A stretch of DNA of 44,977 bases from positions 1 to 44,977 of the forward strand of contig WQSP01000003.1 of NCBI GenBank assembly GCA_009787795.1. Reading direction: 5' to 3'. A program made the position numbers and the translations under genes. Numbering within the stretch: position 1 is the stretch's first letter; every line of letters starts with the position of its first letter. Shown in pieces: positions 1 to 44,977 of this stretch. The notes under the pieces were generated by a model. That model ran no database searches. It saw only the letters and a list, made by a program, of their open reading frames with translations, and was not told the origin of the DNA. This stretch comes from Treponema sp. (GTDB lineage: Bacteria > Spirochaetota > Spirochaetia > Treponematales > Breznakiellaceae).

Positions 1-798
1 CCAAGCCATTATGCGATGAAACTTACCCTTTCTTCGTGGATGGAAAAATGCGGCATCCCCGGCATTTACGGAATCGATACCCGCGCTGTCGCAATTCGTC
101 TTAGGGATCGCGGAACAATGCGCGGAAAAATAATTGTCGACGGAAAACCGGAAGTTTCATTTAAAAAAATAGATTCTTCAAATCACGAAGGCGTTTTGTT
201 AAAAGAAATAAAAACTTATGTTCCAAAAGAAAAAAATATCGGCATAAAAATCGCACTTATTGACTGCGGCGTTAAAACAAATATTATCCGTTGTCTTTTG
301 GAAAGGGGCGCACAGGTTACAAGAATTCCCTGCAATCAGGATTTTACAAAAATCGATTATGACGCAATACTGATTTCATCGGGCCCGGGCGATCCCAAAA
401 ACTATAAAAATTTGACAGAAGCAGTACGCGGCGTTTTAAACGGAAACAAACCTGTTTTTGGCATAGGGCTCGGATGCCTGATTTTGGCGCTTGGCGCAGG
501 AGCCGACACATACAAACTGCCGTTCGGACACAGAAGCCAAAACCAGCCTTGTTCGCAGGAAGGCGAAAACCGTTGTTATGTGACATCACAAAACCACGGT
601 CATGCGATTCGCAAAGAGTCGATTCCAAAAGGCTGGAAAACATGGTTTACAAACGCAAATGACGGCACAGTGGAGGGAATAATCTGCGAAAACAAGCCCT
701 TTGGCGCAGTGCAATTCTATCCCGAAGGCTGCCCGGGTTCGCGCGACCTTGAATTCCTGTTTGACCGGTTTCTCGAACAAATAAAGGGAGGATGTTAA
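1..798 (+). CDS. carA: Carbamoyl-phosphate synthase small subunit, 5'-truncated by window; glutaminase catalytic residues appear lost
   Basis: Frame 1 is open from base 1 (PSHYAMKLTLSSWMEKCGIPGIYGIDTR...), GATase-like PVFGIGLGCLILALGAGADTYKLPFGHRSQNQPC and QNHGHAI...AVQFYPEGCPG; stop TAA 796-798; immediately followed by carB. Confidence 0.95.
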   Translation, partial: PSHYAMKLTLSSWMEKCGIPGIYGIDTRAVAIRLRDRGTMRGKIIVDGKPEVSFKKIDSSNHEGVLLKEIKTYVPKEKNIGIKIALIDCGVKTNIIRCLLERGAQVTRIPCNQDFTKIDYDAILISSGPGDPKNYKNLTEAVRGVLNGNKPVFGIGLGCLILALGAGADTYKLPFGHRSQNQPCSQEGENRCYVTSQNHGHAIRKESIPKGWKTWFTNANDGTVEGIICENKPFGAVQFYPEGCPGSRDLEFLFDRFLEQIKGGC

Positions 799-3700
799 TG
801 TCAGATAACAATAAGAATCTTCCAAAAAAAGTTTTGATACTTGGCTCAGGCGGCTTGAAAATAGGACAGGCAGGAGAGTTTGACTATTCGGGTTCTCAGG
901 CAATCAAGGCGATGCGCGAAGAAGACATTAAAACAATTTTAATAAATCCTAATATCGCAACGATTCAAACAAGCGAAGGCATGGCGGACTCAACCTATTT
1001 TCTTCCCGTAACGCCCGAATATGTGCGAAAAGTGATAGAAAAGGAAAAACCTGACGCAATGCTGCTCTCCTTCGGCGGACAAACCGCCCTTAACTGCGGC
1101 GTTGCTCTTGAACGCGACGGCACTTTGGCGAAAAACAATGTGCGCGTCCTTGGCACCCCGGTAAAAACAATCGAAGACACGGAAGACCGCAAATTGTTCG
1201 TTAAACGCCTTGATGAAATAGGCGCGTTAACGCCAAGAAGTTTTGCCGTAACCGATACGGACGCAGCTTTAAAAGCCGCCGAAGAAATCGGCTATCCTGT
1301 AATGGCACGCGTGGCGTTTGCTCTTGGCGGCGCGGGCTCGGGGATTTGCAAAAACGAAGCGGACCTTGGCAAAAGATGCGCGATGGTTTTTGCAAGAAAA
1401 AACGAAATTGACACGCCGCCTCAGATCCTTGTGGAAGAATGGCTTGGCGGCTGGAAAGAAATCGAATTTGAAATCGTAAGGGATTCATGCGACAACTGCA
1501 TAACAGTTGCAAGCATGGAAAACTTTGATCCGTTGGGCATTCACACAGGCGAAAGCATTGTTGTCTCTCCTGCGCAGACTTTAACCGATTCCGAGCTTGG
1601 AAAACTCAGAAGAATCGGCATCGACGTTATTCGCCATCTTGGAATTGTCGGCGAATGCAATATTCAATTTGCGCTTGACCCGTTTTCGGAAGATTACCGC
1701 ATAATCGAAGTGAACGCGCGTCTTTCGCGAAGCTCGGCCCTTGCGTCAAAAGCGACGGGCTACCCTCTTGCGTTTATCGCGGCAAAAATAGCGCTTGGAC
1801 ACTCGATGCTTGAAATAAGTAATCACATAACTCATGCGACAAAATCGTGCTTTGAGCCCGCTCTTGATTATATCGTTGCGAAAGTTCCGCGCTGGGACTT
1901 AACCAAGTTTAAAAACGTTGATCTTCGCATCGGCTCCGAAATGAAATCTGTCGGTGAGGTAATGTCGATTGCAAGAACTTTTGAAGAAGTTATACAAAAA
2001 GCGCTCAGAATGACGGGTATAGGAGCGCCCGGTCTTGCAGGAGACGATGCACTTTGCGGCGAAAGTTTTTCAAAACCGGGAAACATCGATGCAAAACTTC
2101 GCGACGCGCTTTCAAGACCGACAGACAGACGCATCTATGCAATTTACCGCGCATTCGACGAAGGCTGGTCTGTAGACAAAATTTATAAATTCACAAAAAT
2201 TGACAAGTGGTTTTTAAGCAAAATCGCAAATGTATGGAAAATCGAACAGGAGTTAAAAGGAACAGAAAAACTTTCTTCTTCATTGCTGGCACGCGCAAAA
2301 CAATTGGGATTTTCCGACGCGCGTATCGGCGCACTTGTGAAATCCTGCGAAATGGAAGTTCGAAAACTGCGAAAAGAATATCGAATAAAACCTGCAATCA
2401 AGCAAATTGACACGCTTGCCGCCGAATATCCTGCAAAAAACAATTACCTTTACATGACTTACGGAAACGCAGCCTCTCCGTCGGGCGCACAAATAGACGA
2501 TGTTAGCGCGTCAAACAGGGGCGTAATGGTTTTGGGCTCGGGCGTTTACAGAATCGGTTCAAGCGTAGAGTTTGACTGGTGCTGCGTAAATGCGGTGCAA
2601 ACCGTCCGCAATTTGGGGCGGCTTTCAATCATGGTAAACTGCAATCCCGAAACCGTTTCCACCGATTACGACATGTGCGACAGGCTCTACTTTGAAGAAC
2701 TCACTCTGGAAAGGGTTTTGGATATTTATGAAAGTGAGAACCCTGACGGTGTAATAGTTTCTATGGGCGGACAAATACCCAACAATCTTGCGACAAAACT
2801 TTTTGACGCAGGCGTAAACATTTTCGGAACAACGCCTTCTTCCATTGATAACGCGGAAGATCGAAATAAATTTTCGGCTCTTTTGGACAAACTGAATATA
2901 AATCAGCCCGAGTGGAAAGAGCTTACCGATTTTGCCTCGGCAAAAGAATTTGCAAAAAAAGCGGGCTACCCTGTTTTAATCCGCCCCAGTTATGTGCTAT
3001 CAGGCGCCGCTATGAACGTGGCGTGGGATGATGAAAGCCTTCAAAAATTCTTAAGCCTTGCCGCGGACGTGTCACCCGAACATCCTGTCGTAATTTCCAA
3101 GTTCGCGGAAAACGCGCGGGAAATCGAAATAGACGCAGTTGCGCGCAAGGGAGAAATTTTATTTCACGCGATTACGGAACACATAGAAAACGCGGGCATT
3201 CACTCGGGCGATGCTACAGTAGTGCTTCCCGCTCAGCGCTTGTATATCGAAACTTTAAGAAAAATAAAACAGACAAGCGAAAAAATTGCAAAAGCTCTTG
3301 ATATCACGGGGCCTTTTAACATTCAATTCCTTGCGCAAAGGGGAGGCATAAGCGTAATTGAGTGCAATCTTCGTTCCAGCCGCAGTTTCCCGTTCTGTTC
3401 AAAAGTAAGCCGCGTCAACATGATAGACCTTGCGGTAAAGGCAATGTTAGGTGAACATGTTGAAAAAATCCCGGTTTCCGCGTTGGAGCTTCAATGTGTC
3501 GGAGTAAAAGCCGCCCAGTTCAGTTTTTCGCGCTTGCACGGAGCAGACCCTGTAAGCGGAGTTGAAATGGCAAGCACCGGAGAAGTAGGCTGTATAGGCT
3601 CCAGCATTTCCGACGCATTGTTAAAGGCGCTTTTGTCGGTCGGATACAAAATCCCAAAACATCAAGCGAAGGTTTTGTTGTCCACAGGGCCCATGACAGA

Positions 3701-4073
3701 CAAACTTGACTTCCTTGATTCCGCAAAAAAACTTGTTAATATGGGACACGAACTTTTTGCCTCACGCGGAACCGCGAAATTTCTTGCAGACAACAAACTT
3801 CCCGTAACGGCGCTTGCGTGGCCTTTGGAGAAAAAAGAGCCAAACATTGCGGAGCTTATAAAAAAGCGCGGCATAGATTTAATCATAAACATTCCAAAGA
3901 ACAATACAGCTCAAGAGCTTAAAAACGATTACACCGTCCGCAGAATGGCTGTCGATTTTGACATTCCGCTTTTTACAAACATAAAAGTCGCCAAGGAATT
4001 CATCGATGCCCTTGAAACGCTTCATAACGGCGCGGAAATTGAGATTAAATCGTGGGAAGAATACTGTTTTTAG
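798..4073 (+). CDS. carB: Carbamoyl-phosphate synthase large subunit
   Basis: KKVLILGSGGLKIGQAGEFDYSGSQAIKAMREE..., GGQTALNCGV, ENFDPLGIHTGESIVVSPAQTL, EVNARLSRSSALASKATGYPLAFIAAKIALG, C-terminal MGS-like domain; GGAGG at 787-791 favours ATG 798 over the track's 792. Confidence 0.97.
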   Translation: MSDNNKNLPKKVLILGSGGLKIGQAGEFDYSGSQAIKAMREEDIKTILINPNIATIQTSEGMADSTYFLPVTPEYVRKVIEKEKPDAMLLSFGGQTALNCGVALERDGTLAKNNVRVLGTPVKTIEDTEDRKLFVKRLDEIGALTPRSFAVTDTDAALKAAEEIGYPVMARVAFALGGAGSGICKNEADLGKRCAMVFARKNEIDTPPQILVEEWLGGWKEIEFEIVRDSCDNCITVASMENFDPLGIHTGESIVVSPAQTLTDSELGKLRRIGIDVIRHLGIVGECNIQFALDPFSEDYRIIEVNARLSRSSALASKATGYPLAFIAAKIALGHSMLEISNHITHATKSCFEPALDYIVAKVPRWDLTKFKNVDLRIGSEMKSVGEVMSIARTFEEVIQKALRMTGIGAPGLAGDDALCGESFSKPGNIDAKLRDALSRPTDRRIYAIYRAFDEGWSVDKIYKFTKIDKWFLSKIANVWKIEQELKGTEKLSSSLLARAKQLGFSDARIGALVKSCEMEVRKLRKEYRIKPAIKQIDTLAAEYPAKNNYLYMTYGNAASPSGAQIDDVSASNRGVMVLGSGVYRIGSSVEFDWCCVNAVQTVRNLGRLSIMVNCNPETVSTDYDMCDRLYFEELTLERVLDIYESENPDGVIVSMGGQIPNNLATKLFDAGVNIFGTTPSSIDNAEDRNKFSALLDKLNINQPEWKELTDFASAKEFAKKAGYPVLIRPSYVLSGAAMNVAWDDESLQKFLSLAADVSPEHPVVISKFAENAREIEIDAVARKGEILFHAITEHIENAGIHSGDATVVLPAQRLYIETLRKIKQTSEKIAKALDITGPFNIQFLAQRGGISVIECNLRSSRSFPFCSKVSRVNMIDLAVKAMLGEHVEKIPVSALELQCVGVKAAQFSFSRLHGADPVSGVEMASTGEVGCIGSSISDALLKALLSVGYKIPKHQAKVLLSTGPMTDKLDFLDSAKKLVNMGHELFASRGTAKFLADNKLPVTALAWPLEKKEPNIAELIKKRGIDLIINIPKNNTAQELKNDYTVRRMAVDFDIPLFTNIKVAKEFIDALETLHNGAEIEIKSWEEYCF

Positions 4074-5335
4074 GTTTTTCGCAATAATTCCATAGGTTTC
4101 AACTTTCCTGCGCGTCTTGCGGGAATCCATGACGCAATCACCGAGCAAAAAATCGCAAAAAGACCTATCATTAAAACTGCGTTCCAGTCTATGACAATCG
4201 GAATTGTTTCCAGGTAGAAACCGGGATCGAGAATTTTAATTTCTCCGCCGTTAAAAAGACCGGAAAAAAATGTCAGTATGTTTTCAAGCGACCTGACAAG
4301 AAAATTTATATTCCCGCCAACCAGCAGTCCCAATGCAATGCCGATTATTCCGCCCGTAAGACCCGTTAAAAAACTGCCCCATAAGAATACGCCCGTTATT
4401 CCTTTTACGCTTCCGCCCGACACTTTCAAAACCGCAATGTCTTTTTGCCGTTCAAGAACAAGCATGCTTGTTGCGGAAGAAACATTTACGGCGGCAACAA
4501 TTACTATAAGCGCCATTATGAACAGCAAAAGCTGCCTTGTTGTTTCGTATGACATGTACTGTGAACGCAAAAGATCCTTCCACGTGTAAAGACCGTAACC
4601 GCCGCCCAACGAGTCGTATAAATCCCATAATACGCTTTCTGCATTTTTATAAGGGTCGTCTATTTTTACAATGAAATGCGAGGTTGAAATTCCGTCGGTA
4701 AATATCCTGTTTCCTCCGCCGTGTCCTGTTATGCACCATAATGCGTCAAGCTCGTTGTATCCGCAGGAAATAATTCCCCTGACGGTAAACGAAGCGGTTC
4801 TTGGAGACATTCTGCCTCCTTCGCTTTGCCTTATCGTCATAAGACGAACAGTATCTCCGACAGAAACCCCGATGTTTTCGGCAAGAGTTTCACCTAACAC
4901 AATGTCTCTGTCTGTTTCCGGTTTGTTTGCGCCGTCGATTATTTTAAGCATTCCTGCGCTTCCCGGAAAATCCCAAAACGACGATTCGATTGAACGGACT
5001 GTTACGCCCGTTTTTCCGCCTTTTCCCGCAATAACGCCCATTCCTCTCTGCTCGGGCCACACTCCCCTTACATTTGGCGATTTTTTGATAATTTCCATTG
5101 TTTCTTCGTTTGTTGCGCCGTTCGTCAAATCCGAAACCTGAATGTGTCCCGTGCCGAACTCAAGATACCGATCCGTAATTCCCCTAATCATTCCGTCCGC
5201 AACAATCAGCGTTACGATAATCGGAACAAGACTAACAGCAATTCCCGCCGCAGCTCCCCTAAGGTAGCGCACGCCTTCATGCGCCCTTCCCCAAAGATAT
5301 CTTAATGCAATAAAAAAAGAAACGTTCTTTTTCAA
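4070..5335 (-). CDS. ABC transporter permease, LolC/LolE (FtsX/MacB) family
   Basis: N-terminal TM, large MacB-like periplasmic domain, C-terminal FtsX-type TM helices; adjacent to LolD-like ATPase and second permease. Confidence 0.85.
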   Translation of the reverse strand: MKKNVSFFIALRYLWGRAHEGVRYLRGAAAGIAVSLVPIIVTLIVADGMIRGITDRYLEFGTGHIQVSDLTNGATNEETMEIIKKSPNVRGVWPEQRGMGVIAGKGGKTGVTVRSIESSFWDFPGSAGMLKIIDGANKPETDRDIVLGETLAENIGVSVGDTVRLMTIRQSEGGRMSPRTASFTVRGIISCGYNELDALWCITGHGGGNRIFTDGISTSHFIVKIDDPYKNAESVLWDLYDSLGGGYGLYTWKDLLRSQYMSYETTRQLLLFIMALIVIVAAVNVSSATSMLVLERQKDIAVLKVSGGSVKGITGVFLWGSFLTGLTGGIIGIALGLLVGGNINFLVRSLENILTFFSGLFNGGEIKILDPGFYLETIPIVIDWNAVLMIGLFAIFCSVIASWIPARRAGKLKPMELLRKT

Positions 5336-6042
5336 TTGTTGCTCCCGGCTTCTTCAAGCAATTGACCGTTTTCCAAAACAAGCTGAACGTTTGCGCGTGA
5401 CGCAACTTTTTTGTCATGAGTTACGACAATCAGCGATTTTTTCCATTTTTGCGCGCTTTCGTAAAGAAGCTGCGCGACAATTTCGCTGTTTTGCGGATCA
5501 AGATTTCCTGTGGGTTCGTCCGCAAGAATCAATGCGGGATCATTTACCATTGATCTTGCAACGGCAACCCTCTGTCTCTCTCCTCCCGAAAGCTGCGACG
5601 GAAAATGACCTTTTCTGTCTTCCATTTTTACTTCCGCCAACAGTTTTTTTGCCCTGTCAATCGCATCCTTCTTTTTCATTCCGGCTATGTAAGCGGGAAG
5701 CATAATATTCTCAAGAGCGGTAAAATCCCTTAAAAGGTAATGAAACTGAAAAATAAAACCCACTCTTTTTGATCTGTATACGGAAATTTCCTTTTCAGAA
5801 AGGGCAGTTATTTCGTCATTCCCGATAAAAACGCTTCCCTGATCCGCCCTGTCAAGACCGCCGATTATGTTCAAAAGGGTGCTTTTTCCGCTTCCGCTCT
5901 GTCCCGAAATTGCGACAGACTGCCCTTCTTCTATGTCAAAATCGATCCCTTTAAGGATGTTCAGCGTTTCCGAGCCGGAAGTGTAATTTTTTACAATATT
6001 TTTTATCCTTACAAGGATTCTTTTGTTCAAGGCGTCACTCAT
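5332..6042 (-). CDS. lolD: Lipoprotein-releasing ABC transporter ATP-binding protein (LolD-like)
   Basis: Walker [10 protein letters not shown], signature [14 protein letters not shown], Walker [13 protein letters not shown]; start [10 protein letters not shown] (CAT 6040-6042) preferred to the longer track ORF because it overlaps the upstream gene's end by only 8 nt. Confidence 0.88.
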
Positions 6043-7369
6043 AACGCAAAACCTCCGCCGGTTGAATTTTTGCCGCTTTTCCAGATGCAATCCATCCTGC
6101 CGCAAGGGCGGACAGAAAACCAAACATAAAAATGATTATAACCTCATGCGCAATCACTCTTGAAGGAATTTCCTTTATGTAAAAAACTGCAGGCGAAAAA
6201 ACCGAAAAATTGCTTGCAAGTCCAAATCCAAGTTTGTATGCGATAATGTTAATAAGGTTTATAACAGAGTTCACGATTTTTTCTATGCCGGAAAAAAATA
6301 TCGGAATGTTAGACGCAATTGCAAGTCCCAAGCCAAGACCTATACCGGCTCCCGAGAAGCCGATAAGCCCTCCGTCCAAAACAAAAACCGACTGCACGGA
6401 CATTCTGCTTCCGCCCACTGCGCGCAAAAGACCGATTTCTTCCCGCCTTTGCATAACGGATCTTCTTTGAGCCTGAAAAATATTCAATCCCACGACTATA
6501 AAAATAAGACCGACAAGTATGAACATAAAAAGTTTTTCCGTTCGCAGCGCTCCAAAGAAAGAACGGTTGTAATCCCTCCAGCTTGAGAGTTTGATGCCTT
6601 CGTAATCGCCCAATTTTTTTCTTGCCTGTTCCAGAATGTTTTTGTCCTGAAAACGGTTTGCGATTTTTATTCCCAGTACCAAATCGCTTTCATTGTCCAA
6701 CTTGGAAACTTTTTCCATGTTGATAAATGCCCAACTGTAATCGTATTCGTAATAACCTGTCCTGAAAATTCCGGCAACGGTAAACGATTCAAGTCCGCTG
6801 TCCTCGTCTTCTGCGGACAAAATCCCCGTTATGGAAAACAATGTAATTGCATCGCCCGTAACGGCTCCAAGACGCCGCGCAAGTTCCGCGCCCAATAAAA
6901 CGTTGTCATTGTTTGTCAAATTGAAATAACCGTCTTCGAATGAAAGACGCGAATCCATCATTTTGTCCGCTTCTGCCGCATCTTCATGCACGCCCCTGAC
7001 CAAAACAGCCTGCTGCGACGTTCTTTTTCCCCTTGCAAGCGCCTGAAATTCCCTAAACGGAACTGCGGATTTCACTCCCGGAACCGAAAGCATAATGTTT
7101 TGCAATTCGCCCGTTTTTTCTTCGTCGAAAGATTCAAGCCGCAAATGATATGAAGAAATTTCGAGGATGCTTTCTATAAAACTCAACTGAAACCCGTTCA
7201 TAACGGCGATAATCACAATCAGGGCAAGCACCCCTACGGCAATTCCAACTACCGACAAAACGGGAGAATTCGAACGTCCCCTGAAAATATAACGAAAGGC
7301 GACAAATAGAATCCAGGATAACTTCAATTTTCCATCCTTGTCTCGGAAATTTTTCTTCCTTCTTCCCAA
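6035..7369 (-). CDS. ABC transporter permease, LolC/LolE family (second subunit)
   Basis: FVAFRYIFRGRSNSPVLSVVGIAVGVLALIVIIAVMNGFQ N-terminus and FtsX-like C-terminus; overlaps lolD. Confidence 0.85.
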   Translation of the reverse strand: MGRRKKNFRDKDGKLKLSWILFVAFRYIFRGRSNSPVLSVVGIAVGVLALIVIIAVMNGFQLSFIESILEISSYHLRLESFDEEKTGELQNIMLSVPGVKSAVPFREFQALARGKRTSQQAVLVRGVHEDAAEADKMMDSRLSFEDGYFNLTNNDNVLLGAELARRLGAVTGDAITLFSITGILSAEDEDSGLESFTVAGIFRTGYYEYDYSWAFINMEKVSKLDNESDLVLGIKIANRFQDKNILEQARKKLGDYEGIKLSSWRDYNRSFFGALRTEKLFMFILVGLIFIVVGLNIFQAQRRSVMQRREEIGLLRAVGGSRMSVQSVFVLDGGLIGFSGAGIGLGLGLAIASNIPIFFSGIEKIVNSVINLINIIAYKLGFGLASNFSVFSPAVFYIKEIPSRVIAHEVIIIFMFGFLSALAAGWIASGKAAKIQPAEVLRYE

Positions 7370-8499
7370 ACTGCGCGAAGCACAACAATATTATTCATAT
7401 AAAGTTCTTCCACGTCAATATTTCCTTCCGTGCGGACAACCCTTTCAAGCTCGCCGTTTTTGGAGTTTCTTTCCAATATCCTGTCTCCCGCCGAATTGTA
7501 TCGGTATTCTGCCGTCAATACAACATCGCCCTCTTTTTTGACAGAAGACACAATGCGGTTTCCTTCCCATGTATTTTCGATAACCCAAATAATTTCGTTC
7601 TCGTCGTTGTAAAGGGTTTGACTCAACACCCTGCCCCTGTTATCTGTCTGAAAAACAAGTTTGGATTCGTCAAAAATAAAAACATCGCCAAAATATTCGG
7701 GATACAAATTTATCCTTTCGCTTATAAAAACATTTTCTTTTATCGACGACATGATAATTCTTGGAAAAGTCACCCTGTCGGGAGAATCGGTTTTTCCTGT
7801 CTGCATGTCCCTGTAAAACACCCTTTCAATTGCCCTTAACGACAACGAACGGTTATATCTGTAAAAATCGGTATATGCCTTGTTGTACTTTTCGCCGTCT
7901 TCCCATATATAAAGCGAAGACAATACAAGCAAACCTTCGTTGTATTCAAAATCGGTTTTGTTGATTCCGCCGTTTTCAAAAAAAACGGATTCGGAAATTA
8001 TGTTTCCGTTTTCGTCAAACAGTTCGATAAAACCTTTCAGGCTTTTTTCGCTGCCGGGTTCCTGCAATGACGCGTTAAACCTTGTAAGTCCTCCGATATC
8101 CCTGAAAATCCACTGTTTGCGAAACTCCCTGCCGTTTTTAAAAAGCGTGCGGACTTCGGACAGGTATTCGATGCTGTAATAGGGCAAGATGTAATCGGGA
8201 AGCTCATCCTGTTCCACCCAGTCAATCGAAAGCGCATATTCATTTCTGAGCGCGATAAACTTTGTTTGGATTTCTTCCAAAGCCATGGCTCCAATGTTGG
8301 ATCTGAACCATCTTGTGGGTTCCTTTACAGTCATATAAAATTGGATTTCTTCGTCGATAACCGCAGTATCCAAATCGGACGAATCGTCATCCAGTTCCTG
8401 CGTCAATGCGACAATGCCCGCAAACAGCAAAAATACGAGAAAAATCAAAATGACGTTTTTCTTATTCAATTCCCGCAAACTCCTTTGCAAATTTTTCAT
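7324..8499 (-). CDS. Conserved hypothetical protein, single N-terminal TM, C-terminal YD-like repeat character
   Basis: ORF with start likely MKNLQRSLRELNKKNVILIFLVFLLFAG (CAT 8497-8499); repeats such as FQTDNRGRVLSQTLYNDENEI / AEYRYNSAGDRILERNSKNGEL. Confidence 0.7.
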   Translation of the reverse strand: MKNLQRSLRELNKKNVILIFLVFLLFAGIVALTQELDDDSSDLDTAVIDEEIQFYMTVKEPTRWFRSNIGAMALEEIQTKFIALRNEYALSIDWVEQDELPDYILPYYSIEYLSEVRTLFKNGREFRKQWIFRDIGGLTRFNASLQEPGSEKSLKGFIELFDENGNIISESVFFENGGINKTDFEYNEGLLVLSSLYIWEDGEKYNKAYTDFYRYNRSLSLRAIERVFYRDMQTGKTDSPDRVTFPRIIMSSIKENVFISERINLYPEYFGDVFIFDESKLVFQTDNRGRVLSQTLYNDENEIIWVIENTWEGNRIVSSVKKEGDVVLTAEYRYNSAGDRILERNSKNGELERVVRTEGNIDVEELYMNNIVVLRAVWEEGRKISETRMEN

Positions 8500-9328
8500 T
8501 GTCGAATGTTTCGATATCGGTGTATTTTTCTCCTGTGCAAACGTATGCAACAGGCAGATTCAATTCCGATGCGAGCGAAAATACAACTCCGCCTTTTGCT
8601 GTGGAATCGTATTTTGTAAGTATAACGCCGTCAATATTAACCGCAGAATTGAATATTTCCGCCTGCGAGAAGGCGTTTCTGCCGGTTGTCGCGTCAAGCA
8701 CAAGGTACTTTAAACAGCGAATGTCCGCCGACTTGGATTCTACAACCCTGTCGATTTTTTTCAGTTCTTCCACCAGCGACGATTTTGTGTGCATCCTTCC
8801 TGCGGTATCCGCAATTATCACATCCGCTCCGCCCGACAAGGCGGCTTCCAGCGCGTCGTACACAACAGCCGCAGGATCGCCGCCCTGCTTGTGCGCAACA
8901 ACGCGAACATTCAATTTTTCGCCGTGTATTTTAAGCTGATCTATTGCCGCCGCCCTGAACGTATCCGCCGCGGCAAGAATTGTTTTTTTATTGTATTTAA
9001 CGTTAAAAAGATGCGACAGTTTTGCGGCTGTTGTGGTCTTGCCGACTCCGTTTACGCCCAAAATCAGAATTGCCGCCATTTTGTTTTCGTTTAAAAAAGA
9101 TGCCGCGGGTTTTGCCTTGTCAAGCTCTTCTTCCAGCAAAACGCACAGTTTGCGCATAACGTCGTGCGAATCCTTTTTGCAGCGTTCCTTTAACTGTTCT
9201 GTCATTTTATAGGCCTGCGCAGGGCCGAAATCGCCTTCTATCAGCAAATCGCACAAATCGTCAAAAGACTCTTCGCCAAGAGAAGTTTTGCCAAGAAAAA
9301 AATTTTTTAGTCTTTCGCCGAATTTCAT
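8462..9328 (-). CDS. ftsY: Signal recognition particle receptor FtsY (short form, NG domain)
   Basis: LGVNGVGKTTTAAKLSHLF, AADTFRAAAIDQL, DTAGRMHTKSSLVEELKKI, LTKYDSTAKGGVVFSL. Confidence 0.95.
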   Translation of the reverse strand: MKFGERLKNFFLGKTSLGEESFDDLCDLLIEGDFGPAQAYKMTEQLKERCKKDSHDVMRKLCVLLEEELDKAKPAASFLNENKMAAILILGVNGVGKTTTAAKLSHLFNVKYNKKTILAAADTFRAAAIDQLKIHGEKLNVRVVAHKQGGDPAAVVYDALEAALSGGADVIIADTAGRMHTKSSLVEELKKIDRVVESKSADIRCLKYLVLDATTGRNAFSQAEIFNSAVNIDGVILTKYDSTAKGGVVFSLASELNLPVAYVCTGEKYTDIETFDNEKFAKEFAGIE

Positions 9329-10896
9329 TCTTTTTTTTCCTGAAGTTCCTCTTCAATTTCAATTGTTTCCGGTATTTCCGTTTGATAATGCCGAATTCCC
9401 GGCGTAGTGGAGGCGACACGGGTTGCGCCCCTGTTTGCGGCATGCAAATATCTTATCAGCCTGTAAATGCAATATGCTCCCGTGACTCCCAGCGCAATCA
9501 GCGAACCGTTATGAATATTGTAGGCGATGTTATAATTTGCCGCAAATTCGTCGCTGTAATTTCCTGTGCTTGCAACGACAGAATAGCCTGTAAGCGAATA
9601 ATAGCTAAGCCATGCGGTAATCCCCGATATCCACACTCCGCCCCAAGACCAATAATAATGACGGCGCATTCTGTCCACGCGTCCGCTTTGCAAAGGCGGC
9701 GAAGCGTTCAACGAAAGACTCTGCGCAACTTCGGATGTTGCGGGAGTATGAAACACAACCGTGCCGCGCTGCAAATCGGATGTTTCCATTTCGACATACT
9801 CAAGAGTGTCAAGCGGAAGGCACAGCGTAAATGGAGCTTCTCCCACATACATTGCGCCGTGATAAATCCTGTTGTCACCGCTTCCGTATATTTCGACATC
9901 AACATATTCTATCGGGTTAAGGTTGATGTTTATTCTTGCAAGTTCTCCCGGTGCAAGGGAAGTTTCGAATGTCAGGCTTTCGTGATTGGGCGATGTCGCT
10001 GTTACCAAAATCGACCCGGGCGGAAATTCCATTACATTTGTTTCTCCCCTTCCTGCAAACGATCTGTTAATCAGGATAAGCGAATCCGAAGGCTGCGCAT
10101 TTATGGAGACTGCCGCAGGCGCGCTTCCGGAAAGCACAATGATCAATTTCCTTGTAATTTGTGCAATCGCGGTTTCAATATCTTCGTCCGAAAAGATTAT
10201 CGAATCCTGCCAGACAAACGCGCGCATGTACAAAGCGTAAAGTTTAACGCTTAAAACATACCTTCCGTGAAAATTGGAAATTGTGCCCGAAAGAAACGCG
10301 TCCACCCTTTGCGAAGAGCAAAACCTGCTCTCGCCTCCCTGTTGCGGCGGCGCGGGAAAAGACAAATCAATATTACCCTGTGTCAGTTTGAATACGGGTT
10401 GATTGTTGATTGCAGGCGCATTGCTTTCGGCTGTTTCAAGAGCGGTTCTTAAATTTTCGATCTCCTTGTCAAGCCTTTCGATGTTTCGCCTGTAACGCCA
10501 ATCGGGCTCGCCGCGAAACAGGAATTGCGATCTTTCCTCAATTTTTGCGGCAAGGGATCTGGCTGCCGCCGAACGTTCGCGCGTCCATGCATAATCTTCA
10601 TAATAGGCGTATTCGGGAAGGACTCTGGTTCTGTAACCAATCGAGGACAATTTGTCCACCAATTTTCTTTCGACCAAACCGGAAATGTTTACCCTGTTCG
10701 CGGGAAGGGAGCTTGAGTCAATGCCCGTTATGCACAAAACCCATTCGTTGTTTTGCGATGCGGCTTCCGCCGTTTGCGTCTCCGCCGCGCCCGATGCAAA
10801 AACCTGCAAAGCGCAAACCGCATATAAAATGCACAGCGGGAAAAAAACAGCCAAACGGACTTTGCCTTTCAAAAAATCCCCTTTATTGCGCGTCAC
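9325..10896 (-). CDS. PEGA-like domain-containing exported protein
   Basis: N-terminal signal-like sequence; INAQPSDSLILINRSFAGRGETNVMEFPPGSILVTATSPNHES resembles PEGA domain; C-terminal TM region. Confidence 0.65.
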   Translation of the reverse strand: MTRNKGDFLKGKVRLAVFFPLCILYAVCALQVFASGAAETQTAEAASQNNEWVLCITGIDSSSLPANRVNISGLVERKLVDKLSSIGYRTRVLPEYAYYEDYAWTRERSAAARSLAAKIEERSQFLFRGEPDWRYRRNIERLDKEIENLRTALETAESNAPAINNQPVFKLTQGNIDLSFPAPPQQGGESRFCSSQRVDAFLSGTISNFHGRYVLSVKLYALYMRAFVWQDSIIFSDEDIETAIAQITRKLIIVLSGSAPAAVSINAQPSDSLILINRSFAGRGETNVMEFPPGSILVTATSPNHESLTFETSLAPGELARININLNPIEYVDVEIYGSGDNRIYHGAMYVGEAPFTLCLPLDTLEYVEMETSDLQRGTVVFHTPATSEVAQSLSLNASPPLQSGRVDRMRRHYYWSWGGVWISGITAWLSYYSLTGYSVVASTGNYSDEFAANYNIAYNIHNGSLIALGVTGAYCIYRLIRYLHAANRGATRVASTTPGIRHYQTEIPETIEIEEELQEKKE

Positions 10897-10912
10897 GGCA
10901 ATTCGATGCGCG

Positions 10913-12035
10913 CTAATCCTGCGCGCTCTCGTCGTTGTTGCGCCATGAAAATTTCAAATATTCCTCGATGAAAGGATCGATGTCGCCGTCCATCACCGCC
11001 TGAATATTTCCCTTCTCCACTTTCGTCCTGTAATCTTTTACCATCGTGTACGGCTGAAACACATACGATCTGATCTGATTGCCCCAGGAAATGTCTTTTT
11101 TTTCCTGCGAAAACCTTGCGTTTTCCTTTTCCTTTTCCTGACGGTAATGCTCGTAGAGCCTTGCCTTTAACATGCTCATCGCGGTTGCGCGGTTCTTTAT
11201 CTGGCTGCGTTCGTTTTGGCAAGCCACGACAATTCCCGTAGGAAGATGCGTAAAACGAACCGCGCTGTCGGTCTTGTTTACATGCTGACCGCCCGCTCCC
11301 CCCGCGCGGTAAGTATCGACGCGCAGATCTTCGGGTTTTATTTCCACTTCAATTGTATCATCAATAACGGGAAAAAGGTAAACAGATGCAAACGAAGTGT
11401 GCCGCCTCGCGTTTGAATCGAACGGGCTTATCCTTACAAGCCTGTGAATGCCGGACTCGCCTTTCAAAAAACCGTAGGCATAATCGCCCTCCACCTTGCA
11501 GGTTGCGGATTTGATGCCGCCCTCGGCTTCCTGCCTGTCAACTTCTTCGACGGCAAAACCTTTTTGCTCCGCCCAGCGAAGGTACATGCGGTAAAGCATC
11601 TGCGACCAGTCGCAGGCTTCGGTTCCGCCCGCGCCCGAATGCACGGTAAGAAAGCAGGGGTTTTTGTCCACTTCGCCCGACATAAGCTCGACTATGTTGA
11701 GTTTTTCATATTGATCCGAAATGTTTTTAAGGGAGTTTTCGATCCCGGCGCTTTCGCTCTCGTCTTTTGCATCCCTTGCAAGTTCAAAGAGCGTTTGCAA
11801 ATCGGTAATTTCGCTGTTTAGCGCCTTCCACGGCTCATATCGGTTTTTTAGGCTTTTAAGCGAAGCCATTGTCTTGTCGACATTTTCCTGATCGTTCCAA
11901 AAACCGCTCTCGGCGGTTTTTGCCTCGATTTCCGCTATACGCTGCGCAAAACGTGCGTCTTCAAAGACGCCTCCATGTTTCGTTTATTTTTTTGTACAAA
12001 TCACTGACGGGCGCACCCAATTCGGCAAGTTCCAT
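10913..12035 (-). CDS. prfB: Peptide chain release factor 2, expressed by programmed +1 frameshift
   Basis: GGAGGQHVNKTDSAVRFTHLPTGI, ISPFDSNARRHTSF (SPF motif); zero frame MELAELGAPVSDLYKKINETWRRL then TGA (11961-11963), +1 frame continues EDARFAQRIAEIEAKTAESGFWNDQENVDKTMASLKSL. Confidence 0.95.
11961..11976 (-). promoter_or_regulatory. RF2 programmed +1 frameshift site with internal SD-like GGAGG
   Basis: Minus strand reads ATGGAGGCGTCTTTGAAGAC: GGAGG, 3-nt spacer, CTT TGA A; matches the classical prfB frameshift layout. Confidence 0.92.
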
Positions 12036-12051
12036 GATTACCTCTGCATAA

Positions 12052-12080
12052 ATGATAGGGTAAAACACAATAATTTTCAA
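12052..12080 (-). promoter_or_regulatory. Putative sigma70 promoter for the prfB cluster
   Basis: Minus strand TTGAAA-N17-TATCAT just upstream of the prfB start. Confidence 0.4.
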
Positions 12081-12135
12081 CTGCAAACAACGCATCCTTG
12101 TGTACCAAATCCGCAAAAAATGATAACATACCGGC

Positions 12136-13950
12136 ATGAAAAGATTAACGGCTGACGAACTTCGCGGCAAATATGTCAACTTCTTTGTGTCCAAGGGGCA
12201 CACGCAGATTCAGGGAAAATCCCTAATACCGGAAAACGACCCCACCGCGCTTTTTACAATGGCAGGGATGCATCCCCTGGTTCCCTATCTTTCGGGACAG
12301 GAACATCCTGCGGGAAAAAGGCTTACCGATTTTCAAAAGTGCATTCGCACAAGCGATATCGACAGCGTGGGAGATCCAAGCCATCTTACCTTTTTTGAAA
12401 TGCTCGGAAACTGGTCTTTGGGAGATTATTTTAAGGAAGAAACGATTAAAATGAGCTTTGAATTTTTAACTTCGCCCGATTGGCTTAACATACCATTGGA
12501 TAAATTGGGAGTGACTGTATTTGAAGGCGAAGATGGCATACCCAAAGACGACGAATCGGCCTCCATCTGGAAAAGCCTTGGCGTTACGCGAATTTCATAC
12601 CTTCCGCGCGAAGACAATTGGTGGGGACCTGCAGGCACCACGGGTCCATGCGGCCCTGATACCGAAATGTTTTATTATATGGGAGATGCTCCCTGCAGCG
12701 CGGATTGCAAACCGGGATGCCCGTGCAACAAATGGCTTGAAATCTGGAACGACGTTTTCATGCAGTACAACAAAAACGCATCGGGGGAATACGAACCTCT
12801 TTCAAGAAAATGCGTCGATACGGGAATGGGCATCGAAAGAACGGTAACCGTTTTGAACGGAAAATCGTCTGTTTATGATACGGAAATTTTTGCGGATATT
12901 TTGGGCGCAATAGAAAAAGCGTCGGGCGTAAGTTATAAAAGCGGCGCGGCGGGCGAAACGGACAAGTCGATTCGAATTATCGCGGATCATGTGCGCTCCT
13001 CCACTTTTATTTTAGGCGACCCTAAAGCTGTAAGCCCTTCCAATGTGGGAGCGGGTTATGTCCTAAGAAGATTGATCCGCCGCGCCGTGCGTCACGGGCG
13101 AAAACTTTCTGCAAACGAAATGAGACTTTCTCCAATCGCCGAAGTTGTTATCAATCAATTTAAGGAAGCGTACCCGGAGTTAAAAGAAAATTCCGGTTTT
13201 ATATTGAAGGAGCTCGACAAGGAAGAAGACAAGTTCATGGAGACACTTCAAAAAGGCGAGCATGAATTTGAAAAACTTCTTCCCAATCTTTTAAAAGACC
13301 CAAGAAAAATAATGTCGGGCAGGCTCGCTTTCAAACTGTATGACACATACGGTTTCCCCATCGAACTTACGGAAGAACTTGCCGCGGAATCCGGAATGAC
13401 CGTAAACCGGGAAGAGTTTGAAGACGCGTTCAAAAAGCATCAGGAGTTGTCCAGGTCGCAAAGCGGACAGGCATTCAAAGGCGGGCTTGGCGATCAGGGC
13501 GAAGAAGCGGTTAAATATCACACCGCCACTCACCTTTTGCACAAGGCGTTAAAAATCGTATTGGGGGATCACGTCGCCCAAAAGGGAAGCAATATCACGG
13601 CGGAAAGGCTTCGCTTCGATTTTGCAAATGACGCGCCCATGACAAGCGCTCAAATCAAGGCGGTTGAAGACATTGTAAACGATCAAATAAGGAAGAATTT
13701 GCCTGTCTCGATGGAAACAATGGGAATCGACGAAGCAAAAGCTTCGGGCGCAATAGCCCTTTTCGGCGAAAAATACGAAGCGCAGGTAAAAGTTTATACA
13801 ATTGGCGCATCATCCTCCGATTTTTTTACAAAAGAAGTCTGCGGAGGGCCTCATGTAGAGCGTACAGGCGTTTTGGGTTCGTTTAAAATTCAAAAAGAGC
13901 AATCTTCCTCTGCGGGAGTGCGCCGAATCAGGGCAGTTCTTGAGCCGTAA
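12136..13950 (+). CDS. alaS: Alanyl-tRNA synthetase lacking the C-Ala domain
   Basis: TADELRGKYVNFFVSKGHTQIQGKSLIPENDPTALFTMAGMHPLV; ends after the editing domain HTATHLLHKALKIVLGDHV...CGGPHVERTGVLGSFKIQKEQSSSAGVRRIRAVLEP. Confidence 0.95.
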   Translation: MKRLTADELRGKYVNFFVSKGHTQIQGKSLIPENDPTALFTMAGMHPLVPYLSGQEHPAGKRLTDFQKCIRTSDIDSVGDPSHLTFFEMLGNWSLGDYFKEETIKMSFEFLTSPDWLNIPLDKLGVTVFEGEDGIPKDDESASIWKSLGVTRISYLPREDNWWGPAGTTGPCGPDTEMFYYMGDAPCSADCKPGCPCNKWLEIWNDVFMQYNKNASGEYEPLSRKCVDTGMGIERTVTVLNGKSSVYDTEIFADILGAIEKASGVSYKSGAAGETDKSIRIIADHVRSSTFILGDPKAVSPSNVGAGYVLRRLIRRAVRHGRKLSANEMRLSPIAEVVINQFKEAYPELKENSGFILKELDKEEDKFMETLQKGEHEFEKLLPNLLKDPRKIMSGRLAFKLYDTYGFPIELTEELAAESGMTVNREEFEDAFKKHQELSRSQSGQAFKGGLGDQGEEAVKYHTATHLLHKALKIVLGDHVAQKGSNITAERLRFDFANDAPMTSAQIKAVEDIVNDQIRKNLPVSMETMGIDEAKASGAIALFGEKYEAQVKVYTIGASSSDFFTKEVCGGPHVERTGVLGSFKIQKEQSSSAGVRRIRAVLEP

Positions 13951-14006
13951 CCACATACTAGTCTTTTTTGTTTAATTTGTGTTATATTAGTAATGGAAGG
14001 GAAAAA

Positions 14007-15047
14007 ATGAAAAAAGCTTTTTTAACATTATTGGGCATTTTAATAGCGTTTTCCGGTTTTTCGCAAGCCGGTTTGCAGCCTGCGGCAACAATCAACCTGA
14101 TCAGGACAGAAGCAATAACCGTAGGTCAGCTTCGGGTTGAAGTCGAGCGCATGCAGAGATCGACAAACCGCACGCTGACACAGGCAGAGCGCCTTCAAGT
14201 GCTGGATGTAATGATAAACGAACGTCTCGTTCTTCAGGCTGCGGAGCGCGACAGGGTAACGATAACAGACAACGAAGTGAATCAGCAGATACAGCAATTT
14301 CGCTCAAGCATGGCGCAGCAGATTGGCAGACAGCCGACAGACGCGGAATTTGCGCAAGCCGTAACTGCGGAAAGCGGTCTTGATGTTCCCGCTTTCAGGG
14401 ATCAGCTAAGAAGACAGATGCTTGTCCAAAAATACCTGATGCACAGAAAACGCGATTTGATAGAATCCGTAAGGGCTCCGACAGAAGCGGAAATTGCAGC
14501 CGAATATGCGCTTAGAAGAAGCGAACTTGTACGCCCCGATACCATTCGCTTTACGATGATAATGGTTCCGTTCGGCTCCGATGCCGCCGCAAGACAGAGG
14601 GCAAGAACTTTGGCGGAATCGCTTGTCCGCGAAATCAACAGCGATCCTTCAAGATTCGACGAAGTTGCATCGCGCAGCGTTGCGCCCAATTCCGGCTTTC
14701 AGGCGGGAGACGCAGGATACATTCCGAGGAATCCCGAAGCTCGTCAGGTATTGGGTCAGGAATTTTTGGATGCCGCATTTGCGTTAAGACAGGGACAGGT
14801 TTCGCGCCTTATAGAAGGCGTTCAGGGTTTTCAGATAATAAAAGTAACGGAAAATTACGCTTCCAGGCAGCTTGAATTAACCGACATTTTGCAGCTTGGA
14901 ACAAGAATTACGGTTAGGGATTACATCGGTCAGATGCTGTTAAGCCAAAGACAACAGGCAATATTGGCGCAGGCAAGCCAGGAACTTGTTTCCGAACTCA
15001 GAACGGGAAGAAGTTTTCAGGTGTTCGAAAACAACATAAACTGGTAA
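14007..15047 (+). CDS. Periplasmic peptidyl-prolyl isomerase/chaperone, SurA/PpiC-like
   Basis: Signal peptide MKKAFLTLLGILIAFSGFSQA, SurA_N-like region, rotamase region RFDEVASRSVAPNSGFQAGDAGYIPR...QVSRLIEGVQGFQIIKVTE; start ATG 14007 preferred. Confidence 0.85.
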   Translation: MKKAFLTLLGILIAFSGFSQAGLQPAATINLIRTEAITVGQLRVEVERMQRSTNRTLTQAERLQVLDVMINERLVLQAAERDRVTITDNEVNQQIQQFRSSMAQQIGRQPTDAEFAQAVTAESGLDVPAFRDQLRRQMLVQKYLMHRKRDLIESVRAPTEAEIAAEYALRRSELVRPDTIRFTMIMVPFGSDAAARQRARTLAESLVREINSDPSRFDEVASRSVAPNSGFQAGDAGYIPRNPEARQVLGQEFLDAAFALRQGQVSRLIEGVQGFQIIKVTENYASRQLELTDILQLGTRITVRDYIGQMLLSQRQQAILAQASQELVSELRTGRSFQVFENNINW

Positions 15048-15059
15048 CAGGTCTTGTGA

Positions 15060-15491
15060 ATGGCATCCAGGCGAAAAGGCCGAATACTTGCTTTTCAGGC
15101 TCTTTACTTTTGGGAATCAAACCGCGTTTCCGTTGAGGAACTATCGCGTTTCGATTGGCTGGAAGAGGAAAAATTAAAAAAACTTGACGAATCGATGGCG
15201 GCTTTTTCGCGGTTGATCGTTGCAGGTACCGTCGAAAACATTGAAAGTATCGATAAAACAATCAGGGATCATCTTGTCAATTGGGACATTTCGCGCCTGA
15301 ACCGCGTCGATTTGGCGATCTTGAGAATTTCCGTTTTTTCATTAATGTATCAGAACGATTTTCCCCCTTCCATTGTCATTGACGAAGCGATAGGCATTTG
15401 CATGGAATATGGCGCGGACGATTCGTTTAAATTCATTAACGGCGTTCTTGACAACATACGAAAAACGGTCGAAAGAAAAGGCGACTCATGA
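15060..15491 (+). CDS. nusB: Transcription antitermination factor NusB
   Basis: MASRRKGRILAFQALYFWESN...NRVDLAILRISVFSLMYQNDFPPSIVIDEAIGICMEYGADDSFKFINGVLDNI. Confidence 0.95.
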   Translation: MASRRKGRILAFQALYFWESNRVSVEELSRFDWLEEEKLKKLDESMAAFSRLIVAGTVENIESIDKTIRDHLVNWDISRLNRVDLAILRISVFSLMYQNDFPPSIVIDEAIGICMEYGADDSFKFINGVLDNIRKTVERKGDS

Positions 15492-17092
15492 AACAGTTGC
15501 GCATAACGCTTCTTGCCGGACTGATTCTGCTTGTTCTTGCAGGATGCGTTTTAACAGTTTTTTTTATAATGGATCGCAGGGGAACCGACGCTTTGACAAG
15601 GCAGCAGGACAGTTTTAACAGGCTCCTTCGCGAGTTTGACGCGGATTTTTCCGACATTTATCGCACTGACAGGGAAATTGACAGATTGGGTTCGCTTTTG
15701 GACAAAATGGAAAACAGGGCTGTCGGCGTTGAATCATGGCTTTCCATTTTAAAAAGAAGAAGAGCAATCGCTTCGTTAAGCCCTTCATTGATTTCGCATT
15801 ACCGCTCGACAATTGAAAAGGCGCTTGTTGCATATCCGTTATCGCAGCCGATTGTGATGATTGCAGCGGCAGACCTTATAAAAAATGCCGCAATTACAAG
15901 GGAGACAGAAGAAAAATTAAGAATCTGGCTTTTGAACATTACGGATCCTTCGTTTAACGATATTGCGTTAAGCATTCATATTCTGCTTGGCGATTTTAAA
16001 AACCCGGAGACGGCGCTTTTGCTGCCTGAAAACATTTTTACTGACGGCACGCAGGACATTAGCCTTAATTTTGCATTGTTAAAAACATTGCGCGGCGATG
16101 TTTACGGCGCATCCGCGGACATTCAGGATTTTTTGAATTTGGTCTCCCCCTCCGCAAACACGCTTCGTTTTTGCGCGGAGTTTCTTTATGACTTTGGCGA
16201 CCTTTTGAGAAGCGCGGAAATTTTTTCCATGCTGAACGACGAATATTCGACGATTCGTCAGGCGGACGCATTGTACCTTGGCGGATATGCGCAAATGGCG
16301 GCTTCCATCTGGAATATTCTCGCTCAGGACAACAATGAGACAAGCCTTTACAATTTGGCGGTGAGCGCAAGCGACGATGATGAAGCGTTGCCGTTTTTGG
16401 AAAAACTTGTCAATCTTGAATCCGTTTCCAATAAAAACAGCCGTCAGTTTGCGCTTATCCGATACAGCCGTCTGATGGAATATCAAGATGCGCTTCGATT
16501 GTTAAGAACAAGCACAAGTCTGATGCCGGAAGATTTTCCGTATATCGACTTGGAAATCGTCAGACGACATTCGCGAAGCCTTCATCCGGATCGGCAAATA
16601 TCGGAAACGTGGCTTTTGCTTGACAGGCACGAAAGAAACGAAGATCTGTACAAATGGGCATTTTGGCATTTGTTTTTCAAGAGATATTTTAACGATACCA
16701 GGATCCTTCTGGATCGGATGAATTTGATGCAAATAAGCGCTCCTTGGATAGACGAATACAGGGCGATTCAAAACATGCTGGACGGCAACCTTGAAAATGC
16801 CGAGAGACTTTTCAGGTCTGTCCCGGAAGCAGACAGAGACTGGTCTTTGCATGCGAATCTTGGGCGTGTTCTGGAAAACATGAGTTTGCCTGCGCGCGCC
16901 ATTGAACAATACGAAAGGGCTTTTGAACTGGCGCAGGACAACAGAAATGCATCCCGAATCATGTCCCGCATGGCAAGGTGTTACACTGCCCTTTCACGCC
17001 CTCAGGATGCAAGACAGGCATACTTGCGCGCCGTGGAGCTTGACAGCGCCAATGTAGGTGCAAAACTCGAGTTTGACAGGCTTTCGCGGTAG
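15488..17092 (+). CDS. TPR-repeat lipoprotein
   Basis: Lipobox-like LVLAGC near N-terminus; C-terminal TPR helices (LGRVLENMSLPARAIEQYERAFELAQDNRNASRIMSRMARCYTALSRPQDARQAYLRAVELD). Confidence 0.7.
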   Translation: MKQLRITLLAGLILLVLAGCVLTVFFIMDRRGTDALTRQQDSFNRLLREFDADFSDIYRTDREIDRLGSLLDKMENRAVGVESWLSILKRRRAIASLSPSLISHYRSTIEKALVAYPLSQPIVMIAAADLIKNAAITRETEEKLRIWLLNITDPSFNDIALSIHILLGDFKNPETALLLPENIFTDGTQDISLNFALLKTLRGDVYGASADIQDFLNLVSPSANTLRFCAEFLYDFGDLLRSAEIFSMLNDEYSTIRQADALYLGGYAQMAASIWNILAQDNNETSLYNLAVSASDDDEALPFLEKLVNLESVSNKNSRQFALIRYSRLMEYQDALRLLRTSTSLMPEDFPYIDLEIVRRHSRSLHPDRQISETWLLLDRHERNEDLYKWAFWHLFFKRYFNDTRILLDRMNLMQISAPWIDEYRAIQNMLDGNLENAERLFRSVPEADRDWSLHANLGRVLENMSLPARAIEQYERAFELAQDNRNASRIMSRMARCYTALSRPQDARQAYLRAVELDSANVGAKLEFDRLSR

Positions 17093-17100
17093 AACCTGTC

Positions 17101-17129
17101 TTGACGAAAGCAGGCGGTTTTTATATCAT
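17101..17129 (+). promoter_or_regulatory. Putative sigma70 promoter of groES
   Basis: TTGACG-N17-TATCAT upstream of the groES SD (GGAGGA) and ATG 17163. Confidence 0.5.
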
Positions 17130-17162
17130 GAAGACATTATTTATTTGTTACGGAGGATTACA

Positions 17163-17435
17163 ATGAAAATTAGGCCCTTACAAGACCGGGTCGTGGTTAA
17201 ACTCGAAAAAAATGAAGCCAAAACCGCAGGGGGAATCATCATTCCCGATACAGCTCAGGAAAAAACGCAGGCGGGAACAGTTACTGCGATTGGACCTGGT
17301 ACGGAAAAGGAACCTGTCACTGTAAAAATCGGCGATAAGGTTATGTACGACAAATATGCGGGAACCCAGATCAAAATTGACGGAGAAGAACATCTTGTCC
17401 TTAAAATGGCAGACATTATTGCTGTTGTCGAATAA
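17163..17435 (+). CDS. groES: Co-chaperonin GroES
   Basis: MKIRPLQDRVVVKLEKNEAKTAGGIIIPDTAQEKTQAGTVTAIGPG; SD GGAGGA upstream; ATG 17163. Confidence 0.97.
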   Translation: MKIRPLQDRVVVKLEKNEAKTAGGIIIPDTAQEKTQAGTVTAIGPGTEKEPVTVKIGDKVMYDKYAGTQIKIDGEEHLVLKMADIIAVVE

Positions 17436-17443
17436 ACGGGAGT

Positions 17444-18778
17444 TTGTTTATTAAAAAAACCTGTTTGTTACTTCTAATTACTCTTGCATCCGCGGTTTTT
17501 TGGTCGTGTTCAAGGATAGGATACGGCGTTTTATTGTGGTCAAGCGATGATCCGCATGTCGATTCCGGCACTGTGCTTCCGGTTTACCTGAAATCCAACA
17601 TACAGCAGTTATGGGTTGTCGGTATTCCGGAATCCACAAGAACGGACAGGGATTACAAGATAGAAGTCCCGTTAAGCCAGCTTGAATTTTTCAATACAAG
17701 AAGAGCGGCTTCCAAATGGGCAAGCGGTTTTTCCGAGTATGCAACAGCCTATGCGGAGAACCTGCAGGACAGGCTTCCCATTCGCGACAATGCGGACAAT
17801 AATGCCCGTCAAATTTACCGTTTAAGGCTTGGAGAGATAATTAAAATTCTGGGGATTGCAAGAGGCATTGCGCCTGTCGGAGCATCGGGCGATCCGCTTC
17901 CCGGCAACTGGTACAAGGTAATGACACATGACGGTGTCAGGGGTTATTGCTTTTCGTACAGGCTGAGAATTTTCGACAACATGGAAGGTTCCGTTAACAG
18001 CGAATCCGCCATATCAAGGGATATACGCGATCCAGAGCTTGATCAAGTCCTTTCCAAGGAATGGTTCACCGACTCTTATGCGCAGATGGTAAATACAAGA
18101 CGCATCAACATTCGGGAAATGGAAAAAAAATACCGCTTCGAGCCGGGATACGAAACAGGCATTGCGCGCGTTATTCTTCCTGACATTGAAAGAAATTTTA
18201 ATTTTCAAAGAATTCTTCCAAGCGGCGAACTTACATGGCGGTTTGACGGCACCAATTTGACAATGGCTCTTCGCTCGAATACGACGCTTCAGGTACAATT
18301 TACCGATCCAAGCGGAATCAGGCGCAACCTGATGTTTGTCACGCTGACATCGGACATAAACGATCTTATTCAACAGGAAACATTAAGAAGGGAAGCCCAG
18401 TATCAATCCCTTTATTCGCAGGGACCCGTTTTTACAAGCAATAATTACGGAACGATTACATTGCTTCAGACGGGCGATTTTACATGGACGAATTATGATT
18501 TGTTGGTTCCGCAGTTGATTCCGGCATCCACAAAGGGAAGCGGAAGAATCAACATGGATCTTTTCATTGCGCCAGGTTATGAGGATCATTTTAACGGCGC
18601 GTTTACAATGCAATTTACCGACATAAGAAGCAACAATACCCTCAATTTCATGTACGCCATCGACAATCAGGGACTTCGCATGGAAGTTGTTCCCAATGTC
18701 GGAATAGACGACAATACCGTTATGCGCCGTTCCACATCTCCCATGGTTCTATATTTCTTTAAAGACACCTCGGAATAA
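17444..18778 (+). CDS. Lipoprotein with SH3-like region
   Basis: TTG start, lipobox-like FWSC; RQIYRLRLGEIIKILGIARG...GNWYKVMTHDGVRGYCFSYRLRIF resembles a bacterial SH3 domain. Confidence 0.65.
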   Translation: MFIKKTCLLLLITLASAVFWSCSRIGYGVLLWSSDDPHVDSGTVLPVYLKSNIQQLWVVGIPESTRTDRDYKIEVPLSQLEFFNTRRAASKWASGFSEYATAYAENLQDRLPIRDNADNNARQIYRLRLGEIIKILGIARGIAPVGASGDPLPGNWYKVMTHDGVRGYCFSYRLRIFDNMEGSVNSESAISRDIRDPELDQVLSKEWFTDSYAQMVNTRRINIREMEKKYRFEPGYETGIARVILPDIERNFNFQRILPSGELTWRFDGTNLTMALRSNTTLQVQFTDPSGIRRNLMFVTLTSDINDLIQQETLRREAQYQSLYSQGPVFTSNNYGTITLLQTGDFTWTNYDLLVPQLIPASTKGSGRINMDLFIAPGYEDHFNGAFTMQFTDIRSNNTLNFMYAIDNQGLRMEVVPNVGIDDNTVMRRSTSPMVLYFFKDTSE

Positions 18779-18780
18779 AA

Positions 18781-20742
18781 ATGTCCTTTGTACAGTTTTC
18801 CCGCATAAGCCTTAGTTTCGGCGACAGGGATATTCTAAAGGACGTTTCCCTTCGACTTGCCGCAGGCTCAAGGTCGTGTCTGACAGGCGCAAACGGAAGC
18901 GGCAAATCAACATTGATGAAAATAATCGCGGGCAAAATGAACGCCGATGCAGGAGATCGCGCGGTGCAGCGCGATGCGCGCATTTCATATCTTCCGCAAT
19001 CGGGAATAATTCATAACGGAAAAACTCTTCGCGATGAAACGGAAAGCGCATTTTCTTTTGTTCACGGTTTGATAGAACGCATGCAAAAAACCGGAGACCT
19101 ATTGCAAAACGCAAAGAGCGATGACGCTTCAACTGCCGCTCTCTTGCAAGAGCATCATTCTTTGCAGGAACAAATCGAAGAAAGCGGCTATTACAGAAGG
19201 GAAGGCGAAATATCTTCCGTACTTTGCGGTCTTGGTTTTACCATAAAGGATTTTAACCGCGACGCAGGAGAGTTTTCGGGCGGCTGGCAGATGAGAATCG
19301 CGCTTGCAAAAGTTCTCTTGGAAAAACCCGACATTCTTTTATTGGACGAACCTACAAATTATCTTGATATAGAAGCAAGGAACTGGCTTGAGATATGGCT
19401 GAAAGATTTTAAGGGCGGGTATCTTTTGGTAAGCCACGACAGATATTTTTTGGACTTTTGCGTAAACGAAGTTTATGAACTTTTTGGAGGCAATTTAAGG
19501 CGCTTTGCCGGCAATTACACTTCTTACGAAAAGACGCGTCAAATCGAACTTGAAGGTCTTATAAAGCGCTACAAGGAACAGCAGGAAGAAATTGCAAAAA
19601 CGGAAAACCTTATAAGAAAATTCAGATACAAGGCAAGCAAAGCGGCTTTTGCGCAGGAAATGATCAAGCGTTTGGAAAAAATGGAGATTGTTGAAATCCC
19701 CGAATCGTTTAAAAAAATAAATATCGGTTTTCCTTCGCCGCCGCACAGCGGAAACATTGCCTTAACGCTTGAAGGTATCGGGAAAAGTTATGCGCAAAGA
19801 AAAGTTTTATCGGGTCTTGACCTTTGCCTTGACGCAAAGGAACGTCTTGTTGTTGCAGGCCCAAACGGAGCCGGCAAAACCACCTTGCTTCGCATAATCG
19901 CAGGGAAAGACGACAATTTTGAAGGCTCCGTAAAATTCGGAAGCGGAATTTGCGCAGGTTATTTTTCGCAGGATGCGGCAGAATCGATGAACTCCACCCT
20001 TACAGTTCTTGAATACCTGGAGGAAGAAGCGCCCACAAACCTTATTCCGAAAATACGCGATATGCTTGGCGCGTTTTTGTTCAGGGGAGACGATGTTTAC
20101 AAAAGCGTTTCGGTTCTTTCGGGCGGAGAAAAAAGCCGCCTTGCCCTTTTAAAAATGTTTTTAAAACCGATGAACCTTTTGATTTTGGACGAACCGACCA
20201 ATCATCTTGATTTGCATTCCAAAGACATACTTTTGGACGCGCTAAAAAAATTCGAAGGAACGATTATTTTTGTTTCGCACGACAGATCTTTTATGGAAGA
20301 GCTTTCGACAAAAGTTTTGGAGCTAAAAACAAATGAACACAAGGAATCCTCTTCTTCAAACGCAATTATATACTACGGAAATTATGCCTATTACCTTGAA
20401 AGAATTTCAGGCGCAGAAACGGAAATGAAAAACAGGGAAGCGGAAAAAAACAAAAACGAAAGCAAAAGCGTTATAACCAACGAACAAAAAAGGTTTATTG
20501 ACAAGGAAAAACAAACTGCAATACGCAGATTGGAAAGACAGGAAGCGCAAATACTAAAAGAAATGGAAGAGCTTGAAATCAAAAAATCTTCTTTGGAAGA
20601 AGATCTTTCGCGCCCGGACATTTATTCAAACGGAGAAAAGGCAAAAGAAGTCAAGCAAAAACTTGACAAGTGCGTATCCGACATTGAGACAAAAACCCAT
20701 GAGTGGAGTATAATTGCCTCAGAGCTTGAAAAGGCAAAATAA
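18781..20742 (+). CDS. ABC-F family ATPase (Uup/YdiF-like)
   Basis: Two ABC domains (TGANGSGKST, GPNGAGKTT; FSGGWQMRIALAKVL, LSGGEKSRLALLKM), ABC-F linker, C-terminal coiled coil, no TM. Confidence 0.92.
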   Translation: MSFVQFSRISLSFGDRDILKDVSLRLAAGSRSCLTGANGSGKSTLMKIIAGKMNADAGDRAVQRDARISYLPQSGIIHNGKTLRDETESAFSFVHGLIERMQKTGDLLQNAKSDDASTAALLQEHHSLQEQIEESGYYRREGEISSVLCGLGFTIKDFNRDAGEFSGGWQMRIALAKVLLEKPDILLLDEPTNYLDIEARNWLEIWLKDFKGGYLLVSHDRYFLDFCVNEVYELFGGNLRRFAGNYTSYEKTRQIELEGLIKRYKEQQEEIAKTENLIRKFRYKASKAAFAQEMIKRLEKMEIVEIPESFKKINIGFPSPPHSGNIALTLEGIGKSYAQRKVLSGLDLCLDAKERLVVAGPNGAGKTTLLRIIAGKDDNFEGSVKFGSGICAGYFSQDAAESMNSTLTVLEYLEEEAPTNLIPKIRDMLGAFLFRGDDVYKSVSVLSGGEKSRLALLKMFLKPMNLLILDEPTNHLDLHSKDILLDALKKFEGTIIFVSHDRSFMEELSTKVLELKTNEHKESSSSNAIIYYGNYAYYLERISGAETEMKNREAEKNKNESKSVITNEQKRFIDKEKQTAIRRLERQEAQILKEMEELEIKKSSLEEDLSRPDIYSNGEKAKEVKQKLDKCVSDIETKTHEWSIIASELEKAK

Positions 20743-20765
20743 AAACCCGCATTTTAGGATTGATT

Positions 20766-22016
20766 ATGAAAGAAAAACTGTTTTCATGGCTTGAAAATTC
20801 ATCCGATATGGCTGTCGAACTTGAAACGGAACTTACAAAACGCCCTGCAGTATCTCCCGAATCCGACGGCGAAGGCGAAATTGACAAATGCGTTTTTCTT
20901 GAGAAGTGGCTTCACGCGCACGGCATCACGAAACTTGACAGGTATGACGCTTCCGATTCTCGCGCCAAGGGCGGAATACGTCCGAATTTAGTCGCCACCA
21001 TTAACGGCACTTTGGGCGAAAACGAAGGTTGTCTTTGGATAATGAGCCATTTGGACGTTGTGCCGCCCGGCGAAGAAAAGCTCTGGGATAATGACCCGTG
21101 GACAGTTGTTTATAAGGACGACAAACCCGGAGCAAGAATTATCGGGCGCGGCGTTGAGGACAATCAGCAGGGAATTGTTTCTTCCGTTTTGGCGGCTCTT
21201 GCATTTACGGAACAGGGTTTAAAGCCTTTGCGTACAATAAAACTATTGTTCGCATCCGACGAAGAAGTGGGTTCCGCCTACGGAATCGATTGGCTTGTAA
21301 AAAATCATCCCGACCTTTTTGGGAAAAACGACATGGTCTTGATTCCGGATGGAGGAGATCCCGACGGCGAATATATCGAAGTTGCAGAAAAAACCATTAT
21401 TTGGGCTAAATTTACGGTTCACGGAGAGCAAACGCACGGCTCGATGCCTGACTTGGGAAACAATGCGTTTTTGGCGGGAAGCGATTTGGCGGTAAAACTT
21501 CATTTTGGACTTTCGCAAAAATTCAACGAGCGCGATAAAATGTTCGATCCCGACTACTCCACTTTTGAACCGACAAAAAAAGAGGCAAATGTTCCAAACA
21601 TAAATACAATCCCCGGCGAAGACGTTTTTTACATGGACATGAGGGTTCTTCCGCGCTATTCTTCCGATTCGATTCTTGCAGAGATTGACAGAATCAAGGC
21701 GGAAGTTGAAAAAAAATATCGCGTAACAATTGACTGTACCCTGCCCCAGCTTATGCAGTCGAAGCCGACGGACGCAAATGCGCCGATTGTCAAAAATATC
21801 GGAAAGGCAATTACTGAAGTTTACGGCGTAAATCCGCGTCCTGTAGGAATTGGCGGCGGCACAATGGCTGCGTATCTTAGAAACATCGGAATTGACTGCG
21901 TGGTGTGGACAAAGACCCAAAAAACGCTGCATCAGCCGAATGAATACGCGCTTTTGGACAACATAATCGGAGATGCAAAGGTAATGGCTCTTTTGGCATT
22001 GAACAGCGATAAATAA
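20766..22016 (+). CDS. M20-family dipeptidase (PepV/Sapep-like)
   Basis: SHLDVVPPGEEKLWDNDPW, GRGVEDNQQGIVSSVLA, ASDEEVGSAYGIDWL, GGGTMAAYLRNIGIDCVVW. Confidence 0.85.
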   Translation: MKEKLFSWLENSSDMAVELETELTKRPAVSPESDGEGEIDKCVFLEKWLHAHGITKLDRYDASDSRAKGGIRPNLVATINGTLGENEGCLWIMSHLDVVPPGEEKLWDNDPWTVVYKDDKPGARIIGRGVEDNQQGIVSSVLAALAFTEQGLKPLRTIKLLFASDEEVGSAYGIDWLVKNHPDLFGKNDMVLIPDGGDPDGEYIEVAEKTIIWAKFTVHGEQTHGSMPDLGNNAFLAGSDLAVKLHFGLSQKFNERDKMFDPDYSTFEPTKKEANVPNINTIPGEDVFYMDMRVLPRYSSDSILAEIDRIKAEVEKKYRVTIDCTLPQLMQSKPTDANAPIVKNIGKAITEVYGVNPRPVGIGGGTMAAYLRNIGIDCVVWTKTQKTLHQPNEYALLDNIIGDAKVMALLALNSDK

Positions 22017-24167
22017 ATGGGTACAAAAGCATTACTGGATAACGACGAAATAATTTCGTCGTTATGTGAAGACGGTTCTGTCGCAAAACTTCTCCCTTCC
22101 TACGAACCGCGAAAATCCCAATTGGACCTTCTCTCTTTGATAATACGCGGGTTTAACGAAGACGCGCTTGTCATGGCAGAAGCGGGAACAGGCGTTGGAA
22201 AATCATTTGCATATCTGTTACCCGCGATGCATTACGCTCTTTTAAATAAGGAAAAGGTTGTAATTTCCACCGCTACTATTACGCTTCAGCAGCAATTATA
22301 CGAAAAGGACATTCCTCTTGTCGCAAGTTCGATGGGAAATGTTAGAATAAAATCTGTTATCATGAAAGGCAGGGGAAATTATCTTTGTTTTCGTCGCCTT
22401 AACGACATTTTCAAAGAGCCGCCCCTTTTTGATTACGACAATGACGAATTGAAAAATATCACAAATTGGGCAAAGACTTCAAAAACAGGCGACAAATCCG
22501 AGCTTACTTTCAAACCTTCCGATTCGCTTTGGTCGTCGGTTTGTTCCGAGTCGGATCTTTGCATGGGAAATCATTGTCCGTACAGGGCAAATTGTTTTAC
22601 CCTCGCCCTCAGAAGGGAAGCTAACAACGCGCACATTATCGTAGTAAATCATCATTTGCTTTTTGCCGATTTGGCTGCAAGGTTTCAGGGAGCGGGTTAC
22701 GAAAGCGCGGTTGTTCTTCCGCCTTTTAACAGGTTGATAATAGACGAAGCGCACACAATCGAAAACGCGTCTTCTTCGTTTTTTTCGTCCGAATTTGCGC
22801 GCACTGGAATTTTCAGGCAGCTAGGCCGGCTTTACAGCAAACGAAGGGGGAACATTCAGGGGCTACTTGCAAGACTGTGCGCGATGCTGCCGTCCAATGA
22901 AGACCCGTTGGATACATTGGCGGATACAGTTCAAAAAGTGCGAATCTGCGCGGAAGACCTTGACGATGAAGCATTGGAAATTTGCGGAACGGAAGGAATT
23001 TTCAGGCTCTCTCCTTCCGTTGACGAATCGTTCCTTAAAAAAAATCTTTTTCCAAAGTTAAAAGATTTAAGAAAAAAAATATTGGAATTGACCAATATGA
23101 TCAGGGATGTAACGGAACAAATAGAAGGGCAAACTTCTTCTTCGGGAAAAAAAGATGAAGATGACGAACGCGAAGAAAACCCGAATGTCTGGGAAACAAA
23201 AACAATCGTAAGAAGACTGGAAAGCATCGCGGAAATCTGCAATGTATTCATAAAATACCAAAAACACGAAAACGACATTTTATACATGGAAAGAATAAAT
23301 TCTCCCAAAGAATCGTCGCGTAATACGAGCGCTGTGCATTTTACGAAAACGCCTTTGGACATGGCTCCAATTTTAAGGGACAGCGTTTTTGCCCCCAACA
23401 AAACGGTGATTTGCGTATCCGCCACTTTGGCGATAGACGGCAATTTTTCATATTGGGAAAGCCAGTGCGGCATAGGCGCAATCGAAAAAAGAAAACCCCT
23501 GTCGGGATGTTTTTTGTCCCCTTTTCCCTATTCAAGCGCGGTGCTTCTTGCCTCTCCCAAAGATGCGCCTCTTCCCGACGAAAACGGGTATCAGGAGTTT
23601 GTCAATTTGGCGGCGTGCAAGCTGGCGGCAGCTTCGGGAGGTTCTGCGCTTGTTCTTTTTACCTCGTACAAATCTCTGACAGAGGCTTACAATGCGGCAA
23701 AGGACGAGCTTGCCTCTCTTGGGATACGCTGCCTTAAACAGGGAGATGACGACAGGACACGCCTTTTAAAGGATTTTCTTTCCGATACGCAATCGTGCCT
23801 TTTTGCCACCGACTCGTTCTGGGAAGGGGTTGATGCGCCGGGCGACACCCTTCGCCTTGTAATCATCTGCCGCCTGCCCTTCAGAACGCCGGGCGACCCT
23901 GTTTTTGAAGCGCGAAGGGAAGCTGTTCAAAAAAGAGGGGGAAATCCCTTTATGGAGATGTCCCTTCCGCAGGCTGTGATGAAGTTCAAGCAGGGGTTCG
24001 GGCGTTTAATGCGGCGAAGCGCGGATTCGGGCGTGGTTGCAGTCCTTGACGGACGGCTTTTAAGGAAGACCTACGGGCAGATTTTTTTGCACGCCCTCCC
24101 AAATACCAAAACCTGCTTTGCAGATTTAAATAATATTGTTTTAGACATGGAAAACTTCCTGTATTGA
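22017..24167 (+). CDS. DinG/XPD-like superfamily 2 helicase with probable Fe-S cluster
   Basis: MAEAGTGVGKSFAYLLPA, STATITLQQQLYEKD, four-Cys SSVCSESDLCMGNHCPYRANCF, VVNHHLLFADL, IIDEAHTIENASS. Confidence 0.88.
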   Translation: MGTKALLDNDEIISSLCEDGSVAKLLPSYEPRKSQLDLLSLIIRGFNEDALVMAEAGTGVGKSFAYLLPAMHYALLNKEKVVISTATITLQQQLYEKDIPLVASSMGNVRIKSVIMKGRGNYLCFRRLNDIFKEPPLFDYDNDELKNITNWAKTSKTGDKSELTFKPSDSLWSSVCSESDLCMGNHCPYRANCFTLALRREANNAHIIVVNHHLLFADLAARFQGAGYESAVVLPPFNRLIIDEAHTIENASSSFFSSEFARTGIFRQLGRLYSKRRGNIQGLLARLCAMLPSNEDPLDTLADTVQKVRICAEDLDDEALEICGTEGIFRLSPSVDESFLKKNLFPKLKDLRKKILELTNMIRDVTEQIEGQTSSSGKKDEDDEREENPNVWETKTIVRRLESIAEICNVFIKYQKHENDILYMERINSPKESSRNTSAVHFTKTPLDMAPILRDSVFAPNKTVICVSATLAIDGNFSYWESQCGIGAIEKRKPLSGCFLSPFPYSSAVLLASPKDAPLPDENGYQEFVNLAACKLAAASGGSALVLFTSYKSLTEAYNAAKDELASLGIRCLKQGDDDRTRLLKDFLSDTQSCLFATDSFWEGVDAPGDTLRLVIICRLPFRTPGDPVFEARREAVQKRGGNPFMEMSLPQAVMKFKQGFGRLMRRSADSGVVAVLDGRLLRKTYGQIFLHALPNTKTCFADLNNIVLDMENFLY
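22039..22065. repeat. 27-bp near-perfect palindrome (13-bp arms, 1-nt centre)
   Basis: ATAACGACGAAAT-A-ATTTCGTCGTTAT, starting 22 nt into the dinG-like ORF. Confidence 0.95.
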
Positions 24168-24176
24168 TGATATAAT
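24148..24176 (+). promoter_or_regulatory. Putative extended -10 sigma70 promoter for the chemosensory/TonB operon
   Basis: TGGAAA-N17-TATAAT with TGA immediately before TATAAT (TGATATAAT), 21 nt upstream of cheW ATG 24198. Confidence 0.55.
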
Positions 24177-24197
24177 CCCCTATAAAGAGAGGATTTA

Positions 24198-24683
24198 ATG
24201 TCAGATTCGGCAGAAATGCTTGAGCTTATGGAAGAAGCGCCCGAAGACGAAAATTGCGAAAAATTCCTTGTTTTTTCCATAATGGGCAAATTGTACAGTT
24301 TCCCGTCCCGTCTTATAGGGGAAATAGCGCTCTTTGACACAGTTTATCCTTTGCCCCTTTTGCCTCCTTATGTGCTTGGCGTTGTAAACAGGTATTCCGT
24401 TCCCTATGCGTTATTCGACATCGGCATCCTGTTTTACCAAACGCCGTGTCCCCGCAAAAAGATAATCATTTTTAAGGATGAAATTGACAGAATCGCAATA
24501 TTGATAGACGACATTTCCGGTATTGCCGAAAAAAGGCCGCATGACATAACTATAATGGAAAGAAACGCCGACAATTTTGAATTGACAGATTCTGTTGTCG
24601 CATCTTTTGTCTGGAACGAAGAAAATGTTTTTGTGCTGGACATTCATCGCATTTTGGGAAAAGTTACGCAGGAAATATCATAA
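24198..24683 (+). CDS. cheW: CheW-like chemotaxis coupling protein
   Basis: FLVFSIMGKLYSFPSRLIGEIALF...PLLPPYVLGVVNRYSVPYALFDIGILF...DRIAILIDDISGIAE. Confidence 0.85.
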   Translation: MSDSAEMLELMEEAPEDENCEKFLVFSIMGKLYSFPSRLIGEIALFDTVYPLPLLPPYVLGVVNRYSVPYALFDIGILFYQTPCPRKKIIIFKDEIDRIAILIDDISGIAEKRPHDITIMERNADNFELTDSVVASFVWNEENVFVLDIHRILGKVTQEIS

Positions 24684-25111
24684 TGAGAGTTTTTATTTGT
24701 TCTTACAGAAGTTTTTCTCTTGCAATACCGATTGATTGCGTATCGTCGATTTTTTTGCACCGCGACAATTCAAACGAAAAAATTCATTATGATCATGAAA
24801 AACGAAACACCTATATTTCCCTTTCAAATCTTTTCTGCTGCAACGATTTGTCAATACATCACGGAATCATTCTTAAAGGCCAAAACCCCGACTCTGACCA
24901 AATCGAAGACAGAATGATTCTTTTGTCAACGGAAATTGAAAGGGAAAAGGACATTCCGGCGGATAAATTTTTTCCTGTTCCGAAAAGTCTTGGCGTTTTT
25001 CAATTTTCTTCCGTCTTTTCGGGAATGTTTTACAGTATCGGCGCGGGAAAATTGATTCTCCTGCTTAATCCTGAACAGTTGGTTCAAAACATAAAAAGGG
25101 AAATTTTATGA
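24683..25111 (+). CDS. Second, divergent CheW-like protein
   Basis: MRVFICSYRSFSLAIPIDCVSSIF...YISLSNLF; position between cheW and cheB; start/stop overlaps with both neighbours. Confidence 0.6.
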   Translation: MRVFICSYRSFSLAIPIDCVSSIFLHRDNSNEKIHYDHEKRNTYISLSNLFCCNDLSIHHGIILKGQNPDSDQIEDRMILLSTEIEREKDIPADKFFPVPKSLGVFQFSSVFSGMFYSIGAGKLILLLNPEQLVQNIKREIL

Positions 25112-26115
25112 TTAAAACACTAATCGTGGACGATAGTCCTCTTGTTCGCTCGATTCTAAGGGATTTTCTTGAGAGCGAAGGATCTTTTGAAATTGCCGAC
25201 GAAGCGGAAAACGGACGGGATGCCGTCGAAAAGGCAAAACAGCACAATCCCGATCTTGTCACCATGGATATCGAAATGCCCGTGATGAACGGACTTGATT
25301 CCATCGTGGAGATAAGAAAGTTCAGTTCCTGCGGAATAGTTGTAATCAGCACCCACGATACCGCAAAGATGGCTTATGACGCAACTGTCAAAGGCGCGCA
25401 TGAATTTTTTGCAAAGGATATTTTCACTTCACAGATGACAGACAGGCAAAGAAGCGGGATTTTCAATACGTTAAAACAAATCATAAACATAAAAAACAAG
25501 GCTGCCTCGCATCATGAAGCGATAAAACAGACAATACAAACGCCGCGAAAAATAAATTGCGTTGTAATAGCTTCGTCAACGGGAGGTCCAATGGCTCTTT
25601 GTCAGTTGGCTTCCGGTCTTTCGGCAAAATTTCCGGTTCCCATTTTGCTTGTTCAGCATAACACGTCGGGTTTTGACAGGGGATTTGTCCAGTGGCTTGA
25701 CGGATATTCGCAGTTAAAAATCCAACTTGCACAAGAAGGAATTTTTCCTTCCAAGGGAAACGTATATGTCGCTCCAACCGACAAACACCTGACAATCGGA
25801 GCTGGCGGAATTGCGTTTGAAAACAGCGAACCTGTGAACAATCAAAAACCGTCCGCCGATCTTTTGTTCAAAAGCGCCGCTGCGCAATACGGAAATTCGC
25901 TTGTCAGCGTGGTTCTTACGGGTATGGGCGAAGACGGAGCGCAGGGCACGCGCATTGTAAAAGAGGCGGGCGGAATTACAATTGCCCAGGATGAAGCGTC
26001 TTCCATGATATACGGAATGCCTCAAGCGGCAGTTGAAACAGGATGCGTGGACATGATTTTGCCGTTAAATGAAATTTCAAACAAACTGTTGGAGCTTACG
26101 GGAGGAGAATCCTGA
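25108..26115 (+). CDS. cheB: CheB protein-glutamate methylesterase (REC + methylesterase)
   Basis: MIKTLIVDDSPLVRSILRDFL, DLVTMDIEMPVMNGLD; catalytic IASSTGGP, VQHN, LTGMGEDGAQG. Confidence 0.95.
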   Translation: MIKTLIVDDSPLVRSILRDFLESEGSFEIADEAENGRDAVEKAKQHNPDLVTMDIEMPVMNGLDSIVEIRKFSSCGIVVISTHDTAKMAYDATVKGAHEFFAKDIFTSQMTDRQRSGIFNTLKQIINIKNKAASHHEAIKQTIQTPRKINCVVIASSTGGPMALCQLASGLSAKFPVPILLVQHNTSGFDRGFVQWLDGYSQLKIQLAQEGIFPSKGNVYVAPTDKHLTIGAGGIAFENSEPVNNQKPSADLLFKSAAAQYGNSLVSVVLTGMGEDGAQGTRIVKEAGGITIAQDEASSMIYGMPQAAVETGCVDMILPLNEISNKLLELTGGES

Positions 26116-26117
26116 CA

Positions 26118-27608
26118 ATGTCCAACGGCAAAAACGAGCTTGGGAATATTGCGGAAATTCCATCCGATGTTCCCGCAGAAGTGTTATCCGACGCCGCTTT
26201 GCTGTTTTTGTATTACAGAATCGAACATATCCTTGGAATCAAATCGGGATACGAAGCTTTGAGAAATTTGAACAATTACCTGGAAGAAACATGCAAATCT
26301 TCTTTTGTGGAAAATCCCGCCGCATATGAATATTTGCTGACATCGCGCGAACAGATATTCGAAATTTCCAATTTTTTGACCGTAAACGAAACTTATTTTT
26401 TCCGTGAAAGTTCCCAATTTGAATTGTTGGCGCAGCTTTTGCCGGAACTGTCCAAATTGGGACGCCCCGTTCAAATATGCTCCGCTGCCGTATCCACAGG
26501 CTGCGAAGCGTACAGTATCGCCATGCTCCTGGATTATTATGCAAGAAACGGGCTTGATTTTGATTTTGCAGTTGACGCTTTTGACGTAAACTCAAACGCA
26601 ATAGAAATTGCAAAAAACGCCCGTTATACGTCAAACACCCTTCGCGCAGACGGCTCTTCATTCAGGCATATAATGGATTCCTATCTTATTTTCGAAGGAA
26701 ACGAACATATCGTTACGCAAAATATTAGAAGAAAGGTGAGATTTTTTCCCCATAACATCATGCGCGGACTTGACAAGCAATACGATATTATTTTTTTCAG
26801 GAACTCTCTTATTTATTTTTCTTCCAAAAACAGGCTTTCTGTCATAAACAATCTTGCAGAATCCCTTATGCCGTCAGGGCTTTTGTTTTTGGGCGCATCC
26901 GAAACTTCTTCCGTAAAACACCCTCTTCTTGCAAACAGGTTTTCCCGTGATGTTTTTTATTTTCAAAAAATCAATCCTTCCGATTCGCAGGAAAACATTA
27001 TTTTAAAAAGCCCGGTTGCGCACAAGAAAAAAAATTCGTTGCTTCTTCCACTGAATGCGGAAAGGCATCATCGCAAATTATTGCCAAAACACAATGAGAT
27101 AACGGTCAAATGCGAAGAAATTTGCGAAATATTAAAAACCGACGAAGGCAAACCCAATTCGGTTGAAGTTTTGAATTCTTTGGGCACCAGGGATTTATCG
27201 CAGTTTTCGGGCGGACGCATCTGCGCTTGCGCGATTCATCTGCTTAACATCAGGGATTTTAACAATGCGTCAAAAATTATAGAATATCTGGAAAAAAACA
27301 ATTCGGGAGCCTTTACAAGATTTCTGCGCGGAGAAATCTTGTTTTTGCTCGGCAATGCGGAAGATGCCGAAAGTTCCTACCATGAGGCTGCAATAAAAGA
27401 CAAATATTTTTGGCCTGCATATTACAGAATTGCAATTCTTTCTTCCGAGGGAAATCAGACAAGATTTGAATACAAGGTAAAAAAAACAATTGAGAGCATA
27501 GAGCTTTGTCAAAGTCTTGAGCCGGAATCAAAATTGAATTACGAATGTTTCTTGGGAGGTTTTTCTCCCGACTATTTCAGAAGAATTTTGGAGAAAAAGC
27601 TTGTATAA
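26118..27608 (+). CDS. cheR: CheR-type MCP methyltransferase with C-terminal TPR-like extension
   Basis: LTVNETYFFRESSQFELL, ICSAAVSTGCEAYSIAMLL, FDVNSNAIEIAKNARY, DIIFFRNSLIYFS; C-terminal TPR-like helices. Confidence 0.88.
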   Translation: MSNGKNELGNIAEIPSDVPAEVLSDAALLFLYYRIEHILGIKSGYEALRNLNNYLEETCKSSFVENPAAYEYLLTSREQIFEISNFLTVNETYFFRESSQFELLAQLLPELSKLGRPVQICSAAVSTGCEAYSIAMLLDYYARNGLDFDFAVDAFDVNSNAIEIAKNARYTSNTLRADGSSFRHIMDSYLIFEGNEHIVTQNIRRKVRFFPHNIMRGLDKQYDIIFFRNSLIYFSSKNRLSVINNLAESLMPSGLLFLGASETSSVKHPLLANRFSRDVFYFQKINPSDSQENIILKSPVAHKKKNSLLLPLNAERHHRKLLPKHNEITVKCEEICEILKTDEGKPNSVEVLNSLGTRDLSQFSGGRICACAIHLLNIRDFNNASKIIEYLEKNNSGAFTRFLRGEILFLLGNAEDAESSYHEAAIKDKYFWPAYYRIAILSSEGNQTRFEYKVKKTIESIELCQSLEPESKLNYECFLGGFSPDYFRRILEKKLV

Positions 27609-27620
27609 GAGAGGCGACAT

Positions 27621-28823
27621 ATGGAGAGTTTTTTAGGCAATGTTTCCCGGTTTTTCAACAATATGGGAATTTCTTCCAAACTTGCGGTAATTTCATTTCT
27701 GTTTTTATTGCTTCTTTCCGTTAATATTTGGTTTTTCCTTGTTGGCGGCAACATGGCGCTTTTGGTTGTCTGTGTCATTGCGGTGTTTTTTGGAATCCTG
27801 ATTTCCGTTTTAACTTCGTTGAATTTGAAAAAATCAAAAAAAAACATGCTTGGCATTTTTGAGAAATTGTATTATTACGATCTTGCGGTAAACATTGATA
27901 CGCTTTCTACGGATGAGTTCGGTCATTTTATGATAGAATTGAATGAATTCATCCAAAAACTCAACTCTACATTTTCTTCTTTTAACGAAAGCGCCAACAT
28001 GGTAACAACCGCAATAACCGAAATTACGTCCAATACGCTGGAAATAACCGCAACGGCAAACGAACAATCGGCAAGCGTATCCGAAATTGTAAGCACAATG
28101 GAAAACAACAAGACGCTTTCCTCGCAGGCATCGGAAAAAACAACCGAAGTTGCAGAGCTTGCGGCGCAAACAATGGAACTTAGCAAAAGAGGCGCCGATC
28201 TCCGCGATTATAACGAAGGCATGATGCTTGACATAAGAAATCAAAACGCCAAAACCATCGAAATAATAAAAAATCTTGCCGAGATGCTTTCAAGAATCGA
28301 CGAATCCATAGCCCTTATTGACACAATCGCGGATCATACAAAATTGATAGCATTTAACGCCGCTTTGGAAGCGTCTTCTTCAGGCGAAGCCGGCGCGAGA
28401 TTCTCTGTTGTAGCGGGAGAAATCAGGCGTTTTGCGGACAATGTTGTCGAATCCGCTTCCGAAATAAAAGAACGGATTCAGGAAGTAAACGAGGCTGCGC
28501 AAACGCTGTTAACCGAAGCAAACAGCGGAACTCATACCATAGATTCCGGTTACAACAAAATGGTCGAGCAGAAAAAGGTTTTTGAACATATTGTCGAAGC
28601 GTCCGAGAATGTTGCCATAAGGTCTGCGCAAATTTCAAACCTCAGCAAACAGCAGGAATACGCTTCCGCCCAGGTTTTTTCCGCGTTAAAGGAAATATCG
28701 ACAGGCGTAAACCAGTTTGTAAGCGCAACGGCCTTAACTTCAAAAACAACGGAAAAACTCAAGAAAATGGCGGAAGAGTTCAATGACACTCTTGGACAGT
28801 ATCATATAACGGACAGGGGATAA
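27621..28823 (+). CDS. Methyl-accepting chemotaxis-like protein with two N-terminal TM helices and no periplasmic sensor domain
   Basis: TM1/TM2 at LAVISFLFLLLLSVNIWFFLVGGNMALLVVCVIAVFFGILISV; signalling tip DTIADHTKLIAFNAALEASSSGEAGARFSVVAGEIRRFAD. Confidence 0.85.
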   Translation: MESFLGNVSRFFNNMGISSKLAVISFLFLLLLSVNIWFFLVGGNMALLVVCVIAVFFGILISVLTSLNLKKSKKNMLGIFEKLYYYDLAVNIDTLSTDEFGHFMIELNEFIQKLNSTFSSFNESANMVTTAITEITSNTLEITATANEQSASVSEIVSTMENNKTLSSQASEKTTEVAELAAQTMELSKRGADLRDYNEGMMLDIRNQNAKTIEIIKNLAEMLSRIDESIALIDTIADHTKLIAFNAALEASSSGEAGARFSVVAGEIRRFADNVVESASEIKERIQEVNEAAQTLLTEANSGTHTIDSGYNKMVEQKKVFEHIVEASENVAIRSAQISNLSKQQEYASAQVFSALKEISTGVNQFVSATALTSKTTEKLKKMAEEFNDTLGQYHITDRG

Positions 28824-28825
28824 TT

Positions 28826-30358
28826 ATGACTGAAAACGAAATTCGCCAATTGATAAAAATTGACGAATTTAACGGAGAAAAGATAATTTGCAAAATCCGC
28901 ATGGTTCTTGCAATTATATTCCTGGCAAGCGTGCCTTTAATCTCGTTTTCCAGAGTTATGAACGGAGAAAGCCATTTTCCGCCTCAGGCCTATTTTTGCT
29001 GCTGTTTGTTTTTTGTTTATTCAATTTTCATCCATTTTTACCTTTCCAAAAAAACTTATGTCCATTCCTCATTTAAATACATATGCGTTATAATTGACAT
29101 GACAATTCATTCTGCAAGTATCTGGATTGGCTGCACATATCCCCTGATTGCGCCCGCAATTTCATATCTTTCCACATGGGCGCTTTTTTTCCTTGTTTTG
29201 ATAATGGTTGGCGCATTCAGGTACAGCGTAAGATGCGCGTATTTTTCGGGCGTTTTTGCGGGTTTATGCTACTTGTCTGTTGTTATCATAAACGAAAAGC
29301 ATTTGGATTTGCCTTACTTTTTCATTTTGGAAAACGAAACCATGAACGTGCGGTTTCCCGTCTTTAACGAAACATTTCGCGTAATGGCAATGGTCGTAAC
29401 GGGCGCAATTACCGGTTTTGCCTGCAAAAGGCACTTTTCCCTTTTTAACAACATGATAAACACGCAAATCTCGGCAACCGAAGCCGCTTCCAGAACGGTG
29501 GAACAGACAAGAAACATGGCAAAAACAATTCAAAAATCCACCGATGAAATATTTCTTTCATCTAAAGAAATATTTTCCACCGCGAACAGTCAGGCTGCAA
29601 GCATTCAGGAAATCGAGGCTACAATAGGCGAAAATACGGGGATCGCGGGAGACATAGCGGAAAAAACTTCCAGCGTCGCTTCCATTGTGTCAAAAATGGA
29701 AAATGATGTCATTCACGGTTTTACCGTTCTTGGACGCAATGTGGATCAGCTTGAAGACATAAAAATGAAAAATGACGGACTGATTTCGGGAATTGTGTCG
29801 CTTGGAAACAAGATTTCAAAAATTCGCGATATTGTAAAAAACATCAATACAATTACGGATCAAACCAAAGTGATTGCGTTTAACGCGGCTTTGGAAGCGG
29901 CAAGCGCGGGAGACAAGGGAAAACGTTTTTCTGTTGTTGCAAGCGAGGTAAACCGTCTTGCAGACGATATTTCTTCGCTTACAAAACAGATACGCGAAAA
30001 TGTCGAGGAAATTCAAGGTTCGTCGTCATCCCTGATTGTTGCAAGCGAGGAATCGGCGGAAAAAATAACTGAAGGAAACAACCTTATCAGGGAACTGGAA
30101 GAAATATTCACAGAGATAAGAAGCGGAGCCGAAATAACGGCAAACCGGGCGCAAACCATAACGATATCAACCCAAAAACAGCAAAAATCGTCGGAACAAA
30201 TCAACATTGCGATAGCCGACATTTCAAAAGGTTTGACCAATTTTATCCAATCAACAAGAATTGCAACAGGCTCTGCGCAGGATCTTGTGCAATTGACCGG
30301 GGAATTGGGCGAATTGCTGACAGATAAGGATGAAACCAAAAATGAAGGCGGCGTTTAA
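28826..30358 (+). CDS. Methyl-accepting chemotaxis-like protein with multi-pass (about 6 TM) N-terminal domain
   Basis: Several hydrophobic segments in the first ~210 aa; NTITDQTKVIAFNAALEAASAGDKGKRFSVVASEVNRLADD. Confidence 0.87.
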   Translation: MTENEIRQLIKIDEFNGEKIICKIRMVLAIIFLASVPLISFSRVMNGESHFPPQAYFCCCLFFVYSIFIHFYLSKKTYVHSSFKYICVIIDMTIHSASIWIGCTYPLIAPAISYLSTWALFFLVLIMVGAFRYSVRCAYFSGVFAGLCYLSVVIINEKHLDLPYFFILENETMNVRFPVFNETFRVMAMVVTGAITGFACKRHFSLFNNMINTQISATEAASRTVEQTRNMAKTIQKSTDEIFLSSKEIFSTANSQAASIQEIEATIGENTGIAGDIAEKTSSVASIVSKMENDVIHGFTVLGRNVDQLEDIKMKNDGLISGIVSLGNKISKIRDIVKNINTITDQTKVIAFNAALEAASAGDKGKRFSVVASEVNRLADDISSLTKQIRENVEEIQGSSSSLIVASEESAEKITEGNNLIRELEEIFTEIRSGAEITANRAQTITISTQKQQKSSEQINIAIADISKGLTNFIQSTRIATGSAQDLVQLTGELGELLTDKDETKNEGGV

Positions 30359-30370
30359 AACGAAAAAATT

Positions 30371-32533
30371 ATGGCAATAGACAAAGAAAAATATATTAAG
30401 AAATATATTGACGAAGGACTTGACAACACAGCCCTGGTCGAATCTCTTGTCTTTGACATTAAAGACGGCGTATCGGTAGAGGACGATCTTGCCACCCTGC
30501 TTCGCGCGCTTCATACGCTTAAAGGTTCATCCCGCATGCTTGAGTTCAGGCGAATCGAAGAATTAAGTCACGCTCTTGAAAGCGTTTTTGGCTCTCTCAG
30601 GGAACAGCGCATTGGAATGTCCGAAAACGCGGTCAAACTGGTTTTATCGTCTTTGGATTTGCTGAAAAAGGGATTTGCCGCAATACGGCAGGAAAAAGAA
30701 GACGCAATTGACATAAACGATCATGTAAAAAACCTTACGCTTCTTGCCGCAAACGACGATTTTGAAATTCCGGACAACGATAAGACAAATACGCAGCAAG
30801 AAAGCGGCGAAGAGACAAAAAAACGCAAAGATTCAAAATCGGAAACAATCCGTTTGTCACTCGAAAAAATTGACGGCATTATCAAAAGTATCGCGTCTTT
30901 GCAGGCTTTGGAAATATCGGCAAAAAGCCTGTCTCAAAGCGGCGCCGAACTTTCCAAACAAATAAAAGAATTTTACAAGTCCATAAAAGATTTGACAAAA
31001 CACGATTTTGCCGTTACTTCCAATTACAGAAAACTTGAACGTCTTTGCGAACGGCTCAATTCGTCGTTGAAAAACTATTCCATTGACGCGGGTACAAGCA
31101 TAAGGGGAGCGCATGACAGCGTAATATCCCTTCGCACTCTTCCAATGTCCGTGATTTTTGACAGTTACCCGCGCTATGTTTTCGAACTGTCCGAAGAATT
31201 GGGAAAAAAGGTGCATCTTTCGATTGAAGGCAACGAAAACGAAATAGACAAAAACATAATAGAAGCAATGTCGGACGTTTTTTTGCATATGGTCAGAAAT
31301 GCCGTGGATCACGGTATTGAAACCCCGGAAGAAAGAAAGTCGTGCGGAAAAAACGAAACGGGGAAGCTTTCAATTGTCTGCTCAAGAGAGAGCGGCAGCA
31401 TGAAAATTTTCATTTCAGATGACGGACGCGGAATTGATGTTGAAAGAATCAGAAAAAAAGCGGTGAAAGACGGGTATGTTTCCCAGGGAGCCGCCGATCT
31501 TCTGTCAAAGGAAGACCTTACCAATTTTATTTTCCAAAGCGGTTTTTCAACTTCGGGAAACGTAAGCAATGTTTCCGGCAGAGGCGTTGGAATGGATGTT
31601 GTGCGCGAAACTGTCGAATCCCTTAAGGGAAGCATTGTGGTGGAAAGTTATTTTATGGAAGGCACAACATTTACAATAACCGTTCCGCTCTCCATTGCCG
31701 CCTTAACGGGATTCCCCGTAGAATGCGGAGGGTTGAAATTCATAATTCCCTCGAATTTTGTCGACAACGTTTTGCTTCTTAACCGCGAAAATATCATAAC
31801 CGTGGTGGACAGACCGGAAATAAGGTACAATGACAGAATAATAAAACTGTTTTTCCTGAATCAGGTGTTAAACATAAAAACGGATGCGATTCAATTCAAT
31901 GATATTTTTTTTGTTGCAATTATCAGGTCTTATGACGATATTGCCGCAATTGCGGTTGACAATATCGACAGCATGAGATCCGTCATATTGAAAAACATGC
32001 CCGCCTTTATGGAAAGCATGCCCGTTTTTTCCGGTATTGTTCTTAACGAAGATTACGAAATGGCGAGCGTTCTTCATATTCCCACTGTCTTAAAAATGGC
32101 AAAACGCATAAAATCCATCGAAATAAAAAAACGAAGCGCAGAATTCGAAAAACAGAAAAAATCGATACTTGTAGTCGACGATTCTCTCCCTACAAGGGAA
32201 ATAGAAAGAGAAATATTGATGTCGGAAGGTTTTATTGTCGACACCGCAGAAGACGGCTCGCAGGGATTAAAAGCCGCAAAGCAAAAACATTATGACCTTA
32301 TTTGCACCGACCTTAACATGCCTGTTATGGACGGCTTTATGTTTATAGAAAATTTAAAAAAGAACGATTCGCTTTCCGGGATTCCCGTTATTGTAATTTC
32401 ATCCAACGCGAACGAAGAAGACAAGGCAAAAGCGTACAAACTGGGCGCTTCCCGTTATATCTTGAAGAATTCGTTTAACAATCAGAATCTCCTTGAAACG
32501 GTAAACGAGTTAATCGGAGAAAAAAATGCCTGA
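30371..32533 (+). CDS. cheA: CheA histidine kinase fused to C-terminal receiver domain
   Basis: HPt LLRALHTLKGSSRMLEF; N box HMVRNAVDHGIETPEER; DDGRGID; GRGVGMDVV; CheW-like regulatory region; C-terminal REC ILVVDDSLPTREIE...DLICTDLNMPVMDG. Confidence 0.94.
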   Translation: MAIDKEKYIKKYIDEGLDNTALVESLVFDIKDGVSVEDDLATLLRALHTLKGSSRMLEFRRIEELSHALESVFGSLREQRIGMSENAVKLVLSSLDLLKKGFAAIRQEKEDAIDINDHVKNLTLLAANDDFEIPDNDKTNTQQESGEETKKRKDSKSETIRLSLEKIDGIIKSIASLQALEISAKSLSQSGAELSKQIKEFYKSIKDLTKHDFAVTSNYRKLERLCERLNSSLKNYSIDAGTSIRGAHDSVISLRTLPMSVIFDSYPRYVFELSEELGKKVHLSIEGNENEIDKNIIEAMSDVFLHMVRNAVDHGIETPEERKSCGKNETGKLSIVCSRESGSMKIFISDDGRGIDVERIRKKAVKDGYVSQGAADLLSKEDLTNFIFQSGFSTSGNVSNVSGRGVGMDVVRETVESLKGSIVVESYFMEGTTFTITVPLSIAALTGFPVECGGLKFIIPSNFVDNVLLLNRENIITVVDRPEIRYNDRIIKLFFLNQVLNIKTDAIQFNDIFFVAIIRSYDDIAAIAVDNIDSMRSVILKNMPAFMESMPVFSGIVLNEDYEMASVLHIPTVLKMAKRIKSIEIKKRSAEFEKQKKSILVVDDSLPTREIEREILMSEGFIVDTAEDGSQGLKAAKQKHYDLICTDLNMPVMDGFMFIENLKKNDSLSGIPVIVISSNANEEDKAKAYKLGASRYILKNSFNNQNLLETVNELIGEKNA

Positions 32534-34427
32534 CATGCAAAAAAGAATTTTAATATTGGAAGATTCCGATATTTTTTCCGATATGCTGTTCGAAGCTTTT
32601 GGCACTTCCGGTTTCTTATTGGAAAGGGCCGTTAACGGTTTTGAAGGAATAAAAAAAGTCTATTCGTTTTTGCCGCATTTGATAATAACCGACATTGAAA
32701 TGCCCCTGTTCAAGGGATACCAGGTTACGCGCCTTTTAAAGTCGCGCAAGAACACAAAAAACATTCCTGTTGTCATGTTTACGTCTTTGGAAGAAACAAA
32801 AGACAAATTCTGGGGAGCCCAGGCGGGAGCCGATTATTATATCGAAAAAACTCCCGACAATATTGAACCTCTTGTAAGGGAAGTGACAAAATTACTGTCT
32901 TCCAAACAGGATATTGATTTTGGCGCGATAGAAAAAGAAAGCAAAAAAATAAACAACGATTCCATCATAGAAATTACAAACAATCTTTTGGACAACAAAC
33001 TTTTCCAGACAACCATTGTCGGTTTGCTTGCCGAGTTGTCGGGAGAAGCGCATTCTTTGGATACTGTCGTTCATGGAATATTCGATTTATTGAAAAATTC
33101 ATGCGAAGCGGAAATTGCAATCATGATGATTCGCTCAGGCAACAGTTTTTTGCATGTTTATTCTTCCAATTACTCGGGATTTGCCAAAGAACAATTTGAA
33201 AATTTTTCCGGTATTTGCTTTTCCGATTTTGGCAATCTTTTCCCCGATTTTGGGCATTTGTCGAAATCTTCCAAACATTTTTTAAAGGAAGGAACCAATA
33301 CAAACAGCATAACATCTTATGTACGCATTCCGCTTAAAATATCGGGAGAAATATTCGCTTCTCTTCACATTGCAAATACAATCAACGATTACTTTTCTCC
33401 TTCCATTATGGAAAACCTGAATGTTTTTGCAGCCTCCGCATCTCCTGTTGTTTCAAACGCGCTTACCATGCACGAAATGACCGTTCTGCAAAAAAATACG
33501 CGCATGGCGTTTGCGCGTTATGTTCCCGCCGACGTCATTGACGAACTGATAAACGAAACGACAAAAAAAGCGCAAAAAAGCGAAAACAGATACGTCTCTG
33601 TCCTGTTCTGCGACATAAGAAATTTTACCAATATTGCGGAAATGTCGGAAGCGCAAAATGTTGTCGATTTTTTAAATACTTATTTTGCAAAAATGGGAAC
33701 GGAAATAATTTCGGAAAACGGACACATTGACAAGTTTATAGGAGACGCGATAATGGCTGTTTTCGGCGCGTTTCATACGACGGAGAACTCGCCTTTAAAC
33801 GCAATAAGGGCGGCAGTAAAAATGCTTGCCGCGCTTGAAATGATAAATTCTTCGTCTTCTTCAAAACTGGGAGAGGATAAAATAGGAATCGGCATCGGCA
33901 TCAATTGCGGCGAATGCATTATCGGCAATATCGGTTTTAAGAACAAAATGGATTTTACGCTGATTGGCGACACTGTAAACATTGCGTCAAGACTTGAAGG
34001 ACTTACAAAAATATACAGGCATCCGCTAATTGTTTCAGAATCCGTTTATGAAGCGGTCAGGGAAAATTTTCTGTTCAGGAAAATTGACAACGTGCGCGTT
34101 AAGGGAAAGGAAAAACCAATCGGCATCTATGCCGTCTATTCGGGATTCTACGGCACAGAGGGAAAAAGATTAAGATCGGGGGGCACCGCCGACATCGTTT
34201 CGGTTCCGTCCCTTTTGATAAACCGCGAAACTCTTGCCAATTACAATAAGGGATTGCAGGTTTTTTACATGCGCGAATGGAAACTTGCGCAGGAATATTT
34301 TATAAAGTCGCTTGAATTCGACAATGAGGATTTTCTTTCCAAAACGTATCTTGAACGCGCAATTGAATATGAAAAATCTCCGCCCGACGAAGACTGGGAC
34401 GGAATAATCACAATAAAAAGAAAATAA
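32526..34427 (+). CDS. Response regulator with GAF-like domain and class III adenylate/guanylate cyclase catalytic domain
   Basis: REC RILILEDSDIF...LIITDIEMPLFKGYQ; cyclase VSVLFCDIRNFTNIAE, GHIDKFIGDAIMAVFG, GIGINCGECIIGNIG, DFTLIGDTVNIASRLEG. Confidence 0.93.
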   Translation: MPDMQKRILILEDSDIFSDMLFEAFGTSGFLLERAVNGFEGIKKVYSFLPHLIITDIEMPLFKGYQVTRLLKSRKNTKNIPVVMFTSLEETKDKFWGAQAGADYYIEKTPDNIEPLVREVTKLLSSKQDIDFGAIEKESKKINNDSIIEITNNLLDNKLFQTTIVGLLAELSGEAHSLDTVVHGIFDLLKNSCEAEIAIMMIRSGNSFLHVYSSNYSGFAKEQFENFSGICFSDFGNLFPDFGHLSKSSKHFLKEGTNTNSITSYVRIPLKISGEIFASLHIANTINDYFSPSIMENLNVFAASASPVVSNALTMHEMTVLQKNTRMAFARYVPADVIDELINETTKKAQKSENRYVSVLFCDIRNFTNIAEMSEAQNVVDFLNTYFAKMGTEIISENGHIDKFIGDAIMAVFGAFHTTENSPLNAIRAAVKMLAALEMINSSSSSKLGEDKIGIGIGINCGECIIGNIGFKNKMDFTLIGDTVNIASRLEGLTKIYRHPLIVSESVYEAVRENFLFRKIDNVRVKGKEKPIGIYAVYSGFYGTEGKRLRSGGTADIVSVPSLLINRETLANYNKGLQVFYMREWKLAQEYFIKSLEFDNEDFLSKTYLERAIEYEKSPPDEDWDGIITIKRK

Positions 34428-34439
34428 AAGAGGTAAGAC

Positions 34440-35954
34440 ATGAAATTGGAAGAAATCAACGAACGAATAAAAAAAGACGAGTATCAGGGCGAATTGTTAA
34501 TAAATAAAATTCGTTTTTGCCTTGGCATAATTTTTGTTGCAAGCCTTTTTCTTCTTTCCCTGTTAAGAAATATTGAAGGTCTGCCGCATTACCCTTTTCG
34601 CACATTTATATTTACATCCTGTTTTTTACTCTACTCTGTCGTCGTTTATTTTTACATTAAAAACAACAGGGTTCTTGACAAGTATTTCAAATATATTCTT
34701 GTTACGATCGATTCTTTGCTTATAAGCGCGGCAATTTGGGCGGGATGCACCTACCCCGAACTTTCTCCTCCAATAGTTTTTCTTTCCATTCAGGCGCTTT
34801 TTTACATGGTGCTCATAATGGCGGGGTCGTTCAGATACAGCGTTTCCTGCGCGTTTTATTCGGGATTTTTTTCCGGTTTTTGCTATCTGATTGTCGTTTA
34901 TGCAAACGGAAAATATCTCGATTTGCCGTATTTTTTCCACTTTGAGGGCAGCGTGATAAATGTAAATTTTCCCCTTTACAACGAAGCTTTTCGCGTAATT
35001 GCGATGATTGTTATGGGGCTTGTTTCGGGAATAGCAAGCAAACGTCATTTCCTTCTTTTTAAAAACATGATTGAATCCCAGGCGGATGCCGCATTTGCAG
35101 CTTCCAAAACGGTCGAGCAGACGAAAACAATGGCAAAGGTCATAAAAAAATCGACAGACGAAATATTTTTATCGTCAAAGGACATTTTTTCAACAGCCAA
35201 CAATCAGGCTGCAAGCATTCAGGAAATAGAAAGCACCATAAGCGAAAACACAAAGATCGCGGGAGAGATTCAGGACAAGACGACAAGCGTTGCGAACATT
35301 TCTTCCAAAATGGAAAATGACGTAATACACGGCTTTTCCGTTTTGGGACACAACGTCGAACAATTAATAGACATTAAAAAGAAAAACGACGGCGTTATTG
35401 CAGGCATCATAAGCCTTGGAAACAAAATTTTAAAAATACGCGACATAGTGAAAAACATTAACACCATAACGGATCAGACAAAAGTTATCGCGTTTAATGC
35501 GGCACTGGAAGCCGCAAGCGCAGGAGACAAGGGAAAACGTTTTTCTGTCGTGGCAAGCGAAGTAAACAGGCTTGCGGACGATATTTCCGTTCTTACAAAA
35601 CAGATAAGGGAAAACGTGGAAGAGATACAAAATTCTTCTTCGTCATTAATCATTTCCAGCGAAGAAAGCGCGGATAAAATAACGGAAGGCAATCATCTGA
35701 TAAAGGAACTTGAAGACATATTCCGCGAGATCAGATCGGGAGCCGAGATAACATCGAATCAGGCGCAGACAATTTCCGTTTTTTCCCACAAGCAGCTAAA
35801 GTCGTCCGAACATATCAATATTGCAATTTCAGACATCTCCAAAGGTTTGTTCAGTTTTATCCAATCTACAAAAGTGGCAACGTCTTCGGCTGAAGGGCTT
35901 ACGGAAATGATAAAGGAGCTTGATACCATTCTGACTGGACAAAACGCCAAATAA
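34440..35954 (+). CDS. Methyl-accepting chemotaxis-like protein, paralog of 28826-30358
   Basis: Colinear multi-pass N-terminus and NTITDQTKVIAFNAALEAASAGDKGKRFSVVASEVNRLADDIS. Confidence 0.88.
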   Translation: MKLEEINERIKKDEYQGELLINKIRFCLGIIFVASLFLLSLLRNIEGLPHYPFRTFIFTSCFLLYSVVVYFYIKNNRVLDKYFKYILVTIDSLLISAAIWAGCTYPELSPPIVFLSIQALFYMVLIMAGSFRYSVSCAFYSGFFSGFCYLIVVYANGKYLDLPYFFHFEGSVINVNFPLYNEAFRVIAMIVMGLVSGIASKRHFLLFKNMIESQADAAFAASKTVEQTKTMAKVIKKSTDEIFLSSKDIFSTANNQAASIQEIESTISENTKIAGEIQDKTTSVANISSKMENDVIHGFSVLGHNVEQLIDIKKKNDGVIAGIISLGNKILKIRDIVKNINTITDQTKVIAFNAALEAASAGDKGKRFSVVASEVNRLADDISVLTKQIRENVEEIQNSSSSLIISSEESADKITEGNHLIKELEDIFREIRSGAEITSNQAQTISVFSHKQLKSSEHINIAISDISKGLFSFIQSTKVATSSAEGLTEMIKELDTILTGQNAK

Positions 35955-35962
35955 GGAATAAA

Positions 35963-38617
35963 ATGACAATCATGCGCCTTTACCCGATCAGATTTGCTGC
36001 CGTATTTTTTTTGTTCTTCTCATGCTTTTTTCTGTTTGCCCGCGATGTCAGAATTACGGTTATCGACTCCGATTTGAATCTTCCGCTGGAAGGCGCAACG
36101 GTAAGAACCAGAGACGGAATCGAATATACATGCGATGCAAACGGAAACGTTACAATACAGGCTCCCGAAGACAGGCAGATAATTGTACAAGCCGCTTATC
36201 CGGGTTATGAAGCGGGAATTATATCAATTCCTGTTACAGGCAATCATTTTACAATACAGCTTCGTCTGTCGGGAGTTATGCAGGCAAGAGAGCTTGTAAT
36301 AGAAGCGGAAAGACCCGGGCAAAACGAAACCAGAACAGGGCGCAGTATCGCGGTAAGTTCGCGCGACATATCCCAAACGGCGGAAATCGGCATAATCGAA
36401 GATGTTATGAGCACCATTTCACTTCTTCCGGGCGTAAGCTATTCGGGTTTTCTGGACGCGCAACCAAGCATTCGCGGAGGACATCCGGGAGACATGAGCG
36501 CGTCGTTAAACGGTTTTTATATAAACAATCCGTTTTTTTGGGGTGGCACTTTTTCAATTTTTGATCCGCGAATGGTACAGCACGCGCAATTGTCTCACGG
36601 CGTTTTTTCATCACGCTATGGACATACAATTTCGGGGTTACTCGAAATTACGACAAAAAACCCCTCTCCCACACAAACGCAGTTTGAATTAAGCATGAAT
36701 ACAAGCGCCGCCAACTTTAACATATCCGTTCCGTTTGCAGGAAAGGGAGGGATATTGGTAATGGGCAGGATCACATATTACGATCCTGTTTTGGCTCTTG
36801 CGGGCGAATTGTCACCCTTAATTCCCGAGCTTGAACTTGTTTCTTCGTTTGAGCCCGTTCCGTACATAAGAACCGCAACATTAAACGGCAATTACAGATT
36901 TACCGACAAACTGGAACTTAACGCAACAGGATTTTTCGGCATGGACGGCGTTGGCGTAAAATTCAACAATGTCAGTACCGTTAATGAATTTCTTTCAAGC
37001 AATACGTCAATAGATTTTTTGTTTACAAATTATCAGGCTTTCTTCACTTCTTCCCTTTCATGGAATCCGAGCGCAAATACGCTTTTGAAATTCATGGCGG
37101 GAACGGGTTATGAAGAACAGGTAAATTACGGCAACATCAATTATGACATAAACAGAAGTTTTTCCGATACATTCAAAACCACTTACCCTGCATACTTTTC
37201 GCTTTTTCAGAATATCCAGGGAGCCGATTACAATTTTAAGGATTCAGGTCTTATCGATCAAAGCGAATCAAATTTGAACGTTCAGGGAAGGCTTGATTTT
37301 GACTGGGAAATTTCCAAACATGTTCTTTTGTCGGCGGGAGCGCAGACAATGTACAATCATTTTAACGCTTCCGGCATACAGAGCATGACAATAGAAAGGG
37401 CTTTTAACGGAAGCAACGGCATTACGGATCCTGCAATGAGGGAACAAATAGAAGCGCAAATTACCGGTTATTTTTCGCCGTATCCTGTGCCGCCTGCGTT
37501 ATATGATTTTTTGATAGTTGCATTTCCTGTCGGATATCCTCCCAATCCCAGCAACAATTTGCTTTCGACATCGGGATTCATCCTTGGAGAATTCAGCATC
37601 GGAAACAGGTTTAATGCGGAGCTTGGAATAAGAATCGATCATTTCATGTTATTCGGCAAAAACGATTTTACGGTGCAAAGCGATCCTGTTTTCAATCCGC
37701 GGTTGAATCTTGAATTCAATCTTTACAGCGGTTCGGGATTTTTCAGGAAAATCGATCTTGCTCTGGGTACGGGCATTTTTTCTTCCATAAACAGCAATGT
37801 TTTTTCTGCGGAGGAACAGTACAATATAACAAAATTCAATCCAAACCGTTCGTGGACTTCCATCTTTGGAATTAAATTCGAATTCCCGCAGTCCATTACC
37901 CTTAATGTCGAAGGTTATTACAAACATATATACGATCGAATGTATATCGTAATGAATACGGCAACCGACGATTACAACACCTCTTATGACATCTCGCCGC
38001 ACTTCGACGGGGAAGGAACGGTTTGGGGCATTGATGTAATGATTCAAAAACTTCAATCGCGTTATTTTGACGGATGGCTTTCGTATTCCTTCAGTTATGC
38101 AAAATACAGGGATCCGCAGGGAGGGAATCAGGGTATCGGCGGAGGAAACCGCGGAAACGACTGGTATTTTCCGACATTCCACAGATTCCATACGCTAAAC
38201 CTTGTAATGAATTACAAGCCTGTCCAAAGCATTAACATCTATACGCGCTTTGGATTGGCATCGGGAGTTCCGTTAAGAAGAAGGTCCGAAGAAGGTCCTG
38301 TAAGCCTGCCTGTCTATCTTTATGAAAACGAAATTTTTATAGAAAAGTTTTACTGGCGTTCTTCTTATGACGATTCAAACCGCACAACTCCTTCCCTTAA
38401 TCTTGACATCAAGTTTTCCTATTTTGGAACCAACAGAAAGGGAAGATCAAGATATGAATTTTATTTTGCCGTGGAAAACGTGCTTGGGTTATTGTACAGC
38501 GCTCAGGGCAACACGAGCTTTAACCAATACACAGGCGAAATGGATACAGGCAGTTTTGCCGCAACTTTTGACATGCCGATTCCAATTCCGTCTTTCGGTT
38601 TCAGAATCAGTTATTAA
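35963..38617 (+). CDS. TonB-dependent outer-membrane receptor with N-terminal carboxypeptidase-regulatory-like domain
   Basis: Signal peptide; VRITVIDSDLNLPLEGATVRTRDG...; plug-like IIEDVMSTISLLPGVSYSGFLDAQPSIRGGHPGDMSASLNGFYINNPFF...GHTISGLLEITTKNPS; barrel with C-terminal aromatic ...GFRISY. Confidence 0.88.
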   Translation: MTIMRLYPIRFAAVFFLFFSCFFLFARDVRITVIDSDLNLPLEGATVRTRDGIEYTCDANGNVTIQAPEDRQIIVQAAYPGYEAGIISIPVTGNHFTIQLRLSGVMQARELVIEAERPGQNETRTGRSIAVSSRDISQTAEIGIIEDVMSTISLLPGVSYSGFLDAQPSIRGGHPGDMSASLNGFYINNPFFWGGTFSIFDPRMVQHAQLSHGVFSSRYGHTISGLLEITTKNPSPTQTQFELSMNTSAANFNISVPFAGKGGILVMGRITYYDPVLALAGELSPLIPELELVSSFEPVPYIRTATLNGNYRFTDKLELNATGFFGMDGVGVKFNNVSTVNEFLSSNTSIDFLFTNYQAFFTSSLSWNPSANTLLKFMAGTGYEEQVNYGNINYDINRSFSDTFKTTYPAYFSLFQNIQGADYNFKDSGLIDQSESNLNVQGRLDFDWEISKHVLLSAGAQTMYNHFNASGIQSMTIERAFNGSNGITDPAMREQIEAQITGYFSPYPVPPALYDFLIVAFPVGYPPNPSNNLLSTSGFILGEFSIGNRFNAELGIRIDHFMLFGKNDFTVQSDPVFNPRLNLEFNLYSGSGFFRKIDLALGTGIFSSINSNVFSAEEQYNITKFNPNRSWTSIFGIKFEFPQSITLNVEGYYKHIYDRMYIVMNTATDDYNTSYDISPHFDGEGTVWGIDVMIQKLQSRYFDGWLSYSFSYAKYRDPQGGNQGIGGGNRGNDWYFPTFHRFHTLNLVMNYKPVQSINIYTRFGLASGVPLRRRSEEGPVSLPVYLYENEIFIEKFYWRSSYDDSNRTTPSLNLDIKFSYFGTNRKGRSRYEFYFAVENVLGLLYSAQGNTSFNQYTGEMDTGSFAATFDMPIPIPSFGFRISY

Positions 38618-38632
38618 CGGGGTGTTTGAACT

Positions 38633-39454
38633 ATGAAAAAAGCGATTTGCATTTTGTCCGTAATGTTTTTTCTGAACAGTTGTCTTGGACTTATGGACGG
38701 AGCGGGAAGCATTCTTGACGGATCCCGTTTTGCCGAAAAAACAATTTTTTCCGCAAGCAATTATATTAATGACGCCGAAATGCAAATCCTGGTCGTAGAA
38801 AACAAAACATCGGAAAAATCAATAATCATTTCCATTGCGAATTATCCGATGATGCGCATTCGCGCCACTTTTCCGGATGAAAACGGCAATTTCATGTTTA
38901 CTTCGCTTGAATATTTGTCGGGAAACACACACGGCTGGAATGAATTTTCATTGCAGCTTTTGGGCGGCGGAAAACTTGCAATAAACGACAGTTCTTTTGA
39001 TTTTGACATAACGGAAGAAATCGAGGGTATTCAGATAACACAGGGACGCATTCATCGCTATGACACAAGAATTACGGGCGACGAAGCCGTTACGGCGCTC
39101 AGAAACCGTTTTGAGCGCGTATTGGCCCTTACAGAATGGATGTTAACTGTCGAGGGCGCTCCAAAAAATCAATCCTTAAAGGAATTTGAAAAACACTGGA
39201 AACCCCTGCTTGTCCCCGAGGCTGTCACGTCAAGAAACAGACCGGAAGGTTGGCGTCAGGAAGGCGATGTATTTATCCGCGCAGAAGACATTCGCTGGAA
39301 TACAAGTTTTACCGAGCGCGTTTTCCCGCAGGAACTTTGGCTTGTAAGAAACACTGGAACCCTGTTAAGGGATTGGGAAGAAGCAATCTCACTTATTTAC
39401 ATGCGGTACGAATGGAAAAATATTTTGGAAATTTTTACAAAGAGAGGTAATTAA
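38633..39454 (+). CDS. Hypothetical lipoprotein between receptor and ExbB
   Basis: MKKAICILSVMFFLNSCLG lipobox; no other family recognised. Confidence 0.65.
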   Translation: MKKAICILSVMFFLNSCLGLMDGAGSILDGSRFAEKTIFSASNYINDAEMQILVVENKTSEKSIIISIANYPMMRIRATFPDENGNFMFTSLEYLSGNTHGWNEFSLQLLGGGKLAINDSSFDFDITEEIEGIQITQGRIHRYDTRITGDEAVTALRNRFERVLALTEWMLTVEGAPKNQSLKEFEKHWKPLLVPEAVTSRNRPEGWRQEGDVFIRAEDIRWNTSFTERVFPQELWLVRNTGTLLRDWEEAISLIYMRYEWKNILEIFTKRGN

Positions 39455-40128
39455 TGGACAGCGCATCTTTTTCACTTTTGGAATTGTTTAAACTTGGGGG
39501 CGTTGTCATGTGGCCCCTTCTTGCATTCTCCATTTCTGTTGTTGCAATTACAATAGAACGCCTGTTTTATTTTCTCAATCATAATCTTGATGTGGAAGAA
39601 ATTTCGCAAAAAACAATGGATTTTGTCAGGGAAAAGAATTTTTCGGGCGCAGACGAATATTTATCCGGGCTTAAGGGAAAAAACATGGCCGCCCGCGTTC
39701 TTCTTTCGCTTGTTCTTCATGCAAAACCGGAAACCCAATTTAACGAGCGGCGCGCCGAAAAAGCCGCCGAAACCGAAGCTTCCAACTGCATCAATTCATT
39801 GGAAAACGGATTTAATTTTTTAACCGCTCTTGGCTCTTTGTCTCCGCTAACGGGCTTTTTGGGAACGGTAACGGGCATGATAGGCGCTTTCAGATCAATT
39901 GCGGAAGCCACTGAAGTAAACGCCCAAATTGTCGCAAACGGCATTTACGAAGCGTTAATCACAACCGTATTCGGCCTTATTATCGCAATAATCGCGATGA
40001 TCTCCCATTCGGTTTTTTCCTACATCGTTGACAGATTTGCCGCAAAAGTTGAAGGCGCGTGTACACAACTCATAGAAGAGCTGAGTATTGAATCGGAAAA
40101 TCATCATGCAAAAAAAGCGCACGGCTGA
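39454..40128 (+). CDS. exbB: ExbB/TolQ/MotA-family proton channel protein
   Basis: GGVVMWPLLAFSISVVAITIERLFYF; LTALGSLSPLTGFLGTVTGMIGAFRSIAEATEVNAQIVANGIYEALITTVFGLIIAI. Confidence 0.92.
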   Translation: MDSASFSLLELFKLGGVVMWPLLAFSISVVAITIERLFYFLNHNLDVEEISQKTMDFVREKNFSGADEYLSGLKGKNMAARVLLSLVLHAKPETQFNERRAEKAAETEASNCINSLENGFNFLTALGSLSPLTGFLGTVTGMIGAFRSIAEATEVNAQIVANGIYEALITTVFGLIIAIIAMISHSVFSYIVDRFAAKVEGACTQLIEELSIESENHHAKKAHG

Positions 40129-40139
40129 ATCGGGGTCGT

Positions 40140-40547
40140 ATGAAAATATCACGGCGTAAAAAATACGGTTTTCTTGAAACATGCGCGGCAAGCGATCTTG
40201 CTTTCCTTTTGATTATTTATTTTCTTGTCATCGCGGGTTTTAACATCAATAAAGGCTATATAATGAATCTTCCCGCAAAAGATTCAACGCGAATGATAAT
40301 GCGCGACGATCTTCTTCGTTTTGAAATGACAGAAACAGGCGAAATTGTTCATTCGGGTGAAATCATCCCGATTAACCGCGCAAGGTCCCTAATTGCCTCA
40401 TCGCAAAGGGAAAATCCTAATCTTTCCGTAATAATTTCAATTGACAGCAATGCCGAATGGCAAAGGGTTGTTCATTTTGTGGAGATTGCCCAGGATTTGC
40501 AAGTCGATTCGTTTTCTTTTTCCATGAAAAAGGAGGATGAACTGTGA
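40140..40547 (+). CDS. exbD: ExbD/TolR-family protein (first)
   Basis: Single N-terminal TM with conserved Asp (AASDLAFLLIIYFLVIAGF). Confidence 0.85.
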   Translation: MKISRRKKYGFLETCAASDLAFLLIIYFLVIAGFNINKGYIMNLPAKDSTRMIMRDDLLRFEMTETGEIVHSGEIIPINRARSLIASSQRENPNLSVIISIDSNAEWQRVVHFVEIAQDLQVDSFSFSMKKEDEL

Positions 40548-40945
40548 AGCTCAGGAGAAAAAGCCAATTTGTAAATGTTCCGCTTTTTTCGACATCGGAC
40601 ATCGCCTTTTTGCTTTTAATCTTCATAATGCTGGTTTCCCTTATCAATTACAGGGTGGAAGTGAAAATAGATTACCCCGAGGCGCAGTCGGCTTTGCGCG
40701 CAACTGCGGAAAAAAACCTTGAAGTGTGGGTACAAAAAGACGGAAACATTTTTCTTGACGGACTTGCATCCGACAGACTTGAATTTGAAAGAAAAATTCA
40801 AAATTTGTACATAACATCTCCTGACACAAGAGTTCACATTATCGCCGACAAGAACACTCCTTATATGCACATTAATTCAATATTGGAGATTATGCAGCTT
40901 CTTCAATACCGCGTTGTAAGTTTTGTGGTAAAAACCAATGAATGA
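40544..40945 (+). CDS. exbD: ExbD/TolR-family protein (second)
   Basis: GTG start overlapping preceding stop; VPLFSTSDIAFLLLIFIMLVSLIN with conserved Asp. Confidence 0.87.
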   Translation: MKLRRKSQFVNVPLFSTSDIAFLLLIFIMLVSLINYRVEVKIDYPEAQSALRATAEKNLEVWVQKDGNIFLDGLASDRLEFERKIQNLYITSPDTRVHIIADKNTPYMHINSILEIMQLLQYRVVSFVVKTNE

Positions 40946-41534
40946 AAAACAAAGACGACTTTTGATATTTTCTCTTGTGGCAATTGTGCATATTGCATTG
41001 ATTTTATTTCTTGCATTTGATATGGGAATTATACATCAGGAGCCGTCGGAGTATGCCAGGGTTATGAAAGTGACAGACCTCGCCGAACTCCCCCCCCCTC
41101 CTCCCCCTGCTCCGCCCGAGGAGGAAATTCCGCAAGTGGAAGACATTGTGGAAAACATGATAGAAAGCGATGTTCCCATTAAGCAGGAAGTTATCGCCGC
41201 AGGAACGCTGACAGTCGATTCGTTTGAAAATTATCTGCAAATCCATCAAGTGTCGGTTGCGCCTAATTTTGACACAAGTTTGATAGCCTCTTCCCTTGTT
41301 TATCCGCCCATAGCCCTTCGTTCCGGCATTGAAGGCAGGGTTTTTCTGGAATTGTTTGTCGATCGGACGGGAACCGTACAAAGGGTCACAATTCTTCGCG
41401 AAGATCCCGAAGGTCGCGGGTTCGGCGAAGCTGCCGTCCGCGCATTTTTGGGAAGAAAAGGTTCACCGGCTTATGCAAACGGAGAGCCCGTTTCGTGCAG
41501 GTACAGATATCCTGTGGCGTTTACGATAAGGTAA
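40938..41534 (+). CDS. tonB: TonB-family energy transducer
   Basis: N-terminal TM, ELPPPPPPAPPEEE proline-rich segment, C-terminal YPPIALRSGIEGRVFLELFVDRTGTVQRVTI. Confidence 0.9.
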   Translation: MNEKQRRLLIFSLVAIVHIALILFLAFDMGIIHQEPSEYARVMKVTDLAELPPPPPPAPPEEEIPQVEDIVENMIESDVPIKQEVIAAGTLTVDSFENYLQIHQVSVAPNFDTSLIASSLVYPPIALRSGIEGRVFLELFVDRTGTVQRVTILREDPEGRGFGEAAVRAFLGRKGSPAYANGEPVSCRYRYPVAFTIR

Positions 41535-41563
41535 GAGCGCAAGCCGCTTTTATTGCATACGCT

Positions 41564-42631
41564 TTAATAAATCAACATTGCATCTCCATAACTGAAAAAC
41601 CTGTATTCTTTTTCTACCGCTTCTTTGTAACTTTCAAGCACCAATTCTCTGCCTGCAAAAGCGGACACAAGCATTAAAAGCGTGGAAAGCGGGGTGTGAA
41701 AATTGGTAAATAATGCGTTTGTCACTTTAAAATTGTATCCCGGATAAATAAATATGGAAGTATTCTGCAATCCCCGCTTTAGCGTTCCGCTACTATACGC
41801 GCTTTCAAGCGTGCGAAGGCTTGTTGTTCCCACGGCGATAATTTTTCTTTTGCTTTTTATGCAATTTTCTATAATTGCTGCATTGGGCTCTGTAATAATG
41901 AACTGCTCTTCGTGCATTTTATGCTCTTCTATATTTTCGCTTCTTACGGGAAGAAAAGTTCCAAGACCCACATGTAATGTAACAAATGCGCTTTCAATTC
42001 CATTTTCCTTTAAATTGTTTAACAATTCATTCGTAAAATGCAAGCCTGCTGTAGGAGCCGCCGCAGAACCTGCCTCTTTGGCATAAACTGTCTGATACCT
42101 TTCCATATCTTCTTTAACGTCTTTTCTTTTTATATACGGCGGCAATGGAACATGGCCGATTTTTTCCAACATATCGTCATTTATTTCTTTTTCAAATTGT
42201 AAAAATCGAAACTCATTTTTCTCTGTCTCTCCTGAAATTTTGCACCTGTTTGCTTCGTTGCCGCAACAATCATAAAATGCGTACCATGTTCCAACCTTAC
42301 GCCGCTTTGCCCTTTGCGCAATTGCTTTCCATTCGCCGCTTTCATTTTTTTCCAATAACAAAAATTCAACCTGCGCGCCCGTTTCCAGGGATTTTCCAAA
42401 AAGACGCGCCTTGCGTACCTTTGTATCGTTAAAAACCAATAGCGGCTTCTCGCCTGACGGACTTAAAAAATTTTCGCCGCAAAGAATTTCGGGTAACTGT
42501 AAAACCGTACTGTGAGAACGAATGGCGCCAGAGCGATCCAGTGTCATCAATCTGCTTTGTCCCCTCTCCTTTGGAGGCTCCTGCGCGATTAAATGATCGG
42601 GAAGATAAAAATCAAAATCCTTCGTCTTCAT
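41564..42631 (-). CDS. queA: S-adenosylmethionine:tRNA ribosyltransferase-isomerase
   Basis: MKTKDFDFYLPDHLIAQEPPKERGQSRLM, VFNDTKVRKARLFG, AAPTAGLHFT, HVGLGTFLPV, TNFHTPLSTLLMLVSAFAG. Confidence 0.97.
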   Translation of the reverse strand: MKTKDFDFYLPDHLIAQEPPKERGQSRLMTLDRSGAIRSHSTVLQLPEILCGENFLSPSGEKPLLVFNDTKVRKARLFGKSLETGAQVEFLLLEKNESGEWKAIAQRAKRRKVGTWYAFYDCCGNEANRCKISGETEKNEFRFLQFEKEINDDMLEKIGHVPLPPYIKRKDVKEDMERYQTVYAKEAGSAAAPTAGLHFTNELLNNLKENGIESAFVTLHVGLGTFLPVRSENIEEHKMHEEQFIITEPNAAIIENCIKSKRKIIAVGTTSLRTLESAYSSGTLKRGLQNTSIFIYPGYNFKVTNALFTNFHTPLSTLLMLVSAFAGRELVLESYKEAVEKEYRFFSYGDAMLIY

Positions 42632-42634
42632 GTT

Positions 42635-43654
42635 TCAAAACAACTCGCCGTCTGAGTTTTTATTTGGAGGTAAACCTAAGTGACCGTAACCAAAGCTTGT
42701 CACTACCCTTCCTCTTGCGGTGCGCTGAATTAATCCCGCCTGAATCAGATACGGCTCGTAATAGTCTTCCAGCGTTTCTACAGATTCGCCAATAGAGATT
42801 GCAAGCGTTTCCGCGCCTACAGGTCCGCCTTTGTAGCGTTCGATAATCATTTTTAAAATTTCGCGATCCTGTTTTTCAAGACCAAGCTCGTCAATTTCAA
42901 GGCGCGACAAGCCTGTGCGCACAACATCTTTAGTAATGCTTTTTTCTCCCGCGTACTGGGCAAAATCTCTCATGCGTTTTAAAAGCTGGTTTACAACACG
43001 CGGAGTGCCTCTCGAAGATTTTGCAATCAAACTTGCCGCATCGTTTTCTATTTTTACATTTAACAAACCTGCGGAACGATGAACGATATTTTCCAAATCT
43101 TCCTGTTCGTAAAACGAAAACCGGCATGTTATTCCGAATCTGCTTATTAAAGGACTTGATACAACTCCCGCCTTTGTCGTGGCTCCCACAAGAGTAAAAG
43201 GCTTTATCGCGATTCTTATTGTACGCGCCATGGGGCCCTGCCCCACCACCCAGTCGATACCGTAATCTTCCATCGCAATGTATAAAAGTTCTTCTATGGC
43301 AGGTTTTAAACTGTGAATCTCATCGATAAAAAATACGTCGCCTTTTTTTAAATTGGTTAAAAATCCGACAAGGTCTTTCGGTTTATCAAGCGCGGGCGCT
43401 GTCGTCTGAATAAAACTTGTTCCAAGCTCGTTTGCCACAACGCCTGCCATCGTTGTTTTTCCAAGTCCTGCTGGTCCTATTAAAAAAAGATGGTCGAGTG
43501 AATCGCCACGCTCCTTTGCCGCCGATATGAAAACGGACAGGTTTTCTTTCATCGATTTTTGACCAAGAAATTCTTTTAATGCGCGCGGTCGAAGCGCCAA
43601 ATCCTGAGTATCTTCGTTTATCGTTTGCGCTCTTACAGGGCTTTCTTCTTTCAT
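42635..43654 (-). CDS. ruvB: Holliday junction branch migration ATPase RuvB
   Basis: LRPRALKEFLGQKSMKENL, GPAGLGKTTMAGVVANELG, FFIDEIHSL, GATTKAGVVSSPLISRFGI. Confidence 0.98.
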   Translation of the reverse strand: MKEESPVRAQTINEDTQDLALRPRALKEFLGQKSMKENLSVFISAAKERGDSLDHLFLIGPAGLGKTTMAGVVANELGTSFIQTTAPALDKPKDLVGFLTNLKKGDVFFIDEIHSLKPAIEELLYIAMEDYGIDWVVGQGPMARTIRIAIKPFTLVGATTKAGVVSSPLISRFGITCRFSFYEQEDLENIVHRSAGLLNVKIENDAASLIAKSSRGTPRVVNQLLKRMRDFAQYAGEKSITKDVVRTGLSRLEIDELGLEKQDREILKMIIERYKGGPVGAETLAISIGESVETLEDYYEPYLIQAGLIQRTARGRVVTSFGYGHLGLPPNKNSDGELF

Positions 43655-44241
43655 GAGCCGCTCATATAAACAATCGCTTCCTGGAATAAAAGTTTTTCTT
43701 TTTCCGTAGAAGGCAATTTGGGATCGATTCCTTCTTCCGCTTTTGCAATCGCTTCCGCCGATTGTTTTCTGTCGTAACCCATGCCGACAAGAGCCTCAAT
43801 TAAATCATTGTAAGGCGAAGAAATTGCGATTTTTCCCTGCGATTGTACAAGTTTTCCCTTTAACGATAAAAGCATTTTTTGCGCTGTCTTTTTTCCAAGA
43901 CCGGGAACCGCTTCTAGCCGCGCCAAATCGCCGTTTTCAAGGGCGGTTTCCAAATCGTCCTGACTTATGCCGCTCATTATTTTAATCGCGCCCTTGGGAC
44001 CTATACCCTCAACTTTTAACAGTTCCAAAAATGTGTTTCGCCTTCTTTCCGACGAAAAGCCGAACATTTTCATTTGATCTTCGCGGTGATAAAGCCATGT
44101 TAAAATTCTGCACTCGCTGTTTAAGGAAAGAGAATGAATATCGTTTACGGGCATGTTTATTTCCCATTCGATATTGTTGCAGGCACAATAAACCGATTCT
44201 GCGCCTTTTGCGGTTATAAGACCCGAAATGCTGTTAAACAT
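43651..44241 (-). CDS. ruvA: Holliday junction branch migration protein RuvA
   Basis: FLELLKVEGIGPKGAIKIMSG, LEAVPGLGKKTAQKMLLSLKGK; overlaps ruvB. Confidence 0.96.
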   Translation of the reverse strand: MFNSISGLITAKGAESVYCACNNIEWEINMPVNDIHSLSLNSECRILTWLYHREDQMKMFGFSSERRRNTFLELLKVEGIGPKGAIKIMSGISQDDLETALENGDLARLEAVPGLGKKTAQKMLLSLKGKLVQSQGKIAISSPYNDLIEALVGMGYDRKQSAEAIAKAEEGIDPKLPSTEKEKLLFQEAIVYMSGS

Positions 44242-44247
44242 GGCTAA

Positions 44248-44745
44248 TCATATCATTTTTAGGTTAATAGCGCAAATAGCCGCGCCCAGGGCATCCGCCG
44301 CGTGATCGGGCTTGGGCGCTTTTTCAAGCCCCAAAATGATTCTTACCATTTCCTGAACCTGTTTTTTATCCGCGGATGCGCTTCCGCAAACGCTCTGCTT
44401 TATCGCGTTAGGTGTAAATTCATAAAGGGGAATCGCCTTTTCCGCAATGGCTGCCGAAATTACGCCCCGCGACTCCGCTACAGGAATCGCGCTTGTCACA
44501 TTCTTTCCGAAAAAAAGAATCTCAATGCCGGCTTCGGTTGGCTTGTATTTTTCGATTATCGATCTTATGCAATTCAAAATAAAAAAAAGGCGATCGGCTC
44601 TGGGCTGATCCGCCTTTGTTATTATTGTTCCGTGATCGACATATTTTATTTTTCCGTCGATATCGTCAAGCACGCCCCAGCCCGTACTTGCAAGACCAGG
44701 GTCAATGCCTAAAACTCTGCGATTGTTATCCAGCGTCAAATCCAT
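44248..44745 (-). CDS. ruvC: Holliday junction resolvase RuvC
   Basis: RVLGIDPGLASTGWGVLD, EILFFGKNVTSAIPVAESRGV, KPDHAADALGAAICAIN. Confidence 0.96.
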   Translation of the reverse strand: MDLTLDNNRRVLGIDPGLASTGWGVLDDIDGKIKYVDHGTIITKADQPRADRLFFILNCIRSIIEKYKPTEAGIEILFFGKNVTSAIPVAESRGVISAAIAEKAIPLYEFTPNAIKQSVCGSASADKKQVQEMVRIILGLEKAPKPDHAADALGAAICAINLKMI

Positions 44746-44977
44746 CCGGAATCGCGATATTTGAATATACGTGCTGAACGTCGTCGTTTTCTTCGAGCTT
44801 GTCGATTAATTTTAACGCTTTGGCTGTTCCGTCATTATCAAGCGTAACTTCGGCTTCGGCGACCATGCTTACTTCCGCGCTCATCGTTTCAAATTCTTTT
44901 GCGTTTAGCGCGTTAAGTACGCTTTCAAAGTCTTCAGGTGCGCTTGTCACTTCGATAATTCCGTCCGAAGCTGCAAC
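44726..44977 (-). CDS. YebC/PmpR-family protein, C-terminal part (5' end beyond window)
   Basis: Open on minus strand to the window edge: VAASDGIIEVTSAPEDFESVLNALNAKEFETMSAEVSMVAEAEVTL...ALKLIDKLEENDDVQHVYSNIAI; next to ruvC as in many bacteria. Confidence 0.92.
   Translation of the reverse strand, partial: VAASDGIIEVTSAPEDFESVLNALNAKEFETMSAEVSMVAEAEVTLDNDGTAKALKLIDKLEENDDVQHVYSNIAIPDGFDAG

Follow-up and report, generated by a model that had tools for sequence, protein, structure and literature searches.

A response regulator with a predicted adenylate cyclase output encoded directly beside cheA in a Treponema chemosensory cluster

The chemosensory cluster and its cyclase gene

The window analysed here is a stretch of 44,977 nucleotides from Treponema sp., which forms one contig (C3) of a 1.83-Mb metagenome-assembled genome (MAG) of 71% completeness (G000); among named genomes, those nearest to it are MAGs of Treponema and Spirochaetaceae, which their sample codes suggest to be termite-gut lineages. 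Fifteen same-strand genes, with gaps of no more than 15 bp, run from cheW (24198) to tonB (41534) in the order cheW, orf142, cheB, cheR, mcp, mcp, cheA-REC, REC-AC, mcp, TBDR-like, putative lipoprotein, ExbB, ExbD, ExbD and TonB (Table 1), and there is no cheY within this run. His48 of the Hpt domain, the N, G1 and G2 boxes and Asp647 of the C-terminal receiver are all intact in the CheA of the window, which by these motifs is kinase-competent. The extension of CheR looks TPR-like by eye and gives no Pfam TPR match. In chemoreceptors 2 and 3 the predicted transmembrane (TM) segments lie at the N-terminus and leave little periplasmic sequence, which suggests intramembrane or energy-type sensing. 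An ORF of the orf142 type is also kept between cheW and cheB in related clusters; it was considered as a divergent CheW, and this assignment was rejected as BLASTP gave no significant match to CheW. No Rfam match was found in the operon, and promoter- and terminator-like sites in it are only modestly above those in shuffled sequences.

Table 1. Coordinates of the features of the cluster in the window
Feature	Position	Strand	Basis or remark
cheW	24198..24683	+	Pfam CheW, 9.5e-12
orf142, conserved 142-aa ORF between cheW and cheB	24683..25111	+	No Pfam family
cheB (REC and methylesterase)	25108..26115	+	Pfam
cheR, about 230-aa C-terminal extension	26118..27608	+	Pfam
Chemoreceptor 1 (MCP signalling domain)	27621..28823	+	Pfam
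Chemoreceptor 2, several predicted TM segments	28826..30358	+	Pfam
cheA: Hpt, HATPase, CheW, C-terminal REC	30371..32533	+	Pfam
REC-GAF-class III cyclase-helical tail protein (REC-AC)	32526..34427	+	633 aa, open ORF
REC-AC receiver domain, residues 8-120	32547..32885	+	Pfam Response_reg, residues 8-110, E 2.7e-15
REC-AC phospho-Asp D56 codon	32691-32693	+	In receiver with E12, D13, T86, K108
REC-AC helical linker and GAF-like domain, residues about 157-315	32994..33470	+	AlphaFold2 secondary structure; GAF_2 in homologues
REC-AC long signalling helix, GAF to cyclase, residues 292-329	33399..33512	+	AlphaFold2 model
REC-AC class III cyclase catalytic domain	33582..34118	+	Pfam Guanylate_cyc, residues 353-531, E 2.7e-27; Foldseek; residue invariance
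REC-AC C-terminal TPR-like helical tail, residues 563-617	34212..34376	+	AlphaFold2; weak TPR matches in homologues
Chemoreceptor 3, several predicted TM segments	34440..35954	+	Pfam
TonB-dependent-receptor-like protein, 273-aa putative lipoprotein, ExbB, ExbD, ExbD, TonB	35963..41534	+	Same-strand run

The genes that follow chemoreceptor 3 form a TonB set, in which the receptor-like protein has a Plug match just under the Pfam cut-off. This set is found 3' of the cluster only in the genus of the window and only for the window-type cluster (system I), where the linkage is kept in several congeners. Because it is absent beside system II and beside the family- and order-level loci, the TonB set was rejected as a part of the ancestral system.

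The reading frames of cheA and REC-AC overlap by 8 bp (ATGCCTGA at 32526-32533), with the cheA TGA (32531-32533) lying within the first cyclase codons and GGAG immediately 5' of the REC-AC start; the overlap between the cyclase start and the cheA stop, read earlier from the letters, is thus borne out. The domain series proposed for the protein (REC, a GAF-like region, a class III cyclase and a C-terminal helical tail) likewise holds, with the quoted motifs in place. The Pfam E-values place the receiver and cyclase calls far beyond chance. REC-AC itself has no significant Pfam match to GAF, and GAF_2 was found in 5/20 homologues (best E-value 5.6e-4). In the AlphaFold2 model, a five-stranded receiver is followed by a helical linker, a GAF-type alpha/beta domain at residues about 178-290, a 38-residue helix, the cyclase and a tail of three helices, to which weak TPR-model matches were obtained in 13 of the 20 homologues. 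The model is a monomer with a mean pLDDT of 80.5 and a pTM of 0.46, a low value, so that it does not fix the inter-domain geometry. For the cyclase part, Foldseek retrieved CyaC of Spirulina and CyaB of Pseudomonas aeruginosa with TM scores, normalized by the target, of about 0.79-0.86 (0.83-0.85 for CyaC, 1wc1); the CyaB structure 3r5g is a close solved relative.

Catalytic residues and nucleotide specificity

The catalytic positions had been predicted to be intact, and all six are present in REC-AC: the metal-binding D363 and D407, the purine-contacting K403 and T478, and the transition-state residues N485 and R489. They are invariant in an alignment of 20 sequences (REC-AC and 19 relatives), and among the cheA-adjacent relatives the only change is between Thr and Ser at position 478. 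In the receiver, E12, D13, D56, T86 and K108 are all present in REC-AC, and these residues are kept in all 12 system-I sequences. One residue of the original prediction needed refinement: the 'Thr/Asp region' was placed at the right position, but the residue there is Thr (T478) rather than Asp, and the purine-selecting pair is therefore Lys403/Thr478. This Lys/Thr pair is the ATP-selecting type of class III cyclases, as in Spirulina CyaC, whereas in guanylyl cyclases Glu takes the place of this Lys.

REC-AC has the catalytic domain, the metal aspartates, the Asn/Arg pair and the Lys with Thr/Ser by which a class III cyclase of the adenylate, IIIb type is recognized, together with the acidic pair, phospho-Asp, Thr and Lys of a response-regulator receiver. 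On these sequence features, the catalytic competence of REC-AC is well supported, and it is very probably an adenylate cyclase that produces cAMP. The profile search alone cannot separate adenylate from guanylate cyclases, and the relatives of solved structure include a guanylyl cyclase, Cya2 (2w01), so a guanylate or dual-specificity enzyme with cGMP as its messenger was considered. Since Lys403/Thr478 is of the ATP-selecting type, and the Lys is constant in every cheA-linked relative examined, we regard a cGMP product as highly improbable.

Pairing with cheA and decay of the receiver among relatives

Relatives of REC-AC occur in 83 of the 294 genomes sampled from the order, representing 25 of 83 genera (E <= 1e-62), and nearly all of them span the receiver to the cyclase. 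Among the loci inspected, cheA lies immediately 5' of REC-AC essentially without exception: this holds for 19/19 loci of the same-genus and order-level set, for another 12/12 at the family and order level, and for L086-L099, L107 and L123 from Treponema and Spirochaetales, where L093, L095 and L096 are counted as cheA-adjacent although their CheA is kinase-less. At L107 (10001-12633, a Spirochaetales MAG) there are apparently two cyclase-like genes in tandem 3' of cheA. The distance matrices of CheA and REC-AC correlate with r = 0.98 over 31 loci, a value reached in 0 of 2000 permutations and to which shared descent contributes.

The source genome holds two diverged cheA/REC-AC pairs, that of the window and one on contig C29, which are about 50% identical. 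The second cluster (L071) reads cheW-cheB-cheR-mcp-mcp-cheA-REC-AC, is without TonB genes and has Asn at receiver position 13. Ten class III cyclases are encoded in the genome; the two cheA-linked ones are response regulators and the other eight are HAMP or CHASE2 proteins, so that only the two cheA-linked enzymes look able to accept phosphate from CheA. A third CheA-like match lies on contig C13, so that the genome probably also has flagellar components, which leaves room for cross-talk. The CheA of the window might accordingly serve mainly a flagellar CheY and CheB, with REC-AC as a minor branch. This arrangement seems distinctly unlikely, as the cluster lacks cheY, REC-AC is the gene retained directly beside cheA across the order, and the genome carries a second diverged pair on C29.

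The fate of the receiver differs between lineages. Every sequence in the clade of the window, and nearly every one in its family, has an intact phosphorylation site; another 15/15 loci at the family level retain both the receiver and the cyclase residues. In the window's clade, the mean identity is 75% for REC vs 73% for the cyclase; a receiver as conserved as the cyclase is expected if REC phosphorylation matters, and phosphorylation is probably still used in this clade. Within system II of the same genus, the phospho-Asp is lost in two members (replaced by Ala in L068 and by Ser in L072). A second Treponema genus, from rumen and gut, was reached via L093 (a match at 1e-70 in 42 of its 79 genomes), and here the receiver site is decayed in 30/30 loci: Lys is lost, and Asp is replaced by Asn in all but one. 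The six cyclase residues are kept in the same 30 loci, with Ser or Thr at 478, and the mean identity is 37% for REC vs 78% for the cyclase. The decayed receiver of the L093 protein is nevertheless still predicted by AlphaFold2 to adopt the receiver fold.

The CheA upstream of these 30 cyclases has decayed in part as well. About 17 lack the N, G1 and G2 boxes and 11-12 keep the kinase core, in a tally that leaves out one upstream ORF that was too short and one that was not resolved. While the CheA gene of L092 encodes all four domains (Hpt, HATPase, CheW and Response_reg), credible Pfam domains in those of L093, L095 and L096 are only CheW and Response_reg, with no Hpt or HATPase. The proteins encoded at these three loci (L093:8783-10333, L095:8798-10333 and L096:8518-10002) are CheA-derived, about 500-520 aa long, and lie directly 5' of a cyclase that is catalytically intact and has a decayed receiver. 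A large survey reports that every CheA homologue it covered has P1, P3, P4 and P5 as its core domains (PMC10782961), and CheA-derived proteins of the L093 type, being without the kinase, would fall outside that definition of CheA. The genomes with a kinase-less CheA also hold other CheA-like genes, so a kinase acting in trans is possible for these loci.

The loss of the receiver site beside an intact cyclase indicates that the chemoreceptor-cyclase unit can survive without this phosphorelay. With the cyclase as the constant output and phospho-control as a removable layer, docking or array contact becomes a serious rival to phosphotransfer, at least outside the family of the window: the REC-like domain would mainly dock the cyclase onto the CheA/CheW/receptor array, array contact or a GAF ligand would set its activity, and phosphorylation would be secondary or absent. 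The rumen and gut Treponema loci, with their preserved receiver fold, lost Asp and Lys, low REC identity, intact cyclase and, at L093, L095 and L096, a CheA reduced to CheW and REC, all argue for such docking. For the window itself we consider it rather unlikely, because the receiver site is intact in its clade and nearly all its family, and REC is as conserved there as the cyclase.

A proposed chemoreceptor-to-cAMP pathway

We return to phosphotransfer as the preferred reading for the window. The order of the genes, the preserved key residues of kinase, receiver and cyclase, the predicted fold and the evolutionary pairing with CheA make it likely that the cluster encodes a non-motor chemosensory pathway in which phosphorylated CheA phosphorylates REC and thereby changes cAMP synthesis. 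In this scheme, the membrane chemoreceptors and CheW would set the autophosphorylation of CheA, which would hand its phosphate to D56 of REC-AC, while the receivers of CheB and of CheA itself would compete for phosphate and so adapt or drain the signal. Phosphorylation would alter the geometry of the REC-GAF dimer, helix 292-329 would relay this change to the class III cyclase homodimer, and the conversion of ATP to cAMP would be raised or, with less likelihood, lowered. The transfer of phosphate from CheA to D56, the direction of its effect, the GAF ligand and the way in which cAMP is used further down (through cNMP-GGDEF and tandem cNMP proteins instead of a CRP) are the parts of the scheme that we infer.

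The original prediction is supported, with two corrections. That the output of CheA here is likely to be cAMP is favoured by the cheA overlap, the missing cheY and the recurrent adjacency, but the receivers of CheB and of the CheA C-terminus are also possible acceptors. Control of cAMP by REC agrees with the intact receiver in the window's clade; it is not general, as in relatives from one genus the phosphosite of REC is gone, in many cases along with the kinase of CheA, and it cannot be assumed for the whole family. Since the cyclase persists without the phosphosite in relatives, its true input may come from GAF or from direct contact with the array. Tentatively, and with somewhat less than even confidence, the conserved unit may consist of an adenylate cyclase and a chemoreceptor array that are physically coupled, with phosphotransfer as an ancestral layer that is still in place in the window and has been lost in at least one Treponema genus, a subset of which has a kinase-less CheW-REC scaffold CheA.

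A search for CRP-family regulators, proposed earlier as a check, returned no match to HTH_Crp (PF13545) in the 71%-complete MAG, and a classical cAMP-CRP output is thus not supported for this genome, although a CRP or other partner could be missing from it owing to its incompleteness. CRP-type HTH domains are patchy in the genus, with a match in 23 of 40 genomes, 13 of them above the cut-off. The cNMP-binding proteins of the source genome include two cNMP-GGDEF fusions, two tandem cNMP proteins, one cNMP-TPR protein and one single-domain protein of 216 aa; the two fusions are adjacent on contig C114 (L047:2449-4427, minus strand). The cNMP-GGDEF and tandem cNMP proteins, rather than CRP, appear to be the visible downstream candidates. 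As no HTH_Crp match was found and two such fusions are present, cAMP may feed into c-di-GMP, for which the fusions are a possible direct link.

Response-regulator outputs in chemosensory clusters, mononucleotidyl cyclases among them, were listed in a survey of CheR-TPR proteins, in which the CheR-TPR fusion is enriched in ACF-class systems and not required for them (PMC3447774). By gene content, the cluster of the window resembles ACF-class systems, being a che cluster that lacks a motor-type CheY and has a predicted non-motor output. The likeness, which is one of gene content, extends to CheA, CheW, CheB, CheR and MCP, a multidomain response regulator beside CheA and a mononucleotidyl cyclase output. 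The window-type cyclase differs in being a constant partner across a spirochaete order, and in the window's genus the TonB/ExbBD/TBDR set follows.

Three further systems are comparable. The first is the P. aeruginosa Pil-Chp (ChpA) system, a chemosensory system that raises cAMP via CyaB, whose catalytic domain is close to that of REC-AC. CyaB is a membrane cyclase without a receiver, whereas in the window the REC sits on the cyclase itself, making direct phosphotransfer possible. The second is CyaC of Spirulina and Anabaena, a receiver-linked class IIIb cyclase with the Lys/Thr pair, which resembles REC-AC in catalytic domain type and fold but takes its input from a conventional hybrid histidine kinase module within its own chain; the kinase in the window is a CheA with chemoreceptors, separate from the cyclase chain. 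The third is Wsp, a chemoreceptor cluster in which the CheA-type WspE phosphorylates the REC-diguanylate cyclase WspR. As proposed for the window, a CheA acts in Wsp on a REC-nucleotide cyclase, although the messenger of WspR is c-di-GMP and its output domain is GGDEF. Our literature search found work on ACF and Pil-Chp systems and no paper on a spirochaete CheA-cyclase, a weak sign of novelty as subscription journals were thinly covered.

The cluster offers a plausible chemoreceptor-to-cAMP route for spirochaetes within one assayable protein, and its linkage to the TonB, ExbBD and receptor genes in the genus of the window points to a possible co-regulation of cAMP with uptake across the outer membrane. 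The relatives, with receivers intact or decayed and CheA with or without its kinase, form a natural series for the question of whether an array can regulate an enzyme without phosphorylation. If the physically coupled unit is the conserved one, then in the genus with decayed receivers and kinase-less CheA proteins the array would control a cyclase with no CheA kinase at work, and chemosensory output of this kind would be new.
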